Virus record (IMG/VR): IMGVR_UViG_3300006030_000030
Span: 1-62,866 of that record
Length of the DNA stretch: 62,866 nt
Source of the DNA: a virus
Reading direction: 5' to 3' (one strand)
A program made the position numbers and the translations under genes. Of the stretch, positions 1 to 62,866 are shown piece after piece. The notes beneath the pieces were generated by a model that searched no databases, was not told where the DNA came from, and was given only the letters and a program-made list of their open reading frames with translations. Positions within the stretch are counted from its first letter, which is position 1. Each line of letters begins with the position of its first letter.

Positions 1-19
1 GCTGCTCTGGCAATACCGA

Positions 20-45
20 GAGGGCACCTTCGGGTGCCCTTTTTA
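20..45 (+). terminator. Rho-independent terminator after the capsid gene
   Basis: AGGGCACC (21-28), a TTCG loop and GGTGCCCT (33-40) form a perfect 8-bp stem with a stable tetraloop, followed by a T run. It would end transcription coming from the major capsid gene if the right and left edges of the map join. A promoter-like sequence starts six bases later. Confidence 0.9.
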
Positions 46-50
46 TTGGC

Positions 51-79
51 TGGACACTCTGGCGTAACACTGATATAAA
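51..79 (+). promoter_or_regulatory. Sigma70-like promoter for the connector/tail block
   Basis: TGGACA (51-56) and TATAAA (74-79) are separated by 17 bases; each matches the bacterial consensus at five of six positions. It lies between the terminator and the gene starting at 169, leaving a leader of about 80 bases. The call rests on sequence only. Confidence 0.5.
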
Positions 80-168
80 GACGCAACCCCGGAACACTTT
101 GGGTGGCAGACGGCCCGGGCCGACTTCATGCAGACTGCCCCTCACAACTCGCATGAGAGGAATCTACG

Positions 169-888
169 ATGAGTGGTACGCACTATTCCGGCCCCCTGCT
201 GTATTCTGGCGCCAACAAAACCGACTATTTCGCAGGCATGGCCGATCTCCCCGTGAGCTTCAACCTGTCTACGTTCTCGCTCTTGGATGATTTTGTCGGT
301 GTTGCCATCGACACCACTAACAGCTGGACCGTGGTCAAAGACTCGGGTGCCGCTGTCGCCATCGTGGCAGACACGGTAGGCGGCGAAGTTGCGCTGACCT
401 CCACGGCTACCACGGACGACGACGGCGCCTCGATTCAGGGCAACGAAATCTTTTCGGTAGACGCTGACAAGGTCCTGTACTTCCAGACCCGGTTGAAGTG
501 CAACGACGCTGACCAGACCGACATCTGTGTCGGCCTGACTGTCAACTTCGCCACCAACCCGGAAGCCATGTTGACCGCTGCCGACCGCATCGTGTTTCAG
601 GTAAACGACGGCAACGCCTCTATCCTGTGCAAGACCGAAAAGGACGGCACTGAGACTTCCACGGATTCTTTGGTGGATCTGGAAGACAACACCTATGTGG
701 TGCTTGGATTTGCGGCCACCGGAACGGGAAGCGTTCAGTTCTTCATCAACGGCAAGCTGGTCGCAACGCACCTGACCGACATCCCGGATGATGAAAATCT
801 GGCACTGGCCGCAATGAGTGTTTCGGGCAGCGCCACGGGCACCCGTGCCACTACCCTTGACTACATCTTCGGCGCGCAGACCCGATAG
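169..888 (+). CDS. Capsid-associated virion protein with lectin/laminin-G-like fold (putative)
   Basis: 239 residues, acidic, rich in beta-strand patterns. The central and C-terminal part (about residues 90-235) has alternating strands typical of a concanavalin/laminin-G jelly roll, including VLYFQTRLK, FQVNDG and VQFFINGKLV. There is no signal peptide or membrane segment. It is the first gene after the terminator/promoter pair and, on a circular map, follows the major capsid gene, so a capsid-surface or head-accessory role is likely. The start is supported by GAGAGGA seven bases upstream. The fold is inferred from pattern alone and the exact function is unknown. Confidence 0.6.
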   Translation: MSGTHYSGPLLYSGANKTDYFAGMADLPVSFNLSTFSLLDDFVGVAIDTTNSWTVVKDSGAAVAIVADTVGGEVALTSTATTDDDGASIQGNEIFSVDADKVLYFQTRLKCNDADQTDICVGLTVNFATNPEAMLTAADRIVFQVNDGNASILCKTEKDGTETSTDSLVDLEDNTYVVLGFAATGTGSVQFFINGKLVATHLTDIPDDENLALAAMSVSGSATGTRATTLDYIFGAQTR

Positions 889-896
889 GGGGAGCC

Positions 897-1199
897 ATGA
901 GCTTCAGTAATATCCAATCGGTGACCAAGACGGCAGATGCGTCTGCTGTGGTTGGGCGCACTCGGGTGGTGGGGGTGTACTTCACCTGCACCAACACGGC
1001 AGCGTCTTTCGTCTTGAAAGACGGCACCACGTCAGCAGGCACAGGCAAGATGACAGTTACGACTCCGGCAGCCGCCGGTGCGTACGACATCATCATCCCA
1101 GACATGGGCATCCTGTTTGAAGACGGGGTGTTCATTGATGTCAGCAGTGTTGAAGTAACCAGTGTGACCCTGCTGTTTGAAGGCGGAGCGGCTGCCTAA
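897..1199 (+). CDS. Small beta-rich virion protein (hypothetical)
   Basis: 100 residues, almost entirely beta-strand-like with many Val, Thr and Ala and no charged clusters; it resembles small phage surface or sheath-like proteins. It begins eight bases after the previous gene with GGGGGA as ribosome site, and its TAA overlaps the next ATG (TAATG), so the genes are translationally coupled. The strands GVYFTCTNTAASFVLKDG and VEVTSVTLLFEGG suggest a small beta-sandwich. No enzymatic motif is visible. Function not recognised; a virion component is inferred from context. Confidence 0.55.
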   Translation: MSFSNIQSVTKTADASAVVGRTRVVGVYFTCTNTAASFVLKDGTTSAGTGKMTVTTPAAAGAYDIIIPDMGILFEDGVFIDVSSVEVTSVTLLFEGGAAA

Positions 1200-1489
1200 T
1201 GGCAACCAAAAGCAAGGGCATGGGCATCAAGACCTCGGTCAAGAGCGGTAATTTCCGCCCGACCAAGTCTGGGGCAGGCATGACGGAGAAGGGCGTGGCG
1301 GCGTACCGCAAGGCCAACCCCGGAAGCAAGCTCAAGACAGCGGTGACTGAAGACAACCCATCCCCTGCTCGCGCCAAGCGCCGCAAGTCATTCTGCGCGC
1401 GCTCTGCTGGTCAGATGCGTGATTTCCCAGAAGCAGCAAAAGACCCCAACAGCAGGCTTCGGCAGGCGCGGCGCAGGTGGAAATGTTGA
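1199..1489 (+). CDS. Small basic phage protein (DUF6321-like)
   Basis: 96 residues, strongly basic. Residues about 28-75 match a motif set I associate with a phage domain of unknown function (DUF6321 from memory): EKGVAAYRKANPGSKL, then KRRKSFCARSAGQM. The first 25 residues are a Lys/Gly/Ser-rich tail. It is coupled to the gene before by TAATG and to the gene after by TGATG. It opens a run of five tiny basic genes between the capsid accessory genes and the connector genes; these may be DNA-associated or virion-internal proteins, but that is inference. Confidence 0.65.
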   Translation: MATKSKGMGIKTSVKSGNFRPTKSGAGMTEKGVAAYRKANPGSKLKTAVTEDNPSPARAKRRKSFCARSAGQMRDFPEAAKDPNSRLRQARRRWKC

Positions 1490-1683
1490 TGAAGAAGGCC
1501 GCTCCCCAAAAGTCCAAGGTCAACGCGGCAGGCAACTACACGAAGCCTGCGCTTCGGGAGCGCCTCTTCAACCAGATCAAGGGGCAAGCTGTTCAAGGCA
1601 CCCGCGCAGGACAGTGGAGCGCCCGTAAGGCACAGCTGCTGGCCAAGAAGTACAAGGAAGCCGGAGGAGGCTACCGAGACTGA
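1489..1683 (+). CDS. Small basic phage protein, unknown function
   Basis: 64 residues from the ATG that overlaps the previous stop (TGATG), with AGGTGG eight bases upstream. A GTG at 1477 and an ATG at 1483 are in-frame alternatives but sit too close to, or before, the ribosome site. The core KSKVNAAGNYTKP, then GQWSARKAQLLAKKYKEAG, is a recognisable conserved pattern in phage proteins of unknown function. It is basic and probably helical in its C-terminal half, and is coupled to the next gene through TGATGA. Confidence 0.65.
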   Translation: MKKAAPQKSKVNAAGNYTKPALRERLFNQIKGQAVQGTRAGQWSARKAQLLAKKYKEAGGGYRD

Positions 1684-1925
1684 TGAAGAAGACGCAGCAG
1701 TCATTGAAGCAATGGACTGACCAAAAGTGGCGCACCAAGTCTGGAAAGCCATCGAGCAAGACCGGGGAGCGGTACCTTCCGGAGGCCGCCATCAATGCCC
1801 TGACCCCGGCGGAATATGCAGCCACTTCTCGCAAGAAGCGGGAAGACACCAGCAAGGGAAAGCAGTTTTCGAAGCAGCCTAAAAAGATCGCAAGTAAAGT
1901 GCGTAGCTACAGGAGCAAGTCATGA
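1683..1925 (+). CDS. Small basic phage protein (DUF5872-like)
   Basis: 80 residues, very basic. Contains WRTKSGKPSS, TGERYLPEAAI and EYAATSRKKREDT followed by KGKQFSKQPKKIA, a pattern I recall as a small phage/bacterial domain of unknown function (DUF5872); the assignment is from memory. It overlaps the genes on both sides by 1-4 bases. Membership of the basic-protein string suggests a nucleic-acid-contacting or virion-packaged role, which is inference. Confidence 0.65.
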   Translation: MKKTQQSLKQWTDQKWRTKSGKPSSKTGERYLPEAAINALTPAEYAATSRKKREDTSKGKQFSKQPKKIASKVRSYRSKS

Positions 1926-2095
1926 AGAACAAGATGAAGATGGTCGAGAAGAATGGCAAGAAGGTTCCTGCTTTCGCTGCTGACGGCGTAGGCAAGATGA
2001 AGAAGGGCGGCATGGCCTCGGACGACATGGGCCGTGCCGTGAAGCGTAAAACTGCGGACGTTAAGGGCCGCGCTATGAAGACAAGAGGTAAGTAA
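1922..2095 (+). CDS. 57-residue Lys/Met-rich protein with KKGGMA motif
   Basis: 57 residues, under many gene-finder cut-offs. The ATG overlaps the previous stop (ATGA) and the TAA is one base before the next ATG. Very basic, with no predicted hydrophobic segment. It carries KKGGMASDD, a double-glycine motif also present twice in the next protein and, in related forms, in the large internal virion proteins of this phage. Placement and coupling support translation; the function is unknown. Confidence 0.6.
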   Translation: MKNKMKMVEKNGKKVPAFAADGVGKMKKGGMASDDMGRAVKRKTADVKGRAMKTRGK

Positions 2096-2096
2096 A

Positions 2097-2312
2097 ATGG
2101 CTGGACGTGGAATGGGTGCCGCTACCAAAGGCGGCGGTTGCGTTGAAAGTGGCCCGAAAAACCGCATGGTTTCCGAAACCAGCCGAAAGACAGGCCCTGT
2201 CATGATGAAGAAGGGTGGCATGGCCATCAATCAGCACAAGAAGATGGCGATGGGCATGATGGGCGGCGGCATGGCCAAGAAGTACCGCAAAGGCGGCATG
2301 GCGTGTGACTGA
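2097..2312 (+). CDS. 71-residue Gly/Met/Lys-rich protein with two KGGMA motifs
   Basis: 71 residues of low complexity: Gly-rich start, a basic middle, then KKGGMAINQ and, at the C-terminus, KGGMACD. It looks disordered and basic, like the gene before, with which it shares the KKGGMA element, so the two may be diverged duplicates. Its stop overlaps the ATG of the connector gene (TGATGG), placing it directly upstream of virion assembly genes. No domain recognised. Confidence 0.6.
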   Translation: MAGRGMGAATKGGGCVESGPKNRMVSETSRKTGPVMMKKGGMAINQHKKMAMGMMGGGMAKKYRKGGMACD

Positions 2313-2977
2313 TGGCAACTTCAGGAACGACGGACTTCAATCTCAACATAGATGATCTTGTTGAGGAATCGTTTGAGCGGTGTGGCATGAGGATGACCTC
2401 TGGCTACCAGCTCACCTCTGCCCGTCGTTCCTTGAATTTGCTGTTTCTTGACTGGGCCAACAGGGGCTTAAACCTCTGGACCATCGAGGAAGCCACGTAT
2501 GCGCTGGTGCAGGGCAGCCGTGAGCTGACGCTGCCGACGGACACGGTCAACGTCTTGTCTGCGGTTATTCGATTGACGCAACAAGGCCAGCAGACAGACA
2601 TCACCGTGGACCGCATAAGCCGCGAGGATTATTTGGAGCTCCCTGACAAGCTGACGCAGGCCCGTCCGGCGCAGTACTACGTTCAGCGGGCCAACCCCAC
2701 AAAAGTGTTCTTGTACCCTGCTGCCGATCAGCCTTATACGTTCGTCTACTACAGGATTCGTCGAATTCAAGATGCCGGTGGTTACACCAACACGGCGGAT
2801 GTCAACTTCCGGTTTTTGCCGTGCCTTGTGTCGGGGTTGGCATATATGCTTTCCTTGAAGTTTGCACCAGAGCGAACCGCGGGCCTCAAGCAGTTGTACG
2901 AAGAAGATTTCCAGCGTGCCGCACTAGAGGACAGGGACACCGCAAGCATTCATCTTGTTCCAGACTTCGGGGGGTGA
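2312..2977 (+). CDS. Head-tail connector / tail accessory protein (P22 gp4-like)
   Basis: 221 residues. The N-terminal helical region (VEESFERCG, TSARRSLNLLFLDWANRG, LWTIEE) followed by a beta-rich part (RELTLPTDTVNVLSAVIR, FVYYRIRRIQDAG) and a C-terminal helix near RFLPCLVSGLAYML is the pattern of phage head-completion proteins that dock under the portal, as P22 gp4 or T7 gp11 do. It is followed by a zinc-ribbon protein and an SU10-type adaptor, consistent with a connector cluster. Assigned by motif memory; its exact position in the connector stack is uncertain. Confidence 0.8.
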   Translation: MATSGTTDFNLNIDDLVEESFERCGMRMTSGYQLTSARRSLNLLFLDWANRGLNLWTIEEATYALVQGSRELTLPTDTVNVLSAVIRLTQQGQQTDITVDRISREDYLELPDKLTQARPAQYYVQRANPTKVFLYPAADQPYTFVYYRIRRIQDAGGYTNTADVNFRFLPCLVSGLAYMLSLKFAPERTAGLKQLYEEDFQRAALEDRDTASIHLVPDFGG

Positions 2978-2978
2978 G

Positions 2979-3329
2979 ATGGCATTTGCAACAGGCAAGT
3001 TCTCCTTCGGCCTTTGTGACTACTGTGGCCAGCGCTACCCCTATCAAGTTCTGCGCAAGAACTGGCGTGGCTTCATGGTGTGTCCTGAAGACTACGAGCC
3101 GAAAGAGCCCCAGCTGGATCCCTTGAACTACCGCGGTGACGCGATAGCCCTAAGAGATCCCAGACCTGATAGAATTGAACCCGTGGTAGTGTACTTGGGA
3201 GTCCCTGCTGACTCTGCATTCCAGAGCATCGGCAGCGCCACCAATACCGTGAACATGAGGCCATTCCCGCAGCAGAATGCTGTTCTGGGAGTGGGTCAAG
3301 TAGGCCGTGTGACCATAGTGATAACCTGA
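2979..3329 (+). CDS. Zinc-ribbon virion/connector-associated protein
   Basis: 116 residues from the ATG at 2979, directly after a GGGGGGTGAG ribosome site; an upstream TTG (2955) is unlikely because it lies inside the preceding gene. Cys13-X2-Cys16 and Cys35 followed by PEDYEP form a degenerate zinc ribbon with three cysteines visible. The C-terminal half is beta-rich and ends in VGRVTIVIT. It lies between the connector protein and the adaptor, so it is probably a small structural or assembly protein of the neck. Ends with TGATGA coupling to the next gene. Confidence 0.65.
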   Translation: MAFATGKFSFGLCDYCGQRYPYQVLRKNWRGFMVCPEDYEPKEPQLDPLNYRGDAIALRDPRPDRIEPVVVYLGVPADSAFQSIGSATNTVNMRPFPQQNAVLGVGQVGRVTIVIT

Positions 3330-3985
3330 TGACATACGACGAGCTGGTTACAAATATTCGGAACTACACCGAGGTCGACAGCAACGTGTTCACCAACGCG
3401 GTGATCAACACGTTCATCACCATGGCCGAGAACCGGATCCTGCGGGACATTGATCTGGACGTGTTCAAAAAAGAATCCACGGGCACGATGACCAGTGGCA
3501 ACAAGTTCCTGAGCGCCCCGAGTGACATCTTGACTCATCGGTACATGATGATCACGAACTCTGGGGATCAGATATTCTTGGACTTCCGAGACACGTCGTT
3601 CATGAAGGAGTACTGGGCAGACGGCTCTGAGACAGGCGTGCCGAAGTACTACTCGGTCTGGGACCAGAATACCTTCTACGTGGCGCCGACGCCGAACAGC
3701 AATTACTCAGTGGAGCTGGGCTACATCTATCGGCCGGCGCAGCTGTCCTCGACCAATCCGACCACGTGGATCAGCAACAATGCTCCCGAGGCCCTCCTGT
3801 ATGCCTGCCTGATTCAGGCCTACAGCTACACGAAGGGCCCGACAGAGATGCTGAATTTCTTCACGGCAAGTTACCAGCAAGCGATTCAGGGTCTGGGTAT
3901 CGAGCAGCAGGGTCGCCGTCGCCGTGACGAGTACCGTGACGGCATGATTCGCCTGCCTGTAAAATCAGAATCACCGGGGCCATAA
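3329..3985 (+). CDS. Phage adaptor/neck protein (SU10 adaptor-like)
   Basis: 218 residues. Begins MTYDELVTNIRNYTE, then FITMAENRILRDIDLDVFKK, APSDIL and VPKYYSVWDQNTFYVAPTPNSNY, the typical layout of short-tailed phage adaptor proteins that sit between portal and tail hub (SU10-type, by motif memory). The C-terminal part is helical and ends with the basic GRRRRDEYRDG segment usual in this family. Overlaps the previous gene by one base. A structural role in the neck is well supported by context. Confidence 0.8.
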   Translation: MTYDELVTNIRNYTEVDSNVFTNAVINTFITMAENRILRDIDLDVFKKESTGTMTSGNKFLSAPSDILTHRYMMITNSGDQIFLDFRDTSFMKEYWADGSETGVPKYYSVWDQNTFYVAPTPNSNYSVELGYIYRPAQLSSTNPTTWISNNAPEALLYACLIQAYSYTKGPTEMLNFFTASYQQAIQGLGIEQQGRRRRDEYRDGMIRLPVKSESPGP

Positions 3986-3988
3986 AAC

Positions 3989-4276
3989 ATGATCAGTACT
4001 ATTGGCGGTGCGGAGCTGGGGGAAGTAAAAGCCATGTTGGTCTCTGGCCGTGGTTTTACCCCGGAAGAAGTGGCCGAGCAGGCGCTTAACAAGATCATCT
4101 CAGTTGGCGGTAACAGTCACCCTGTCATCCGTGATCAGGCTGAGGCGTTCAAAAATGAAATACGTGGGGTGCTAGTTCACTACATGCGACAGGCCGTGAG
4201 GTCTAACCACACTACGTTGGCAAACCGTTTCCGCGCCGCTGGGCACCCGGAACTTGTGAAATTACTGGAGAGTTAA
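3989..4276 (+). CDS. Small helical phage protein, unknown function
   Basis: 95 residues, mostly helical: EVAEQALNKIISVG, RDQAEAFKNEIRGVLVHYMRQAV and a C-terminal LANRFRAAGHPEL. Similar small proteins often follow the adaptor gene in short-tailed phages, but I know no function. It begins four bases after the adaptor gene and ends two bases before the next gene. No membrane segment or catalytic motif. Confidence 0.6.
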   Translation: MISTIGGAELGEVKAMLVSGRGFTPEEVAEQALNKIISVGGNSHPVIRDQAEAFKNEIRGVLVHYMRQAVRSNHTTLANRFRAAGHPELVKLLES

Positions 4277-4277
4277 C

Positions 4278-4736
4278 ATGGCTATTACCGTCACTACCGC
4301 AATGCCCACCAGCTTCAAAGTTGAGTTGCTCAAGGGTTTGCACGACTTTACGGCGTCTACTGGCGATACATTTAAGATCGCTTTGCTGAAATCTGCTTCT
4401 GCAGGTAGCGGCACTTATGGCGCTGCGAGCACCAACTATTCCAACATCACCGGCAACAGCGACGAGGCCAGCGGCACCGGCTACACGGCTGGTGGTAACA
4501 CGCTTACCAACGTCACTCCGACTTCTGACGGCACCACTGCGATCACTGACTTTGCTGATACTACGTGGTCCAGCGCGTCGTTCACTACTTGTGGGGCGAT
4601 GATCTATAACACCAACAACTCAAACTCTGCGTGTGCGGTGTTGAGCTTTGGTGGAGATCAGACTGTGAGTTCCGGTGACTTCCAGATTCAGTTCCCTGCA
4701 GCAGCTGCAGCTACGGCGATCATTCGTATTGCGTGA
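4278..4736 (+). CDS. Beta-rich virion protein (tail appendage or head protein)
   Basis: 152 residues, rich in Ala, Thr, Ser and Gly with few charges. Begins MAITVTTAMPTSFKVELLKGLHDF and continues with TFKIALLKSAS; the rest alternates strands and loops (TGYTAGGNTLTNVTP, TTCGAMIYNTN, GDFQIQFP). This is a common pattern for small phage appendage proteins. It marks the start of the tail-fibre cassette; after it the DNA becomes visibly more AT-rich. Function inferred from composition and place. Confidence 0.6.
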   Translation: MAITVTTAMPTSFKVELLKGLHDFTASTGDTFKIALLKSASAGSGTYGAASTNYSNITGNSDEASGTGYTAGGNTLTNVTPTSDGTTAITDFADTTWSSASFTTCGAMIYNTNNSNSACAVLSFGGDQTVSSGDFQIQFPAAAAATAIIRIA

Positions 4737-4744
4737 GGTAAGTT

Positions 4745-5413
4745 ATGGCGCTGGTTCTTAAAGACAGAGTAAAAGAGACCTCGACTACGGCGGGTACAGG
4801 CACGCTTACGCTGGCCGGAGCCGTAGCGGGGTATCAGTCTTTTTCCGTAATCGGCGACAGTAACACTACCTATTATGCAATTGTTGATGGGACGGCCAAT
4901 ACGTGGGAAATAGGTATTGGTACCTATACGGCTAGCGGTACGACCCTTTCTAGGGATACGGTCCTTGAGTCTAGTAGCGGTGGAAGTGCGGTTTCTTTTT
5001 CCTCTAACTCCAAAGATGTTTTTGTAACTTATCCGGCGGAACGCGCTGTCGCTACTGACGCCACGCAAACTCTTTCGGGTAAAACAATTACAAACCTAGT
5101 GTTTGACGGTAATTACACTGAAGACGTATTTACTATTTCTGACGGTGCTTCGGTTGATTTAAATCCAGCTAACGGAACTATCCAATTATGGACGTTGGGG
5201 GCAAACCGATCACCTACGGCATCTTCGTTTGCTTCTGGGCAATCCATGTCATTGATGATTGACGATGGTAGTGCGTACACCATTACATGGCCTAGCGTAA
5301 CTTGGAAGACAGACGGGGGAGTCGCCCCCACTTTACAAACTACAGGGTATACGATAGTCCAACTTTGGAAAGTAAGCACCACGCTTTACGGCGCTAGGGT
5401 CGGTGATGCGTAA
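4745..5413 (+). CDS. Tail fibre/appendage protein with conserved KDRVKET N-terminus
   Basis: 222 residues. The first 100 residues (LKDRVKETSTT, GYQSFSVIGDSNTTYYAIVDG, WEIGIGTYTASGTTLSRDTVL, VFVTYPAE) match a domain I recall at the start of many phage fibre proteins, probably an attachment module. The rest is beta-rich with a compact C-terminal domain (SMSLMIDDGSAYTITWP, YTIVQLWK). The gene begins the AT-rich tail segment and its stop overlaps the next ATG (TAATG). Probable host-contact or baseplate-proximal fibre subunit. Confidence 0.65.
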   Translation: MALVLKDRVKETSTTAGTGTLTLAGAVAGYQSFSVIGDSNTTYYAIVDGTANTWEIGIGTYTASGTTLSRDTVLESSSGGSAVSFSSNSKDVFVTYPAERAVATDATQTLSGKTITNLVFDGNYTEDVFTISDGASVDLNPANGTIQLWTLGANRSPTASSFASGQSMSLMIDDGSAYTITWPSVTWKTDGGVAPTLQTTGYTIVQLWKVSTTLYGARVGDA

Positions 5414-6984
5414 TGCTTACCGGGAAACTACTTAGCGTTACGCAGCAGCCAGCTACTTGGAGTTTAGCTTCCTACTCAGATTTATATGTACAGCAGTTTT
5501 CTGTTACTTCGCAAGAGGGTATTCCCCAAGGGTTATTTTTTAAGCCTGACGGTACAAAAATGTACATAGTAGGAAGTGGGGGGGACGAAGTTAATGAGTA
5601 CACTCTTTCTTCTGCGTGGGATATACAGACAGCTAGTTTCGTTCAATTATTTTCAGTAGCTTCACAAGATACTATTCCGCAAGGATTGTTTTTTACATCC
5701 GATGGGTTGGGTATGTATGTGGTCGGGCAAACTAACGACAATGTGTACCAGTATTCTCTAGGTACCGCATGGAATATAAGTACTGCAAGTTATGTAAGAA
5801 GTTTTTCTGTAGCAACACAAGACACTACCCCGACTGACGTTTTCTTCAAACCCGACGGTACAAAGATGTATGTTTTGGGGAACTCAGGGAACGACGTTAA
5901 TGAGTACACATTATCTACCGCATGGGATATAAGCACAGCTAGTTACGTGCAAGTGTTTTCGGTATCTGCGCAAGATACCAATCCGGAGGGGTTGTTTTTT
6001 ACTTCTGATGGGCTAGGGATGTATGTAGTTGGTTCGATTAACCTTAGTGTGTATCAGTACTCTCTGGGTACCGCATGGAATATAAGTACGGCCAGTTATA
6101 TCAGGACTCTTTCTATAGCTTCAGCTGAAGGGTCGCCTAGCGGACTTTCGTTTTCTACTGACGGTACTCAGTTATATGTAGTGGGAACTGAGTTTGATAC
6201 CGTATCTAGGTTTTTGCTTACCACTGCGTGGAACATAGGTTCAGCCAAAGTTCCTACCTCAATGTCTACTGGTTCGCAGTCCAGTGGGGGGCGAGCAATT
6301 TCGTTCAAGCCAGATGGAACAGTTTTGTATCGCGTGGCAACCAGCAATGACGCAGTGTACGAATACAGCCTATCAACACCGTGGGATATAACTACGTCTA
6401 CCTATGTACGTAGTGTTTCTGTGGCTTCACAGGATACTGTCCCCACCGGGTTGTTTTTCAAGCCGGACGGACTAAAGATGTACATGGTGGGGCAAACAAA
6501 TGACACTGTACGGGAATACACATTAGCTACTGCATGGGATGTAAGCACTGCTACGTACAGCCAAGGTTTTTCTGTGGCAACACAAGAGGGCGCACCAACT
6601 GCGCTTCAGTTCAAAGCTGACGGCACAAAAATGTACGTTATGGGTTCTGTAGGAGATAATGTCAACGAATATAATCTCTCTACGGCGTGGGACATAAGTA
6701 CAGCCAGTTATGTGCAAGTGTTTTCAGTGGCAACTCAGGAAACACTCCCGACTTCGCTGTTTTTTAAACCGGACGGCACCGTGATGTACGTTGGGGGGGG
6801 TACGCTTAAACTGTATCAATACGGACTCGCCACACCGTGGGATGTTAGTACAGCAAGTTATTCGGGTCAGAGTTTTGCGTTTGAGCCTTCTGGTCCTGCT
6901 TCAGCAGCGGGGATTGCGTTTAATGACATAGGGTCTAGGCTGTTTATAGCTGCGGCCACGTTGGTGTATCAATTTTCGCTGTAA
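5413..6984 (+). CDS. Tail appendage beta-propeller of ten ~51-residue repeats
   Basis: 523 residues made of ten repeats of about 51 residues after a short N-terminal segment. Each repeat reads roughly FSVA(T/S)Q(D/E)..P..LFFKPDGTKMYV.G...D.VNEYTLSTAWDISTASYV, a four-strand blade pattern like YVTN-type beta-propellers. Repeats 1 and 3 resemble each other, as do 2 and 4 (TSDGLGMYVVG, LGTAWNISTASY), so a two-repeat unit was duplicated. The last repeat is diverged and probably closes the ring. No enzyme motif is visible. Its place in the fibre cassette suggests a receptor-binding or appendage role; the codon usage is AT-rich compared with the rest of the genome. Confidence 0.75.
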   Translation: MLTGKLLSVTQQPATWSLASYSDLYVQQFSVTSQEGIPQGLFFKPDGTKMYIVGSGGDEVNEYTLSSAWDIQTASFVQLFSVASQDTIPQGLFFTSDGLGMYVVGQTNDNVYQYSLGTAWNISTASYVRSFSVATQDTTPTDVFFKPDGTKMYVLGNSGNDVNEYTLSTAWDISTASYVQVFSVSAQDTNPEGLFFTSDGLGMYVVGSINLSVYQYSLGTAWNISTASYIRTLSIASAEGSPSGLSFSTDGTQLYVVGTEFDTVSRFLLTTAWNIGSAKVPTSMSTGSQSSGGRAISFKPDGTVLYRVATSNDAVYEYSLSTPWDITTSTYVRSVSVASQDTVPTGLFFKPDGLKMYMVGQTNDTVREYTLATAWDVSTATYSQGFSVATQEGAPTALQFKADGTKMYVMGSVGDNVNEYNLSTAWDISTASYVQVFSVATQETLPTSLFFKPDGTVMYVGGGTLKLYQYGLATPWDVSTASYSGQSFAFEPSGPASAAGIAFNDIGSRLFIAAATLVYQFSL

Positions 6985-6995
6985 GGGTTTTTATT

Positions 6996-7433
6996 ATGTA
7001 CGCAAAGCTATTGGCAGATGGGTCTATCAAAGCTCCTTACTACTTAGTTGATCTACAACGAGATTACCCCCACACTTCGTTCCCTTCGACTATTACCCAA
7101 GCCGTGCTAGATGAGTTTGGTGTAGCGGTAGTTTCAGAAACGCCGCCTCCCGAAGTAGATTTGGCAACAAGTCGGGCAACGTATACTGTAGTTCGTAACG
7201 AAGGTAAGTACCAACAGGTATGGGAGGTAACACACCTACCAGTGGAAACTGCCTCTCAGAATGTAAGAGAGCGGCGCGACGATAAATTACGAGCATCAGA
7301 CTGGACGCAGATACCGGACGCTACCGTCAATCAAACTTCTTGGGCTTCGTATAGGCAGGCGTTGAGAGATGTTCCCCAGCAAGCGGGATTTCCTTTTTCT
7401 GTAGTGTGGCCCAACCCCCCAACAGGACTTTAA
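6996..7433 (+). CDS. Tail fibre assembly chaperone-like protein
   Basis: 145 residues. The C-terminal half contains VRERRDDKLRASDWTQIPDA, then WASYRQALRDVPQQAGFP and VWPNPP, the signature of phage tail assembly chaperones that follow fibre genes (Phage_tail_APC type, by motif memory). The N-terminal half is a small beta-rich domain that may bind its fibre client. Found directly after the propeller gene and one base before the repeat-rich gene at 7434, consistent with helping to fold one of them. Confidence 0.75.
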   Translation: MYAKLLADGSIKAPYYLVDLQRDYPHTSFPSTITQAVLDEFGVAVVSETPPPEVDLATSRATYTVVRNEGKYQQVWEVTHLPVETASQNVRERRDDKLRASDWTQIPDATVNQTSWASYRQALRDVPQQAGFPFSVVWPNPPTGL

Positions 7434-8417
7434 ATGTTCGGGTTCAGTAGCTTTTCAGAGGTACCTTTTGCATCCCTACCTACCTCTGGGGGCGCTGTTA
7501 CGGTCGCAGTTACTGGAGTTTCCGGTACCGGTGCGGCAGGCGATGTATCTATCCAAGTAACTGGAGCTGTTGTAGTTCCTTTGGGGGGATGGGGACGCGC
7601 CGGATGGGGAGAGCTTCCTTTTGGTACCGGCTCTGTTTCCGTTGCGGGACAGGGCCAAGTTGGCATTGTTACAACAGCCGTAAATCGTTCGATTGCCGTT
7701 ACTGGGGTTGAAGGCACTGGTGCAGTTGGTAGTGTTACGTTTGACGTGACGTTTGCTGTCCAAGGAGTTTTTGGGACTGGCGCAGTATCTACTCCGCTAC
7801 CTTTGATTGCGCTGACCCCTACAGGGGTTCAAGGCACTGGCGAGGTTGGTGCTGCTTCTGTAGTAAACACTGCTACACCCGTCGGCGTAAGTGGACAAGG
7901 TGCAGTTGGTGACGTCACTGTTCGTGCAGGGCTCTTGGTTGAAGTCACTGGCGTTTCTGGTACTGGCGCTGTAGGGGACGTAGTTCTTTCGTTTGGTAAA
8001 ACTATAGTTCCAGTAGGGGTATCCGGTACCGGAGAGGTCGGCACTCCAACGCTGTCTATAAACTCCAGCGTTGTTCCTGTAGGGGTAAGTGGACAAGGTG
8101 CAATAGGGGACGTAGCTCTCGTATACGACGCGTTTGTCCAAGTTACTGGGGTGCAAGGCACTGGGGCAGTAGACAACGTAAGCACAGGTATAGGTAAGAC
8201 TGTAATACCTACAGGAGTTTTTTGTAGCGGGGCTGTTGGTACTGTATCATTTAAGATAAGCGATTTAGTAATCCCCGTAGGCGTGCAGGGTGTTGGTGCA
8301 GTAGGACAGGTTAGGATACGCGGGTGGACGGAAGTCAACGATGCGCAGAACGCGAATTGGATTGAAGTAAATGACGCTCAGACCCCGAACTGGGTCGAGG
8401 TAGACGTGGCGGCTTGA
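7434..8417 (+). CDS. Repetitive tail/virion protein with VTGVSGTGAVG repeats
   Basis: 327 residues. About ten imperfect repeats of 23-25 residues follow the pattern (P/T)(V/T)GV.G.GAVG.V.V, giving a likely extended beta structure. The N-terminus carries FGFSSFSEVPFASLP, echoed by WGRAGWGELPFGTG, a pair that may be an anchoring motif. The C-terminus has three tandem copies of W.EV(N)DAQ.(A/P)NW, also known from other phage appendage proteins. No catalytic residues are evident. Probably a fibrous virion protein; repeats at DNA level could allow length change by recombination. Confidence 0.65.
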   Translation: MFGFSSFSEVPFASLPTSGGAVTVAVTGVSGTGAAGDVSIQVTGAVVVPLGGWGRAGWGELPFGTGSVSVAGQGQVGIVTTAVNRSIAVTGVEGTGAVGSVTFDVTFAVQGVFGTGAVSTPLPLIALTPTGVQGTGEVGAASVVNTATPVGVSGQGAVGDVTVRAGLLVEVTGVSGTGAVGDVVLSFGKTIVPVGVSGTGEVGTPTLSINSSVVPVGVSGQGAIGDVALVYDAFVQVTGVQGTGAVDNVSTGIGKTVIPTGVFCSGAVGTVSFKISDLVIPVGVQGVGAVGQVRIRGWTEVNDAQNANWIEVNDAQTPNWVEVDVAA

Positions 8418-8427
8418 GGAATATTTT

Positions 8428-9792
8428 ATGGCGACCTATGTGAACAACCTGCGATTGAAAGAGATCGCAACAGGCGACGAGTCCGGCACTTGGGGGACGA
8501 GCACCAACACCAACCTTGAGCTGATTGCCGATGCGTTTGGCTACAGCACCGAGCAGCTGGCCGCCAATGCGGACGAGACGTTCACCATGACCGACGGCAC
8601 CGCCGACGGCGTGCGGGCCATGTACCTCAAGCTCACCTCCGCTGTGTCTTTGTCTGCTACGCGCACGGTGACTCTGGCCCCCAACACGGTCAGCAAGGTC
8701 TGGATCATCGAGAACGCCACCACAGGCGGTCAGTCGATTACGATCTCGCAAGGCTCAGGCAGCTCGGTAACCATCGCTACGGGCACAAAGGCGATGATAG
8801 TAACTGACGGTGCGGGCGGCGGCGCAGCAGTAACGCTGGCAAACCCCACGGTGAGCTTGGCTTCTGGTGTTACAGGCACACTACCTGTCGGCAACGGTGG
8901 TACAGGCGCAACCACGCTCACTGCCAACAACGTGATCCTCGGTAACGGCGGTTCTGCCGTTCAGTTTGTAGCACCCGGCACGAACGGTAACGTCCTGACA
9001 TCAAATGGTACAACGTGGCAGTCAACAACCCCGGCAGCAGGGGTTACGCTTTCGGGTAATAACGCCTTCACCGGGGCAAATACGTTCTACAACGCCACAG
9101 GTCAGACCTTCGGCACCGCCACTTCAACGCAGGACGGCATTATTCTTGCTGGGCGTGCAGGAGGTTCGTCCTCTTATCGTGTAACGATGACCCCAACAAC
9201 ACTGACGGCATCGCGCACGCTGACGCTCCCTGATGCCACTGATACTATATCCGTCCTTGGCACTGCACAGACATTTACCGCAGCACAAACCTTTCGCGCA
9301 GCAAACGCAATCCGATCTGAAGCGGCCTCAACACAGGATGCCGTAGTAGTTGCTGGTCGAGCAGGTGGCACAAGCAGTTATGCAATCACATTGACTCCAG
9401 CCACGCTGTCCGCAAGTCGAACCCTGACACTGCCTGACCCCGGCAGTAATGAAACGCTGGGCTATCTGAACATTCCCCAAGTTTCGCAGTCAGCCGCCTA
9501 TACGCTCGTTTTGACGGATGCTGGCAAGCAAATCTTCCACCCCTCTGCGGACACTACGGCAAGGACGTTCACGATTCCTGCCAACGGTTCCGTGGCCTTC
9601 CCTGTCGGCACAGCGGTCACGTTCATCAACCAGAACGGCGCGGGTGTGATTACGATTGCTATCACCACCGACACGATGCGTCTTGCAGGGGCTGGTACTA
9701 CCGGATCACGCACACTTGCAGCGAATGGTGTAGCCACAGCGGTGAAGGTGACTTCGACGGAATGGATCATTTCTGGAGTGGGGTTGACTTGA
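8428..9792 (+). CDS. Long tail fibre protein
   Basis: 454 residues, Thr/Ala/Gly-rich. Starts with MATYVNNLRLKEIATGDESGTWG, a conserved phage fibre N-terminus, followed by a beta-rich head (VSKVWIIENATTGGQSITI) and the VGNGGTGATTLTANNVILGNG segment typical of fibres. Two copies of a roughly 70-residue unit occur at about residues 225-345 (QDGIILAGRAGGSSSYRVTM and QDAVVVAGRAGGTSSYAITL, each followed by LTASRTLTLPD or LSASRTLTLPD). The C-terminus is a compact beta domain. Base composition returns to GC-rich here. A fibre role is well supported; the receptor is unknown. Confidence 0.75.
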   Translation: MATYVNNLRLKEIATGDESGTWGTSTNTNLELIADAFGYSTEQLAANADETFTMTDGTADGVRAMYLKLTSAVSLSATRTVTLAPNTVSKVWIIENATTGGQSITISQGSGSSVTIATGTKAMIVTDGAGGGAAVTLANPTVSLASGVTGTLPVGNGGTGATTLTANNVILGNGGSAVQFVAPGTNGNVLTSNGTTWQSTTPAAGVTLSGNNAFTGANTFYNATGQTFGTATSTQDGIILAGRAGGSSSYRVTMTPTTLTASRTLTLPDATDTISVLGTAQTFTAAQTFRAANAIRSEAASTQDAVVVAGRAGGTSSYAITLTPATLSASRTLTLPDPGSNETLGYLNIPQVSQSAAYTLVLTDAGKQIFHPSADTTARTFTIPANGSVAFPVGTAVTFINQNGAGVITIAITTDTMRLAGAGTTGSRTLAANGVATAVKVTSTEWIISGVGLT

Positions 9793-9793
9793 T

Positions 9794-10897
9794 ATGAGCG
9801 GTATTCTTCAAGGGCTACTAGCCAGTTTTTCTGCTGGCGGCCCCGCACTTTATGCGTGGGGTAACAACACCTACGGTCAACTAGGAGTGATAGGTTATTT
9901 TTCCAGCCCTAAGCAAGTTGGAACCTTAACTACATGGTATCAAGTTTCTGCAGGCTCTCAGTTTACTTGCGCGGTCAAGTCTGACGGCACCATGTGGGCG
10001 TGGGGGAGAAGCGAATACGGCCAGCTAGGGTTGGGGAACACTACTAACTACTCCTCACCTAAGCAAATTGGTGCACTTACTACGTGGGCAAGAGTAAGTT
10101 GCGCCTTGGGAGGATGGCACGCAATTGCAATAAAAACAGACGGCACCATGTGGTCATGGGGTAGAAACGAATACGGACAACTTGGGACTGGAAACGTAAC
10201 ATATTATTCTAGCCCCGTACAAATTGGAGCGCTTACTACTTGGGCAAAAATAAGTTGTGGGGGTAATTTCTCAATCGCCATAAAAACTGACGGAACAGCA
10301 TGGTCGTGGGGTCAAGGCAACTCCGGGCAGCGGGGGGATAACACCACCACAGTTACAAGGAACAGCCCTATCCAAATCGGAGCATTAACAAACTGGCAAG
10401 ATATTTCGTGTGGGTATGACCACTCTATTGCGGTAAAAACAGACGGCACCATTTGGAGTTGGGGGTCTGGCAACTCAGGGGCGTTAGGGCTAGGAAACAT
10501 AAACCAGTACGCAAGCCCTAAACAAATAGGCGCGTTGACTGCATGGGCTACCCCGAGTTCTGGAGGCATACACTCCATTGCAATAAAGACTGACGGCACC
10601 CTTTGGAGTTGGGGGCGAAACAACGAAGGGCAATTAGGTAGGGGCAACACGACAAACTACTCTAGCCCAGTGCAAGTAGGTGCGCTAACTACGTGGCAGA
10701 AGGCTGCTTGCGGGGTGTTTTATACCACTGCTATTACATCCGGCAAGGCACTGTGGGTTTGGGGAGCCAACAACGCAGGCCAGCTTGGGTTAAATAACAC
10801 CACCTACTACTCGAGCCCGAAGCAAGTTGGCGCTCTTACTACATGGCTTCAAACGGCTGCGGGGAGGTATTTTACAATGGGCGTATTAAACTCTTAG
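9794..10897 (+). CDS. RCC1-like beta-propeller tail protein
   Basis: 367 residues. After about 17 residues it consists of seven repeats of about 50 residues with the RCC1/ATS1 signature: (L/M)W.WG.N.YGQLG.GN.T.YSSP.Q(I/V)GALTTW, then IAIKTDGT. Seven such repeats would close a seven-bladed propeller. RCC1 repeats in eukaryotes bind chromatin and small GTPases; in phage tail loci they are more likely a scaffold for binding surface glycans or proteins. There is no signal peptide. The DNA is AT-rich like the other propeller gene. It ends eight bases before the sulfotransferase fusion. Confidence 0.75.
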   Translation: MSGILQGLLASFSAGGPALYAWGNNTYGQLGVIGYFSSPKQVGTLTTWYQVSAGSQFTCAVKSDGTMWAWGRSEYGQLGLGNTTNYSSPKQIGALTTWARVSCALGGWHAIAIKTDGTMWSWGRNEYGQLGTGNVTYYSSPVQIGALTTWAKISCGGNFSIAIKTDGTAWSWGQGNSGQRGDNTTTVTRNSPIQIGALTNWQDISCGYDHSIAVKTDGTIWSWGSGNSGALGLGNINQYASPKQIGALTAWATPSSGGIHSIAIKTDGTLWSWGRNNEGQLGRGNTTNYSSPVQVGALTTWQKAACGVFYTTAITSGKALWVWGANNAGQLGLNNTTYYSSPKQVGALTTWLQTAAGRYFTMGVLNS

Positions 10898-10905
10898 TAG
10901 GTTAT

Positions 10906-12675
10906 ATGAACAAAACCCTTCACTTTCTCTCAGGTATCCCCCGTTCCGGCTCAACTGTGCTGGCGGCGATACTTAACCAGAACCCACAGACGCACGTTTC
11001 CACTACGTCAGGGCTGGTTCACGCGCTGGACGGGCTGGCAACGACATGGCACCAAGCCGGGCTGTTGAACGAGAACGACAAGGACCGCACCAAGCTCGCT
11101 CAGACCATGCGCGGGATGATTGATGCGTTCTATGGAGAGACCGACAAGCCTGTGGTAATTGACAAGGGTCGTGGGTGGCCGATCCCGGTCATCATGCAAG
11201 CAATGGGGCAGGTGCTGGGGCACAAGCCCAAGATTATCGCCACTGTACGCTCTGTACCTGACTGCATGGCGTCCTTCGTGCGGGTAGCCAAGCCTGAGAG
11301 CCTAGAAGAGTTCATGTACTCCGGGCAGCTTGCGGATCACCTGAAAGCCGCCTATATCTCACTGCAGCAGGGCTACGAGTACGACCCCGAGTGCTTCCTG
11401 TTCGTGGAGTACGAAGACCTTCTTGCCGACGCCAAGGCGCAGCTGGATCGGATTCACACGTTCCTCGACCTGCCCGCGTTCGACTATGACTTCAGCAACA
11501 TCGACGGCTCCTCGGTAAAAGAGGACGACGAGAACTTGCACGGCTACGAAGGCATGCACGACATCAAGCCCGTCCTGCAAAAACAGCACAGCGACAACCC
11601 CAAGGATTTATTGAAGCACCACTATTCAATGTTCTGCCAGCCTGAGTTCTGGCTTGATCGCCCGCGCACCGTCCCTGAGTTGCACGACCTTGATCTGCAA
11701 CTTGCCGCCAGCCGCATGGGCGACTTTGCCGAGGGCTGGAGACTGTGCCAGAAACTAGAAGCCGACGAGCCTGACAACCACCGAGCTGCCTACAACCGGG
11801 GCTGGTACATGCTCCGTCAGGGCAAGCTGCAGAAAGGCTATCAGCTGATGGATCGTGGTCGCATCGTGGGAGTGTTTGGCAACAAGCGCCCTGATGTACC
11901 GACCGCGCCTTGGGATGGCAAGAGCAAGGGCATCGTTATGCTCTACCTCGAAGGCGGTCTTGGCGATCAGATACATCAAGTCAGGTACGCCAAAGCAATC
12001 GCAGATCGTGGGTGCAAAGTCATTGTGTCCTGCACTGGGCCTCTTGCATCCCTGTTCGTTGGTGTAGAGGGCGTCTCCGCTGTCATCCAGCACGAAGCCT
12101 CGTTCGGTATCTACCACGACTACTTTGTTCAGGGCATGAGCGCCGTAGTGCCTCTGGGCTTTGAACTGAACGACTTGAGTGGTAAGCCTTACCTGACCAA
12201 GCCCAAAGTAATCAGGGGCCGCAAGAAACGCATAGGGCTGCGCTGGCAGGGGCAGATGGCGTTCGAGAACGAGCACCAGAAGAAGTTTCCCTATGACCTG
12301 ATGTTTGATGCCGTGAAGGACGCAGATGCGGAGTTCATTTCCCTGCAACGTGATGAGGGTGCAGACTTCTGCCCGTCATGGGTGAAGCAGGTTCCGCTGA
12401 ATAGCTGGGAAGATACCCGCGCTGCTGCGGCATCGTGTGATTTGGTGATCTCTGCGTGTACTTCGGTGAGCCACTTGTCGGCTGCGATGGGCGTGGAGAC
12501 GTGGGTCGTGACTCCGGTGATGCCGTACTTCCTGTACGCCCTTGAAGGAGAGACCTGCCCCTACTACGACACCATGAAGCTCATGCGGCAAGAAGTGTTC
12601 GGTGACTGGACGGCTCCGTTTGAGCGCATTAAAGAACGTCTTAGCGAGAAGCAAGTATTGAGGAGGGTAAAATGA
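10906..12675 (+). CDS. Sulfotransferase-TPR-glycosyltransferase fusion
   Basis: 589 residues from ATG 10906; an upstream in-frame ATG (10843) would overlap the RCC1 gene by 55 bases and precede the fold. Residues 5-275: PAPS-dependent sulfotransferase, with 5'-phosphosulfate loop PRSGST (12-17) and 3'-phosphate site Arg115/Ser123, spaced eight as in known enzymes. Residues about 285-345: two TPR-like helical hairpins (GDFAEGWRLCQKLEADEP, AAYNRGWYMLRQGKLQKGY). Residues about 350-589: GT-B-like domain resembling TPR-linked or family 9 glycosyltransferases (YLEGGLGDQIHQVRYAKAI, CDLVISACTSVSHLSAAMG). Likely soluble. Overlaps the next gene by four bases and lies two genes upstream of an APS kinase that could supply PAPS. 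The acceptor is unknown: virion protein, glycan on it, or host surface. Confidence 0.8.
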   Translation: MNKTLHFLSGIPRSGSTVLAAILNQNPQTHVSTTSGLVHALDGLATTWHQAGLLNENDKDRTKLAQTMRGMIDAFYGETDKPVVIDKGRGWPIPVIMQAMGQVLGHKPKIIATVRSVPDCMASFVRVAKPESLEEFMYSGQLADHLKAAYISLQQGYEYDPECFLFVEYEDLLADAKAQLDRIHTFLDLPAFDYDFSNIDGSSVKEDDENLHGYEGMHDIKPVLQKQHSDNPKDLLKHHYSMFCQPEFWLDRPRTVPELHDLDLQLAASRMGDFAEGWRLCQKLEADEPDNHRAAYNRGWYMLRQGKLQKGYQLMDRGRIVGVFGNKRPDVPTAPWDGKSKGIVMLYLEGGLGDQIHQVRYAKAIADRGCKVIVSCTGPLASLFVGVEGVSAVIQHEASFGIYHDYFVQGMSAVVPLGFELNDLSGKPYLTKPKVIRGRKKRIGLRWQGQMAFENEHQKKFPYDLMFDAVKDADAEFISLQRDEGADFCPSWVKQVPLNSWEDTRAAAASCDLVISACTSVSHLSAAMGVETWVVTPVMPYFLYALEGETCPYYDTMKLMRQEVFGDWTAPFERIKERLSEKQVLRRVK

Positions 12676-13073
12676 GTAATTTATTTGTCAAAATAGCAAA
12701 CAATGAAGTAACTCAGGTCTGGGACACGCAGCCGCCTGCCGGTGAGTCTGGCTGGAAGTCTGCCATTGAAGTTCGCCCTGTTCTGACCAGCCGTCAGCAG
12801 TACACTGAACACAGCTTTGATCTGACCAAAGACCCCGTAGAGATTGTCTGGGGCGTGCGTGAGATCAGCGTCGATGAGCGCAAGGGCCAGTATGCCTCAC
12901 GCTACAAAACAGCCTTCCAGCAGGTTGTAAACGACGAGATGCGTAAAGAGGTAGACGAGTTCCCCACTACCCAGTACGACGCTGCCGTGGTTGACGCTGC
13001 CCGCGTAGAGTTTGAAACCAAGACAACTGCACTCGCTGCAATCACCACGCACGAAGAACTAGACGCGCTGTGA
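12672..13073 (+). CDS. Tail-fibre-associated chaperone-like protein
   Basis: 133 residues. The N-terminal half is beta-rich (FVKIANNEVTQVWDT, VEIVWGVREISVDERK) and the C-terminal half a long charged helix (ASRYKTAFQQVVNDEMRKEVDEF, DAARVEFETKTTALAAITTHEEL). This resembles phage fibre-assembly or fibre-tip accessory proteins, but I do not recognise a named family with certainty. It overlaps the sulfotransferase stop (ATGA) and the APS kinase start (GTGA), so all three are made from one message. Confidence 0.55.
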   Translation: MSNLFVKIANNEVTQVWDTQPPAGESGWKSAIEVRPVLTSRQQYTEHSFDLTKDPVEIVWGVREISVDERKGQYASRYKTAFQQVVNDEMRKEVDEFPTTQYDAAVVDAARVEFETKTTALAAITTHEELDAL

Positions 13074-13540
13074 AAATACTAATCATGGGCCTGCCGGGTA
13101 GCGGTAAAACTACTCTTGCAAGAGTGCTGGCAGAGCGCCTGCGCTGTACCCATTTCAATGCCGACGACATTCGTGAGAACATCAACAAAGACCTTGGTTT
13201 TAGTCCTGAAGACAGAATTGAGCAGGCTCGCAGGATGGGGCATCTTTGTAACCTGTCCTCCCGCTGGGGCGAGGCGGTGATAGCAGATTTTGTCTGCCCG
13301 ACAGAAGAAACTCGGGCGGCGTTTGATGCTGACTTCGTGGTCTGGATGGATACAATTTCCTCCAGCCGATACAAGGATACCAACTCAATCTTCGTTCCAC
13401 CGAAGCGATACGATTACCGGATTATCAATTTCAGCAAGCCGACGGTTGACCACGCCAAGGAGATACACGCCAAGGCGTTCAAAAGCCGGTTAACAGTCGT
13501 AGAAATGCCAGTAGAGGTGATGACCCGTGAACATAGATGA
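13070..13540 (+). CDS. cysC: Adenylylsulfate (APS) kinase
   Basis: 156 residues. Phosphorylates APS to PAPS, the universal sulfate donor. Walker A GLPGSGKTT (7-15), then FNADDIRENINKDLGFSPEDRIEQARRMGHL, which corresponds to the APS-kinase signature with the DG(D/N).R loop changed to NADDIR; a further segment VIADFVCPTEETRAAF matches the family's ITAFISP...R region. The GTG start overlaps the preceding stop (GTGA); the ATG at 13085 would remove the first beta strand. The family is usually about 170-200 residues, so this is a short form. It needs APS from host ATP sulfurylase. Together with the upstream sulfotransferase it suggests a dedicated sulfation pathway. Confidence 0.85.
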   Translation: MKILIMGLPGSGKTTLARVLAERLRCTHFNADDIRENINKDLGFSPEDRIEQARRMGHLCNLSSRWGEAVIADFVCPTEETRAAFDADFVVWMDTISSSRYKDTNSIFVPPKRYDYRIINFSKPTVDHAKEIHAKAFKSRLTVVEMPVEVMTREHR

Positions 13541-13769
13541 GATCGCTTTACGTCAAATCGTCCGCGAGGAAATGAAGTCGGCTTTGAAAGAGGTCGGGCT
13601 GCACGATGATGACGCTGGGACGGATGTTCGTGACCTTCGCTCACTGATTACCGACTGGCGCGGCATTAAAAAAACTATCTGGCAGACCATTGCTAGGGCA
13701 GGGACTATTTTCGTTCTCGGCCTGCTTATGCTCGGTGGGTGGAACAAGATCAACGGCAATGGTGAGTAA
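13527..13769 (+). CDS. Small single-TM membrane protein (holin/spanin candidate)
   Basis: 80 residues from a GTG that overlaps the APS kinase by 14 bases. The N-terminal 50 residues are charged and helical (IVREEMKSALKEVG, DVRDLRSLITDWRG), followed by one hydrophobic segment (ARAGTIFVLGLLMLGGW). This N-out or N-in tail-anchored layout is common for small phage proteins next to lysis genes. It may assist the holin, but a different membrane role is possible. Confidence 0.55.
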   Translation: MNIDEIALRQIVREEMKSALKEVGLHDDDAGTDVRDLRSLITDWRGIKKTIWQTIARAGTIFVLGLLMLGGWNKINGNGE

Positions 13770-13771
13770 CC

Positions 13772-14242
13772 ATGCTCGATCCTGTCTCGGCCATGGCGAT
13801 TGCCACCTCGGCATACAATGTCCTTAAAAAAGGCATCGAGGTAGGCCGTGAGCTGGAGGACATGGGCGGGCAACTGGGAACGTGGTTCGGTGCGATTGCT
13901 GACGTAAAAGCCGCCGACGAAGAAGCTTCTGACCCACCTCTTTTTAAAAAGATGTTTGCTAGGTCTTCGGTTGAGCAGGAAGCGATTGAGAACCTGATGC
14001 GTCGCAAGAAAATTGAGCAGCAAGAGCGTGAGCTAAGAGAGATGATTGTTTACCGATTCGGGGTAGATGCGTATCGGGACATGATTAAAGACCGCAACAG
14101 TATTCGTGACGCCCGCAAAAGAGCAGTTGATGCTCGAGCAAGGAAAATCAAGAAACTGATATTGAACGCCGTCGCCATTGCGCTCATTGCGCTGATAGTG
14201 GCGATACCGATTGTGGCTGCAATAGTGATTATGAGGATGTAA
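13772..14242 (+). CDS. Helical protein with C-terminal membrane anchor, lysis-cluster
   Basis: 156 residues. Begins with a helical segment (AMAIATSAYNVLKKGIEVGRELEDM), followed by a conserved-looking stretch (FGAIADVKAADEEA, PPLFKKMFA) and a long charged helix with dyads (RRKKIEQQERELREMIVYRFG). Ends with one hydrophobic helix of about 23 residues (LNAVAIALIALIVAIPIVAAIVI). Similar proteins sit next to holins in phages, but I do not know a tested function. Coiled-coil plus tail anchor would fit a spanin-like or membrane-remodelling protein. Confidence 0.55.
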   Translation: MLDPVSAMAIATSAYNVLKKGIEVGRELEDMGGQLGTWFGAIADVKAADEEASDPPLFKKMFARSSVEQEAIENLMRRKKIEQQERELREMIVYRFGVDAYRDMIKDRNSIRDARKRAVDARARKIKKLILNAVAIALIALIVAIPIVAAIVIMRM

Positions 14243-14244
14243 GT

Positions 14245-14730
14245 ATGATGACCCTACTTTCCACGCTGCTGGGCTTCGCTTCCGGCGGTCTGCCAAAGGT
14301 TCTCGACTTTTTCCAAGACCGTGGCGACAAGAAACACGAGCTGGCATTGATGGCTATGCAGCGTGAGCGCGAGATTGCTCTGGCGAAAGAGGGTTATATT
14401 GCACAGGCCAAAGTCGAAGAAATTAAGACCGAGCAGATTGCCATGCAGACACAAGCCCAAGAGAAGTTGGCGATGTGGAAGCACGACATGAAGATTGGCG
14501 AAGGGGCCAGCACTTGGGTGATCAACCTTCGCGCCAGTGTGAGACCCGTGGTCACATATCTGTTTGTTGGCCTTTTGATTACCGTTGATGTTGCGGGAAT
14601 CTGGTACGCATATTCAACCGGAGTAGCGTTTGCAGATGCAATGAATCAGGTTTTTTCGGACGATGAGATGAGCATATTGGCCGCGATTATCGCGTTTTGG
14701 TTCGGGTCACAGGCTTTCTCCAAGAAATGA
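14245..14730 (+). CDS. Holin, GTA-type with three membrane segments
   Basis: 161 residues. A charged coiled-coil-like N-terminal half (KKHELALMAMQREREIALAKEG) leads to hydrophobic helices around residues 100-125 (RPVVTYLFVGLLITVDVAGIWYAY) and 140-158 (EMSILAAIIAFWFGSQ), a layout matching 3-TM holins of gene-transfer-agent type (by memory of the family). It would form membrane lesions that release the endolysin. The stop overlaps the endolysin ATG (ATGA), the usual holin-endolysin order. Confidence 0.75.
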   Translation: MMTLLSTLLGFASGGLPKVLDFFQDRGDKKHELALMAMQREREIALAKEGYIAQAKVEEIKTEQIAMQTQAQEKLAMWKHDMKIGEGASTWVINLRASVRPVVTYLFVGLLITVDVAGIWYAYSTGVAFADAMNQVFSDDEMSILAAIIAFWFGSQAFSKK

Positions 14731-15194
14731 GCGATTTGATAAAAGCGTTTGAGGGGTGCCATAACACCCCCTATTTATGCCCAGCGAAACTTTGGACGGT
14801 AGGTTACGGCCATGTTCTTTACCCTGAGCAAGCAAGGCTTAAAGCCGACGAAAGAGCCTCTTATCCAGTCAAGCCTGAGCATAATAGGGTCTGGGATGCT
14901 GACGAAATTGATGCGCTTCTTGCGGAGGATTTACATCGCTTTGAGGCTGGGATATTACGATTATGTCCTGCTTCTGCTGATAATGACCGCCATTTTGCAG
15001 CGCTGGTCAGCTTTGCGTTCAATGTGGGGCTAGGAAATCTTCAGGCGTCAACTTTGCGGATGAGGTACAATCGCGGGGACTACTCTGGCGCGGCAGACGA
15101 GTTTCTCAAGTGGCGCAAGTCAAATGGCGTTGTTTTAAGAGGACTTGAAAGGCGCAGAGAAGCGGAACGGGCGCTGTTCTTATCCGAGGGTTAA
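14727..15194 (+). CDS. Endolysin, GH24 lysozyme
   Basis: 155 residues from ATG 14727, which overlaps the holin stop; an upstream in-frame start at 14697 lies inside the holin. Cleaves peptidoglycan glycan strands. The catalytic triad pattern is Glu9, Cys18, Thr24 within FEGC, YLCPAKLWTVGYGH, with the same spacing as T4 lysozyme Glu-Asp-Thr; Cys for Asp is seen in a subset of phage GH24 enzymes. The rest matches the helical C-terminal lobe (LVSFAFNVGLGNLQASTLR, WRKSNGVVLRGLERRREAER). No signal-anchor is seen, so export depends on the holin. Confidence 0.9.
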   Translation: MSDLIKAFEGCHNTPYLCPAKLWTVGYGHVLYPEQARLKADERASYPVKPEHNRVWDADEIDALLAEDLHRFEAGILRLCPASADNDRHFAALVSFAFNVGLGNLQASTLRMRYNRGDYSGAADEFLKWRKSNGVVLRGLERRREAERALFLSEG

Positions 15195-15200
15195 TCACCG

Positions 15201-17066
15201 ATGGCCTATTTTCGCCTCAACATCAAGCCGGGCATCGACAAGCAAAACACTGAGTACGGTGCCGAGGGCGGCTACACGGACGGGGACAACATCCGTTTCC
15301 GTTACGGCCTGCCTGAGAAAATAGGCGGCTGGGAAGGCTTCGAGGGCCAAGATACCTACCTCGTGGGCATGCCCAGCGAGGTGTTTACGTGGACGAGCCT
15401 GTCTGGCATTCCCTACGTCATGGTGGGCACCACCAAAAAGCTCTACGTTTCCACGGGCAGCCTGTGGTTTGACATCACCCCACTGCGGGACACTACCACG
15501 GCAGGTGCAGTCACCTTTGCCGCGACCGACGGCTCGGCCACCATCATGGTGACCGACACGGGCCACGGGGCCGAGTTGGGCGATTTTGTTACCTTCAGTG
15601 GGGCAGTAGCGCTGGGCGGCAACATCACCGCTGCCATCCTGAACTCTGAGTACGAAATCACCTCCATTGTCAGCGCCAATGCGTACACCATCACGGCGCC
15701 TGTGGCGGCCAACGCCAGTGATTCAGGCAACGGCGGCGCCTCTGTGATCGGCGCTTACCAGATTTCCGTCGGATCTGATGTCAACTACTTCGACTTCGGC
15801 TGGGGCACCGGCACATGGGGCCAGAGCACATGGGGCACGCCACGTACCGCAGGCACCACCCCTGCACTGGAGTCCCGCGTCTGGCAGTTTGACAACTACG
15901 GCGAGGACGTGGTCTGCCAGCTGGTAGACGGCCCGGCGTATTACTGGGACCTGTCAGCAGGAACATCGGCCCGCGCAACGGTGCTCTCGGGCGCTCCGAC
16001 CAAGAGCAAGTACGCGCTGGTCTCCACGCCTGACAGGCACCTTGTCTGCTTCGGCACGGAATCCGTCATTGGCACACCGTCCTCACAGGATCCGATGTTC
16101 GTGCGGTTCTCCAATCAGGAGGACATCACGCAGTTCGTCGAGAGCGCGACCAACACGGCCGGCGGTCAACGGCTCACGGACGGCAACCAGATCGTCACGG
16201 CAGTGCGCTCGCGCGGCCAGATCCTGATCTTCACCGACACCTCACTGCACGGCCAGCAGTTCCTTGGGCCGCCGTTCACCTTCGGCTTCCAGCAGCTGGG
16301 CGCCAACTGCGGCTGTATCGGGCCCCACGCGGCTGTGGATGTCAATGGCGTGACGTTCTGGATGGGCACCGAGGCCTTCTACGTGTTCGACGGTACCGTC
16401 AAGAAGCTCTCCTGTACGGTGCAGGACTACGTGTTCAAGGACCTCAATCAGGTGCAGAAGACCAAGGTTCATGTGGGTCTGAACAGCCAGTTCAACGAGG
16501 TGACGTGGTGGTACTGCTCGTTCACCAGCGACTACATCGACCGTTATGTGAGCTTCAATTACCTCGAAAACGTCTGGTCGATTGGCACCATGGCCCGCAC
16601 GGCATGGGTGGATCTGAGCGCGTACCCCAAGCCGGTGGCCACGAAGTACTACCCGGAAGGAACGCAGAGCACGATCAGCACCATCTACGGACTGACTGCC
16701 GGTCGGGCGATTGTGTACCAGCAGGAGTCTGGCACGAACGACAACGGCGTATCGATGCCCAACTATCTGGTGTCCGGCTACTTTGACATCGGGGATGGCG
16801 ACAACATGCTGTACATGAAGCGCTTCATTCCCGACTTCAAGAATCAGGTAGGCGACCTGACCATACGCCTGTTGTTGCGCCCCTATCCGCAGGCCACTGC
16901 CAGCCCGAGTTCCTTGGACCCGTATGTCATCACGCCGACCACTGAAAAGGTGGACACCCGCGCCCGTGGGCGACAGATATCCCTGCGCATTGAGAACGAC
17001 GAGCTGAATTCGTTCTGGCGCTTCGGAACGCTGCGTGTCGATATCCAACCGGATGGTCTGCGATGA
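15201..17066 (+). CDS. Tail hub/nozzle protein (P22 gp10-like)
   Basis: 621 residues. Opens with [43 protein letters not shown], the hallmark of the short-tailed phage tail hub family that includes the P22 packaged-DNA stabilisation protein gp10 (assigned by memory of the motif). The rest is beta-rich and propeller-like ([40 protein letters not shown]). Residues about 95-190 look like an added Ig-like insertion. It probably forms the ring below the connector proteins. The start has a GAGGG site eight bases upstream. Confidence 0.75.
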
Positions 17067-17977
17067 GCAAGATCAATAACGTCCGTCTGCCCAACGCCTC
17101 GGCGGCCTACAGCCCGGAGCAGTTCAACCAGCTGGTGCGCTCGCTGGAACAGGTGATTCTTCTGCTTAACAGCAGCTACGGCTCTGTGGTGGATCAGGAC
17201 ACTGCGGGGGCGCAGTCGTGGTTTGACGGCACCGTGGGCCGCGCAGGGCAGTCCGGCACGCAGGGAATCCTGTTGGCCTATGGCGCGTTTCAAGACGATA
17301 CTGATCAGATTGCAGGGGCCACTACCGCTGCCTACGCAGTTCGGCTGAACACCACTGACTACACAAACGGCATCTACATAAGTGACCGTACGGCTGTTTT
17401 CACCGGCACGATCAACGACGGAACACCCCCCGGCGCGGGCACCGTGCTCAATGTAACGGCAGTCACCTCCGGCACGATTGAGCTTGGGATGCAGCTCACG
17501 GGCACTGGCGTGACCGCAGGCACGCGGATCACGGCCTACGGCACAGGCAGTGGTGGCACTGGTACGTACACGGTGAACACTTCGCAAGAGGTCGCCAGCA
17601 CGACGATTACAGGCACGCTCCCGTCCAAGGTCACAGTGGACTACGCAGGCATCTATAACCTGCAGTTCAGCTTTCAGTTCGTTAACACCGACACGCAGAT
17701 TCACGACACGGACGTGTGGTTTCGCAAGAACGGGACGAACATCGCGAGCAGCAACAGCCGGTTCTCTGTTCCGAACAGTCACGGCGGGGTGGATGGGCAC
17801 TTGATCGCGGCGCTGAACTTTTTCTTGGACATGGACCCGGGGGACTTCATCGAGATCATGTGGCATACCGATGACATTCAGGTGTCCCTCCAACAGCTTC
17901 CGACGGCGGCTTCGCCCACGCGCCCTGCAACGCCTTCTGCAATTGTTACGATGCAATACGTGTCGTCATTGGTGTAA
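17063..17977 (+). CDS. Virion protein with an inserted Thr/Gly-rich beta domain
   Basis: 304 residues. The frame of the protein is a short helical N-terminus ([24 protein letters not shown]) and a jelly-roll-like C-terminal half ([45 protein letters not shown]). Between residues about 108 and 192 is a low-complexity beta repeat ([41 protein letters not shown]) that looks like an independent adhesion-like module inserted in a loop. It overlaps the tail hub gene by four bases. A tail or head surface role is inferred. Confidence 0.6.
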
Positions 17978-17980
17978 AAC

Positions 17981-18313
17981 ATGGCCAACAAATACCTACG
18001 CAAAAACATCATCCCCTCGGCCGCAACCGAGACCGACTTGTACGTGGTGCCTGCCGCAACCACAGGCGTCCTGCGGTCCCTACGGGTGACCAATGCCAAC
18101 GCCACGCGAACCACGATCACTGTTTCCCAGTACGACTCTGGGAGCGCGACTGAGCATTTCCTGCTCAAGGCGTATGCGATACCCCCAAATACCACGTTTG
18201 ACGTGTTTAATGGCGTGCCCTGTGTGCTGCTTGAGGGGGACGAATTGACTGTGGAGTCGCTTCTTTCGGACTGTCACTTCTATCTAAGCTATCTCGAAGT
18301 GGACAGGTCTTGA
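17981..18313 (+). CDS. Small beta-rich virion protein
   Basis: 110 residues. Strand-rich throughout: LRKNIIPSAATETDLYVVPAATTGVLRSLRVTNANATRTTITV, then LLKAYAIPPNTTFDVFNG and ELTVESLLSDCHFYLSYLEV. Small jelly-roll-like proteins of this type occur in phage tails and capsids. It starts four bases after the previous gene. About 80 bases of spacer follow before the large internal protein, without a convincing terminator. Function unknown. Confidence 0.55.
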   Translation: MANKYLRKNIIPSAATETDLYVVPAATTGVLRSLRVTNANATRTTITVSQYDSGSATEHFLLKAYAIPPNTTFDVFNGVPCVLLEGDELTVESLLSDCHFYLSYLEVDRS

Positions 18314-18392
18314 TAAAGTCTTGATAATTACCGCAATCCATGCCCTGCGCATGCGGCCCTGTGAGGCCCTAAACTACACTTAGGAATCCTTC

Positions 18393-20165
18393 ATGGCCGA
18401 CCCTATGATGCCGGGTATGGGCGCTCCCGAAATGGCCCCCGTTGAACCTTCCATTGACCAGCTCGCTGCGTTTGAGCAGCTGCGTGAGCAGGTCTCTCCT
18501 ACTGAGTTCAACAGCGAGATGCTGTCCGCTGCCGAGCAGGCCGATCCTGTTGCAGTGGCCGAGTTCAAGCGGGAATTGGCAGCATTGGAGGTGGCCCCCG
18601 AGGTCATCGACATGCTCAATGCCATGGTCGATGAGGTGCTTGCCAATCCGGGGGACTACCCGGCCATTCGCCAGAAATACATGGCCATGGGCGTTGACGA
18701 AGAGCTGCTGCCCGAGGTCTTCGATGCAGGCCTGTTCGCCGCGCTCAACATGGCGCTGGACGAGCTCCGTGGTCCGGGGACCATGGCTCCTCCGCAGGGC
18801 TTCGCCAGAGGCGGCATTGCCAGTCTGAAGCCGATGGCCCGCGAGATGGCGGCCGCCGGCCGCTACGGCGACACCATGCTCGCCCACATCAGTCCCGTTG
18901 AAGCCCAGATTCTGCGCCGCTACGGTGGCAGCGGCACAATCAACCCCCGGACAGGGGCTCCTGAGTTCTTCCTGAAGAAGATGTTCAAGTCCATTGGCAG
19001 GGCGGTGAAGAAATTCGCCAGCAGCACGGTGGGCAAGTTGGTCACGACCGTAGCACTGGGGTTCTTTCTTGGCCCGGCCGCAGCCGGCCTGATTGGCGCT
19101 ACTGCCCCTGCGGCGGTCGCAGCCGTGTCCGGCTTTGTAGGCAGCGCAGGCTCGACCCTGCTTGCCGGCGGCAATGCCAAAGACGCTCTCAAGGCAGGTG
19201 CGATTGGAGGGCTGACCGCAGGTGCCACCACGGCCGTGTTCAAGGGCGCCGATGCGTTCAAGTCCGTGCCCAAGGCAGGCACTGCTGCTCCCGCCACAGC
19301 AGGCACTACTGAGGCGGCATTGCCAGCCCTTGAACAGCCTGTTGCCGCGACCACAGCCCCTGCGACCACAGCCCCTGCGACCACAGCCCCTGCAAATCTG
19401 ACACGCTCACCACTGGACTTCACAGTGGACATGGGAACGCGGACCGCGGCCCCCGCTCCTCTGCCGGCACAGGCCGCAATGGCTATGGCTCCCGTCACAC
19501 CCCCTGCGGGAACCGTGAACCTCGATGCGTTGGGAGGAAGAGTCCCTGCGTCAACGGCAGCCAACTACCTCGGGCAGCCTGCGCAGCAGGGGTTCACTGT
19601 AGGCGCCACGCCGGAACCCTCCTTGATGAGCCGCGCAATCAACGCCATTTCTCCGAAAGCGATTCTGGAGGCCAATCCGGATGCAGGGCTGCTGCGCCAG
19701 TATGGCCCGTTGGCGGCTACCGGCCTTGGGATCATGGCACTGACAGGGGGCTTTGAAGAGCAGCCTTCTGAAATACCTCCCGGTTTTGAAGGCATGGTAG
19801 GCGGTCAGGGAACCACTGGAGTCGAACTACTGGCGAAGTATCCCGAGCGCTATGGGATTTCCCTTGGCCCGGTTCAGACTATCTCCAGTGCCCCCTATAC
19901 CTCTGCCAATCGGCTGTACAGCGCCGGCGCCCCGCAGTATGTGGCAAAGGGCGGCATCATGGCGCTGGATCAGTATCCCCGCAAGAACGGGCATATTGCC
20001 GGCCCCGGGACGGGAACCTCGGACGACATTCCGGCAATGCTGTCGGACGGTGAGTTCGTCTTCACTGCCAAGGCCGTGCGTGCCATGGGCGACGGATCAC
20101 GGCGCAAGGGCGCCAAGCGCATGTATGCGCTCATGAGAAAACTGGAGGGCCGTGCCAATGGCTGA
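18393..20165 (+). CDS. Internal virion protein with GGIASL and SDGEFV motifs
   Basis: 590 residues. The N-terminus is Met/Pro-rich, then a helical region to about residue 130. FARGGIASLK is followed by the block RYGDTMLAHISPVEAQILRRYGG and SGTINPRTGAPEFF, widespread in phage virion proteins of unknown function. Residues about 205-300 hold Ala/Gly-rich hydrophobic helices (VTTVALGFFLGPAAAGLIGA) that could enter membranes. Three perfect 15-bp repeats encode a Thr/Ala/Pro linker. The C-terminus has AKGGIMALDQYP, PGTGTSDDIPAMLSDGEFVFTAKAVRAMG and a basic tail. Probably an ejected protein; an internal location is inferred from the cluster. Confidence 0.65.
   Translation: MADPMMPGMGAPEMAPVEPSIDQLAAFEQLREQVSPTEFNSEMLSAAEQADPVAVAEFKRELAALEVAPEVIDMLNAMVDEVLANPGDYPAIRQKYMAMGVDEELLPEVFDAGLFAALNMALDELRGPGTMAPPQGFARGGIASLKPMAREMAAAGRYGDTMLAHISPVEAQILRRYGGSGTINPRTGAPEFFLKKMFKSIGRAVKKFASSTVGKLVTTVALGFFLGPAAAGLIGATAPAAVAAVSGFVGSAGSTLLAGGNAKDALKAGAIGGLTAGATTAVFKGADAFKSVPKAGTAAPATAGTTEAALPALEQPVAATTAPATTAPATTAPANLTRSPLDFTVDMGTRTAAPAPLPAQAAMAMAPVTPPAGTVNLDALGGRVPASTAANYLGQPAQQGFTVGATPEPSLMSRAINAISPKAILEANPDAGLLRQYGPLAATGLGIMALTGGFEEQPSEIPPGFEGMVGGQGTTGVELLAKYPERYGISLGPVQTISSAPYTSANRLYSAGAPQYVAKGGIMALDQYPRKNGHIAGPGTGTSDDIPAMLSDGEFVFTAKAVRAMGDGSRRKGAKRMYALMRKLEGRANG
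19349..19393 (+). repeat. Three perfect 15-bp tandem repeats
   Basis: GACCACAGCCCCTGC occurs three times head to tail inside the internal virion protein gene and encodes TTAPA repeats, a flexible linker. Copy number could change by slippage without breaking the frame. Confidence 0.95.
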
Positions 20166-21294
20166 CATTACCTACACAGGTCAGATAGTTCGAGAAGCTC
20201 CTGAGATCGAGGCGTACAAGCTCGGCCTGATTGAATCTGCCCGCCAGCTGTCGCAGCAGCCGATGTTTGTCCCCGCCACCGAGGCAGCTGGCCTGTCTCC
20301 GACGCAGGTACAGGCAATCGACTTTGCCAAGCAGGGCGTTGGCGCCTTTGAACCCTATATTCAGGGCGCCTCTCAAGCCGTGACGCAGGGCATGGACCTT
20401 GCCCAGCGCGGTGCCTTGCTGACAGGAGGTGTTCAGACCGCCCCGCAGTTCCAAGAGGCACAGAACGTGCTTGGCCGGGCAATGCCTGTCCTCGGGCAGG
20501 GCATCGGCGGTCTTCTTGGCTCGGCGCAGGCCTATGACCCGAATGCCGCTACTGCTTACATGAACCCCTATCAGCAGGCTGTCACACAGCAGGGCCTGCA
20601 GGAAATGCGCCGTCAGGCCGATATCGCTCGGCAGGGCATGGCTGCACAGGCCGTGGGCTCCGGGGCTTTCGGCGGTACTCGCGAGGGCGTGCAGCGCGCG
20701 GAGTTCGAACGTAACGTGCAGGATCAGATGCAGCAGCGCATCATGCAAGACTACGCTCAGAATTATCTGCAGGCGCAGCAGGCCGCGATGCAGGGCTTCG
20801 AGGCACAGCAGGGTCGTCAACTGGCGTCCAGTCAGGCGCTGGGCAATGCGGCCATGCAGTACGGCCAGCTTGGTCAGGGCATCGGTGCACTGACCGGGCA
20901 GCAGGCAGGCATCGACCTGCAGCGTGCATCACTGCTCGGAGGCCTTGGCTCGCAAATCGGCTCCTTGGGCACACAGATGGGCGCCTTGGGCCAAGCAACA
21001 CAGCAATTGGGCGCGGCCGACACCGGCCTGCTCATGGGCCTTGGTCAGATCGAACAGCAGAACGCGCAGGCACAGCTGGACGCGATCCGTGCAACGCAGT
21101 TGCAGGAGCAGATGGCACCGTACCAGCAGCTGGCCTTTGCGAGCGACATCTACCGCGGTGCGCCGTCCACACAAATGGCACTGACTTCGCAAAGCGCCCC
21201 GACGGCAAGTCCGCTACAATCGGCACTGGGTCTTGGCATCGCAGGGCTGTCCGCTGCCGCTGGCGCGAAACAGATCGGCCTTTTCCCGAGCTAA
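20158..21294 (+). CDS. Gln/Ala-rich internal virion protein
   Basis: 378 residues from ATG 20158, which overlaps the previous stop by eight bases; a GTG at 20152 is an in-frame alternative. Almost all helical and rich in Gln, Ala and Gly: ISQ-type repeats such as GQGIGGLLGSAQAY, QQGLQEMRRQADIARQGMAAQAVGSGAFGGTR, DQMQQRIMQDYAQNYLQAQQAAMQGFEAQQGRQ. The pattern of Gln-rich amphipathic helices is common to podovirus ejection or core proteins. No enzyme motif. Part of a four-gene internal protein cluster. Confidence 0.6.
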   Translation: MADITYTGQIVREAPEIEAYKLGLIESARQLSQQPMFVPATEAAGLSPTQVQAIDFAKQGVGAFEPYIQGASQAVTQGMDLAQRGALLTGGVQTAPQFQEAQNVLGRAMPVLGQGIGGLLGSAQAYDPNAATAYMNPYQQAVTQQGLQEMRRQADIARQGMAAQAVGSGAFGGTREGVQRAEFERNVQDQMQQRIMQDYAQNYLQAQQAAMQGFEAQQGRQLASSQALGNAAMQYGQLGQGIGALTGQQAGIDLQRASLLGGLGSQIGSLGTQMGALGQATQQLGAADTGLLMGLGQIEQQNAQAQLDAIRATQLQEQMAPYQQLAFASDIYRGAPSTQMALTSQSAPTASPLQSALGLGIAGLSAAAGAKQIGLFPS

Positions 21295-21303
21295 GGAGCA
21301 CAC

Positions 21304-23250
21304 ATGAAAAGCAAGGTACTACAGCGTCCGATGTTCATGTCGCCGGATGAGGTCGAGAATGTCGGCATCATGCAGGGCTTCATGGATGACATGGAAGACA
21401 TCTTTGAAGACGATGAGCAAGAGGGCGACGACATCGATGCCGGGAAGATGATGGGCCGCACGCCCGATTCCCCTGAGATTCTCATGAACAACCTGCGCGG
21501 GGACATGCGCTCTGTAGATGCGCGAGTAGAAGAGCTTGCCAACATGGTCGGTTATCGTGCAGCGGCAGAGACTCCCATGGAAGTGCTTGCCCTGCTGCAG
21601 CCTGTTCTGGCAGGTCAGGGAATTGCTTCACTGCCTGTTGGCGGCGCACCCGGTCAAGCAATGCCCCCCATGCCGCCCGTCCCCGCGGCACCACAAATGC
21701 AGCCTGCTGGCGCTCCTCCAGCAATGCCTGCGGGGGGCATTGCTTCCCTCCCCCAAGGGGACTCTGTTCCGCTTCAAATGAACAAAGGCGGCATCGTGCA
21801 GTATTTTCAGGACGGGTCCGATGAGGAAGGCGTGACCCCTGTCTCTAATTCGCCTTTCTCTAATGACGTTGCCTCCCAATATCGCGACGAGGTTCAGGCC
21901 TATATTACCGACCTCATGAACCAGACTCCCATGGCCGTGCCGTCGCTGCAGCAAAGCATGCAGGAGCGTCTGCCCATGTACGAAAAGCTTCTTGGGACAG
22001 GTGATAAGGACTCCATGCGTGCAGCAATGCTGTTTGACATCGCACAGACTGCGCTGGGGTATGCTGGAAACGTCGGTCCGCAGGGTCAGCCCCTGCGCGG
22101 GTCAGCAGCTGCGCGCCTTGCCGGAGCAGCTTCTGCGTTGCCGGGCCAGATCGGTGCGCGGCTCGCGGCCCAACAGCAGCAGGATCAAGCCGTGCGGCTC
22201 GCGGCACTGCAGGCCGCTGAAAAGGACGTGCAGGCTATTCGTGAGGCCAATTTGGACCTGACAAAAGAACAACGCTCGCTGATGAGTTCATTGGCGCGCT
22301 CGCCCACAGGTTCTACATCGTCTGCGTTTGGCAGCTCCATGGAGGGCCGCGCCCGTGCTCTCGTCACGGAGGACTATGACCTGTATGCACAGGGCCTCCT
22401 CTCCCCTGAAGAAAAGGCTCAGTTTGAGATGGCAGTTTCCATTTTGCAGCAGCCGCGCACTGAGACCGACCCAATTACCGGACTTCCTGTGCGCATCACG
22501 CCGACCCTTCCTGCCTTTGTGGAAGATGCCTTGGCGGCAGCAGGGATGCCTTCTGGGCAAGGGGTTGTAGCTACTGAAACTACTGCAGCAGGTGGGCAAG
22601 CAGGTGAAGAGCAGACCCTTCTGCAAAGAAACCCGCTGTCCGTCGCTCCACGCACCGACTCATACTACGAGGAGGGCATGCCTTCCTTGTTTAACGCAGC
22701 AACCGCAGTAGGCCCCATCCCTGCGTTGAAGGCGTTTGTCTTCCAGACTCCTATCTTGAACACGGTAGCGTCGTCCGATGCTGGAAGCATCACACAGGGT
22801 AGACAGTTCATTGAGTCCGTAAAAAACGCCCTTACGACAGGGTTCCAAGCCGGGACAGACCGTTTCTCTAACACAGAGCGCGAACAGCTTTTGAAAGATT
22901 TGGACATTGACGCAACCGTCATAGATAACCCAGCTGCTTTCCAGACAAGGCTTTTTGCCTTGGATGACGCACTGCAGGGATTCCAAGAAGCGGCCTTGTC
23001 CACCTATCGCAACACGGGCATGCCGGCAGAAAACAGACGAGCTGCGGCACAAAAGCTTGCGGACATACATGAGATCAGGGCTCTGGTGGGAACCCCCCTG
23101 CACATAGGCGGATCGTCCGACCCTCGCGCAAACAACATAATTCGAAACAATCCGGTGGGAACCCCTCTGTACCTGCTTGACAGCAATGGGATGAGGGTGG
23201 GGGCTATCACACAAGGGATGAAAGACGCCTTGGCGGCGCAGGAGCAGTGA
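21304..23250 (+). CDS. Internal virion protein with GGIAS motifs
   Basis: 648 residues. Starts with RPMFMSPDEVENVGIMQGFMDDMED and an acidic patch, then LRGDMRSVDARVEELANMVG, a pattern frequent in this class. A Pro/Met/Ala-rich linker (residues about 110-160) leads to AGGIASLPQGDSVP and NKGGIVQYFQDGSDEEG, two double-glycine motifs. The rest is helical with Gln-rich parts (IGARLAAQQQQDQAVRLAALQAAEKDVQ). Begins nine bases after the previous gene with AAGGAG. Likely packaged inside the head and ejected with DNA; inferred from neighbours and composition. Confidence 0.6.
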   Translation: MKSKVLQRPMFMSPDEVENVGIMQGFMDDMEDIFEDDEQEGDDIDAGKMMGRTPDSPEILMNNLRGDMRSVDARVEELANMVGYRAAAETPMEVLALLQPVLAGQGIASLPVGGAPGQAMPPMPPVPAAPQMQPAGAPPAMPAGGIASLPQGDSVPLQMNKGGIVQYFQDGSDEEGVTPVSNSPFSNDVASQYRDEVQAYITDLMNQTPMAVPSLQQSMQERLPMYEKLLGTGDKDSMRAAMLFDIAQTALGYAGNVGPQGQPLRGSAAARLAGAASALPGQIGARLAAQQQQDQAVRLAALQAAEKDVQAIREANLDLTKEQRSLMSSLARSPTGSTSSAFGSSMEGRARALVTEDYDLYAQGLLSPEEKAQFEMAVSILQQPRTETDPITGLPVRITPTLPAFVEDALAAAGMPSGQGVVATETTAAGGQAGEEQTLLQRNPLSVAPRTDSYYEEGMPSLFNAATAVGPIPALKAFVFQTPILNTVASSDAGSITQGRQFIESVKNALTTGFQAGTDRFSNTEREQLLKDLDIDATVIDNPAAFQTRLFALDDALQGFQEAALSTYRNTGMPAENRRAAAQKLADIHEIRALVGTPLHIGGSSDPRANNIIRNNPVGTPLYLLDSNGMRVGAITQGMKDALAAQEQ

Positions 23251-23251
23251 C

Positions 23252-26200
23252 ATGGCCGAACCTACCTTGGCTCAGGTCTTGGATCAGGAGTTCAGCAAGG
23301 CGCCTACTCCTGAGGAGCAGCTGAAGACAATCAACGCCTCTGACTTGAGTCTTACTGAAGCGTTGGAAGAGGCGTTCAATGCCCCCACAAGTCCTGACTC
23401 TCCGGTGACCCCACGAGACATGAGAAGGGCCGTTATCACAGGTGCCGGGGTAGGTGCTGCATCGGGACTGACCGTAGGAGGCGCAGCCGCAGCCGGCATG
23501 CGCATAGGGGCTTCTTTGCCTCTTCCTACACCGGCACGCACTCCAGCGATTATTGGAGGGGGGATTCTGGGCTTTGGCATCGGTTTGACAGGATCTTCTT
23601 ACCTGAACCAGCTCCTCGAGAGCAATGTGCCAGAGCGCTATTTGAATGATCGCCGCTTGATGCCGTACTACCAAGGAGGACGCACCTTTGGGGAAACTAT
23701 TGGCGCCGCTCCTCTGACGTTTGGGATGCCTGTCATGCAAGGCGGCCGGGTTGCCAACTTCATGTCCCGCATTGGGACTGAGGCCCGGCTTGCCCCCAAA
23801 GCAACAATTGCCCAAGAGACGTTTTCTGCTACGGGTGCAGGCCTTGCTGGCGGAGCTGCACTGGCATACAACCCCGAATCCGAGGGTCTTCGCTTTGGAG
23901 CAGAGGCCCTTGGTGGCATGTTCGCTCCCCCGAAGATGCTGCTCACGGGCGCGCAGAATGCTCAAGGCCTCTTGTCCAACATCTCTGCACGCTTCAGCCA
24001 AGATTCCCGTGAGAACATGGCGGCAACGTACCTCAACTCACTGCTTCGTGAGACGGGGGAAGATCCCAACAAGCTGGTTAATCGACTTCTGGAGCCCGTG
24101 CCAGATGGAGTTCCTTCTCCGACTGCAGGGCAAATGACAGGCAGTCTTGCTCTTCAGGTGTTGGAAAACACACTGGCAAGGGAAAATCCTGCGTTTGGGA
24201 CACGTATTGGGGCTCAAGGGCAACGTGCCTTTCTTGCTTATCAAAACCTTGTGGATCGCGTGCGTAATGTGGGAACCCCGGAAGCCTATACTGCGGCCGC
24301 CAGAATGGAGCGGGACATGTTCCAAGGCCTGCTGAATAACAGGCTCATGGTTGCTGAACAGAACGCTGCTTCCCGTATTGCAAGGATTCGAGTAGACAGG
24401 CCCGAGACCCGTGCTTCTGTAGGTCGAATTTTGCAGGAAGAGGTGGAGAACGCTCTGGCAGATGCGCGCGAGTATGAGCAGGCATTGTGGCGACAGGCAG
24501 AACTGGAAGCAGTAGACATAGCTCCCGGAACGCAGGGACTGGATGACGCTGTTGTCACCCCTCGCATGCTTAACGCCAAGGGCAGTAGCCGTGGTGTTCT
24601 TGAGGCCATTACCAGCGTCACCCCCGAGTACCTGCGGGGGATGCAGGGGTATGGCACCGTGCAAGGGATCATGTCTCGACTGGGGATTAACAAGGGCGCG
24701 ATAGAAGCCTATGAGAATGGAAAGCTGACTACCGCTTACCTGCAGGAAGGCGCCGTTCCAAATGAGTACGTCACCAATGTCAAAAACGTCCCTGTGTCCT
24801 ACTTGGTCAAGGCGCGTGGTGACCTGCTTTCACTCTCTCGAGCGGCTGCTTCCTCTGGGGATGTCAACACTGCGCGCGTCTACAACGACATGGCAGAAGC
24901 GCTGATGTCCGATATGGACAAGCTGCAGCTTCCTGCCTATGACCGAGCCCGTGAGTATTCCAGAGAACTCAATGACACGTTTACCCGTACCTACGCACGA
25001 GAGCTGACGGCTCCGATGCGCACAGGGGCGCGCAAGCTTTCTCCAGAAATAATCGTGGCCCGTGCTTTCAACAGCAACAATGACATCACTGCTCAACGTA
25101 TGTCACAGGTAATGAACTCAACGTCTTACCTGAACAGACGCTATGAGCGCCTGTTGAGCGAACTTGGGCCAGATCACCCTCAGGTGCTGGAAATTGCTCC
25201 CTTCGCTCAACGCTCTGCGGAAGGCATGGTTTCTACGGCAGATGCCCAGCGTCAGTGGCTGCTGCTGGGAGCCAACAGGGCACTGGAAGCAGATCCTGCA
25301 GACCCGAACAAGATGCGGGTAAACCGTGGGAAGCTCAACACCTTTATCGCAGAGAATCAGCGCTATCTTCAAGAAGCGGGTCTCTTGAATGACCTTCAGG
25401 ACGCGGACAGGGCAGAAGCCGCCTTGCAGACGGTGCTTAACCAAAACAGCGCCTTCAACAAGGGAATCAAAAACCAAGCTGCGTTTGCCATGGCGCTTGG
25501 CAGGGAAAACCCCGTGAAAGCGGTCTCGGAAGCGATTAACGGTCAAAACCCTGTTCGAAGCATGCGCAGACTGAGTGCTTTGGCTCGAAGCGGTGGAAGG
25601 GAGTCGGTAGACGGGTTCAAATCAATCCTCTACGACTACGCTTTCAGTTCAGCTGGGGGCATGACCGGGAACTTCAGTCCGGCTGCGTACTACGACACGC
25701 TTTTCGAACCTATCTCCAGAAACCAGCCTTCGTTGATTCAGTTCATGACCCAGTCAGGCATGATGACGCAGATGGAAAAGAACAACCTGCGTCGCCTCCT
25801 GCTGCCCATGGTTCAGATTGAAAACGCTGTTGCGAACAAGCAACTGATCAGTGAAGCGGTTGGAGGAAATCCCTCTGCGGTGCAAAGGCTGGCAGCTCGG
25901 TATGTGGGCGCCAGAGCCGGTAGCGCGCTTGCCAGTGGAGCGGGCTCTGGAGCGTCAATCCAGATCCCGGGATTCACGGCTTCCGCTCTGGATGACCTGA
26001 TCAACAGACAGCCCAACATCTTGATCAAAGATATCCTGCAGCGGGCCGCGCAAGACCCCCAGTTGGCCGCATCCTTGATCCAGCGTGCGGACCCTCGATC
26101 CCAGACAGGGGAAGAATTAGCACGCAAACTGGCCGCACAACTTGGTCTCAACGGCATCAACGTAGCGGTACCTGCGGTCATCAACCCACTACAGTACGAG

Positions 26201-26419
26201 CCTCCGCAGCAAGACCAGCCGACGGGAGCCTTTTCTGCAGGTCCCGCGGCAAGGCAGGCGCCTGCAGCCCCGGCCACGCGCGGAGTTCCGGGATTCACGG
26301 CTCCCGCTCCGGCCCCTGCTCCAACCCCCGGGCCACTGGGATCGTCGCCCGCGGCTCAGGGCTCAAGCAGAGAAATGCTTCAGAGGCTGTTCCCTTTTGA
26401 TACTACGTTGAGTGCGTAG
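23252..26419 (+). CDS. Large internal virion (ejection) protein
   Basis: 1055 residues, one of the two largest proteins. The N-terminus has an acidic helix, then Gly/Ala-rich hydrophobic helices (VITGAGVGAASGLTVGGAAAAGMRIG, AIIGGGILGFGIGLTGSSY) that could insert into a membrane during ejection. The rest is long helical segments (ESVDGFKSILYDYAFSSAGG, MEKNNLRRLLLPMVQIENAVANKQ) and a Pro/Ala-rich C-terminus (APAPAPTPGPLGSSP). No peptidase or lysozyme motif is recognisable. It ends the cluster and its last 40 bases overlap the end of the opposing nuclease gene. Confidence 0.65.
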   Translation: MAEPTLAQVLDQEFSKAPTPEEQLKTINASDLSLTEALEEAFNAPTSPDSPVTPRDMRRAVITGAGVGAASGLTVGGAAAAGMRIGASLPLPTPARTPAIIGGGILGFGIGLTGSSYLNQLLESNVPERYLNDRRLMPYYQGGRTFGETIGAAPLTFGMPVMQGGRVANFMSRIGTEARLAPKATIAQETFSATGAGLAGGAALAYNPESEGLRFGAEALGGMFAPPKMLLTGAQNAQGLLSNISARFSQDSRENMAATYLNSLLRETGEDPNKLVNRLLEPVPDGVPSPTAGQMTGSLALQVLENTLARENPAFGTRIGAQGQRAFLAYQNLVDRVRNVGTPEAYTAAARMERDMFQGLLNNRLMVAEQNAASRIARIRVDRPETRASVGRILQEEVENALADAREYEQALWRQAELEAVDIAPGTQGLDDAVVTPRMLNAKGSSRGVLEAITSVTPEYLRGMQGYGTVQGIMSRLGINKGAIEAYENGKLTTAYLQEGAVPNEYVTNVKNVPVSYLVKARGDLLSLSRAAASSGDVNTARVYNDMAEALMSDMDKLQLPAYDRAREYSRELNDTFTRTYARELTAPMRTGARKLSPEIIVARAFNSNNDITAQRMSQVMNSTSYLNRRYERLLSELGPDHPQVLEIAPFAQRSAEGMVSTADAQRQWLLLGANRALEADPADPNKMRVNRGKLNTFIAENQRYLQEAGLLNDLQDADRAEAALQTVLNQNSAFNKGIKNQAAFAMALGRENPVKAVSEAINGQNPVRSMRRLSALARSGGRESVDGFKSILYDYAFSSAGGMTGNFSPAAYYDTLFEPISRNQPSLIQFMTQSGMMTQMEKNNLRRLLLPMVQIENAVANKQLISEAVGGNPSAVQRLAARYVGARAGSALASGAGSGASIQIPGFTASALDDLINRQPNILIKDILQRAAQDPQLAASLIQRADPRSQTGEELARKLAAQLGLNGINVAVPAVINPLQYEPPQQDQPTGAFSAGPAARQAPAAPATRGVPGFTAPAPAPAPTPGPLGSSPAAQGSSREMLQRLFPFDTTLSA

Positions 26420-27084
26420 TATCGATCCACCCGTTCCAGCCACTGGACCTTGTAGTCTTCGAACTCAGGCCCAGTGGTGGTGAACACCTGATTCTCTCCC
26501 GTCTGCGTCGCCACCAGTATCACTCCGAACCCGATCCGCGTTCCGTGGACCGCGTCATGCGCACAGGCATACGCGGCCAGCTGATGGAAATAGTCGGTAA
26601 TCCACTGCTTTCGCTTGGGCTTGAGGCTTTGCTTGAAGTCGATGATGGCAGGATTGCCGCGCCACACGCCTATCAAATCCGTGGTCCCCGCATATCGGTC
26701 CGGATACAGAAGAGGGATTTCTGACCCCCAGTGCTCATCAACACTGGGCAGGTACTCGTTCGCCAGACGAAACCCCATCTCGTAGCCACGCATTTCAAGC
26801 CAATCGACCGGCGGCAACAATCTGTCTCCTGTCAGCACGTGCTCCATGACCCGGTGCATGGCAGTTCCGACGTGGGCCGCTTCTGTCTTGATGCGCTCGG
26901 CCTCCTCTTCCCCGACTCGCTTTTTCCACTCCTCAAGCTGACTCTTGTCCTTGGTCGCATCCAGTATCGTGGTCACGCTGGGGAGAGCCTTTCCGTTAGG
27001 AGTCACGTAGTGCCTGCCCTCAGGCTGGTCTACCCGCACCAAGGGCTCGTAGGTGTAGCGGGGTGAGTACCTCACAAGAGCCAT
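26380..27084 (-). CDS. PD-(D/E)XK exonuclease (Cas4/RecB-like)
   Basis: 234 residues. A predicted Mg-dependent DNA exonuclease, perhaps for recombination or host DNA breakdown. The core motif is YAGTTDLIGVWRGNPAIIDFKQS: the Asp of GTTDL, then the D-F-K of the second strand, followed by a helix with QLAAYACAHD, the usual QxxxY-like element. Upstream PSVTTILDATKDKSQLEEWKKRVG resembles the family's entry region; no Fe-S cysteine cluster is seen, so Cas4-like only in fold. It overlaps the downstream helicase by 13 bases, with which it forms a two-gene operon, and overlaps the plus-strand virion gene tail to tail. Confidence 0.8.
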   Translation of the reverse strand: MALVRYSPRYTYEPLVRVDQPEGRHYVTPNGKALPSVTTILDATKDKSQLEEWKKRVGEEEAERIKTEAAHVGTAMHRVMEHVLTGDRLLPPVDWLEMRGYEMGFRLANEYLPSVDEHWGSEIPLLYPDRYAGTTDLIGVWRGNPAIIDFKQSLKPKRKQWITDYFHQLAAYACAHDAVHGTRIGFGVILVATQTGENQVFTTTGPEFEDYKVQWLERVDRYYALNVVSKGNSL

Positions 27085-28523
27085 TGTTTGATCTCCTCGC
27101 CCAGCACAGCACTCGCGATGTTGATCTTGTCCCGCAGTGCCTTCACGATGTGCTCGTCCACTGTCTTGGGGGCGATCAGATCGATGTAGGTCACTTTGTT
27201 GGTTTGACCGATGCGGTGCGCGCGGTCCTCGGACTGCAAGCGTTTCTCCAAGTCGAAACTGTTGCTGTAGTAGATCACCACATGTGCTGCAGTTAGCGTC
27301 AGGCCATAGCCCCCGGTGCTGGGATTGCCCACGAAGAAGCGCAGCGGACTATCCGGATTCTGAAAGTCGTTTACCACTCGACTGCGTTCTGTGTCATCCG
27401 TGTCTCCGTAGTAAGTGCCGACGCTGTCCATGCCGTAGGTCTTTTGCAGCTCGAGTCGAATGGCTTCGATGTCCAGTCTGTATGTGGCCCAGATAATGGC
27501 TTTGCCATCCACCTCTTCCAGTATGTTCATCAGCTCCTTCAGACGATTGTTGGGCAGTGACTTGACCTGCCCATCATCAAGCTTGGCGTGGCCACAGACG
27601 ATTTGGTGCAGGCGCATCAGCTGGGTCAGCGCATTGGTTGTGGTCATCATGCCGTCCTCGAACAAAGACAGGGCCATTTTCTTCATGTCCATGTAGGCCT
27701 GCCCCTGTTCATTCGTCAGTTCGACTTCGCGCCGCACGTACACCTTATCCGGAAGATCCAGACACTGGGCCTTGGTCACGCGATAACTGAACCGATCAAG
27801 CTTCTGCTTGAGTTCATCAAGGTGTCGGTACGACACCACCTGCTTGAACGTGTGCGAGGGCATGTGGCGCTCCACCAGCACGGCATATCGGGCTTGGAAG
27901 GTGTAGAAGCTATCGTGCCCAAGGCAGTCCTCTGACAGGAAAAGACACTGCTGAAACAAGTCCAGTGGGTTCTTTGTCACCGGGGAGCCCGTCATAATTC
28001 GACGGAATTTGCAGTATTTACCGACTTTTACTGCATTTTTGGCACGTTTCGCGCTTGGTGTTTTGATGGTTGTTGATTCATCCACCGCAGCGAACGTGTT
28101 GTGGTACATGCAGAAGCGTTGGGCAAACTTGAACCCCTTGTCCGTGGACAGCGCTTCGATGTTCATCACCAATATCTTCAAATCCTCCGTCACATCAAAC
28201 AGCTCGTCCAATGCCTTGGCCTCTGCCTTTCGGGGCGACGGGTTCCACGTAGCGGTGCGGTAAACAATGTGTGCTGGAAGGTGTTTGGGGATTTCTATGC
28301 CTGTCCAGTTGCGGTACACCCCCTTGGGGGCAATGACCAAGACGGCGTTGATGAACCCTTGGTCGTACAGCATGCTGAAGTTGTTGATGACCATGAAGCT
28401 CTTTCCGGTGCCCATGTCCGCGAAGAGGCCAACATTAGCGGTCTTCCAGAAACGGGACAAAAAGGCTTCTTGGTGCTGATACGGCTTGTTGCGATAGGGG
28501 TAGCGAGCCAAAAATTGTTCCAT
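27072..28523 (-). CDS. SNF2-family DNA helicase/translocase
   Basis: 483 residues. Superfamily 2 ATPase: Walker A ADMGTGKS near residue 36, Walker B VDEST, motif III MTGSPVTKNP, motif IV-V region and motif VI QSEDRAHRIGQ, which is typical of SNF2 proteins. DEST in place of DEAH or DEGH is a variant. The minimal protein has no extra domains and would remodel or unwind DNA during replication or recombination, perhaps with the nuclease gene that follows. Transcription starts at the divergent region near 28.55 kb; the ATG has GAAAGAGAT upstream. Confidence 0.9.
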   Translation of the reverse strand: MEQFLARYPYRNKPYQHQEAFLSRFWKTANVGLFADMGTGKSFMVINNFSMLYDQGFINAVLVIAPKGVYRNWTGIEIPKHLPAHIVYRTATWNPSPRKAEAKALDELFDVTEDLKILVMNIEALSTDKGFKFAQRFCMYHNTFAAVDESTTIKTPSAKRAKNAVKVGKYCKFRRIMTGSPVTKNPLDLFQQCLFLSEDCLGHDSFYTFQARYAVLVERHMPSHTFKQVVSYRHLDELKQKLDRFSYRVTKAQCLDLPDKVYVRREVELTNEQGQAYMDMKKMALSLFEDGMMTTTNALTQLMRLHQIVCGHAKLDDGQVKSLPNNRLKELMNILEEVDGKAIIWATYRLDIEAIRLELQKTYGMDSVGTYYGDTDDTERSRVVNDFQNPDSPLRFFVGNPSTGGYGLTLTAAHVVIYYSNSFDLEKRLQSEDRAHRIGQTNKVTYIDLIAPKTVDEHIVKALRDKINIASAVLGEEIKQWLL

Positions 28524-28546
28524 TGACGATATCTCTTTCTAGGGGG

Positions 28547-28574
28547 TTGCGTAGGACTACACCTTGAGTATACT
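28547..28574 (+). promoter_or_regulatory. Sigma70-like early promoter for the replication block
   Basis: TTGCGT (28547-28552) and TATACT (28569-28574) are 16 bases apart in the divergent region between the minus-strand helicase and the plus-strand replication genes. AGTATACT around the -10 is itself palindromic, so the reverse strand also has a -10-like TATACT, though no good -35. AAGGAG precedes the next ATG by seven bases. Confidence 0.55.
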
Positions 28575-28605
28575 TCTCACCCTCAGTTAAAGAAAGGAGA
28601 AAGCA

Positions 28606-28941
28606 ATGCCCGTAGTCTACGTGGTGTCGGAAACGGCACAGCACAACATTACCACCGCTCTGGATTTCGGCAGTGTGGTAACTATTCTTCCACCCAATGC
28701 ACAAGTGGCTTTTTCTGTTGCTCCTACCGTTCAGCGGATCAAGAGGAAACTGGAAGCGTTCACTGACGACGATTACCTGCTGTTCATCGGAGACCCGACA
28801 GCAATCAGTATTGTTGCCGCAGTTGCGGCGGCAAAAAATAACGGACGCTACAAATGTCTGAAGTGGGACAAGCTGGAGCGACGTTATATTCCGATCCAAG
28901 TGGATCTGTTCAAGAAAGGAGACAGTTATGACATTGAATGA
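28606..28941 (+). CDS. Conserved phage protein at head of replication operon
   Basis: 111 residues. Pattern PVVYVVSETAQHNITTALDFGSVVTILPPNAQVAFS, APTVQRIKRKLEAFTDDDYLLFIGDPTAISIVAAVAA, then KCLKWDKLERRYIPIQVD is one I know from many phage replication loci, but with no known function. It is compact, alpha/beta, without catalytic signature. First gene after the promoter at 28547; ends by overlapping the next gene by 14 bases. Confidence 0.65.
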   Translation: MPVVYVVSETAQHNITTALDFGSVVTILPPNAQVAFSVAPTVQRIKRKLEAFTDDDYLLFIGDPTAISIVAAVAAAKNNGRYKCLKWDKLERRYIPIQVDLFKKGDSYDIE

Positions 28942-29479
28942 CATGTTCCAACAGGACGCCGAGGCATTGACCCTGTCCGATGACGACATCAAGGGCGTTG
29001 CCGGATTGGCAAAAAGAGCCAAGGAGCTTAACAAGGAGATCGAGGACCTCGAGAAGACCTTGTCAGAGCGCAAGGACAACTACCGAAAACTGACTGAAGA
29101 ATCGCTGCCCGAGGCACTTGCCTCCATGGGCATGTCGAGTTTTCGCATGGACGATGGCAGCAGTATTGAGATCAAGCCCTTTTACGGGGCATCCATCAAA
29201 GCAGAACGTCAGGCAGAGGCTTTCGCTTGGCTTCGCGAACACGGTTACGATGACATCATCAAGAACACTGTGTCCGTGAGGTTTGGCAAAGGGGAGGATG
29301 AGCTGTGTGCTCGCCTTCTGCAGAACCTGAAAGGGACGGGCTTCATACCGGAGCAGGTCCAGAAGGTTGAGCCCATGACCCTCAAGGCATGGGTGAAGGA
29401 GCAGGTGGAGAAAGGCAGAGAGTTCCCAACGGAGCTTTTTGGCGCCTTCATCGGAAAAAAAGCAATCATCAAATCATAA
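28928..29479 (+). CDS. Coiled-coil replication-locus protein, unknown function
   Basis: 183 residues. An N-terminal coiled coil (AKRAKELNKEIEDLEKTLSERKDNYRKLTEE) precedes a small alpha/beta domain (SLPEALASMGMSSFRMDDGSSIEIKPFYGASI, AFAWLREHGYDDIIKNTVSVRFGKGEDEL) and a C-terminal part with TLKAWVKEQVEKGREFPTELFG. I recall this protein next to primase and SSB-like genes in phages; some call it Gam-like, which I cannot confirm. Likely a DNA replication or protection accessory. Confidence 0.6.
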   Translation: MTLNDMFQQDAEALTLSDDDIKGVAGLAKRAKELNKEIEDLEKTLSERKDNYRKLTEESLPEALASMGMSSFRMDDGSSIEIKPFYGASIKAERQAEAFAWLREHGYDDIIKNTVSVRFGKGEDELCARLLQNLKGTGFIPEQVQKVEPMTLKAWVKEQVEKGREFPTELFGAFIGKKAIIKS

Positions 29480-29494
29480 ACAGGAAACGCGATC

Positions 29495-30268
29495 ATGACG
29501 AAGAGACAAGAAATGCAGAACGCCGAAACCGAAACTCAACTGCCGGCGCTGGCCGGTGCTTTTGAACAGGATGCCAATGGCGGCTTTGATGGGATGGGGC
29601 AGGAGGATATGGCCCTTCCTTTCCTGCGCCTGCTGGCGGCAAACTCTCCGGAGATCGGAGAACTGGAGGGCGCACTACCCGGCATGATTTACAACACCGT
29701 CACAGGAGAGTTGTACGACGGCAAGGTCGGCATCTGCGTCATTCCGTGTGCATACACTCGACAGTACATTGAGTGGTCACCCCGTGGACAGGGGACAGGA
29801 GCGCCTATCGCGGTCTACCCAGCGACCAGCGATATTCTTTCTCGCACGACCCGCGACAAGTCCAGCAACAAGGACTATCTCGACAACGGGAACTACATTG
29901 AGAACACGGCGAACCACTACGTGATGCTGTTGTCCAACAATGTACCCGAAGCCGCCCTGATCACCATGAAAGCCACGCAGCTGAAGAAGTCGCGCAAGTG
30001 GAACTCCATGATGATGTCCCTGAAGTCACAGGGCAGCTCTGGTCAGTACTTCACCCCGCCTATGTACTCCCAGCGTTACCTGCTTACCACTGTGGCAGAG
30101 AGCAACGACAAGGGTAAGTGGTACGGCTGGGAGATTACTCACCTCGGGCCAGTGCTTGATATGGAAGTCTACGGCGCCGCACGCGCCTTCTCACAGAGCA
30201 TTGCCTCTGGCAATGTAAATGTGAAACACTCAAATGACGAAGAAATGCAGTCATCCAGTGTGTTTTGA
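29495..30268 (+). CDS. Putative single-stranded DNA-binding or replication accessory protein
   Basis: 257 residues. The core MALPFLRLLAANSPEI, GMIYNTVTGELYDGKVGICVIPCAYTRQYIEW and LKKSRKWNSMMMSLKSQG belongs to a common phage family of unproven function whose beta-rich middle and acidic C-terminus (SNDEEMQSSSVF) resemble SSB proteins. Three-gene replication unit with the two genes before; a strong terminator follows directly. Function is inferred from place and C-terminal composition. Confidence 0.55.
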   Translation: MTKRQEMQNAETETQLPALAGAFEQDANGGFDGMGQEDMALPFLRLLAANSPEIGELEGALPGMIYNTVTGELYDGKVGICVIPCAYTRQYIEWSPRGQGTGAPIAVYPATSDILSRTTRDKSSNKDYLDNGNYIENTANHYVMLLSNNVPEAALITMKATQLKKSRKWNSMMMSLKSQGSSGQYFTPPMYSQRYLLTTVAESNDKGKWYGWEITHLGPVLDMEVYGAARAFSQSIASGNVNVKHSNDEEMQSSSVF

Positions 30269-30275
30269 TCCCAGC

Positions 30276-30304
30276 GGGGGGCCGCAAGGCCCCCTGTCTT
30301 TTTA
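30276..30304 (+). terminator. Rho-independent terminator after the SSB-like gene
   Basis: GGGGGCC (30277-30283), GCAA loop, GGCCCCC (30288-30294), then TGTCTTTTT. Seven GC pairs and a GNRA-type loop make it strong. It may reduce read-through into the primase gene. Confidence 0.9.
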
Positions 30305-30320
30305 CTAGACAGAGATACTT

Positions 30321-31853
30321 ATGATGAAGCTTCAGCGCTTTATGGAAATCTTCGAGGGTCTCGACATCGCTTACGGGACCTACCGCATCGAAAAGGACAA
30401 AGACAATGGGAAGCGCGTAGGCAAGGCAGTTGTCGTGCGCCAGCCTCCGGTGGCACACGTATGGGAAGCCCACCTCAACGGCATCGAACCCGCACTGGGC
30501 ATTATCCCCATCCGCGCGGATAACTCCTGCACGTGGGGCACCATCGACATCGACCAATACCCCATAGACCACGCTGCCCTTGTGCAGAGAATTCGAACAC
30601 TGCAGCTGCCTCTTGTGGTGTGCCGCAGCAAGAGTGGAGGCGCACACTGCTTCCTCTTCGTGAAGACCCCAGTGCCCGCGGCCGACATGCAGGACTACCT
30701 CAAAGGTGCCGCTGCCCTGCTGGGAGAAGCTGGGCGAGAGATATTCCCCAAACAGACCGAGATTCTCGTAGAGCGGGGCGACACCGGCAACTTTCTGAAC
30801 CTTCCCTATTTTGCAGGGGAGAACACCACGCGCTACGCCATCCGTGATGACGGCACTGCCGCGTCCATGGCTGACTTCTTCCAGCTGTATGACACCTATG
30901 TGCAGGATGCGCCGCTCACGATCCCCGATGCACCAAAGGCCGCCGTCTCTCCTCTGAAGGATGCGCCGCCCTGCCTGCAGACTCTGTGTCAACAAGGGTT
31001 CCCTGAAGGCAGTCGCAATAATGGCCTGTTCAACCTCGGCATCTATCTGCACAAGGCCTTCGGTGAGAAGTGGGAAGAGAAGATGCTTGAGTACAACCAG
31101 AGCTATATGGCCCCGCCGCTGTCCCTGTCTGAAGTGCAGACGGTGATCAAGCAGCTGAAGAAGAAGGACTACCGCTACAAGTGCAAAGACGCACCCATCA
31201 ACAGTTTCTGCAACGCTTCGGTCTGCCGCACGCGCAAGCACGGCATTGGAGCAGATGCCCCGGACGCGCCACGCATGGCGGCGTTATCCAAGTACAACTC
31301 TGAACCCCCTTTGTGGTTCCTTGACGTCAACGCCCGTCGCGTGGAGCTGGACACCGATCAGTTGTTCAACCAGATGCAGTTTCAGCGCGTGTGCATGGAA
31401 CGGCTGAACCTTCTTCCGCCAACACTGCGCAGGCAGGACTGGGAGCAGACACTGAACCAACTGCTGCGCGAGATGGTGGAGATGGAACAGATCGTGGATG
31501 CGCCAGAAGACACCAGCGTAACCGGACGCTTCAATGACCTTCTGGAGGAATTCACCACGCACCTGCAGCAGGCATTGGACCGCGATGAGATGTTGTTGGG
31601 ACGCCCTTGGATAAACGAGGACGAGGTCAAGGTGTACTTCCGCATGAAAGACCTTGAGGCTCACCTGAAGCGCAACAACTTCACCCTGCTCAGTGCCCCA
31701 CGCATTGCACAGCGCATTCGCGATCTGAATGGCGAGCCGGTAAGCCTGTCACTCAAGGGCCGCGCTACGAGGTTGTGGCGCATGCCGGTCTTCGCCAAGC
31801 AGAGCGCTCCTTTTGATACCCCCACCGCTTACGCATCAGGAGCCCCGTTCTGA
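30321..31853 (+). CDS. Archaeo-eukaryotic-type DNA primase
   Basis: 510 residues. AEP primase domain in the first ~200 residues: the metal-binding pair in TWGTIDIDQYP and RSKSGGAHCFLF with the catalytic-site His, similar to TOTE-type primases. A PriCT-like helical region follows (GSRNNGLFNLGIYLHKAFG, PPLSLSEVQTVIKQLKKKDY) and then a cysteine cluster, YKCKDAP, SFCNASVCRTRKHG, which may bind zinc. The last 180 residues are helical and unrecognised. No helicase domain is fused; the neighbouring UvrD-like gene may supply unwinding. A strong upstream terminator suggests partly separate control. The stop is in TGATGG overlap with the next gene. Confidence 0.85.
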   Translation: MMKLQRFMEIFEGLDIAYGTYRIEKDKDNGKRVGKAVVVRQPPVAHVWEAHLNGIEPALGIIPIRADNSCTWGTIDIDQYPIDHAALVQRIRTLQLPLVVCRSKSGGAHCFLFVKTPVPAADMQDYLKGAAALLGEAGREIFPKQTEILVERGDTGNFLNLPYFAGENTTRYAIRDDGTAASMADFFQLYDTYVQDAPLTIPDAPKAAVSPLKDAPPCLQTLCQQGFPEGSRNNGLFNLGIYLHKAFGEKWEEKMLEYNQSYMAPPLSLSEVQTVIKQLKKKDYRYKCKDAPINSFCNASVCRTRKHGIGADAPDAPRMAALSKYNSEPPLWFLDVNARRVELDTDQLFNQMQFQRVCMERLNLLPPTLRRQDWEQTLNQLLREMVEMEQIVDAPEDTSVTGRFNDLLEEFTTHLQQALDRDEMLLGRPWINEDEVKVYFRMKDLEAHLKRNNFTLLSAPRIAQRIRDLNGEPVSLSLKGRATRLWRMPVFAKQSAPFDTPTAYASGAPF

Positions 31854-33358
31854 TGGACACTGCCTCTACGACCAAGGTCTTTGGCCCTCCGGGCAGCGGG
31901 AAAACCACCTACCTGCTCAATGTCGTCGAGCTGGAGCTACAGCAAGGCACCTCGCCTCTGCAGATCGGCTACTTCGCTTTCACCCGCAAAGCGGCGACCG
32001 AGGCTCGAGACCGGGCAATATCCAAGTTCCCACAGCTCAACGCGCAGCATGACTTTCCGTGGTTCCGGACACTGCACAGTCTGGCCTACCACTGCTTGGC
32101 GGTGAGCAGAAAGGACATGATGCAGCCGGAGAACTTCAATGAGTTCGCCCGGGAAACGGGGCTGGACATCAAGGTGTCGGCCGGAGAGGAAGACTTTCTG
32201 GTCAATACTGACCACCCTATTCTCAACCAGATCAACACCGCCCGTATTCGCGGACAAGACCTTCGCACGCACTACAACAACAGCAAAATCGAGATAGAGT
32301 GGTATCACTTCGAGTACGTGGAGCGCGCCTACCGGCAGTACAAGCAGCGCACCGGACTTCTGGATTTCACCGACCTTCTTGAGAAGCTGCTGGAGGTGCC
32401 AGAGCGCCTGCCTACACTGGATGCTCTAATCATCGATGAGGCACAGGACCTCTCCCGCATACAGTGGAGACTGGTCTCTGCACTGGCGCGGCGTAGCAAG
32501 CGTTTTTTTATAGCAGGGGATGATGACCAAGCACTGTACGCTTGGGCCGGGGCCGACGTGGACAGCTTCCTGTCCTGTGACGGCAGTGTCGTTATTCTCG
32601 ACCAGTCCTACCGCGTGCCCGCAAAAGTACACGCCCTCGCTGATACCGTTGTGCGACGAATCCGACACCGCCAGCCCAAGACATGGAAACCCCGCGAAGA
32701 ACAGGGCGACGTGCGCTTCTACAACCGCTATGAGCACGTGGATATGTCAAAAGGCGAGTGGCTGGTGCTGGCCGCTGCCAACTACATGCTTAATGACGTG
32801 CATGCGTGGCTGCTCTCACAGGGGCTGTTGTTCGAACGACATGGCACGCGGTCGCTGCCAGACTCCATCCTGCAGGCAGTTTCTGCGTGGGAGTTTATGC
32901 GCAAGGGCAATCCGATTACCTCCCAACAGGTCAAGGCAGTCTACAAGTACCTTGGCAGCAACGTGAAGCGCGGATCGCGGCCCGTGGCCTCCTTGTCCGA
33001 TGACAACCTGTACACCATGGACTACCTCAAGCAACACCATGGCCTGTTGACCGATGACATCTGGCACAAGGCGCTGGTGAAGATCGGGGAGGAAAAACGC
33101 AGCTACATCATCGCAATGCTTCGACGCGGAATCCGTATCGGCAGCACGCCCCTGATTCGACTGTCCACGATCCACGGTGCCAAGGGAGGGGAGGCAGACA
33201 ACGTGCTGCTGATTACGGACCTCTCCAGCAAGTTCTCTCATGAGTACGCCGTCAACCCTGACAACATCAACCGAATTCTGTACGTCGGCATCACCCGGAC
33301 ACGGCAGAGCCTGCACATCATTCAACCCAAGAACGTACAAAGAGGTTTCCACCTGTGA
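31853..33358 (+). CDS. UvrD/Rep-like superfamily 1 DNA helicase
   Basis: 501 residues. 3'-5' translocating ATPase fold: Walker A FGPPGSGKTT (9-18), motif II IIDEAQD near residue 200, motif III GDDDQALYAWAGAD, motif IV region QSYR, motif V STIHGAKGGEAD and motif VI YVGITRT. All key residues are present. Together with the primase before and PolA after (four-base overlaps) it forms the replication operon. Confidence 0.92.
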   Translation: MDTASTTKVFGPPGSGKTTYLLNVVELELQQGTSPLQIGYFAFTRKAATEARDRAISKFPQLNAQHDFPWFRTLHSLAYHCLAVSRKDMMQPENFNEFARETGLDIKVSAGEEDFLVNTDHPILNQINTARIRGQDLRTHYNNSKIEIEWYHFEYVERAYRQYKQRTGLLDFTDLLEKLLEVPERLPTLDALIIDEAQDLSRIQWRLVSALARRSKRFFIAGDDDQALYAWAGADVDSFLSCDGSVVILDQSYRVPAKVHALADTVVRRIRHRQPKTWKPREEQGDVRFYNRYEHVDMSKGEWLVLAAANYMLNDVHAWLLSQGLLFERHGTRSLPDSILQAVSAWEFMRKGNPITSQQVKAVYKYLGSNVKRGSRPVASLSDDNLYTMDYLKQHHGLLTDDIWHKALVKIGEEKRSYIIAMLRRGIRIGSTPLIRLSTIHGAKGGEADNVLLITDLSSKFSHEYAVNPDNINRILYVGITRTRQSLHIIQPKNVQRGFHL

Positions 33359-35220
33359 GACAGAACCCGCTCTTTCCTCCCCACTGCGAGTGGATTCCCC
33401 CGGACAGTTTTCCGGACCTCAGTGGTGCCAAAGAAATCGCCATCGACCTTGAGACACGGGACGAGAATCTGGAGAGCTACGGCCCCGGATGGCCCCGTAA
33501 TGATGGGTATGTGGTCGGATACGCCATCGCAGTGGAGGGCTGGTGCGGGTACTTCCCCGTGGCCCATGAGGGAGGAGGCAATCTGGACAAGGGGGCTGTT
33601 GAGCGCTGGGTGAGCCGGATACTGGCGCTGGAGTGTCCAAAGGTGATGCACAACGCCGCCTATGACTTGGGCTGGCTTCTGGCCTGCGGCTTCAAGGTCA
33701 ACGGAACCATCATTGACACCATGATTGCCGCGGCCTGTCTGGACGAGAATCGCATGTCCTACAGCCTTAACTCACTGGGGTTTGATTACCTCCAGCAGAC
33801 CAAGAGTGAGCAAGGCCTGCGGGACGCGGCCCGGGACTTCGGGGTGCATCCCAAGAAGGAACTGTGGAGACTTCCGGCAATGTACGTGGGCGAGTATGCA
33901 GAGGCGGACGCAGAGCTGACGCTGAAGCTGTGGCAGTGCTTCAAGCCCCTGCTTCGTCGTGAGGACGTGGAATCTGTGTTTGATCTGGAAACGCGCGTGC
34001 TGCCTGTGCTGGTCAACATGACGCTGCAGGGGGTTCGCTTTGATCGAGAACGTGCGCTGTCCCTGATTGAGGAGATGACCTCACGGGAGAAACAGCTTCT
34101 GGCCGACATTCGAAGCACAGCCACGATGCCGGTGGACGTGTGGGCCGCCGCCTCCATCGCCAAGGCCTTTGACAAGCTGGGGCTTGCCTACCCGCGCACT
34201 GAGACAGGGCTTCCCAGCTTCACCAAGACGTTCTTGGACGGACTTGATCACCCGCTGTCGAAGGCCATCGTAGAGGCGCGAGAGCTGAACAAGACCTATG
34301 GCACGTTCCTGCAACCCTATCTGGACCTGTCTGAACACGACGGCCGCATTCACCCACATATCAACCAGCTGCGCTCTGATGACGGTGGCACCGTAACAGG
34401 CAGGCTCAGTATGAATTCGCCAAACCTTCAGCAAGTGCCAGCACGCCACGAAGTGATTGGCCCGCTTGTTCGCAGCCTTTTTCTTCCAGAAGAAGGGGAG
34501 CTGTGGGCGTCGTGTGACTTCTCGTCGCAAGAACCGCGGCTCTTGGTCCACTACGCCACGCTCTTGGGGCTGCCGGGCAGCGAGGTGATGCAGGCCGCGT
34601 ATCTCAAGGACCCACGCACTGACTTTCACCAGATGGTGGCCGACATGGCCGGCATCAAACGCAAGCAGGCGAAGACAGTGGGCTTGGGCCTCACGTATGG
34701 CATGGGCAAGCAGAAGCTCGCCGACTCGCTCGACATGAGCGTTGATGAGGCCAGTGCGCTGATCACACTCTTCCACCAGAAGGTGCCGTTCCTGCGCAGT
34801 ACCATCGACGCGGTCATGCGTCGCATCGAAAGTCCCGCATCAGGCGGCGCGATCCGTACACTGCTCGGACGCAAGTGCCGTTTCCCGCTCTTCGAACCGG
34901 TGCAGTGGGGCGTCAACAAGGCTCTGCCCTATGAACAGGCGGTCATTGAATACGGCCCACGGGTCAAACGGGCAATGACGTACAAAGGGCTGAACCGCCT
35001 GATCCAAGGCTCTGCTGCCGATCAGACCAAGATGGCCATGGTCAAGCTGCATGAGGCAGGTTTCAACATCAAGCTACAGCTGCACGATGAGATCGTGGTT
35101 AGCGTGAAGACCCGTGAGGAGGCAGAAGAGGTAGGCAGGATAATGGCCACTGCCGTGGAGCTGGCCATCCCTTCCGTAGTAGACGTGGAGGTGGGGGAAA
35201 ACTGGGGGTCTGCAAAATAA
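33355..35220 (+). CDS. DNA polymerase I family, with 3'-5' exonuclease
   Basis: 621 residues. Exonuclease motifs AIDLETRD, MHNAAYDLGW and YAEADAELT in the first 200 residues; no 5'-3' domain. Polymerase motif A CDFSSQEPR, motif B RKQAKTVGLGLTYG and motif C LQLHDEI. In motif B the position equal to E. coli Pol I Phe762 is Leu (K-T-V-G-L-G-L-T-Y), a variant that phage ecologists have linked with slower, more accurate polymerases and temperate-type lifestyles. Main replicative polymerase. A terminator follows six bases after the stop. Confidence 0.95.
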   Translation: MRQNPLFPPHCEWIPPDSFPDLSGAKEIAIDLETRDENLESYGPGWPRNDGYVVGYAIAVEGWCGYFPVAHEGGGNLDKGAVERWVSRILALECPKVMHNAAYDLGWLLACGFKVNGTIIDTMIAAACLDENRMSYSLNSLGFDYLQQTKSEQGLRDAARDFGVHPKKELWRLPAMYVGEYAEADAELTLKLWQCFKPLLRREDVESVFDLETRVLPVLVNMTLQGVRFDRERALSLIEEMTSREKQLLADIRSTATMPVDVWAAASIAKAFDKLGLAYPRTETGLPSFTKTFLDGLDHPLSKAIVEARELNKTYGTFLQPYLDLSEHDGRIHPHINQLRSDDGGTVTGRLSMNSPNLQQVPARHEVIGPLVRSLFLPEEGELWASCDFSSQEPRLLVHYATLLGLPGSEVMQAAYLKDPRTDFHQMVADMAGIKRKQAKTVGLGLTYGMGKQKLADSLDMSVDEASALITLFHQKVPFLRSTIDAVMRRIESPASGGAIRTLLGRKCRFPLFEPVQWGVNKALPYEQAVIEYGPRVKRAMTYKGLNRLIQGSAADQTKMAMVKLHEAGFNIKLQLHDEIVVSVKTREEAEEVGRIMATAVELAIPSVVDVEVGENWGSAK

Positions 35221-35225
35221 CCTGC

Positions 35226-35250
35226 AAAGGGGGGCTTGACCCCCTTTTTT
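35226..35250 (+). terminator. Rho-independent terminator after DNA polymerase
   Basis: GGGGG (30-34 in this block: 35230-35234), a CTTGA loop, CCCCC (35240-35244) and a run of six T. A-T pairs extend the stem. The loop and right arm contain TTGACC, which also looks like a -35 element for the next gene. Confidence 0.9.
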
Positions 35251-35265
35251 CATGTGTTATATGAT
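35236..35265 (+). promoter_or_regulatory. Promoter overlapping the terminator
   Basis: TTGACC (35236-35241) and TATGAT (35260-35265) are separated by 18 bases. The -35 element is embedded in the terminator hairpin, so transcripts ending here and starting here share DNA. It would drive the RHH gene at 35299 and the small-gene array. Confidence 0.5.
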
Positions 35266-35269
35266 ACAT
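35252..35269 (+). promoter_or_regulatory. Imperfect palindrome overlapping the -10 (possible operator)
   Basis: ATGTGTTATATGATACAT is self-complementary at 14 of 18 positions and covers the -10 element. A ribbon-helix-helix protein starts 30 bases downstream, and such proteins often repress their own gene by binding palindromes. The link is inference. Confidence 0.35.
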
Positions 35270-35298
35270 AAAAAGCAGTAAATCAGAAAGGAGAGCAA

Positions 35299-35586
35299 AT
35301 GGCAGGCACAAGGACTAAGGCAAAGAGGAAAAAGGCGGACAAACTGCCTCCAGATCCCTCTTGGAGGAAGCCCACTTCCCCCAGCAGGAGGAAAGAACCG
35401 TGGACCACGATCATATTGCGTGCTCCGGTGTACACCATGATCCGCGAACTGGCAGACCACCATGACGTTGCCATGGGCGAAGTTGTCCGTGTTCTGGTGG
35501 AACACGAGTTCAAGAAAACCCTCTGGAAGATTCAACAGGAAGAGGTGCGTGCAGCACGCGGAGGAGATGTCGTTGACAAAGCATAA
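35299..35586 (+). CDS. Ribbon-helix-helix-like DNA-binding protein
   Basis: 95 residues. Basic, disordered N-terminus, then TTIILRAPVYTMIRELADHHDVAMGEVVRVLVEHEF, which fits the beta-strand, helix, turn, helix layout of CopG/Arc-type repressors. First gene after a promoter with a palindrome over the -10, so an autoregulatory switch of the small-gene array is plausible. AAAGGAGAGC lies upstream of the ATG. The helix boundaries are my estimate and no family name is certain. Confidence 0.6.
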   Translation: MAGTRTKAKRKKADKLPPDPSWRKPTSPSRRKEPWTTIILRAPVYTMIRELADHHDVAMGEVVRVLVEHEFKKTLWKIQQEEVRAARGGDVVDKA

Positions 35587-35794
35587 TACGTTTCTTGAAT
35601 TGCCGGTGGAAGTGGTGTACAAAATACTCCCTGCCCTGACAAGGGACGGCGAACCGTGGTTACCAGAACAAGTCGATATCCAGAAAGTCATACTGAAGAG
35701 AAAGAAGAAGGGAAGACAGATCGATGTGCTCAGTGTGCTTGAAGAAGGTGCCTTGTTAACACTTGAAGATCAAATAATGGAGTCCCTGCAATGA
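35567..35794 (+). CDS. Small phage protein, unknown function
   Basis: 75 residues from ATG 35567; a TTG at 35573 is an equally good start given GGAGGAG upstream. It overlaps the previous gene by 20 bases. The sequence FLELPVEVVYKILPALTRDGEPWLPEQVDIQ and KKKGRQIDVLSVLEEGALL looks like a compact helical protein with a basic loop. I do not recognise it. ATGA overlap with the next gene. Confidence 0.5.
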   Translation: MSLTKHNTFLELPVEVVYKILPALTRDGEPWLPEQVDIQKVILKRKKKGRQIDVLSVLEEGALLTLEDQIMESLQ

Positions 35795-35967
35795 ACGATG
35801 CAATGAACGATGCCCGCACACTGGTACAGCTTGTCACCTTCCACGCGCTACTGCAGCGCGAGGACGTGAAGATTTTCAGCTCGGCAAGGGCGGATGATCA
35901 GTTGATGTCCGCGGTGCTACACCTCTCAGACAAGTACATGGAAAAGGTGGTGGGCGATGCTGTATGA
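35791..35967 (+). CDS. 58-residue helical protein
   Basis: 58 residues, below common gene-finder cut-offs. The ATG overlaps the previous stop (ATGA), and the ORF ends in ATGA with the next gene, so it sits in an unbroken coupled chain. A 12-base unit, ATGAACGATGCA, is duplicated at the start (35791-35814), giving two candidate start codons. Helical (LVQLVTFHALLQREDVKIFS, LMSAVLHLSDKYMEKVVG). Function unknown. Confidence 0.55.
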   Translation: MNDAMNDARTLVQLVTFHALLQREDVKIFSSARADDQLMSAVLHLSDKYMEKVVGDAV

Positions 35968-36161
35968 AGTCATGTGCAGAGTACCCTGATGAAGACGAGT
36001 CTGCGCAATGGCGGCATGCGCGACGATACAAACGAACCTTGGCCCGCCACCCGGACTGCAGAGACCCGGATCATCCGGGTTGCGAATGTTGTGAGGAACA
36101 GGAAAATGTCGATACAGAAGATCAAGGACAAGTGGTACAGGCTGGACGTGGGATTCGGTGA
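35964..36161 (+). CDS. Cys-rich small protein, possible zinc binder
   Basis: 65 residues starting in ATGA overlap with the previous gene. Acidic start, basic middle (RHARRYKRTLARH), then CRDPDHPGCECCEE, a dense Cys/His cluster that could hold one zinc ion. The last 15 residues overlap in another frame with the gene starting at 36106, so the true end of function is uncertain. No family recognised. Confidence 0.45.
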   Translation: MKSCAEYPDEDESAQWRHARRYKRTLARHPDCRDPDHPGCECCEEQENVDTEDQGQVVQAGRGIR

Positions 36162-36252
36162 AGAAAGACTTACCTTTTTCGGATACAGTAGGGAACAGGT
36201 TCGGCACCGGTGGGAAGCGTGGGTGCGCTCCTATGACCTGTCCAAACTGTGA
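36106..36252 (+). CDS. 48-residue protein, unknown function
   Basis: 48 residues from ATG 36106 preceded by GAGGAACAGGAAA; longer in-frame starts (35974) would overlap the Cys-rich gene completely. KDKWYRLDVGFGEERLTFFGYSREQVRHRWEAWVRSY looks like a small beta-beta-helix fold rich in Trp and Arg, suggestive of nucleic-acid or protein contact. No recognisable family. Confidence 0.45.
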   Translation: MSIQKIKDKWYRLDVGFGEERLTFFGYSREQVRHRWEAWVRSYDLSKL

Positions 36253-36356
36253 GAGCAGTACCGTCCGGCAGCGGACCTGCCGGCGCTCCTCCCTTCCGCT
36301 TGGGTGAGCAGTTGGGGGGAGTGTTTATAAACAGAAAGCTAGAAAGGAGAACAACT

Positions 36357-36785
36357 GTGAGAATCATTCAAGAAGTCGAGCGCGACACCGGACAGCCCTT
36401 TGAAGAGATGGTGCGGCTGTACGCCCGAGAGATGCAGGTCACGATGACAGAGGCAGCGCTGCTGCTGGGCTACTCCAGTCACGCTGCGTTTATTCGCCTG
36501 TGCAGGCGCAGGGGTTGGGACAAGTGGTTTGAGGGCAACCTGCCGCGCAAGCCTGATCGCGTGTACAGCAGCGAGCACAACATGGGCAGCCCTTCTGCCA
36601 TTTATATCGAACTGGACGGAATCACCGACACGCTGGTGGGGCATGGCCGCAGGCTGGGCATACCGAAAAGCACGGTGTATGGGAGACAGGCTAGGCGTCC
36701 GGGAGATTGGGAATACGTGTTCCGTAAAGTAAAACACAATTCGCCGCGCAGGACGTGTAAGCCTGCGGTATGGGTAAAACTATGA
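36357..36785 (+). CDS. Helix-turn-helix DNA-binding protein (two HTH-like segments)
   Basis: 142 residues from GTG 36357, with AAGGAG seven bases upstream; the ORF extends to 36249 but that part is a GC-rich spacer with a CCGGCAG/CTGCCGG hairpin (36265-36283). First HTH-like segment MTEAALLLGYSSHAAFIRLCRRRGW; second LVGHGRRLGIPKSTVYGRQARRPGDW, the latter resembling DNA-recognition helices attached to phage HNH proteins. Likely regulator of the small-gene array or of the switch to late genes. No catalytic domain is present. Confidence 0.6.
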   Translation: MRIIQEVERDTGQPFEEMVRLYAREMQVTMTEAALLLGYSSHAAFIRLCRRRGWDKWFEGNLPRKPDRVYSSEHNMGSPSAIYIELDGITDTLVGHGRRLGIPKSTVYGRQARRPGDWEYVFRKVKHNSPRRTCKPAVWVKL

Positions 36786-36835
36786 ACAGACAAGAATTCA
36801 ACCCGAAAGCAGGATTTTATCAGGGGGTAATATGA
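36782..36835 (+). CDS. 17-codon micro-ORF coupling two genes (paralogue remnant)
   Basis: Encodes MNRQEFNPKAGFYQGVI. Its ATG overlaps the stop of the HTH gene (ATGA) and its TGA overlaps the ATG of the next gene (ATGA), so ribosomes could pass through all three. The first 21 bases (36782-36802) are identical to the start of the Ala-rich gene at 37377, so this is probably the remains of a duplicated copy that now acts only as a translational bridge. Confidence 0.5.
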   Translation: MNRQEFNPKAGFYQGVI

Positions 36836-37380
36836 TTACAGTATCCCTCAACGAAATTCGAGACCACAGACCGTGCAAAAACGGCTGGGAAACTCTGCTT
36901 AAGTCCAAAACAAACGAAGACTGGAACGAGCAGTTTCCGCTGTCAGACATTATCGACAGCAATGGGCTTGACGACGCACTGTGGTGCTTGAAAGTGAGAC
37001 AAGATCACTCAAATCTGTGGCGCAAGTACGCCGTCTGGTGCGCTCGACAAGTTGAGCACCTAATGACAGATGAGCGCAGCAAAGCCGCGCTTGATGTCGC
37101 GTGGCGTCACTCAGAAGGGCAGGCGACAGACGAAGAGATTGCTGCTGCGTGGGCTGCTGCGGTGGCTGCTACGCAGGTTGCTACGCAGGTTGCTGCGGGG
37201 GCTGCGGGGGCTGCGGGGGCTGCGGGGGCTGCTGAGGCTGCGTGGGCAGCTCAGGCTGCTGCTAAGGCTGCTGCGGGGGCTGCTGCGGCTGCTGCGGCTG
37301 CTGCGGAGGATGCGTGGGCTGCGCGGGGGGCACAGGAAAAGAAGCTGCGGGAAATACTTCAAGCGGGGGAGTGGGTATGA
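36832..37380 (+). CDS. Ala-rich helical repeat protein, copy 1 (Imm-like)
   Basis: 182 residues. N-terminal half: PCKNGWETLL, LSDIIDSNGLDDALWCLKV, LWRKYAVWCARQVEHLMTDERSKAALDVAWRHSEGQATDEE, which I associate with proteins labelled putative immunity protein in databases. From residue about 105 a long Ala-rich helix with AAW/AAG repeats, ending in REILQAGEWV. Four perfect 9-bp GCTGCGGGG units encode AAG steps. Paired with a second Ala-rich gene directly downstream. The immunity label is not evidence of function here; anti-restriction or anti-toxin roles are possible. Confidence 0.6.
   Translation: MITVSLNEIRDHRPCKNGWETLLKSKTNEDWNEQFPLSDIIDSNGLDDALWCLKVRQDHSNLWRKYAVWCARQVEHLMTDERSKAALDVAWRHSEGQATDEEIAAAWAAAVAATQVATQVAAGAAGAAGAAGAAEAAWAAQAAAKAAAGAAAAAAAAAEDAWAARGAQEKKLREILQAGEWV
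37192..37227 (+). repeat. Four perfect copies of a 9-bp tandem repeat
   Basis: GCTGCGGGG repeated four times inside the first Ala-rich gene; surrounding sequence has many degenerate GCTGC units. Changes by whole units stay in frame, so length variation of the Ala helix is likely. Confidence 0.95.
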
Positions 37381-37904
37381 ACAGACAAGAATTCAACGAT
37401 TGGCTAAAAACCAAAAACGCCTTCCCTCACGCCACAGGCTTATCGGTAGCACAGTGGTGCGACCAGAACCCTGATCTATCAGTGCAGGAGCTGATAGCTG
37501 CATGTCCACGGGGTGAGTGGATACTTTGGTTTTACTCCAAGGCCGGCTACGCACCTGAGGTGCTGGCCCCAGTCGCTTATCGTGCAGCAACTAGGGCGAT
37601 GGGATACGCCGCTGATGCGCTGGATCGTGCTGGCATACAGCACGGGCTGCGCGGGATGGTCATCACCGATACTGAGTCAGCGCGGGTTGCTGAGAGGGCT
37701 GCTGCTAAGGCTGAGAGGGCTGCGTGGGCAGCTCAGGCTGCTGCGTTGGCTGCTGCGCGGGCTGATGTTGAGGCTGCTGAGGCTGCGTGGGCTGCTGCGT
37801 GGGCTGCTACGCGGGCTGCTGCTGAGGATGCTGTGGACGCTGAACACAAACTATGTGCAGACGACTGCCGAGAGCTGCTGCCGGAATTGAGGATTGAGAT
37901 ATGA
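37377..37904 (+). CDS. Ala-rich helical repeat protein, copy 2
   Basis: 175 residues from the ATG overlapping the previous stop. N-terminal region MNRQEFNDWLKTKNAFP, WCDQNPDLSVQELIAACPRGEWILWF, YRAATRAMGYAADALDRAG, then a C-terminal Ala-rich repeat helix (AAKAERAAWAAQAAALAAARADVEAAEAAWAAAWAAT). The Ala-repeat style is the same as in copy 1 though the N-terminal domains differ, so the two share a tail rather than a full sequence. Function unknown. Confidence 0.6.
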   Translation: MNRQEFNDWLKTKNAFPHATGLSVAQWCDQNPDLSVQELIAACPRGEWILWFYSKAGYAPEVLAPVAYRAATRAMGYAADALDRAGIQHGLRGMVITDTESARVAERAAAKAERAAWAAQAAALAAARADVEAAEAAWAAAWAATRAAAEDAVDAEHKLCADDCRELLPELRIEI

Positions 37905-37927
37905 ACCGCAATGGGGAGTGGGTATGA
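37901..37927 (+). CDS. 8-codon micro-ORF coupling two genes (collapsed paralogue)
   Basis: Encodes MNRNGEWV. ATGA overlaps link it to the gene before and the gene after. Its start resembles the MNRQ start of the gene at 37377 and its end, GEWV plus GTATGA, equals the end of the gene at 36832; it looks like an Ala-rich paralogue from which the whole middle was deleted. It probably serves only as a translational bridge. Confidence 0.4.
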   Translation: MNRNGEWV

Positions 37928-38115
37928 ACAATAGAGATATATTTTTGGCGTTCTGGCTAGGTGTAATCCTTACACTAGTCGTCTTTATGTTACTGGATTC
38001 GATGCCCGGGTCGTACAGATCACTGGCGGTGAAATCCTTAGCAGAGTGCGAGAAAACGCTGCCGCGCAATAAGCAGTGTGTTGTAACGGCCATTCCAGAG
38101 GAGGAAAGCAAATGA
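37924..38115 (+). CDS. Small inner-membrane protein
   Basis: 63 residues from ATG 37924. MNNRDIFLAFWLGVILTLVVFMLLDSMPGSY is a single N-terminal membrane segment or uncleaved signal; the rest is a short periplasmic-looking tail with two cysteines (ECEKTLPRNKQC) that may form a disulfide. I have seen similar LPRNxxC tails in phage membrane proteins of unknown role. The stop overlaps the next ATG. Confidence 0.55.
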   Translation: MNNRDIFLAFWLGVILTLVVFMLLDSMPGSYRSLAVKSLAECEKTLPRNKQCVVTAIPEEESK

Positions 38116-38349
38116 AAACAAAAAAAGAAATACTCGCTATAGCCGAAGAACAAAAGCAGCGGGCCGTATTCATACTGAACACCGTGTTCCTAAAGAATCC
38201 ACCGGAGTATGAAAATAGTGCTGCAACAGCTTTTGTAGACGCTATAGTGTCCGCAGCAATGCTTGAAATTACCGCCGCTCTAACCTGCGCTTGAAAGTTG
38301 AGGAGGAAAGCAGATGAAAACAGAAAAAGAAATACTCGCTATAGCCGAA
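38099..38349 (+). repeat. Direct repeat of a 49-base RBS-start module
   Basis: Bases 38099-38147 and 38301-38349 are identical at 47 of 49 positions and cover AGGAGGAAAGCA, the ATG and the first 12 codons. The repeat gives the genes at 38112 and 38314 the same translation signals and nearly the same N-terminus before the proteins diverge. Confidence 0.9.
38112..38294 (+). CDS. 60-residue helical protein, shares N-terminus with next gene
   Basis: 60 residues from the ATG overlapping the previous stop; AGGAGGAAAGCA upstream. MKTKKEILAIAE is the duplicated start module, followed by helical QKQRAVFILNTVFLKNPPEYENS and AATAFVDAIVSAAMLEITAALTC. No family is recognised. Confidence 0.5.
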   Translation: MKTKKEILAIAEEQKQRAVFILNTVFLKNPPEYENSAATAFVDAIVSAAMLEITAALTCA

Positions 38350-38646
38350 ACCTGCGCTGGAGGACCAGCGTTTCCGAGCACAATGACAGACGACACCCTG
38401 CACGTACCCGGCATGACCCTGCGCGACTACTTTGCGGTACATAGCACGCAGCCCGGAGTGTCAGAGATTTGCAGTGCCGCAGGAGTAGCTTGCGATGGGC
38501 AATGTGTAGAGGTTGATGGCCAACACCTTAGGTTTGATAAGTGGTGGCAATCGCTTAGTAATACTCGTCGGTTTGATCTGTGCGCAAAGGTTAGATATGC
38601 GCAGGCAGACGCCATGCTCGCCGCCGCAAAGGAGAAGCAATCATGA
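38314..38646 (+). CDS. Conserved small phage protein (GGPAFP...LRDYF type)
   Basis: 110 residues. After the duplicated MKTEKEILAIAE start, the sequence GGPAFPSTMTDDT, GMTLRDYFAVHSTQ and the helical end YAQADAMLAAAKEK follow a pattern common in tailed phage genomes with unknown function. The middle (residues about 48-85) is an insertion with several cysteines. ATGA overlap with the next gene. Confidence 0.6.
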   Translation: MKTEKEILAIAETCAGGPAFPSTMTDDTLHVPGMTLRDYFAVHSTQPGVSEICSAAGVACDGQCVEVDGQHLRFDKWWQSLSNTRRFDLCAKVRYAQADAMLAAAKEKQS

Positions 38647-38912
38647 GCATTAAGCCTGTGGCGTGGATGCACGCAAGCGGCAGTGTCATCACTGCGGTAG
38701 AGAAAACAAAACAAGAGAGGGCATCGAGCATTCAAGGGGCAATGGTGTCAGGGTATAACATCCCGCTCTACGCTATCCCAGACACGCACAGGGTTGTGAG
38801 TGTCGAAACTCTGCTGCGATGGCGCAGCGGGCTTGTCTCCGGCAATCAAGCGTATTGCCTTGTGCCACCTGCTGAAATCCAAGCAATCATCGAGGACAAG
38901 GAGAACACATAA
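38643..38912 (+). CDS. Conserved small phage protein (PVAWMH type)
   Basis: 89 residues. KPVAWMHASGSVITAVEK, then NIPLYAIPDTHRVVSVETL is a widely seen phage pattern of unknown function. The C-terminal half is helical (LLRWRSGLVSG, IQAIIEDKENT). In the coupled small-gene array: four-base overlap before and one-base overlap after. Confidence 0.6.
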   Translation: MSIKPVAWMHASGSVITAVEKTKQERASSIQGAMVSGYNIPLYAIPDTHRVVSVETLLRWRSGLVSGNQAYCLVPPAEIQAIIEDKENT

Positions 38913-39091
38913 TGTCGAACACTACCGCAGTAAGATGCAAAAAGTGCCTTGTCCCGTACAAGCCGCAGGAAAATACGTTTGAAAAAGTGCAAGCGTGCGA
39001 ATGCGCTGACCCCGATATGCCCGTAACGCTGAAAATGTCTCCGGGCCTGTTTGATTTTATTTTCCGCGCAGCCAAGAAGGAGCCGCGATGA
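38912..39091 (+). CDS. 59-residue zinc-ribbon-like protein
   Basis: 59 residues. RCKKC near the start and ACECADPD at residues about 29-36 could form one zinc site, followed by LKMSPGLFDFIFRAAKK. The ATG overlaps the previous stop (TAATG) and the TGA overlaps the next ATG, which supports translation. No family is recognised. Confidence 0.5.
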   Translation: MSNTTAVRCKKCLVPYKPQENTFEKVQACECADPDMPVTLKMSPGLFDFIFRAAKKEPR

Positions 39092-39396
39092 TGTTTACTG
39101 ATAGAGAATGGTTTGAAGCAAAGTGCTTCGGCCAGTACGAGCAACGCGAAAACCGCGAGGAGGTTGTGGTGTTTCGGCGCGAAGACCTGTGCGCCTACGT
39201 CACGATGCTGCGCCAGTATGATGCCGCTACGCGGCATGAACAATTTATCGGACTGACACTGGAAGAAGTGGAGGACGTCATCAAGTCCAACATCACGATC
39301 ACCGATCAGCGGTTGTATGAAGGCGTCTATGCAGTAGCGGTGGACATCGAGGCGGCGCTGAAGAACAGGAACACAATCACTGGAGACAACAATTGA
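39088..39396 (+). CDS. Small phage protein, unknown function
   Basis: 102 residues starting at ATGATG. DREWFEAKCFGQYEQ is followed by a helical middle (EDLCAYVTMLRQYDAAT) and LTLEEVEDVIKSN, then VDIEAALKNRN. No motif I can name. It is coupled on both sides. Confidence 0.5.
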   Translation: MMFTDREWFEAKCFGQYEQRENREEVVVFRREDLCAYVTMLRQYDAATRHEQFIGLTLEEVEDVIKSNITITDQRLYEGVYAVAVDIEAALKNRNTITGDNN

Positions 39397-39578
39397 GAGC
39401 CAACCTCTATTATAGTAACCTGAGCAGGAAAGCGGTAAAGACAGAAAGCGCTGACGAAGAAAGAAAGAAATTGGAAGAAGCGATCAAAAAGTACCTTGCT
39501 AACGGTGGCAAGATCACCGTAATCCCGGCAGGCGTGACGAGACTGTCGCTTAATGATGAAACAGAAAGAGATAACTAA
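39393..39578 (+). CDS. 61-residue phage protein with GGKITVIPAGVTR motif
   Basis: 61 residues with a TTG start that overlaps the previous stop and has GGAG eight bases upstream. A short helix (ADEERKKLEEAIKKYLANG) leads to GGKITVIPAGVTRL, a short beta pattern I recall from other small phage genes, possibly DNA-binding. No certain function. Confidence 0.45.
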   Translation: MRANLYYSNLSRKAVKTESADEERKKLEEAIKKYLANGGKITVIPAGVTRLSLNDETERDN

Positions 39579-39590
39579 AACGGAGCAATC

Positions 39591-39974
39591 ATGACACACC
39601 CACTGCAACAAGTGTTTGACCAAGCGATACAGCAGGCCACCAAGGGCAAAGGCGAAAGACATGGCGGCGACACCACGCCGTTCCTAGAGCAGCCGTGGGT
39701 ACACTACGGCAAGATGCACGGTCGGGGGTTCTTGACCGGGCAGGCAGCTAAGAAGTTAGAAGAAGCGGCCAGCACCCGTGAGGGAGATGCGTTCGTGCAA
39801 GAAGCACTGGGGGCGATTGTGTATATCGCAATGGCTGTTTTGAAGGAGCAGGAAAGGAAGGAAGTCGTTGTGCCGCCAGCTGCTATTCGTCGGTGCTCAC
39901 ACATAGACTCGTCAGGCAATCGCTGCAGGGGGAGTTCCGGCCACGGTGGCCGACACAGCAGCAAGGGGAGGTGA
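39591..39974 (+). CDS. Conserved phage protein with C-terminal Cys/His tail
   Basis: 127 residues. The first 85 residues (GDTTPFLEQPWVHYGKMHGRGFLTGQAAKKLEEAAS, EALGAIVYIAMAVLKEQ) form a small helical domain known from phages, function unproven. The C-terminus has CSHIDSSGNRCRGSSGHGGRH, which may bind a metal. AAACGGAGCAATC precedes the ATG. Confidence 0.55.
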   Translation: MTHPLQQVFDQAIQQATKGKGERHGGDTTPFLEQPWVHYGKMHGRGFLTGQAAKKLEEAASTREGDAFVQEALGAIVYIAMAVLKEQERKEVVVPPAAIRRCSHIDSSGNRCRGSSGHGGRHSSKGR

Positions 39975-39977
39975 GTG

Positions 39978-40154
39978 GTGAGTGACAACGTGAGGGTACT
40001 GGGCTCAGTGTTTAGATCAGAGGAGCAGCTGAGGGGGGAGATCCGGGAGGTGGTCAGGAAATACAACGGGCGGATATCCTACGCGCAGCTTCTTGGACTA
40101 CTGGAGATACTGAAGTATGAGTATTTACGGGACGGGTGTACGGGAGATGAGTGA
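39978..40154 (+). CDS. 58-residue helical protein
   Basis: 58 residues from GTG 39978, three bases after the previous stop, with GGGGAGGTGAG as a ribosome site. Charged and helical (SEEQLRGEIREVVRKYNG, YAQLLGLLEILKYEYLRDG). No family is recognised; support is from position and codon pattern. Confidence 0.4.
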   Translation: MSDNVRVLGSVFRSEEQLRGEIREVVRKYNGRISYAQLLGLLEILKYEYLRDGCTGDE

Positions 40155-40182
40155 TGAACAAACACATAAAGGAGATCACAGA

Positions 40183-40446
40183 ATGAAGACCAACAATGAA
40201 ACGATACACCATGCTCACGCACTTGACCTGCTCGACTACTTTGCGGCGGCCGCCCTGCAGGGCATTGTGGCGAACCCCGAGCACACGCATTTGACAATTC
40301 CGCAGGTTGCGAAGATGGCGTACACGTTCGCCAAGACCATGCTGACCGAAAAAACAATGCGTGTGCTCGGGGATGGGTCACACACAACGGATCAACAGGA
40401 GGTGGAGCTGGATGCTAAGCAATCGACCCAGCAGTGTGCCGGATAA
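40183..40446 (+). CDS. Small helical phage protein (AAALQG type)
   Basis: 87 residues from ATG 40183 with AAGGAG upstream; two earlier in-frame starts (40117, 40147) lie in the previous gene. HHAHALDLLDYFAAAALQGIVAN, then AKMAYTFAKTMLTEK fits a common small phage family. Its last 35 bases overlap the gene at 40412. Confidence 0.5.
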   Translation: MKTNNETIHHAHALDLLDYFAAAALQGIVANPEHTHLTIPQVAKMAYTFAKTMLTEKTMRVLGDGSHTTDQQEVELDAKQSTQQCAG

Positions 40447-40615
40447 AGAAGACAAGAAGCTGTTGGCAGGCAAGAGCGCCAGTTACATCATCGGCTGGAA
40501 CAAGGTCAAACACAGAGGAGACAAGCATGACACTGCAAGAAATACTGAATCCGTGGAAGGCACTGCGCCGCGCAAAGCTCGAAATCGAAACCCTGCGAAG
40601 GGAGAGGGGATATGA
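40412..40615 (+). CDS. 67-residue basic protein
   Basis: 67 residues from ATG 40412, with AGGAGG nine bases upstream. Basic, no clear fold (KKLLAGKSASYIIGWNKVKHRGDK). It overlaps the gene before by 35 bases and the methyltransferase start by four. Could be real or a spurious overlap; the strong ribosome site favours real. Confidence 0.4.
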   Translation: MLSNRPSSVPDKEDKKLLAGKSASYIIGWNKVKHRGDKHDTARNTESVEGTAPRKARNRNPAKGEGI

Positions 40616-40625
40616 GATACGGTAG
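40527..40625 (+). CDS. 32-residue helical peptide ahead of the methyltransferase
   Basis: 32 residues from ATG 40527 with GAGGAGACAAGC upstream. LQEILNPWKALRRAKLEIETLRRERG is a single amphipathic coiled-coil-like helix of a type I recall from small phage ORFs. It overlaps the 67-residue ORF in another frame and the methyltransferase by 14 bases. Confidence 0.35.
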   Translation: MTLQEILNPWKALRRAKLEIETLRRERGYEIR

Positions 40626-41988
40626 TGTTTGTAGTGGCATTGAGGCAGCAAGTGTGGCGTGGCACCCGCTTGGGTGGGAGGCCGCGTGGCTGGCTGAAAT
40701 TGAACCGTTTCCCTCAGCGGTATTAGGTCATCATTATCCAAGCGTACCCAACTACGGAGACATGACCGCCTTGGCTGACAGAGTCAATAATCTGGAGATT
40801 GAAGCTCCGGATGTGCTGGTCGGCGGTACGCCATGCCAAGCGTTTTCCGTCGCTGGGCTGCGTCAGTCACTGGATGACGATAGGGGACAACTAACAATCA
40901 AGTTTTTGGAGCTTGCTGATGCAATTGACACTGTTCGCAGAAATAGAGGAGAGCCAGAGTGCATTATCGTCTGGGAAAACGTACCCGGCGTCCTATCCAC
41001 AAAAGACAACGCCCTCGGATGCTTTTTGGCAGAGCTTGCCGGAGAAAGTGAGCCGCTGCAGCCGGCAGGGAAAAGATGGTCGGACGCTGGTTGTGTGTAT
41101 GGATCCAAAAGGGCAATCGCGTGGCGAGTCCTCGATGCCCAATATTTCGGCTTGGCCCAACGACGCCGCCGCGTGTTCGTTGTCGCAAGTGCTCGAAACG
41201 GGTTCGATCCCGCAGCGGTTCTTTTTGAGTTCGAAGGCGTGCGCCGGGATACTGCGCCGAGCAGGGAATCGGGGAAAGCAGTTGCCCCCACAATTGCAGG
41301 ATGCGCTAACGGCGGTGGCCTTGGCACCGACTTCGACTGCGATGGGGGAGTGATTCAGCAGTCGATTACTTTTGAGCCGGGATTATTAAAAAGGGAAGGG
41401 ACTCATTTTTATCATGAGCACACGGGGACGATAAGAAGCGATCCCGGTGACAACGCAATGGCCGTTGCATCGGTGGTCTTCCACGAGTCACTGCAAAGCG
41501 CCAGCACAGAAAACCTGTCGCCAGCCTTGGGCGCGATGAATCCAACGGCGGTGTTGCAGCCTGTCTGCGTTACCGGCGACCGCACCCACGCGCTCAAAGC
41601 TGAAGGCTTCGACGGCAGCGAGGACGGCACTGGCAGAGGCCATCCCATCATTGCTTTCCCCGCAAACCTGTCAGCCACACAACACGCCAGCGCCGAAAAC
41701 ATTGCGCCAGCGATGGGGGCGAAGAATCCGACGGCGGTGGCAATGCAGGCTGGGAAGCAGCACGGTGTCGGTACCGCCATGCAAGTCCGCCGCCTCACGC
41801 CCGTGGAGTGCGAACGCCTGCAAGGCTTCCCCGACAACTACACCGCCATCCCGTGGCGCAAGAAACCCGCAGACGAATGCTCGGACGGCTCGCGATACAA
41901 GGCGTTGGGAAATTCAATGGCCGTTCCGGTGATGGCGTGGATTGGCAGTCGTATTGATCAAGAAACCAGACTGCGAGAGACGAAATGA
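40612..41988 (+). CDS. C5-cytosine DNA methyltransferase
   Basis: 458 residues. Motif I SGIEAASVAW, motif IV GGTPCQAFSVAG with the catalytic Cys, motif VI WENVPGV, motif VIII LAQRRRRVFVVAS, motif IX RRLTPVECERLQGFPDNYT and motif X YKALGNSMAVPV are all present. The region between VIII and IX (residues about 215-400) is a large target-recognition part with an internal near-duplication (FHESLQSASTENLSPAL and ANLSATQHASAENIAPAM). No restriction endonuclease partner is adjacent, so it is probably an orphan enzyme that protects phage DNA or alters host methylation. Confidence 0.92.
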   Translation: MRYGSVCSGIEAASVAWHPLGWEAAWLAEIEPFPSAVLGHHYPSVPNYGDMTALADRVNNLEIEAPDVLVGGTPCQAFSVAGLRQSLDDDRGQLTIKFLELADAIDTVRRNRGEPECIIVWENVPGVLSTKDNALGCFLAELAGESEPLQPAGKRWSDAGCVYGSKRAIAWRVLDAQYFGLAQRRRRVFVVASARNGFDPAAVLFEFEGVRRDTAPSRESGKAVAPTIAGCANGGGLGTDFDCDGGVIQQSITFEPGLLKREGTHFYHEHTGTIRSDPGDNAMAVASVVFHESLQSASTENLSPALGAMNPTAVLQPVCVTGDRTHALKAEGFDGSEDGTGRGHPIIAFPANLSATQHASAENIAPAMGAKNPTAVAMQAGKQHGVGTAMQVRRLTPVECERLQGFPDNYTAIPWRKKPADECSDGSRYKALGNSMAVPVMAWIGSRIDQETRLRETK

Positions 41989-42134
41989 AAAAACGCATTC
42001 ACGTCAATCAACATCACATCCGCGCCAATGCCAAGGGCGCCCAGCTGCCCGTGCTCACGGTCAAGACCTACAAGGGCAACACCCTGTGCAATAGTGTCGA
42101 GGTCCGCGGCCCGACGCAGATAATGCGCACATGA
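41985..42134 (+). pseudogene. 5' fragment of a small conserved phage gene, split by insertion
   Basis: 49 residues, ATGA-coupled to the methyltransferase. MKKRIHVNQHHIRANAKG, LPVLTVKTYKGNT and VEVRGP are the N-terminal two thirds of a small protein family of phages and enterobacteria that normally continues with a CKVVY...LSCGA.VWIET part. That missing part lies about 1.2 kb downstream at 43311. A direct repeat GGCCCGA marks the junction here (42108-42114). The truncated ORF ends in six unrelated codons. Confidence 0.7.
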
Positions 42135-42168
42135 TGACAATGAATCTACAGACTATGAGTAGCAGCCC

Positions 42169-43245
42169 ATGTTGATGAAAGTAAAAACCGCGCCCGCTTA
42201 TTACACCGCCAAGGGTGGTGCATACATAGGGGACTCGATAGAGCTTCTAAGTGAGCTGCCAGATGAAAGTGTCAATCTGGTTATCACAAGCCCACCGTTT
42301 GCTCTGCAGCGCCAGAAGGAGTATGGCAACCTGGATCAACATGCATATATCGATTGGTTTGTAGAATTTGCCCGAATTGTTCATAGAAAACTCCGAAAAG
42401 ATGGGAGCTTCGTTGTCGATTTCGGGGGCGCTTATATGAAAGGTGTCCCGGTGCGTAGTCTCTATAACTTTCGTGTGCTAATTCGATTGGTTGATGAGCT
42501 GGGGTATTTTCTTGCTGAAGATTTTTATTGGTTCAATCCTTCTAAGCTACCTAGTCCGATTGAGTGGGTGAATAAGAGAAAGCTTCGAGTAAAGGATTCA
42601 ATTAATACGGTGTGGTGGTTCAGCAAAACCGAATGGCCGAAATCTGACATCACTAAAGTGCTCGCACCATATAGTGAACGAATGAAGAAGCTAATCGAAG
42701 ACCCTGATAAATTCTATACGCCAAAAGTTCGTCCATCAGGGCACGATATTGGCAAAGGATTCGCCAAAGATAATGGTGGAGCTATTCCCCCAAACTTACT
42801 TCAAATATCAAATTCCGAATCCAACGGACTATATCTTTCCGGATGTAAGGCAGTAGGAGTAAAAGGACATCCAGCCAGATTTCCCGCAAAGCTTCCTGAG
42901 TTTTTTATACGAATGTTGACTGAGCCAAATGATCTTGTTGTAGACATTTTTGGTGGCTCCAATACTACGGGGCAAGTAGCAGAACAAGAAGGTCGCCGAT
43001 GGATGTCTTTCGAAATGTCGCCCGAATATGTGGCAGCTTCGTCCTTTCGACTTTTGGATAAAAATACCCCTGTCGACGTAATGACTTTTATTTACGAAAA
43101 AGTTCTCGCCGGTGAATCGATTAATATCGATGAGTTCGTTCGCCAGTCACGTCTAGATTTGCGCGAGGAATCTGCTCCTAACAAACCAAGCAACTTCGTG
43201 CGCAAAAAGCGCGCACCGGACGCGGCAAGCCGCGCCGGTTCTTAG
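42169..43245 (+). CDS. N4-cytosine/N6-adenine DNA methyltransferase, recently inserted
   Basis: 358 residues (ATG 42169; ATG 42175 also possible). Beta-class order: catalytic motif IV TSPPF comes first (about residue 41), AdoMet motif I DIFGGSNTTGQ near residue 265. TSPPF/Y is usual for N4-cytosine enzymes, so m4C is the better guess. The middle third is a likely target-recognition region. Base composition is clearly more AT-rich than either flank and codon use differs, which with the split gene around it indicates recent transfer. No endonuclease partner is seen. Confidence 0.85.
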   Translation: MLMKVKTAPAYYTAKGGAYIGDSIELLSELPDESVNLVITSPPFALQRQKEYGNLDQHAYIDWFVEFARIVHRKLRKDGSFVVDFGGAYMKGVPVRSLYNFRVLIRLVDELGYFLAEDFYWFNPSKLPSPIEWVNKRKLRVKDSINTVWWFSKTEWPKSDITKVLAPYSERMKKLIEDPDKFYTPKVRPSGHDIGKGFAKDNGGAIPPNLLQISNSESNGLYLSGCKAVGVKGHPARFPAKLPEFFIRMLTEPNDLVVDIFGGSNTTGQVAEQEGRRWMSFEMSPEYVAASSFRLLDKNTPVDVMTFIYEKVLAGESINIDEFVRQSRLDLREESAPNKPSNFVRKKRAPDAASRAGS

Positions 43246-43310
43246 GGGCGTTACGTGCACGAGCACTTTCCGAACCAAGAGCCAGCGGCAGGCATGAACC
43301 CTATGAAATT

Positions 43311-43418
43311 GGCCCGATTGATTGCAATTGCAAGGTGGTCTACCGACCTGACAATCCGTTGTCATGTGGTGCCAAGGTCTGGATCGAGACAGAGGCTGAA
43401 GTGGTGACAGGAGACTGA
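43311..43418 (+). pseudogene. 3' fragment of the split small gene
   Basis: In the frame that reads GPIDCNCKVVYRPDNPLSCG and AKVWIETEAEVV before a stop, this is the missing C-terminus of the protein truncated at 42134. A GGCCCGA repeat (43311-43317) matches the left junction in sequence and reading phase. Joining at the repeat gives a 76-residue protein of normal family length. It has no start codon of its own. Confidence 0.7.
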
Positions 43419-43534
43419 CTTACCTCCTGTTCATAGCAGTTGTCACATGGCCTCTGACTGCTTGGTTGTACATACATGGCCGATTTTAAACACGCAAAAA
43501 CATTTACAAGAACACCCAAGAAAGGAGATTCAAG

Positions 43535-43837
43535 ATGACGAAAGACGAGGAGATGGAGAAATTAACGAAACTAACCGGCTTGGACTTCGAGGCCCTCGAC
43601 AAGGAGTACGACCAACTGCAAAAGCTGGTTCTGCAGTTTGACCCCACCCGCGTCATGATGCTGCTGTCCACCTGCCTGATTCACCACAGCCGGTGCCGAG
43701 GAATCGACCCCGGCACGCTGCTCGGGGCTCTGTGCGAGATATGGAATATCACCCGCGACGAGGAGACAGAGGGGTTTATCGGGGTGGCCAAAGCCAAGGC
43801 AGCCGCAGTGATGGACACGGACGGGAAGCTTCATTGA
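43535..43837 (+). CDS. Small helical phage protein
   Basis: 100 residues, with AAGGAGATTC upstream. Helical: DEEMEKLTKLTGLDFEALDKEYDQLQKLVLQFDPTRVMMLLSTCLIHHSRCRG, then LLGALCEIWNI and FIGVAKAKAAAV. No motif that I can name. It lies between a spacer with TTGTACATACATGG (43466-43479) and the large non-coding region. Translation is supported by the ribosome site and an ordinary codon pattern. Confidence 0.5.
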   Translation: MTKDEEMEKLTKLTGLDFEALDKEYDQLQKLVLQFDPTRVMMLLSTCLIHHSRCRGIDPGTLLGALCEIWNITRDEETEGFIGVAKAKAAAVMDTDGKLH

Positions 43838-43978
43838 GAGGCGGGGGCAAGGGATGCCGTTTAAGGCTCCTGTGGTGAGATTTGGGACGTTTTAGGGGGT
43901 AGGGGGAAGGAGAGCGTTTTGAGAGGGGCGAGAGAGCAGGGGTCGCGGGTCGAGGATCGGGGGGAAAGATCGAGGTTC

Positions 43979-44034
43979 GAGGTTCGCGGCTCGAGGTTCG
44001 CGGCTCGAGGTTCGCGGCTCGAGGATCGCGGGTT
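43979..44034 (+). repeat. 14-bp GC-rich tandem repeats
   Basis: Three perfect copies of GAGGTTCGCGGCTC (43979-44020), a half copy before (43972-43978) and a degenerate fourth (44021-44034). Related words such as GGTCGAGGATCG extend left to about 43940. Not CRISPR: there are no spacers. Confidence 0.95.
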
Positions 44035-44126
44035 GGGGGTCAAGGGGAGAGGGGAAAGGACCGCGGCCCGGGGCTCCAGAGGGGCAAAAAGGCAGTTGCC
44101 CTACGGATTGTTACGTTTCTGTTTGC

Positions 44127-44402
44127 TATAGGGAGAAAAAAGCTTGTTTTATGAAAGTGATGAATATGAGTGAAAATTGGTGTGTGTGGTGTAATGAGTG
44201 GTGTTTTGTGTAGATGAATCAAGGGTTTAGGTATTACACACAGTGAAATGAGTAAAAACAGGTGATGTGATGGTAAATTGTGGTCAAGAGAGGGTATGGA
44301 ACACAATATGTAGGATTAGTGAGAAGAGTTATCATCTTCTCTATCTACGGGGCGTTTTCGTATAATCATAAATTTCATGAAACAAGCTTTTTTGACCCTA
44401 TA
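44127..44402. repeat. 276-bp segment bounded by a 30-base inverted repeat
   Basis: Left arm 44127-44156 and the reverse complement of right arm 44373-44402 match at 27 of 30 positions; both read TATAGGG, two variable bases, AAAAAAGCTTGTTT and ATGAAA. Both arms point inward. It could be a miniature transposable element, a pair of convergent regulatory or promoter elements, or part of an origin. No transposase is present. Confidence 0.85.
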
Positions 44403-44429
44403 TAGAAAAAGCATTACGACGGAGGTGAG

Positions 44430-44735
44430 ATGCCTTTACTGTACGACCAGCCGGGCAAGTTCCTGTGGAAAAACCGGTGCAAAGAATGGCCCGTGGAATG
44501 GGGCACGAATGGAGGTAAGACCCTGTATCCATTGGAGAAAATGCAGGTGGGAGACTACTTCCTTGTTCCCTTGGAAGAGAACAGGCTTGCCAAGGTACAT
44601 CAGGCCGTAGCTCGCTGGACACTGAGGTGGAAGGCCAAGTGGGAGGAGCGCCGCCCGGGCAAACCATTCCCAGAGTTCTCCTGCCGGCTGTCCCGGGAGT
44701 TTCCCGGGGCATACGTATGTCGAAGGGTAAAATAG
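44430..44735 (+). CDS. Small phage protein (VGDYFLVP family), copy 1
   Basis: 101 residues. TLYPLEKMQVGDYFLVPLEENRLAKVHQAVARW, then a basic linker and FSCRLSREFPGAYVCRRVK. The MxVGDxFxVP...R.....F..R....G..V.R.K pattern belongs to a frequent phage protein of unknown function near terminase genes. GGAGGTGAG precedes the ATG immediately. Paralogue of the next gene. Confidence 0.6.
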   Translation: MPLLYDQPGKFLWKNRCKEWPVEWGTNGGKTLYPLEKMQVGDYFLVPLEENRLAKVHQAVARWTLRWKAKWEERRPGKPFPEFSCRLSREFPGAYVCRRVK

Positions 44736-44745
44736 GGGAGCAAAG

Positions 44746-45015
44746 ATGCCTGTTTTCGATGACACAGAGAATCACCATCTGCTCTGGCCCGGGTGCAAAA
44801 TGCACTTTGTGGTCGAGACGCCGGCTACCAAGTCAGGACTCTGGTTCCCGTTAAAGGACATGAGGCGGGGAGACTATTTGGAGCTTGTGGAGGAGGAAGA
44901 GCTGGTTGCTTGCCGCCAGATGGTAGGCTACTGGAATCGCACAAACGACAGCAAATTTACGATACGTTTCGACAGGTCCCAAGAGGGGACACACATTTGC
45001 AGGAGGGTGATTTAG
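44746..45015 (+). CDS. Small phage protein (GDYLELV family), copy 2
   Basis: 89 residues. WFPLKDMRRGDYLELVEEEELVACRQMVGYWNRTNDSKFTIRFDRSQEGTHICRRVI follows the same pattern as the gene before, so the two are ancient duplicates. Function unknown. It lies directly before the small terminase gene and shares its promoter. Confidence 0.6.
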   Translation: MPVFDDTENHHLLWPGCKMHFVVETPATKSGLWFPLKDMRRGDYLELVEEEELVACRQMVGYWNRTNDSKFTIRFDRSQEGTHICRRVI

Positions 45016-45699
45016 ATGGTTCGAAGAAGCGAGATTCCAGAGGCACTGAAGAGCGCCCCAACTGACAGGAAGATGTCAACTTGGAAGAAAACCAAGGAGA
45101 AACTCCTGACCCCAGTGCAAAAACCACCGAACAGACCCCTGACGGCGCAGGAGTGGCGATTCGTTCAAGAGATTGTTGCCAGCTTTGGGGAGATCACTCT
45201 GAAGGAGGCCGCCATACGTGCCGGGTACGATCCCCTGAAAGCCAAGGCCAAGGCAGTGGAGCTGACCAACCCCAAGACCTCTGCGCATATTGTTGCTGCC
45301 ATTCAAGAGCATCGGCAGGAAATGGCCGAGGTATACGGCACGACATATGAGCGGCATATGCGAGACCTACAGCGCATTCGCGACGCGGCTCTGCGAGCAG
45401 GGAGCTTTGGAGCGGCAGTGCAGGCGGAATTCCGCCGGGGTCAGGCTCTGGGGACAATCTATGTCGAACGCAAAGAAGTCAGGTACGGCACCATCGATGC
45501 CATGAGCAAGGAAGAGGTCATGAAGGAGCTGGAGCGCTTGAAGGATGTATATGGCTCGGGAAATATTATCGAATTAACGCCTGAGCAGGTCGAGCAGGCA
45601 GTACTGGAGGGGAAGGAATATGCCAGCGAATCCGGAGACGCTGCTGTACCAGCGACTGAGGGACAATCTGCCACAGGATTGCAGGATCACGAGGATTGA
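45016..45699 (+). CDS. terS: Terminase small subunit
   Basis: 227 residues. Recognises phage DNA and regulates packaging. Basic start, then LTAQEWRFVQEIVASFGEITLKEAAIRAGYDPLKAKAKAVELTNP, a terminase-type helix-turn-helix, and a helical oligomerisation part with IVAAIQEHRQEMAEVYGTTYERHMRDLQRIRDAAL; an acidic C-terminus could contact the large subunit. The gene is 5 kb upstream of terL rather than adjacent. Its end overlaps the nuclease gene by 80 bases. Confidence 0.8.
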   Translation: MVRRSEIPEALKSAPTDRKMSTWKKTKEKLLTPVQKPPNRPLTAQEWRFVQEIVASFGEITLKEAAIRAGYDPLKAKAKAVELTNPKTSAHIVAAIQEHRQEMAEVYGTTYERHMRDLQRIRDAALRAGSFGAAVQAEFRRGQALGTIYVERKEVRYGTIDAMSKEEVMKELERLKDVYGSGNIIELTPEQVEQAVLEGKEYASESGDAAVPATEGQSATGLQDHED

Positions 45700-46039
45700 A
45701 TCTCGCGTAGGCCTTGGATTGCCAGACTGTTGGGTGGCCATTGCAGGGCAGGGAATAGCGCTGCTTGAGCTGAAGGTGGTCAAGCGGGGCAAAAAAGTGA
45801 AATTGAGCCCGCACCAGATAGCATTTCACGTCACACACGGAGCAATGCGCGTCCCGTGCTTTATTCTTGTTCAGTACCATCCGCCGAAGTCGCCTACCAT
45901 CAGGGGCGCCCGGTGGCTACTGTATCGATCCGAGCAGGTGATGGACTTAGTGCGTGACGGTGTGGACCTCGCCCCTTGCGCGAGTTGGCCGGCAGATGCA
46001 GTACTGTGGCATATGCTCAAAGGTGAATTGACCTATTGA
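45620..46039 (+). CDS. VRR-NUC-like PD-(D/E)XK endonuclease
   Basis: 139 residues. RVGLGLPDCWVAIAGQGIALLELKVVKRGKKVKLSPHQIAFHVTHG matches VRR-NUC nucleases: Asp of GLPD, then Glu-Leu-Lys, with the SPHQ motif after it. Likely cuts branched or packaging-stage DNA. The ATG lies within terS, overlapping it by 80 bases in another frame; such position next to terminase fits a role in packaging or resolving concatemers. Confidence 0.75.
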   Translation: MPANPETLLYQRLRDNLPQDCRITRIESRVGLGLPDCWVAIAGQGIALLELKVVKRGKKVKLSPHQIAFHVTHGAMRVPCFILVQYHPPKSPTIRGARWLLYRSEQVMDLVRDGVDLAPCASWPADAVLWHMLKGELTY

Positions 46040-46107
46040 CAGCGTGCCAGCGGCGGCGGCAATCTACGCCTTGCCGCAATGGGCGGCGCATATACAGGAG
46101 AACTAAA

Positions 46108-46356
46108 ATGCAAATCAGATATACGACCTCAGTTTTCACGCCTGCTGGCTGGCGATCAGAAACAGTCACGGCTCAGGCCGAGGCGATCAGCCCGAAACGC
46201 CTGCGAGTTGTCAGTGTGCTAGACGTGGGGGGAAACGGCACGACCGGCTACGGGTCGCGCACGGGAGCAAAGAGGCAAACATACCACGTGGGCGGCATAG
46301 CTCTGCGCGAAGTCGGCGCAGTCAAGCTGCTGAACAAAGTGGAGGTGGTGCAATGA
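46108..46356 (+). CDS. Small phage protein, unknown function
   Basis: 82 residues from ATG 46108 with CAGGAG seven bases upstream; the ORF runs to 46036 but those codons are a GC-rich spacer. Beta-rich (QIRYTTSVFTPAGWRSETVTAQAEAISPKRLRVVSVLDVG). Ends in ATGA overlap with the next gene. Not recognised. Confidence 0.5.
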   Translation: MQIRYTTSVFTPAGWRSETVTAQAEAISPKRLRVVSVLDVGGNGTTGYGSRTGAKRQTYHVGGIALREVGAVKLLNKVEVVQ

Positions 46357-46550
46357 TAAACGGCACCACGAAGCTGATCGTGTTAATCGACTCTGCTATA
46401 TGCGGAGGGGCCGATATTGAGCAGATGAGGCAGATTCTAGCGTCTGCCCGTAGCAAGTTGATATTGCTGAGTGCCGCGCAGGATGCCGCGCGCAATGGCG
46501 AGGGCGTGGAACTTTTGCGGGAAATACTAGACGAGGGGGCCGAACAATGA
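46353..46550 (+). CDS. 65-residue helical protein
   Basis: 65 residues, coupled by ATGA on both sides. TTKLIVLIDSAICGGADIEQMRQILASARSKLILLSAAQDAARNGEGVELLREIL forms two or three helices. No family is recognised. Confidence 0.5.
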   Translation: MINGTTKLIVLIDSAICGGADIEQMRQILASARSKLILLSAAQDAARNGEGVELLREILDEGAEQ

Positions 46551-46783
46551 AAATCAGTAAAAAAGCCGCTGTTTTTTTAGGCGAGGCCTTCGCAGCTGAG
46601 GTTCACCAGTACGTAGACTCAAGCATGCGCGGGACAATACTAATCTTGCGGGACAATATTGCTGACAGTTTGCACTATGAGAGCCGGCAAGCATTCCTTC
46701 AATCGTTCCGACAGACGCTGGACAAAATAGAGCCGATTGTTCTAATTCCGGCAAGGAATGCGTGCCATGCGTCGCGGCAGTAG
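46547..46783 (+). CDS. 78-residue helical protein
   Basis: 78 residues. KISKKAAVFLGEAFAAEVHQYVDSSMRGTILILRDN and LQSFRQTLDKIEPIVLIPARN. ATGA overlap with the gene before. No recognisable function; ends the group that starts at 46108. Confidence 0.45.
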   Translation: MKISKKAAVFLGEAFAAEVHQYVDSSMRGTILILRDNIADSLHYESRQAFLQSFRQTLDKIEPIVLIPARNACHASRQ

Positions 46784-46919
46784 GCGCCGGGGCCGCCGGC
46801 CGCGGGATGTGCCGCGGGAGATTCCACCAAAGTCGCCGGAGGAAATGGAAAATGAAAGCCGGAGGGAGGTTATTAGATTAATCCGGTTCTTATTCTTTGG
46901 ATTTTTATTTAAAGGGTAG
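46767..46919 (+). CDS. 50-residue Arg-rich protein with hydrophobic tail
   Basis: 50 residues. An Arg-rich start (MRRGSRRRGRRPRDVPREIP), a short acidic stretch and a hydrophobic end (LIRFLFFGFLFKG). Overlaps the previous gene by 17 bases and its stop touches the TTGACA of the next promoter. Could be a small membrane-active peptide or not translated at all. Confidence 0.3.
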   Translation: MRRGSRRRGRRPRDVPREIPPKSPEEMENESRREVIRLIRFLFFGFLFKG

Positions 46920-46947
46920 TTGACACGGCCGCGCGAATGCGAATAAT
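46920..46947 (+). promoter_or_regulatory. Cassette promoter 1
   Basis: TTGACA (46920-46925), 16 bases, AATAAT (46942-46947). The start codon of the next gene is 89 bases from the first T. Closely matches cassette promoter 3, including the shared ACGGCCGC that begins within the -35. Confidence 0.75.
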
Positions 46948-47008
46948 CGGCCATACCGGCATTTAATTCCCGCCACGCCGGGGCGGATCATACAGAGAGA
47001 AAATTACC

Positions 47009-47545
47009 ATGGGCTGGACATACCCCTACGAAACGACGACGAGAGAATCCCTTGTTTCCTACTTGCGCCGCCCGCAGCGATTCGGCGACACGGTCGAACT
47101 AGTGAAAGATTGCACGAAAGGCAATAGGCACTGGTACTTAGTGCGCGTGAAGGAAACAGGGTTGCACTTTATCGGCCTTGATTTAATGCAAGGCACGCGC
47201 GGCGAGTCATCATGGGGTTACAAGTGCATGGATGAATCCGCAGGGCCTTATTATTACGACGTGCCGATTACCTACCTTGACGCGCCGACAGATGAATCCG
47301 TAGGCAGTGCTGCAGAATGGCGCGCACGCGTGCGCCGCTACCATGCCGATCAGAAAGCAAGGGGGAGGCCAGAAGCCGGCGGAATTGTACTGTTTAACGA
47401 CGGCCGGGAGTTTACGCTGCAGTATCCAATCGGGCGCAAGGGCTGGTGCGCGACGGATGAACGGGGCGCGCAGTGGCGGATAACGCACGCGCAGATTAAA
47501 CGCAACGATTACGTCGCGCCGGGACAAGAGAGGGCCGCCGCATGA
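47009..47545 (+). CDS. DUF6927-like protein
   Basis: 178 residues. MGWTYPYETTTRESLVSYLRRPQRF, YLVRVKETGLHFIGLDLMQ, WGYKCMDESAGPYYYDVPITYLDAP, and AEWRARVRRYH match a family I know as DUF6927, frequent on proteobacterial plasmids and phages; function unknown. The central WGYKDMDE-like motif is kept. Starts the first cassette, with a 60-base leader similar to those of the other two. Overlaps the next gene by four bases. Confidence 0.7.
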   Translation: MGWTYPYETTTRESLVSYLRRPQRFGDTVELVKDCTKGNRHWYLVRVKETGLHFIGLDLMQGTRGESSWGYKCMDESAGPYYYDVPITYLDAPTDESVGSAAEWRARVRRYHADQKARGRPEAGGIVLFNDGREFTLQYPIGRKGWCATDERGAQWRITHAQIKRNDYVAPGQERAAA

Positions 47546-48165
47546 TCATTGCAACGGACAAAAAACAGCGCGCCGGCGTGCATGTTTCCACCATGACTGG
47601 CAAGCTTGCCGGTATTCAGGCGATTAACACTAACACGTTGACCAATGAATTCTGCGGCGCCATGCGCGAGACTGACGCTATATGCGGCGACTGTTATTCC
47701 GCCGCTATGCTTTCCGGCAGCCGGAAAAATTGCGTGCCGGCTTTCGAGCATAACAGCGCGCTTTTGTCGTCGCGCATGTTGCGGCCGGGAGAATTGCCGG
47801 CAATCAATGCGGCGATTTCCCGGTTTCACGGGCACGGCGAGTTGATCAATGGTTTGCACTTGCGCAATTTGTACGCGATAGCGGGTAAAAATCCGGCGAC
47901 TATTTTTGCACTATGGACAAAGCGCCGGGACATCATCCGCAAGGGCGGCGCGCGCCCGGATAACGTCGTGCTGATCTACAGTAACCCATCATTAGACCGC
48001 GTTATGCAACGGCCGCCGGCCGGCTTTGATCGCGTCTTCAATAACGTGCCGGCCGCGTACACCGGCCCGGCGAATTGCGACGGCCAAAAATGCATCGATT
48101 GCCGGGCGTGCTATCAGCACGGCGGCGAGACTGTCATTATTGAGCATGCAAAGGTGCGGAACTAG
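47542..48165 (+). CDS. GP88-family (gene product 88) protein
   Basis: 207 residues. Contains AICGDCYSA, then CVPAFEHNSALLSSRML, INGLHLRNLYAIAGKNPATIFALWTKRRDI and C-terminal CDGQKCIDCRACYQHG. The Cys-rich parts suggest a metal or Fe-S site. This fits the gp88 family of mycobacteriophages and plasmids, which has no known function. Second gene of cassette 1; a strong terminator follows 24 bases later. Confidence 0.7.
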   Translation: MIIATDKKQRAGVHVSTMTGKLAGIQAINTNTLTNEFCGAMRETDAICGDCYSAAMLSGSRKNCVPAFEHNSALLSSRMLRPGELPAINAAISRFHGHGELINGLHLRNLYAIAGKNPATIFALWTKRRDIIRKGGARPDNVVLIYSNPSLDRVMQRPPAGFDRVFNNVPAAYTGPANCDGQKCIDCRACYQHGGETVIIEHAKVRN

Positions 48166-48188
48166 GGGCGCGCCCCTTGCCTGAACCC

Positions 48189-48216
48189 ACGGCCGCCATG
48201 CGCGGCCGTTTTTTTT
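48189..48216 (+). terminator. Terminator of cassette 1
   Basis: ACGGCCGC (48189-48196), CATGC loop, GCGGCCGT (48202-48209), then T run. Nearly the same hairpin as that after cassette 2. Confidence 0.95.
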
Positions 48217-48226
48217 GCGAGAATGC

Positions 48227-48254
48227 TTGCACTAATTTTCTTCCCGGTTATAGT
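48227..48254 (+). promoter_or_regulatory. Cassette promoter 2
   Basis: TTGCAC (48227-48232), 16 bases, TATAGT (48249-48254). 92 bases before the start codon. The leader contains CTAATTTTCCGGCCGG and ACAGTGAGA, both shared with cassette 3. Confidence 0.65.
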
Positions 48255-48318
48255 TGCGGCTCCGGTTCTAATTTTCCGGCCGGTTACCGGGCCCGGTCAC
48301 AATACAGTGAGAGCACAG

Positions 48319-49413
48319 ATGAGCACACTAATGGATGCAAACAAGCAATGGTCCAGCCGCCCCGCCGAAGAGCGCTTTTTGTCGCTGCCCGACATGCAGC
48401 GCATGTTGCAGCTGTCCCGCGATAATAGCCGGTCCGGCGTTGTACCGTCGCGCCGGCTGGAAGTTATCCCGGCGGCCGACAATCGCGGCTTAGTTGTCAC
48501 CGGCCCGAACGGGCACGGCTACGCCCCGACACACTATGCGTTCGGTCAGCTGGCCAGCCTAGTAGGCGCCCCGGCCGGCTATCTGCGGGAATTGCCGGCC
48601 CCCATGGCGGCCGATTGTCTTAACTACGGTTTGCAATATAGCCGGGAAATTGAAGATGTCGGCGTGCTGATCTCCCGGGCACCGGGCGCGCCGGAGGGCA
48701 CTCTTCGGGCCGCCACCGGGCCGCGTTATGGCCGCGTGTGGAACAGCGACGTCGTGCGCGCGCTCATGGATAAATTCGGCGACGGCCGGAATGGCGATTT
48801 CCGCGTGCCGGGGGAATTCGGCCGCGCCGTGGATATCACGGAAAAGAACACTACTCTTTTCGCCAGCGACCGCGACATGTTCGTCTTCCTCGCCGATGAT
48901 GTGAATCGCATAGAGCTGCCGAACCGGCGCGACGGCCAGCCCGGCACGCTGGCGCGCGGCTTTTTCGTCAGTAACTCCGAGGTAGGCGCCGGCGCGCTCA
49001 AAGTCCGAACTTTCCTTTTTGATTATGCCTGCTCGAATCGTATCGTATGGGGCGCCGAACAGGTACAGGATATCAGTATCCGCCACACTGTAAGCGCTCC
49101 GGATCGTTTCATCGAGCAGGTCCAGCCGGCCCTTATCGCGTACGCCAACAGCGCGGCGGGCGGCATCGAGAGCGCTTTGAAAGAGGCGCAGAAAGCGCGC
49201 CTTGATAACGTGGACGATTGGCTGGCCAAGCGCTACGGGCCGAAACGCGCGGCAGCGTTTCAGCATGCGCACATGATGGAAGAGGGCCGCCCCATTGAGA
49301 CGATATGGGATGCAATGACAGGCATCACCGCGCACGCGAAGACAATCCCATACACGGCCGACAGGATAGAAGTAGAGGCCGAGGCGGGCGCCCTGCTAAA
49401 GTTTGTCGCCTGA
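48319..49413 (+). CDS. DUF932 phage/plasmid-like protein
   Basis: 364 residues from ATG 48319; the ORF extends further upstream but that part is promoter and leader. SLPDMQRMLQLSRDNSRSGVVPSRRLEVIP, YAPTHYAFGQLASLVGAPAGYLRELPAPM, RAATGPRYGRVWNSDVVRALMD and the downstream FFVSNSEVGAGALKVRTFLFDYACSNRIVWG follow the DUF932/TIGR03299 family carried by phages and conjugative plasmids, function unproven. Cytoplasmic. Cassette 2 holds only this gene, between its own promoter and terminator. Confidence 0.85.
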   Translation: MSTLMDANKQWSSRPAEERFLSLPDMQRMLQLSRDNSRSGVVPSRRLEVIPAADNRGLVVTGPNGHGYAPTHYAFGQLASLVGAPAGYLRELPAPMAADCLNYGLQYSREIEDVGVLISRAPGAPEGTLRAATGPRYGRVWNSDVVRALMDKFGDGRNGDFRVPGEFGRAVDITEKNTTLFASDRDMFVFLADDVNRIELPNRRDGQPGTLARGFFVSNSEVGAGALKVRTFLFDYACSNRIVWGAEQVQDISIRHTVSAPDRFIEQVQPALIAYANSAAGGIESALKEAQKARLDNVDDWLAKRYGPKRAAAFQHAHMMEEGRPIETIWDAMTGITAHAKTIPYTADRIEVEAEAGALLKFVA

Positions 49414-49432
49414 TTCCTTCCCTACTCTTTCA

Positions 49433-49461
49433 ACGGCCGCCATTGTGCGGCCGTTTTTTTT
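49433..49461 (+). terminator. Terminator of cassette 2
   Basis: ACGGCCGC (49433-49440), CATTGT loop, GCGGCCGT (49447-49454) and eight T. Confidence 0.95.
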
Positions 49462-49472
49462 GCTGCAGCGGG

Positions 49473-49500
49473 TTGACACGGCCGCCCGCGTGCGCATAAT
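49473..49500 (+). promoter_or_regulatory. Cassette promoter 3
   Basis: TTGACA (49473-49478), 16 bases, CATAAT (49495-49500). 89 bases before the start codon, exactly as in cassette 1. Confidence 0.75.
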
Positions 49501-49561
49501 CGCGGGACCTGCAACTAATTTTCCGGCCGGCAGGTGCTGGGCATACAGTGAGAACGTAACC

Positions 49562-49933
49562 ATGGGTGACCGAGTACTGATCCAATTTATCAACGGCCGC
49601 GACGCGCGCGAATTTTCTCCCGTCGCATATTTACACTGGCACGGCGAGGATGCGCCGGACCTGATCAAGGCATGTGCCGAGCTTATGCGCGGCCGCGACG
49701 GTGACGTGGGTTATTCTTTTGCCCGGTTTATCGGGATCTGTCACGAGACGGTCGGTGGCAATCTTTCCCTTGGTGCATGGAATGCAAAGGCCGTGCTGCA
49801 GCCAGATGAGTCACACGGTGACGCCGGGTGCTATGTGGTGGACGTGACGACGTGGGAGGTGCTGGCCTTTGGTGGGTACGGCACGCCATTCAACGCGCGC
49901 GAAGAGGAGGCGGAAAGACACGCGCATGGCTGA
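49562..49933 (+). CDS. Small conserved plasmid/phage protein (GNLSLGAW type)
   Basis: 123 residues from ATG 49562. GDRVLIQFINGRDAREFSPVAYLHWHGEDAPDLIKACAELM, VGYSFARFIGICHE, GNLSLGAWNAKAVLQPDESHGDAGCYVVDVTTWEV. I know this pattern from plasmids and phages only as a hypothetical protein. A upstream ORF extension is leader, not protein. Cassette 3, followed by its own terminator. Confidence 0.65.
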   Translation: MGDRVLIQFINGRDAREFSPVAYLHWHGEDAPDLIKACAELMRGRDGDVGYSFARFIGICHETVGGNLSLGAWNAKAVLQPDESHGDAGCYVVDVTTWEVLAFGGYGTPFNAREEEAERHAHG

Positions 49934-49953
49934 CGCGCACGCGCGCCCCCTCG

Positions 49954-49978
49954 AGCCCGGCATCTGCCGGGCTTTTTT
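49954..49978 (+). terminator. Terminator of cassette 3
   Basis: AGCCCGGC (49954-49961), ATCT loop, GCCGGGCT (49966-49973), then six T. Confidence 0.95.
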
Positions 49979-50002
49979 ATGCCCGGCCGCAAACCGGCCC
50001 GC

Positions 50003-50126
50003 GCGCCGCGCGCCCTGATCCAGTCAGCGCAAGGCGCGCCGCCATACTCCGGCCGGGCCGCTCCCGGTCCGTGGTCCGTCGGCCGCGCTCCGTGCTGGCC
50101 TGATCTAGCGCCGCGCGCCCTGATCC
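50003..50126 (+). repeat. 19-bp direct repeat
   Basis: GCGCCGCGCGCCCTGATCC occurs at 50003-50021 and 50108-50126, 105 bases apart. Confidence 0.9.
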
Positions 50127-50208
50127 GGGCCCGGAATCGGGCCGCGTGAACGGTTTTATCTATCGCGCGCGCCTTGTTTTTCGTAACCCATTGATTTTAT
50201 TGGAGTCA

Positions 50209-50240
50209 CTATTTCCGGTAATTGCTATTACCGGAAATAG
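50209..50240. repeat. Perfect 14-bp stem-loop with 4-base loop
   Basis: CTATTTCCGGTAAT and ATTACCGGAAATAG are perfectly complementary around TGCT. No T run follows, so it is not a typical terminator; it could be an operator, a replication or recombination signal, or a structured RNA. Confidence 0.9.
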
Positions 50241-50485
50241 CGCCCCGGGCCGCGTGCCGCCGGCACGGGTCCCTTGCCGGCCGATCCGCCCGCCTCGGGC
50301 CCCGGTCCAGAGCCGATCCGGCAAAAGCCCCCGGCCTAGCGCAGCGGTGGCTTAAGCCCGATTTTGTACATACATGGATTAGTAAAACGCTTTTTAGACC
50401 CCCTTTCCGTAAGCCCCCGGCCGCGCGCCAATAACCGTGCCAAGTCCGCCCGCTGTATAATGAATTCGTCAAACAGGAATATTCA

Positions 50486-50558
50486 TATAACTTTTAGTTA
50501 TAAAAAGTTCTGAAGGGCTTATATCCCTTGGTTATAGGTCATATTCCAAACGGTTATA
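50486..50558. repeat. Cluster of GTTATA motifs
   Basis: GTTATA at 50497, 50531 and 50553, plus the reverse complement TATAAC at 50486, which with the copy at 50497 forms a small inverted repeat. The cluster ends 8 bases before the parS-like palindrome. Confidence 0.5.
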
Positions 50559-50565
50559 TGCACCC

Positions 50566-50585
50566 GATGTTCCACGTGGAACATC
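50566..50585. promoter_or_regulatory. parS-like centromere site
   Basis: A perfect 20-bp palindrome with core TGTTCCACGTGGAACA (50568-50583). This is the ParB-binding parS form I recall from Pseudomonas; it differs from TGTTTCACGTGAAACA at two symmetric positions. No parA or parB gene is in the window, so it would have to use host proteins. It lies 120 bases upstream of terL. Confidence 0.7.
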
Positions 50586-50705
50586 CCGGCCTTTTTGCCC
50601 ATGGAAAAAGGGCCTGAAGAGGCCTTCTGGGAAAGGCCCCCCTTGGTTTGCAAAATCGAGGGGGCGGGGGTATATATAAAAATTCAAAACAGAAATGGAG
50701 AAATC

Positions 50706-52178
50706 ATGGGTAACGCAGGAAGGCCGCAGTTTGACATTGAGTCGCATCGCAAGAAGCTGCAGCTTCGGATGTTGCAGCTTGAGGCGCAGGACAAGGCGAG
50801 GGACACCTTCTTGTCTTTTTGTCAGTACGTCTGGCCGGAGATGCTGGTCGGGGAGCACCACAGGCTCATTGCCGAGAAGCTTGATCGGGTGGTCGAGGGC
50901 AAGTGCAAGCGGCTGATGATTGCCATGCCCCCTCGTCACGGAAAGAGCCAGATGGGCAGTTACCTGTTTCCGGCGTACCTGATGGGCCGCTTGCCGCGGT
51001 CCAAGCTCATTGTGGGGTCGCACACGGCAGAGCTGGCGCAGCGCTTTGGCAGGATGATTCGAAACCTTGTGTCCGAGGAGCGTTATCGGGATATCTTTCC
51101 TGAGTTGAAGTTGTCTGCGGACTCCAAGGCCGCGGGCCGTTGGGATACCAGCGCCGGGGGCGAAGCGTTTTTCATTGGCAAAGGCGGTGCGATGACGGGC
51201 CGTGGCGGGGACATCGTAATTCTGGATGACATCTTGGATGAGCAGGATGCGATGTCGGACACGGCGATGGACAACACGTTTGAGTGGTACACCTCTGGCC
51301 CGCGTCAGCGTCTGCAGCCTAACGGGGCGATTATTGTGATCAACACCCGCTGGCGCACGGATGACCTGACGGGTCGTTTGCTCAAGATGCAGGGGCAGCC
51401 CAGATCGGACCAGTGGGAGGTGTTGGAGTTCCCGGCAATCATGCCGTCGGGCAAGCCCCTGTGGCCGGGGTACTGGAAGCTGGAGGAGCTGGAGAAGGTT
51501 CGCACGGCGATTGGCGTGCGCAAGTGGAACGCGCAGTGGCAGCAGACGCCCACGGCAGAGGACGGGGCGATCCTCAAGCGTGAGTGGTGGCGACGTTGGG
51601 AGCATGATGAACCGCCGCCCGTGCATTACATTATTCAGTCGTATGACACGGCGTATTCGAAGAAGGAGACGGCAGACTACTCTGTGATCACGACGTGGGG
51701 AGTGTTCTATCCGGACGCGGACTCGGGGCCGAACTTGATTCTTTTGGCCGTGTGCCGCGGTCGGTGGGACTTTCCTGAGTTGAAGCGTGTTGCGAAGGAC
51801 GAGTACAAGTACTGGAACCCTGACAATGTGTTGATTGAGGCCAAGGCCACGGGCACCGTGCTGCAGCAGGAGCTGCGTCGGATGGGGATTCCTGTGACGA
51901 TGTACAGTCCCGGGGGGCGCAGGGCGGGGCAGGACAAGGTATCGCGGGCCAATGCGGTAGCGACGATGTTCGAGGCGGGGATGGTCTGGGCGCCACGCAC
52001 GGAGTGGGCGGACGAGTTGATTGAGGAGTGTGCGGCGTTCCCCAGTGGCGACAATGATGACCAAGTGGACTCCACGACGCAGGCGTTGATGCGTTTCCGG
52101 GCGGGGAACTTCATTGCTTTGGAAACGGACGAGGGGGATAAGCCCGGTGACCCTTCTGTTGTGAAGGAGTATTATTGA
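50706..52178 (+). CDS. terL: Terminase large subunit
   Basis: 490 residues from ATG 50706, with GGAG upstream; the ORF extends to 50595 but covers inverted repeats. Packaging ATPase plus nuclease. Walker A-like MPPRHGKS (74-81), Walker B VILDD near 160, and a C-terminal RNase H-fold nuclease with SYDTAYSKKETADYSVI, DNVLIEAKATGTVLQQEL and DNDDQVDSTTQAL. Complete and of normal length. Separated from terS by about 5 kb of accessory genes. Confidence 0.95.
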   Translation: MGNAGRPQFDIESHRKKLQLRMLQLEAQDKARDTFLSFCQYVWPEMLVGEHHRLIAEKLDRVVEGKCKRLMIAMPPRHGKSQMGSYLFPAYLMGRLPRSKLIVGSHTAELAQRFGRMIRNLVSEERYRDIFPELKLSADSKAAGRWDTSAGGEAFFIGKGGAMTGRGGDIVILDDILDEQDAMSDTAMDNTFEWYTSGPRQRLQPNGAIIVINTRWRTDDLTGRLLKMQGQPRSDQWEVLEFPAIMPSGKPLWPGYWKLEELEKVRTAIGVRKWNAQWQQTPTAEDGAILKREWWRRWEHDEPPPVHYIIQSYDTAYSKKETADYSVITTWGVFYPDADSGPNLILLAVCRGRWDFPELKRVAKDEYKYWNPDNVLIEAKATGTVLQQELRRMGIPVTMYSPGGRRAGQDKVSRANAVATMFEAGMVWAPRTEWADELIEECAAFPSGDNDDQVDSTTQALMRFRAGNFIALETDEGDKPGDPSVVKEYY

Positions 52179-52218
52179 GGGATAGAATGGGGCACTGACT
52201 TTTTTGGAGGGTGGCGCT

Positions 52219-55200
52219 GTGGCGATGAATGCACGACAAATGCTGGCGGGGCTGCCTGTTCAAATGGCCGAGGGCGGCGAGACGTGGTCTCCGGGCGATT
52301 CCCTTGGCCGGCGTCGTGCTATTGAGAGTGGTAATGAGGCGGGCTGGTTGCAGGCGGTAGCGGACTCTGCTCAACGCTGGATGTCTAATCCGGGCACTGC
52401 GGCTGAAGCCTACGATGCCATGGTACAGTCCGGCATTGGCATCAAGGACCTTCTGGATGCGGGGGTGTCGCAGGCAACCATCGATCAGGCCCTGTCTATT
52501 CCTACCAGTGAAGCACAGAAGCAGGTCAACAGGCTGACCGCCACCAGCCTGACCAACACCTTGGCACAGAACCCGAACATTGCAGGGGAGCTTGCCGCCC
52601 GCGGGGCGCAGGACGTGTACGCGCAATCCCGTCAGTTTGTAGAGAACCTGCAGAAGGACGGCCTGACGGACGACGAGCGGCGCTACTTGCAGCAGGTCGC
52701 GGCACAGCAGGGCTGGGGGTTTTCTGACATTCGCGCTGCAGGCGTGGACCCCAGTATCCTGTTCAAGTCTTTTGAGGCCCCTGCTCCGGTGACTCCTGCT
52801 CCGGTGACTCCTGCCCCTGTCTTCCCTCAGCCCGACCCCTACACCCCGGTGACGGTGTACGACCCCAACCAGTTCATTCGCGAGAACGCAGGGGCGGACT
52901 TGTACGCGAAGGGCCAGCCTGCTTTGGACACGGCGTTTCGAGAAAGCCCTGTTCGTACAGTCAGTCCGGTGACGGGGCAGTACGTGTACACCCCGGCGGC
53001 TTCTCTGCGCCCTGCCACTGGTTCGGGGTTCAGTTTTACGCCGCCTGTGGTGACCAGCCGTCCGCGTCAGCTGCTGGACGTGGCACCGACTGCCTCTGCT
53101 TCGCAGCTGTACGCACAGTCGCGTCAGGAACAGGACCGCGCGCTGCGAAACGCCTTCACTGCAGCCCAGATACCTCTGGGCGGTCAGGACGTTTACAGTT
53201 GGCAGTCCCGTCTTCGCAGCGGAGACTACATTTCCCCGACCGGAGCGTTTGACACCACCCGATTCAATCAGGACTTCCAGTCATGGGCCGCGGGCCGCGG
53301 CTCGGGAACCTCTGGCACTTCTGGCCAGCCGGACGCAGTAGCGTATGACGCCATGGGAAACCCGATACAGCCTGTAGATCCCATGCAGCTGCAGCCCAAG
53401 ATGTTCTTGGGTTTCGCTGACGGCGGGGACGTGAGAGCGCGGGAGTTGCTTGATCGCTTAAAAAAGCCTGAAGGCGCCGAGGAGCAGGTCCTTGGCGCCG
53501 AGGACACTTACGCTCAAGCGCCGGGAACCTTGGACTTTGTTTCGGAAAAGGTGGGCCGCGGCGCGCGGGCTTTGCGAGACGTTGTGGTGAACTTTACCCC
53601 CCTGTCGAAGATGGAAGAGGACGCGACGCGGATATCGCTCGAGCACTTCCCGGACAGCAGGCAGTACGGCGGGGAATCGGACGCACTGAGGCACATGCTG
53701 TTTCAAGCGCAGGCTGTTCAGCGCTTTGGGCAGCCGGCCGCCAAGGCACTGAGTCTGATCAACGAGTATGGGCTGGCTATTCTGGAGTCGCAGCCGAAAG
53801 AGCATCTGCGCATGGATTTGGAAAACGATGCTCTTGGTAGAGAAATTGGTCTTTCCGACCTGAGTGAAGAAGAGAAGCTTCAGGCTATTCTGGATCTCAT
53901 CGGGTCTGGAAAGGCGGTTGTGCTCAACCCTCAGAGGAAGGAGTTTGCCAAAGGCGGAGAGGCCTCTGCCTCTCCCACTCCCGAAGAACTCTTGGCCCAG
54001 ATAGACCGCAGCATGGCCAACTCCCCGGCCTCGGCTCAAGGCACCGCCAGCAGTGTGCAGCCAGACTCCGTGGAACAGGACAGCCGCAGCATGCTTCGCC
54101 GCATCAGTGATGCGTTCGGGCAGAACGTGACGGCTCCCGTGGTGGGATCGATGTTGGACATGACCGCGGGGGTCGGCGACCTTGCTCAGATGGGCATAAA
54201 AGCCGGAGCGAATAAGCTTGGCATTGAGACCCAGCCGTTCACCCCGGTCTCCTCTGCTATTCAGGAATCCCTTGGCGTGGCAGGGTATGACCCGTACTCC
54301 CCGGCAGCCATTGCGACCGCCATTGGCCTTCCGGCGGCAGCGTCGCTGCGCGCAGCAGGGGCCGCGGCCCGCGCTTCACGGCCCATGGTGTCCGAGATGG
54401 CGGCCTCAGGTGGCCGGCGTCGCCCGGCCCCGGGCAGTGCTGAGGAGATCTTGATGCGCCTTGCCCCTATCGTGGACAAGGAAGCCTCAATCTATGCCAG
54501 CTCGGAGCTTGCGGCCATGGGGGCACGGGAAGTGGCGCCCGATAACATGACCGCGGAGATAGCCGCGGCGGTTGCCGGCGGCGGGGCGTACAACACGCTG
54601 GACAACATCTTGAGCAGTTCTTCGCGGTCCGCGGACATGGGCCCGGCCAACACTGCGCGCTCTCAGATGGCGCAGATCTACCAACATATCCCCACGCCGG
54701 AGCGTCCGTTTGTCGGGCGGCTGGATTCCTTCATTGCCAATGACTTGAACGTCGGCCGCATCAGCCGGGACGAGTTGCTGGCGCGCATGCGGGGCAAGTT
54801 CCGTGGCCCGGAGCTATTGCGGGTGGAGCGTGCGTTTGAGGGGGTGGATCCCAAGGCGAAGCTGACCCCGAACGAGGTGTTGGAAAAACTGCAGGCGTCT
54901 TATGATCCGTCGGACCTTGAGCTGGTCACCATCCGAGGGGATGTTCCCTACAAGAGCATGGACAACCCGTGGTTTGGCGACGAGCAGTCTCTTGGTACTC
55001 AGCGGGAGCAGCTCACGGGGGTGGGGGAAGACATGCAAGGGACCATCGTGCTTCGCCGTGCGGGGCAGCCGAGTCAAAGCACCGTTGACCCCGAGATGGT
55101 TTCTGCTGCAGAGAACACCTATCGTGAGCTGGACCGAACAGGCCCCATGACAGCCGATTCCCCGTTTGTAAGGGGGATGATTCGGCCGCTGTCATACGAA

Positions 55201-56610
55201 GACTTTGCCGCACCTTTTGAAGCGCTCTTCAAAGGGCGCCAAGATGACACTTCGCAATTTGTCCTTGAGCGTCTGGATAACATGGAAAGGGTGGTCAACA
55301 AACGGTCGGAGCAGGCCAGTGCGCTGGGGGTGCTGAATGACAGGTTTGAAACCTTGGGGGCTATGGCCGCGGATCTTTTCCCACAGAAGCGGCTAGAGTT
55401 GCTTGAGCAGGGGGGCGTCTCCAGAGAAGACCTGATGGGCAAAGCTTATGCCAAGGCATTTGAAGAGGCCTACTCAGAGGCGGTGGCCGGGGCGGCTTTG
55501 GGCACCCCGTACGGCCGTGACATGATCCTTTCTTTCCCGAAGCCCGAGAACATTACAGACCCGCAGTTGGCAAACGAGTTCCTTAAGACCCGTGCGCGCC
55601 CCTACTTGTCTGGGAAAATACAAGAGATCTCGGCAGATGCCACTCTGCGGTTGGCAGTCGAGTTACGCCTGCTGAGAGGTTCAGAGGATGTCCGAGACGC
55701 ACTAAAGAACATGGCTGCTCAACGGCCGGAGATGGTCCCCGGGGTTAATCCGGACTACCGTGGGCAGCATACAATGGTTACTGAGAACACCCCCGGGGTC
55801 GTATCGTTCAGCCGATCAACAGATGTCCGCACCGAGATCCCGGGAATGGGGCAGGTAAACGGCATCTACCTGCATGAGCTGCAGTCGGATCTTCTGGATG
55901 ACTTGCGTAAGCGACAGGGCGGCATACCCCGTGGCGCGACGCAAGAGGAGTTGCAGAGGATCATCAGCACCACGCAGGATCAGGTGGAACCCATCTCAAA
56001 CAAGATTCGGGAGCTCAATGAGCAGCTTCAGGACATGCCCCCGAGATATAGCGAAACAGGGGCCACAGAATGGATGCTGCGTGTAAACGAGATCAATTCG
56101 TTGCAGAACAAGAGAGACGCTCTTTTGGGCAACCTTACGTCGGCTAAGGAACGACTGGACACGCTTCGCGAACGCGGACGTAGCCTTTCTGAGCTGGACG
56201 AGATTTTCCCCGGGATGACCACGGACTCCAAGTCAGTGCAGACGATGATGATCAAGGCAGCGGTGGCCTCAGCAGCGCAGCGCGGGCTTAACTTTGTCGC
56301 CCTGCCCTCGCAGCTGTACTCAGGCCAGCCTCAGTTGTACGAGCGCTTGCCTCAGAATGCGCGCGACGTGGTGAAGGACCTTGGCGAAGGCTTCGCGCTG
56401 CAGCAGATCAACCTTCGTAACCGTGCCGGGGAGTTCCCTGTGTTGGCCATCACGTGGGATCAGTCCACGGCCGCGGGCCGCGAAGGGTTGAACAGGGTTC
56501 TCACCCGTGGGGTTCCGTTCAAGCACGGCGGTGAAGTCACCACGCAGCCCGATGACTTGAAAAACCTGCTATCCTTCTTGGACAAAAAACCAGCCAGCAA
56601 ACGGAAATAA
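52219..56610 (+). CDS. 1463-residue internal virion (ejection) protein, polyvalent-like
   Basis: Start GTG 52219, seven bases after GGAGGG; ATG 52225 is also possible. Longest gene in the window. Residues about 1-200 helical; a Pro/Ala linker with two 15-bp DNA repeats (52780-52809); ADGGDVRARELLDRL near 400; then a domain with ESDALRHMLFQAQAVQRFG, NEYG and MDLENDALG, like known D-H...N-type phage domains; AKGGEASASP; low-complexity and Ala-rich helices; and a C-terminal domain with SFSRSTDVRTEIPG, IYLHELQSDLLDDL and LNFVALPSQL resembling polyvalent proteins. Ends with KHGGEV. Four double-glycine motifs in total. Probably packaged and injected. Confidence 0.6.
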   Translation: MAMNARQMLAGLPVQMAEGGETWSPGDSLGRRRAIESGNEAGWLQAVADSAQRWMSNPGTAAEAYDAMVQSGIGIKDLLDAGVSQATIDQALSIPTSEAQKQVNRLTATSLTNTLAQNPNIAGELAARGAQDVYAQSRQFVENLQKDGLTDDERRYLQQVAAQQGWGFSDIRAAGVDPSILFKSFEAPAPVTPAPVTPAPVFPQPDPYTPVTVYDPNQFIRENAGADLYAKGQPALDTAFRESPVRTVSPVTGQYVYTPAASLRPATGSGFSFTPPVVTSRPRQLLDVAPTASASQLYAQSRQEQDRALRNAFTAAQIPLGGQDVYSWQSRLRSGDYISPTGAFDTTRFNQDFQSWAAGRGSGTSGTSGQPDAVAYDAMGNPIQPVDPMQLQPKMFLGFADGGDVRARELLDRLKKPEGAEEQVLGAEDTYAQAPGTLDFVSEKVGRGARALRDVVVNFTPLSKMEEDATRISLEHFPDSRQYGGESDALRHMLFQAQAVQRFGQPAAKALSLINEYGLAILESQPKEHLRMDLENDALGREIGLSDLSEEEKLQAILDLIGSGKAVVLNPQRKEFAKGGEASASPTPEELLAQIDRSMANSPASAQGTASSVQPDSVEQDSRSMLRRISDAFGQNVTAPVVGSMLDMTAGVGDLAQMGIKAGANKLGIETQPFTPVSSAIQESLGVAGYDPYSPAAIATAIGLPAAASLRAAGAAARASRPMVSEMAASGGRRRPAPGSAEEILMRLAPIVDKEASIYASSELAAMGAREVAPDNMTAEIAAAVAGGGAYNTLDNILSSSSRSADMGPANTARSQMAQIYQHIPTPERPFVGRLDSFIANDLNVGRISRDELLARMRGKFRGPELLRVERAFEGVDPKAKLTPNEVLEKLQASYDPSDLELVTIRGDVPYKSMDNPWFGDEQSLGTQREQLTGVGEDMQGTIVLRRAGQPSQSTVDPEMVSAAENTYRELDRTGPMTADSPFVRGMIRPLSYEDFAAPFEALFKGRQDDTSQFVLERLDNMERVVNKRSEQASALGVLNDRFETLGAMAADLFPQKRLELLEQGGVSREDLMGKAYAKAFEEAYSEAVAGAALGTPYGRDMILSFPKPENITDPQLANEFLKTRARPYLSGKIQEISADATLRLAVELRLLRGSEDVRDALKNMAAQRPEMVPGVNPDYRGQHTMVTENTPGVVSFSRSTDVRTEIPGMGQVNGIYLHELQSDLLDDLRKRQGGIPRGATQEELQRIISTTQDQVEPISNKIRELNEQLQDMPPRYSETGATEWMLRVNEINSLQNKRDALLGNLTSAKERLDTLRERGRSLSELDEIFPGMTTDSKSVQTMMIKAAVASAAQRGLNFVALPSQLYSGQPQLYERLPQNARDVVKDLGEGFALQQINLRNRAGEFPVLAITWDQSTAAGREGLNRVLTRGVPFKHGGEVTTQPDDLKNLLSFLDKKPASKRK
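52780..52809 (+). repeat. Two perfect 15-bp tandem repeats
   Basis: CCTGCTCCGGTGACT twice in a Pro/Ala linker of the large virion protein (APVTPAPVTP). Confidence 0.95.
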
Positions 56611-56612
56611 CC

Positions 56613-59003
56613 ATGTCCTCCATAGACAAAGCACTGAACCTTGCTCCGGAAACTGACATCCTTGTGGTGGAAGACGCAGAAGCCCCTGACATTGAGATCC
56701 TGTTGGACGAGGAAGGCGGCGTAGAGGTGGCGTTTGACGCTGAAGCGGATGACGTGGACTTCTACGACAACCTTGCCGGGCTGATTCCGGACCAAGACTG
56801 TGCTCGGATTGCGTTGGACATGATGGGTTTTTACGAGGCCGACAAGTCTTCGCGTCAGGAATGGGAGTCGCAGTACTCCAAGGGCCTGAGTTTGCTGGGC
56901 TTCCGCATGGAAGAGCGCACTCAACCTTTCCGAGGGGCCTCGGGTGCAGTGCATCCGATGCTGTCAGAGGCGGTGATTCAGTTCCAAGCACAGGCGTTGA
57001 AGGAGCTGATGCCGGCCGAAGGCCCTGTTCGAACCAAGATCATGGGCAAAGAGACGCTGGACAAGGCCCAACAGGCCAGTCGTGTGCAGGATTTCATGAA
57101 TTACCAGCTCACCACGGTCATGAAAGAGTTCACGCCGGAGATGGATCAGGCACTTTTCTACCTTGGTTATGGTGGATCGGTGTTCAAGAAGGTGTATTTC
57201 GACGCTCAGTTGGGGCGAATGGTCTCAAAACTGGTGCTTCCGGACGACCTTTTCATCCCGTATGCCGGTTCTTCGGTCATGCAGCAGTGTTCCCGCATCA
57301 CTCACCGCATTGCGATGTACGAAAACGACTACCGCAAGCGTGTTCTTGCGGGGGAATACCTTGATGCGCTTGATTTCCCGGACGACAACAACCTTCCGCA
57401 GAGCGATATTGAGGCGCAGACCAACCGAATCGTCGGAATTTCGCCCACCACTGAGAACGAAGACCTCTTCCTGCTGGAATTCCACGTGTATTTGGACATT
57501 CCGGGGTTCGAAGACAAGGGGGAGGACGGAGAACCTACCGGGATCAAGCTTCCGTACGTCGTCACGCTGGAAGAAAACAGCGGAAGGCTCGTTGGAGTGC
57601 GTCGAAACTGGGAAGAAGGCGACCCGCTGAAGCTGCGCAAGGAGTTTTTCGTCCATTACGTGCTGGTAGAAGGCCCCGGAGCGTATGGCTTGGGCTTTGT
57701 TCACCTCATCGGCGGCCTTTCCAAGGCGGCGACCAGTGCACTGCGTCAACTTCTGGACTCGGGAACGCTTGCTAACCTGCCGGCGGGCTTCAAAGCCAAG
57801 GGCGCGCGCATCGCTGACGACAGTGACCCGATTCAGCCGGGCGAATGGCGTGATATTGACGCCGGCGGCGCCGAGTTGAGCGCGTCTTTGCTGCCTTTGC
57901 CGTACAAAGAGCCCAGCCAGACGTTGTTTGCGCTTTTGGGGTTCACGGTGGACGCCGGTCGTCGTCTTGCCGGCATCACGGACATGCAGGTAGGGGATGG
58001 AAACCAGCAGGCTGCCGTCGGAACGACGATTGCACTGCTCGAGCGTGGGGCGCTGGCCATGTCGGCCATCCACAAGCGTTTGCACTACGCACAGAGCCAA
58101 GAATTCGAGATGCTGGCAGCGGGCTTTGGCACGTATTTGCCCGACGAGTACCCCTACGACGTGCCGGGGGCCTCCCGGTACATCAAGCGTCAAGACTTTG
58201 ACAACCTTGTCGCGGTACTTCCGGTTGCTGACCCGAACATCTTCTCGACTGCGCAGCGGATCCAGCTGGCACAAGCTCAACTGCAGTTGGCACAGCAGGC
58301 GCCGCAGATGCACAACATGTACGAGGCCTACTACCGGGTGTATGCCGCCTTGAACGTGCGTGACATCGACGGGATTCTGCATCCACAGAACACGCAGATG
58401 CCCAAGGACCCGGCACAAGAGAACGCAGATGTCTTGGACACCATGCAGTTGAAGGCGTTTGCCGGTCAGCAGCACGACGCGCACATCCTGTCCCACCTGA
58501 TCATGGGACTTTCTCCCATGCTGCAGGCGCTGCCGCAGGCGGCCATTGAGCTGCAGAAGCACATCTTGGAACACGTGCGCATCAAGGCCGAAGAAGACAC
58601 CGAAGCGGAGCTCTTCCTGCAGTACGGAGTTGATCCGGAGGGCATGGTGTCTGACCTGCAGCGTGAGGGCATGGTCGCACTCAAGGCTGCGCAGTACATG
58701 CAGCAGGTTCGCGACATGCAGAACGGGCTGACTGGTCAAGGTGGGCAGCCTGACCCCGTAGTGATGCTCAAGGAGAAGGAAATTGCCTTGCGTGCACAGG
58801 TAGAGCAGAATAGAACGCAGGAAGCGCAAGCGCGTCTTCAGCTGGACGCTCAGAAAGCACAGCAGACGATGCAGGCCTCTCGGGAAAGGATTCAGTCTCA
58901 AGAGAAGATTGCTCAGACAAGAGCCGACACAGCGCAGCAACGTATTGTTGCGGCAGACTTCATGCAGCGGAGACGAGACAATGCCACTCAAAAAAGGCAG
59001 TAG
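56613..59003 (+). CDS. Portal protein (P22-like, with helical C-terminal barrel)
   Basis: 796 residues. Acidic N-terminus, then the portal core: FYEADKSSRQEWESQYSKGLSLLGF, PFRGASGAVHPMLSEAVIQFQAQALKELMPAEGPVRT, QDFMNYQL, FYLGYGGSVFKKVYFD. A crown region with GLSKAATSALRQLLDSGTLANLPAGFKAKG and a long Gln/Arg-rich coiled coil (AQARLQLDAQKAQQTMQASRERIQ) fit a barrel-type portal. Forms the dodecameric DNA port for terminase. Complete; overlaps the next gene by 23 bases. Confidence 0.93.
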   Translation: MSSIDKALNLAPETDILVVEDAEAPDIEILLDEEGGVEVAFDAEADDVDFYDNLAGLIPDQDCARIALDMMGFYEADKSSRQEWESQYSKGLSLLGFRMEERTQPFRGASGAVHPMLSEAVIQFQAQALKELMPAEGPVRTKIMGKETLDKAQQASRVQDFMNYQLTTVMKEFTPEMDQALFYLGYGGSVFKKVYFDAQLGRMVSKLVLPDDLFIPYAGSSVMQQCSRITHRIAMYENDYRKRVLAGEYLDALDFPDDNNLPQSDIEAQTNRIVGISPTTENEDLFLLEFHVYLDIPGFEDKGEDGEPTGIKLPYVVTLEENSGRLVGVRRNWEEGDPLKLRKEFFVHYVLVEGPGAYGLGFVHLIGGLSKAATSALRQLLDSGTLANLPAGFKAKGARIADDSDPIQPGEWRDIDAGGAELSASLLPLPYKEPSQTLFALLGFTVDAGRRLAGITDMQVGDGNQQAAVGTTIALLERGALAMSAIHKRLHYAQSQEFEMLAAGFGTYLPDEYPYDVPGASRYIKRQDFDNLVAVLPVADPNIFSTAQRIQLAQAQLQLAQQAPQMHNMYEAYYRVYAALNVRDIDGILHPQNTQMPKDPAQENADVLDTMQLKAFAGQQHDAHILSHLIMGLSPMLQALPQAAIELQKHILEHVRIKAEEDTEAELFLQYGVDPEGMVSDLQREGMVALKAAQYMQQVRDMQNGLTGQGGQPDPVVMLKEKEIALRAQVEQNRTQEAQARLQLDAQKAQQTMQASRERIQSQEKIAQTRADTAQQRIVAADFMQRRRDNATQKRQ

Positions 59004-59250
59004 CAAAAAGGTTATCAGCGAAAACATCGGCGAGATGGTAGGAAAGTACAAGCGTACTGGCACCATCGGCACCAGCAAGCCGTCTAGCGCGAAGAAGGCT
59101 GCTGCTCAGGCAGCGGCCATCGCCTACGAGGAAGCTGGGAAGTCCAAGAAGCCGAAGATGGCAGCCAAGGGGGGCGAGATGAAAAAGCCCAAGGGCGCAT
59201 TCATGATGGTCAAGCGCCGAGACGCGGATCAGAAAACAGCGATCTATTAA
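58981..59250 (+). CDS. Small basic protein with KKGSSKKVISENI motif (DUF6496-like)
   Basis: 89 residues from ATG 58981, inside the portal gene end. PLKKGSSKKVISENIGEMV, then AKKAAAQAAAIAYEEAG resembles a small phage domain (DUF6496 from memory). It carries AKGGEMKKPKGAFMM, a double-glycine motif as in the virion proteins. Basic throughout; likely head-internal or chaperone-like. A CGGGAGG/CCTCCCG hairpin (59264-59287) follows. Confidence 0.6.
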   Translation: MPLKKGSSKKVISENIGEMVGKYKRTGTIGTSKPSSAKKAAAQAAAIAYEEAGKSKKPKMAAKGGEMKKPKGAFMMVKRRDADQKTAIY

Positions 59251-59303
59251 GCAGGCCGGTTTTCGGGAGGCACCTCAAGTCCTCCCGCTTTCATGGGAAC
59301 TCC

Positions 59304-59495
59304 ATGCGTACACTTGCAGAAAGCATATTGCGTGAGCTTGAAAAGACGATTCGCGACACTGAAAGCATGGTGTTGGGCGGTGGCGTGACTGACATGGAGC
59401 GCTATCGTTTCCTTATGGGCCGTCTTGAGGGGTTACGATTCTCGCAGCAGTCCGTGAAAGACATTTTGAAAAGACAGGCTGACGAAGAGTTTTAA
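59304..59495 (+). CDS. 63-residue helical protein
   Basis: 63 residues. TLAESILRELEKTIRDTESMVLGGGVTDMERYRFLMGRLEGLRFSQQSVKDILKRQ is two helices with a short loop, a common small protein near phage head genes. It may be a scaffold helper or connector factor. Function unproven. Confidence 0.6.
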   Translation: MRTLAESILRELEKTIRDTESMVLGGGVTDMERYRFLMGRLEGLRFSQQSVKDILKRQADEEF

Positions 59496-59518
59496 CCACC
59501 AAGGGTCCAAGGAGCACT

Positions 59519-59986
59519 ATGACCACTGAAGCACTCACCGCGTTGGAAAAGAAACGTATGTTGAAGGCGGCCGAAGAAGAAAAAAGGCCGAAGAACTTTG
59601 GCGATGTTTTTAGCGCCGAGGGGAAACTCGACAATGCTGTTCTAGAGTCCTCTCTTTCTATGATCCCCTCCCCCACCGGGTGGCGGATCGCTGTGCTTCC
59701 CTACCGAGGCGCACAGCTTACGAAAGGGGGGATTGCCCTTACACGAGAAACACAAGACAAGGCGGCGATAGCTACCACCTGTGCTTATGTTTTGAAGGTT
59801 GGCCCGCTGGCTTACCGGGATGAGTCAAAGTTCCCGGACGGTCCGTGGTGCAAGGAGGGGGATTGGGTCATCTTTGGCAGATATGCCGGAGCGCGGATCC
59901 ATATTGATGGCGGAGAGATCAGGTTCCTGAACGATGACGAGATCATCGGCAAGGTGAACAGCCCTGATGACGTGTTGCATTTCTAA
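59519..59986 (+). CDS. GroES-like co-chaperonin
   Basis: 155 residues. After a charged helical start (EKKRMLKAAEEEKRPKNF), PSPTGWRIAVLPYRGAQLTKGGIALTRETQDKA, VLKVGPLAYRDESKFP, GDWVIFGRYAGARIHIDGGEIRFLNDDEIIGKV follows the GroES fold, with the loop at LTKGGIALT as the mobile chaperonin-binding loop. Phage co-chaperonins such as T4 gp31 work with host GroEL to fold the capsid protein. Located between portal and capsid, which fits. Confidence 0.85.
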   Translation: MTTEALTALEKKRMLKAAEEEKRPKNFGDVFSAEGKLDNAVLESSLSMIPSPTGWRIAVLPYRGAQLTKGGIALTRETQDKAAIATTCAYVLKVGPLAYRDESKFPDGPWCKEGDWVIFGRYAGARIHIDGGEIRFLNDDEIIGKVNSPDDVLHF

Positions 59987-59996
59987 GGAGACGAGT

Positions 59997-60914
59997 ATGT
60001 TGAGGCAAGAAGAGCAGTTGGAGTTTGATATCGGCGAGGGAGTAGAGCCAAAGACGGTAAGTCTGGGTGAAAACGGAGAAGCCGAGGTTCTGGAAAAACA
60101 GGAACCCCCGGCCGTCCTCACCGAAGAGGATAGCAACAAGGAGGAAGTCCGGGCGTATGGTTCGGAGGTCCAGAAACGCATCGACAAGCTCACCGCCCGT
60201 TTGAGAGAAGCGGAGCGTCGTGAAAATGCGGCGCTGGAATACGCGAGAAGCGTCAATGCTCAAAAGGAGACCTTGGAGCAGCAGTTCCGAGCTGCGGACG
60301 GCGCCCGCTTGAACGAAGCCAAAGGTCGCATTGAGACTCAGATGTTGGCGTTGAAGCAGGTCATCCGAAAGGCTCGCGAAGAGAATGACATTGATACAGA
60401 AACTGAGGCCCAGCAGCGTCTGGCTGCTTTGATATATGACTCTTCTCGTGTGGCGGACGCACAGGCTCGTGCCCCGCAAGCGCAGGCTCCTGTTGTAGAG
60501 GCCAAGCCAGCACAGCAGGCCCCTGCGCCTCGTCAGCAGGTTGAAGTGGATCCGAGGGCAGAGGAATGGGCCGAAAACAACCCTTGGTTTGGCAAGGATG
60601 TTGTGATGACCAGTGCTGTTCGTGGCATCCACATTGACCTTGTTCAAAATCAGGGATTTGACCCTAGGACAGATGAGTACTATGATGAGATAAATCGCAG
60701 AATGCAGGGAATGTTCCCCGACAGGTTAGGGAAGCCCGCCTCTGCGCAACAACCGACCAGAAGCAGCCGCCCCGTGCAAACGGTTGCCTCTGCAAACCGG
60801 GCAACCGGCGTTGCATCTGCACGCAGGCTCGTGAAACTGTCTCCAAGTCAGGTAGCGATTGCCAAAAAACTAGGTGTTCCTCTCGAGGAATACGCCAAAT
60901 ATGTGAAGGAGTGA
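59997..60914 (+). CDS. Scaffold / head assembly protein
   Basis: 305 residues from ATG 59997 with AAGGAG seven bases upstream. A long charged coiled-coil (EVQKRIDKLTARLREAERRENAALEYARSVNAQKETLEQQF), then an Ala/Gln/Pro linker and a C-terminal part with AEEWAENNPWFGKDVVMTSAVRGIHIDLVQNQGFDP, DEINRRMQGMF and LSPSQVAIAKKLG. Such proteins direct procapsid formation and are absent from the mature virion. No protease is visible nearby. Confidence 0.75.
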   Translation: MLRQEEQLEFDIGEGVEPKTVSLGENGEAEVLEKQEPPAVLTEEDSNKEEVRAYGSEVQKRIDKLTARLREAERRENAALEYARSVNAQKETLEQQFRAADGARLNEAKGRIETQMLALKQVIRKAREENDIDTETEAQQRLAALIYDSSRVADAQARAPQAQAPVVEAKPAQQAPAPRQQVEVDPRAEEWAENNPWFGKDVVMTSAVRGIHIDLVQNQGFDPRTDEYYDEINRRMQGMFPDRLGKPASAQQPTRSSRPVQTVASANRATGVASARRLVKLSPSQVAIAKKLGVPLEEYAKYVKE

Positions 60915-60916
60915 GC

Positions 60917-61408
60917 ATGAACGACGAAAGCCTGAGCGTACCGTCTCTTAACCGTGCAGCCCGTGGGTCCTCTACTCGCGACAAAACTGCACGCCGCAAG
61001 CCGTGGGCTCCACCTTCTCGCTTGGACGCGCCTCCCGCGCCTCCCGGATACAAACATCGCTGGATTCGAACTGCAGCAGGGAATCAAGAAGATCGTACCA
61101 ACGTGGCAGGCAAGCTCCGTGAGGGCTATGAGTTTGTCCGTGCTGACGAGCATCCTGATTTCGCTGCACCTGTCGCCGAAGACGGCAGGCATGCGGGGGT
61201 GATAAGCGTTGGCAATCTTGTGCTTGCCCGTATCCCGGATGAAACAGTCGAAGAACGCAATGAATACTACCAATCACGGGCTTCTGACCTGCAACGGGCA
61301 GTGGACAACGACATGTTGAAGGCTAATCAGCACGACACCATGCGTATCCATAACCCCGAAAGGTCGTCCAGAACTTCATTTGGGAGTTCGCAGGGCAAGC
61401 CCAAATAA
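60917..61408 (+). CDS. Conserved head-morphogenesis protein
   Basis: 163 residues from ATG 60917 with AAGGAG upstream. Disordered basic start, then RLDAPPAPPGYKHRWIRTAAG, NVAGKLREGYEFVRADEHPDF, VGNLVLARIPDETVEERNEYYQSRASDLQRAVDNDM and a basic C-terminus. Known as a conserved protein before phage capsid genes; function unproven, perhaps a minor capsid or assembly factor. Confidence 0.65.
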   Translation: MNDESLSVPSLNRAARGSSTRDKTARRKPWAPPSRLDAPPAPPGYKHRWIRTAAGNQEDRTNVAGKLREGYEFVRADEHPDFAAPVAEDGRHAGVISVGNLVLARIPDETVEERNEYYQSRASDLQRAVDNDMLKANQHDTMRIHNPERSSRTSFGSSQGKPK

Positions 61409-61426
61409 CCTTCATAGGACACGACA

Positions 61427-62011
61427 ATGGCAAACGTAGACAAAGCATTTGGCTTGCGTCCTCTTGGTAACCTGTCCGCCACTGGTGCTCAGAAGCAGTA
61501 TGGCTATGAGATCGCAGACAACCAGTCTGGCGCGATTTACCAAGGTGACCTTGTCACACTATCCAGTGGCTACATTGTTAAATACGACGACACTCTGCAC
61601 ACTGCTGCGGTAGGCGTATTCAACGGCTGTAACTACACTGATCCCACCACTGGGAAACCCACTTGGAAGAACTTCTACCCGGGTTCAGTCAACATCACGT
61701 CCGGAGTTATCACCGCAGACGTAGTTGATGATCCCAACCAGCTGTTCCTCATCCAAGCTGACGAAGATGTTGTGCAGGCAGATGTTGGCTTGAACGCCAA
61801 GATTGCTTACACAGCAGGCAGCTCTGTTACGGGCGTTTCCGGAACTGAGTTGGATTCTTCCACTATCGCCAACACAGCAGCTCTGGTTCTGAAGATTGTG
61901 GGCTTCTATGACAGCCCGAACAACATTCGTGCCACCAACCATGTTGACGTTGTGGTTAAAATCAACACTCACCTGTATGGCAGCACTGGCGTTGCCAATA
62001 CAGCGCCGTAA
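61427..62011 (+). CDS. Capsid decoration or accessory protein
   Basis: 194 residues. ANVDKAFGLRPLGNLSATGAQKQYGYEIADNQSGAIYQGDLVTLSSGYIV, VGVFNGCNYTDPTTGKPTWKNFYPGSVN and VDVVVKINTHLYGSTGVAN is beta-rich and typical of small proteins encoded just before the major capsid gene. Probably a head surface protein. AGGACACGAC precedes the ATG. Confidence 0.7.
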   Translation: MANVDKAFGLRPLGNLSATGAQKQYGYEIADNQSGAIYQGDLVTLSSGYIVKYDDTLHTAAVGVFNGCNYTDPTTGKPTWKNFYPGSVNITSGVITADVVDDPNQLFLIQADEDVVQADVGLNAKIAYTAGSSVTGVSGTELDSSTIANTAALVLKIVGFYDSPNNIRATNHVDVVVKINTHLYGSTGVANTAP

Positions 62012-62023
62012 TAGGAGCTAATC

Positions 62024-62866
62024 ATGGCTATTTCACGCGCTCAACTTGTTAAAGAACTGGAACCCGGCCTGAACGCCTTGTTTGGTCTGGAATACCAGAA
62101 CTACGACAAAGAACACGCCGAAATCTACGATATCGAAACCTCTGATCGTGCATTCGAAGAAGAGGTGATGCTGTCTGGGTTTGGCGAAGCTCCGGTAAAG
62201 ACTGAAGGTGCTGGCGTCGCATATGACAACGCACAGGAAGTCTACACTGCGCGATACACACACGAGACCATTGCACTGGCGTTCTCGCTGACCGAAGAGG
62301 CCGTAGAGGACAACCTCTATGACCGCCTGTCAGGTCGCTACACCAAGGCACTGGCCCGTAGTATGGCTCAGACCAAGCAGATCAAAGCGGCAGCTGTGCT
62401 CAATGGTGCTTTCACCACTTCCGTAGGCGGTGACGGAAAGCCCCTGTGTGCAGATGACCACCCGACGCTGAGTGGCCCGAACCTGCGCAACGAGCTGGCA
62501 GTGCCGGCGGACCTTTCCGAGACGTCTCTCGAACAGGCTCTGATCGACATCGCCGCCTTCACCGATGAACGCGGTATGAAGATTGCGATTCAGGGGCTGA
62601 AGCTGATTATCCCGAAAGAACTGATGTTCACTGCAGATCGCATCATGAAGTCCACTCTGCGCGTAGGCACAGCAGACAACGACATCAATGCGGTTCGCAA
62701 CATGGGCATGGTTCCGCAGGGCTACACTGTGAACCACTACCTGACCGATCCGGACGCATGGTTTATCAAGACCGATGCCCCGAACGGCATGAAGATGTTC
62801 GAGCGTGTATCCATGAAGACTGGGTTCGAGGGCGACTTCGATACCGGCAACGTGCGCTACAAGGCA
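62024..62866 (+). CDS. Major capsid protein (partial, runs off the right edge)
   Basis: 281 codons in frame with no stop in the window. AISRAQLVKELEPGLNALFGLEYQ, FEEEVMLSGFGEAPVKTEG, YTARYTHETIALAFSLTEEAVEDNLYD, ARSMAQTKQIKAAAVLNGAF, PDAWFIKTDAPNGMKMFER and FDTGNVRYKA are conserved in HK97-fold capsid proteins of short-tailed phages. Family members usually end shortly after RYKA with an aromatic- and glycine-rich tail, so only a few residues are missing. No stop in any frame continues cleanly into the left edge, so a small gap or cut is likely. Confidence 0.93.
   Translation, partial: MAISRAQLVKELEPGLNALFGLEYQNYDKEHAEIYDIETSDRAFEEEVMLSGFGEAPVKTEGAGVAYDNAQEVYTARYTHETIALAFSLTEEAVEDNLYDRLSGRYTKALARSMAQTKQIKAAAVLNGAFTTSVGGDGKPLCADDHPTLSGPNLRNELAVPADLSETSLEQALIDIAAFTDERGMKIAIQGLKLIIPKELMFTADRIMKSTLRVGTADNDINAVRNMGMVPQGYTVNHYLTDPDAWFIKTDAPNGMKMFERVSMKTGFEGDFDTGNVRYKA

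What the first reader, a model, noticed from the sequence alone, without database searches (positions are those of the whole stretch)
10906..13540. Phage-encoded sulfation module in the tail cassette
A sulfotransferase-TPR-glycosyltransferase fusion (10906-12675), a small chaperone-like gene and an APS kinase (13070-13540) are translationally coupled between fibre and lysis genes. APS kinase makes PAPS, which the sulfotransferase needs. The sulfotransferase keeps its PAPS loop (PRSGST) and the Arg/Ser pair for 3'-phosphate binding, and the kinase keeps Walker A and the NKDLGF.PEDR signature. The natural reading is sulfation of a glycan or tyrosine on virion or host surface, with the GT domain building the glycan. 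A joint kinase plus bifunctional transferase in a phage tail locus is not something I know described.
Basis: partly seen in the sequence, partly recalled or inferred. Interest (0 to 1): 0.85.

Follow-up and report, generated by a model that had tools for sequence, protein, structure and literature searches.

The report
Phage sulfation and sugar-transfer tail cassette
This environmental phage, and a large family of relatives, carry next to their tail genes an enzyme that looks able to attach both a sugar and a sulfate group, together with a kinase that probably makes the active sulfate, and the set is always found beside repeat-built adhesin-like proteins that may be what it decorates.

Summary
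Window 10906-12675 encodes a sulfotransferase (ST)-TPR-glycosyltransferase fusion, then a 133-aa protein and a 156-aa APS-kinase-like protein, joined by 4-bp start/stop overlaps. The ST keeps both PAPS-binding motifs; the GT is GT9-like (heptosyltransferase fold) but has Cys where GT9 has Asp. The kinase folds like APS kinase and keeps the APS contacts, but it is not CysC: it forms a separate family with a different lid, often fused to or beside an NMNAT-like nucleotidyltransferase; four of seven cellular genomes checked carry a bona fide CysC as well.

Added here: in 40 of 40 non-redundant relatives the fusion lies within 4 kb of RCC1-repeat genes; 31 of 31 have the small gene and 22 of 31 the kinase, drawn from two distant kinase clades. 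Seven of 31 also carry HldE-C, HldE-N and HldD, enzymes for ADP-heptose, the donor GT9 enzymes use. In bacteria the kinase lies beside sulfotransferases and, in some loci, giant secreted adhesins. Best reading: a cassette that makes donors and decorates a tail adhesin (RCC1) with sulfated heptose. No activity, product or target is shown. New variant of a known kind.

The parts
9794..10897 (+). RCC1-repeat (7-bladed propeller) protein, 367 aa: constant partner and proposed acceptor of the modification
   Evidence: Pfam RCC1 8.7e-83, 7 stretches; an RCC1 gene lies within 4 kb of the fusion in 40 of 40 non-redundant relatives fetched by the fusion alone
10906..12675 (+). Sulfotransferase-TPR-GT9-like fusion, 589 aa
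   Evidence: at least 405 relatives in IMG/VR
10906..11670 (+). Sulfotransferase domain (residues 1-255)
   Evidence: PF13469 62.6 bits, PF00685 34.6 bits; nearest solved structures TPST2/TPST1 by profile and by Foldseek on a low-confidence model
10939..10956 (+). 5'-phosphosulfate loop P12-R-S-G-S-T17
   Evidence: R13-T17 invariant in 24 relatives, P12 nearly so
11248..11274 (+). 3'-phosphate binding pair R115 ... S123
   Evidence: both invariant in 24 relatives; R/S spacing of 8 also in TPST2 and in the stand-alone phage ST of L161
11701..11859 (+). TPR-like linker (about residues 266-318)
   Evidence: TPR_16 E 0.015, weak
11905..12672 (+). GT9-like glycosyltransferase domain (about residues 334-589)
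   Evidence: 25% identity over 315 columns to TPR-GT9 protein L082:6082-7995, which matches PF01075; GLGD Asp354 kept, DTG Asp replaced by Cys518 (codon 12457-12459) in all 24 relatives
12672..13073 (+). Small conserved protein, 133 aa, function unknown
   Evidence: 31 of 31 cassettes; no Pfam or NCBIfam match over cut-off; 4-bp overlaps on both sides
13070..13540 (+). APS-kinase-like P-loop kinase, 156 aa, predicted to make PAPS
   Evidence: PF01583 62 bits; AF2 model pLDDT 88; top 50 PDB fold matches are all APS kinases or bifunctional enzymes containing one; K13, D32, R35, F44, R49 conserved

Best explanation
The cassette is a virion-decoration module. The kinase 3'-phosphorylates host-made APS to PAPS. 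The fusion protein uses PAPS in its ST half and a nucleotide sugar, most likely ADP-glycero-manno-heptose, in its GT9-like half. It places a sulfated sugar (heptosylation followed by sulfation of the heptose, or two separate marks) on the co-encoded RCC1-repeat tail protein, altering stability or receptor binding. Some relatives bring their own ADP-heptose enzymes; others rely on the host. Shown: gene order, domain identity, conserved motifs, kinase fold and recurrent linkage. Inferred: kinase substrate, sugar, acceptor, order of reactions and benefit. My separate estimates: ST uses PAPS 0.9; GT is an active sugar transferase 0.7; sugar is a heptose 0.55; kinase makes PAPS 0.6; acceptor is a virion protein, RCC1 first, 0.5.
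For: ST motifs invariant. Kinase model matches APS kinases only, and five residues that touch ATP or APS in M. tuberculosis CysC (K456, D480, R483, F492, R497; PMC4373884) are all kept, also against E. coli CysC. The kinase is in 22 of 31 unbiased cassettes, from two separate clades (14 DWDF, 8 DLGF) in the same position. Other phages pair the kinase with an only distantly related stand-alone ST by a 4-bp overlap (L161, L164-L166, L170, L171, L174, L175). Bacterial kinases lie within 232 bp of an ST in Chelatococcus, Sideroxydans and Bradyrhizobium; the tree forces at least 7 gains or losses of ST linkage. In 197 Pelagibacteraceae genomes kinase and ST co-occur (odds ratio 5, Fisher 2e-7, not corrected for kinship). 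RCC1 in 40 of 40. HldE-C, HldE-N, HldD in 7 of 31, always with the kinase. Bacterial kinase-ST pairs flank TpsA-type adhesins (L080) or a PATR-repeat autotransporter-like protein (L096). The enzyme is more conserved than its RCC1 partner (median identity to the window 79% against 53%).
Against: The kinase lacks the CysC lid (R559, K562, F576 in M. tuberculosis) and has its own DTN.F.PP motif. Most of the family (104 of 136) has no detected ST nearby, and some sit by NADAR and a methyltransferase. 9 of 31 cassettes lack the kinase, so it is dispensable. The GT9 Asp in DTG is Cys, so donor or activity may differ. The window itself carries no heptose genes in its cassette and no PAPS_reduct (CysD/CysH) or ATP-sulfurylase family member. 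Nothing shows that RCC1 proteins are in the virion.
Confidence: 0.42

Rival explanations
1. Same enzymes, other target: the fusion modifies the host's envelope (LPS core or capsule) during infection, blocking re-adsorption of progeny or competitors, as seroconverting phages do.
For: GT9 enzymes normally act on the LPS core; STs decorate capsules; relatives carry ADP-heptose genes and a GT25 (PF01755, LPS-type) gene in the same cassette (L007, L234).
Against: Location in the late tail/lysis block; strict pairing with RCC1 genes, up to four per cassette; bacterial kinase-ST pairs next to secreted adhesins.
Confidence: 0.22
2. The kinase does not make PAPS. It phosphorylates another nucleotide-like or sugar substrate, and with the linked nucleotidyltransferase makes an unusual activated donor (compare HldE, kinase plus nucleotidyltransferase, or the CDP-phosphoramidate kinase of Campylobacter, a CysC homologue, from memory).
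For: Separate family from CysC; four of seven host genomes checked also have bona fide CysC; lid replaced; nucleotidyltransferase fused or adjacent in 179 ORFs, and fused to the kinase in 10 of 22 cassettes; kinase directly overlaps HldE-C in L013 and L162; kinase present without ST in Casjensviridae.
Against: Adenine-stacking Phe and both phosphosulfate Arg are kept even in the most distant members; repeated linkage to STs on the tree.
Confidence: 0.25
3. The ST and GT halves have lost catalysis and serve as binding or assembly factors for RCC1 proteins.
For: GT9 DTG Asp replaced by Cys518 in every relative; the 589-aa protein has stayed one piece next to its partner.
Against: PAPS motifs invariant and overall identity about 80% across relatives; a supply kinase and ADP-heptose genes are co-maintained.
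Confidence: 0.08
4. Accidental passenger genes (morons) with no joint role.
For: Kinase and heptose genes come and go.
Against: At least 405 relatives of the fusion, constant RCC1 and small gene, 4-bp overlaps, two independent kinase clades in one slot.
Confidence: 0.03

Closest known systems
CysC / APS kinase domain of PAPS synthetase (PF01583, TIGR00455)
   Same: P-loop kinase fold; Walker A; Asp, Arg, Phe, Arg APS contacts
   Different: Shorter (156 aa), CysC lid absent and replaced by DTN.F.PP.YD.R, separate clade, 56.7 bits against a cut-off of 138.7
Sulfotransferase family 3 (PF13469); tyrosylprotein sulfotransferases as nearest solved structures
   Same: 5' and 3' PAPS motifs, fold by profile
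   Different: Fused to TPR and GT9; the TPST catalytic Glu position holds Thr/Ser in a remote alignment; acceptor unknown
GT9 heptosyltransferases (PF01075) and bacterial autotransporter heptosyltransferases (TibC/AAH; PMC8498110)
   Same: GT9-like domain; ADP-heptose genes in relatives; repeat-rich adhesin-like partner gene, as in AIDA-I/TibA systems
   Different: DTG Asp is Cys; fused to a sulfotransferase; phage-borne; partner is an RCC1 protein, not an autotransporter; sequence kinship to BAHT not tested
Viral cysC reported as an auxiliary metabolic gene of assimilatory sulfate reduction (Kieft et al., cited in PMC12713726)
   Same: Phage gene that annotates as adenylylsulfate kinase
   Different: Here it belongs to a non-CysC family coupled to transferases; whether those published genes are of this family was not tested

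Membership tests
APS kinase (CysC) | Walker A and fold | tested here: met
   GLPGSGKT; Foldseek top 50 all APS kinases or bifunctional enzymes with that domain
APS kinase (CysC) | APS-contact residues (Mtb K456, D480, R483, F492, R497) | tested here: met
   K13, D32, R35, F44, R49
APS kinase (CysC) | Lid KGLYKKARAG..FTG with its Arg, Lys and Phe | tested here: not met
   gap in the alignment, other motif in its place
APS kinase (CysC) | Groups with CysC; passes the apsK equivalog cut-off | tested here: not met
   separate clade, SH-aLRT 100; 56.7 of 138.7 bits
APS kinase (CysC) | Converts APS to PAPS | not testable with these tools
   needs an assay
Sulfotransferase (PF13469) | Pfam gathering score | tested here: met
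   62.6 against 27
Sulfotransferase (PF13469) | 5' and 3' PAPS-binding motifs | tested here: met
   R13-T17, R115, S123 invariant
Tyrosylprotein sulfotransferase | Catalytic Glu (TPST2 E99, from memory) | tested here: inconclusive
   aligned to Thr/Ser, but at low identity
GT9 | Direct profile match PF01075 | tested here: not met
   no hit in the window protein
GT9 | Homology to a GT9 protein | tested here: met
   8e-20 to a TPR-GT9 protein with PF01075
GT9 | DTG/H motif Asp | tested here: not met
   Cys518 in all 24 relatives
Bacterial autotransporter heptosyltransferase | Sequence kinship to TibC/AAH; heptosylation of a repeat adhesin | not tested
   analogy only

The most novel reading that the evidence does not exclude
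These phages carry a semi-autonomous system for putting sulfated heptose on their tail adhesins: donor supply for both halves (kinase or kinase-nucleotidyltransferase for PAPS, HldE/HldD for ADP-heptose) plus one bifunctional transferase. The linked NMNAT-like domain (GR.QP.H.GH, YGR.VGY, ISAT.IR) would be a new, small type of ATP sulfurylase, making the fusion a minimal PAPS synthetase that is also widespread in Alphaproteobacteria and SAR11, in part beside sulfotransferases and secreted adhesins.
Probability: 0.2. Interest if true: 0.9.

Novelty: new variant of a known kind. Interest (0 to 1): 0.72.

Why it matters
I found no description of sulfation of a phage virion. If true, it adds a charged, host-range-relevant modification to tail proteins and shows phages carrying donor synthesis for both halves of one bifunctional transferase. 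It also warns that some viral 'cysC' genes may be read wrongly as assimilatory sulfate reduction, and it points to an uncharacterised kinase-nucleotidyltransferase family, common in SAR11 and Bradyrhizobium-type bacteria, that could be tested now in E. coli.

Tried and rejected
(1) Megablast of the region against 50,697 phage records: no match; isolates hold only distant homologues of the ST or GT half or of the kinase. (2) AF2 of the whole fusion with 24 near-identical rows: pLDDT 54; its Foldseek list (TPSTs) is used only as a hint. (3) Kinase as true CysC: rejected by tree and scores. (4) 'NKDLGF.PEDR' as the mark of ST linkage: 17 of 31 cassette kinases are the DWDF type in the pooled set. 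(5) First cassette counts (31 of 41 with kinase) pooled loci fetched with kinase and heptose queries; replaced by counts from fusion-only queries. (6) My first ST profile missed TPR-STs in Bradyrhizobium; corrected after Pfam. (7) A nucleotidyltransferase count was contaminated by kinase fusions and is not used. (8) Tyrosine sulfation: not adopted. (9) An own sulfate-activation pathway in the phage: PAPS_reduct and ATP-sulfurylase families absent. (10) Papers: no phage sulfation module found; one statement mentions ST-based nucleotide modification in phages (PMC10829341), its likely source could not be read.

Full report
What is there. The window is an IMG/VR virus record of 62,866 bases, a tailed phage with an SU10-type adaptor, primase, UvrD-type helicase and DNA polymerase. 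Between the fibre genes and the lysis genes lie, all on the + strand: RCC1-repeat gene 9794-10897, fusion 10906-12675, small gene 12672-13073, kinase 13070-13540, then a DUF6127 gene, two small proteins and a lysozyme. Start/stop overlaps are ATGA at 12672-12675 and GTGA at 13070-13073.

The fusion. Residues 1-255 are a PAPS-type sulfotransferase (PF13469, PF00685). P12-RSGST17 and R115/S123 are the donor-binding motifs; R13-T17, R115 and S123 are invariant in 24 relatives. A profile of the family finds human TPST2 and TPST1 as the nearest solved structures (4e-5). The rest is TPR-like plus a domain without a direct Pfam match that aligns over 315 columns to a bacterial TPR-GT9 protein carrying PF01075. 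The GLGD Asp is kept; the DTG Asp of GT9 is Cys in every relative, so activity or donor may be altered.

The kinase. It has an APS-kinase fold at pLDDT 88, and all top 50 PDB matches are APS kinases or bifunctional enzymes that contain one. In M. tuberculosis CysC, K456 (P-loop), D480, R483, F492 and R497 contact ATP or APS, while R559, K562 and F576 belong to the lid (PMC4373884). The first five are K13, D32, R35, F44 and R49 here and are conserved even in distant members. The lid is missing and another conserved motif, DTN.F.PP, stands in its place. The family is a clade apart from CysC. Four of the seven cellular genomes searched that carry it (Chelatococcus and three Bradyrhizobium) also hold bona fide CysC, scoring 190-236 bits against 57-64 bits for the family member; the Pelagibacter, SAR86 and Sideroxydans genomes do not. 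It is common in SAR11, SAR86 and Rhizobiales-type bacteria. Many members continue into, or are followed by, an NMNAT-like nucleotidyltransferase with a constant YGR.VGY motif (175 of 179 ORFs; PDB neighbours NMNAT).

The cassette in relatives. IMG/VR holds at least 405 relatives of the fusion. In loci fetched only by the fusion, non-redundant at 97%, with 4.5 kb of downstream sequence: small gene 31 of 31, kinase 22 of 31 (8 DLGF type, 14 DWDF type; 12 alone, 10 fused to the nucleotidyltransferase), and HldE-C, HldE-N and HldD 7 of 31, all of them with the kinase. RCC1 lies within 4 kb in 40 of 40 loci with both flanks. HldE-C, HldE-N and HldD were named by NCBIfam (7e-48, 3e-32, 8e-58), though each scores below its equivalog cut-off. 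The fetch favours close relatives of the window, so the fractions describe that neighbourhood, not all of them.

Linkage of kinase and sulfotransferase elsewhere. Phages with a different, stand-alone ST (28% identical to the fusion's ST) have the kinase overlapping its stop codon. In bacteria, Sideroxydans has adhesin-kinase-ST-adhesin, the adhesins carrying ESPR and TPS domains (L080); Bradyrhizobium LHD-71 has kinase fusion-ST-PATR-repeat protein (L096); other Bradyrhizobium have one or two TPR-STs directly upstream of the kinase fusion (L091-L093, L102), TPR-GT9-kinase fusion-TPR-ST (L082), or a type 1 secretion pair-kinase fusion-ST (L104). On the tree, 32 of 136 kinases have an ST within 2.5 kb or in the cassette, needing at least 7 changes. 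Near-copies and uneven sampling remain. In 197 Pelagibacteraceae genomes the two families co-occur (53 of 91 kinase-bearing genomes have an ST, 23 of 106 without the kinase do; Fisher 2e-7), without correction for kinship or completeness.

Mechanism. The simplest model that uses all parts is: host APS to PAPS by the kinase (or the kinase fusion makes PAPS more independently); ADP-heptose from the host or from HldE/HldD; the fusion transfers both groups; the acceptor is the neighbouring RCC1 propeller, which diverges faster (53% median identity to the window) than the enzyme (79%), as expected if one conserved enzyme serves variable adhesins. BAHT enzymes heptosylate repeat adhesins in bacteria (PMC8498110), a working analogy only. 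The chief rival keeps the chemistry but moves the target to the host envelope; the second rival keeps the target but gives the kinase another substrate.

Status of each step. Shown by sequence or model: domains, motifs, kinase fold, gene order, linkage. Inferred: substrate of the kinase, sugar, acceptor, benefit. Not testable here: any activity.

Noticed in passing
L079:7992-8762, L096, L104, L108, L195, L018:7108-7464 and 179 ORFs: A kinase fused to or followed by an NMNAT-like nucleotidyltransferase with constant GR.QP.H.GH, YGR.VGY and ISAT.IR motifs, common in SAR11 and Rhizobiales; no characterised member was found.
   Followed up: partly
L080:3696-16364 (Sideroxydans MAG): APS-kinase-like gene and sulfotransferase sit between two very large adhesins with ESPR, TPS and YDG domains and near-identical N-termini.
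   Followed up: partly
L013:8441-10608, L162, L234, L040: Phage contigs with HldE-C, a cupin, HldE-N and HldD in a row beside tail genes; L040 retains only a 24-residue remnant match of the kinase.
   Followed up: partly
L072, L074, L075, L076 (Casjensviridae isolates): Kinase-nucleotidyltransferase fusion overlapping a gene annotated NADAR in Bhz60 and near a DNA methyltransferase and topoisomerase: another role of the family, perhaps in nucleotide or NAD metabolism.
   Followed up: no
window 9794-10897 and up to four paralogues per relative: RCC1-repeat proteins are duplicated on both sides of the fusion in relatives (2 upstream and 1-2 downstream is commonest); the window has only one.
   Followed up: partly
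L007:4305-4997, L234:6733-7422: GT25 (PF01755) gene inserted upstream of the kinase in some cassettes.
   Followed up: no
window 40612-43245: Cytosine-C5 and N6/N4 DNA methyltransferase genes.
   Followed up: no
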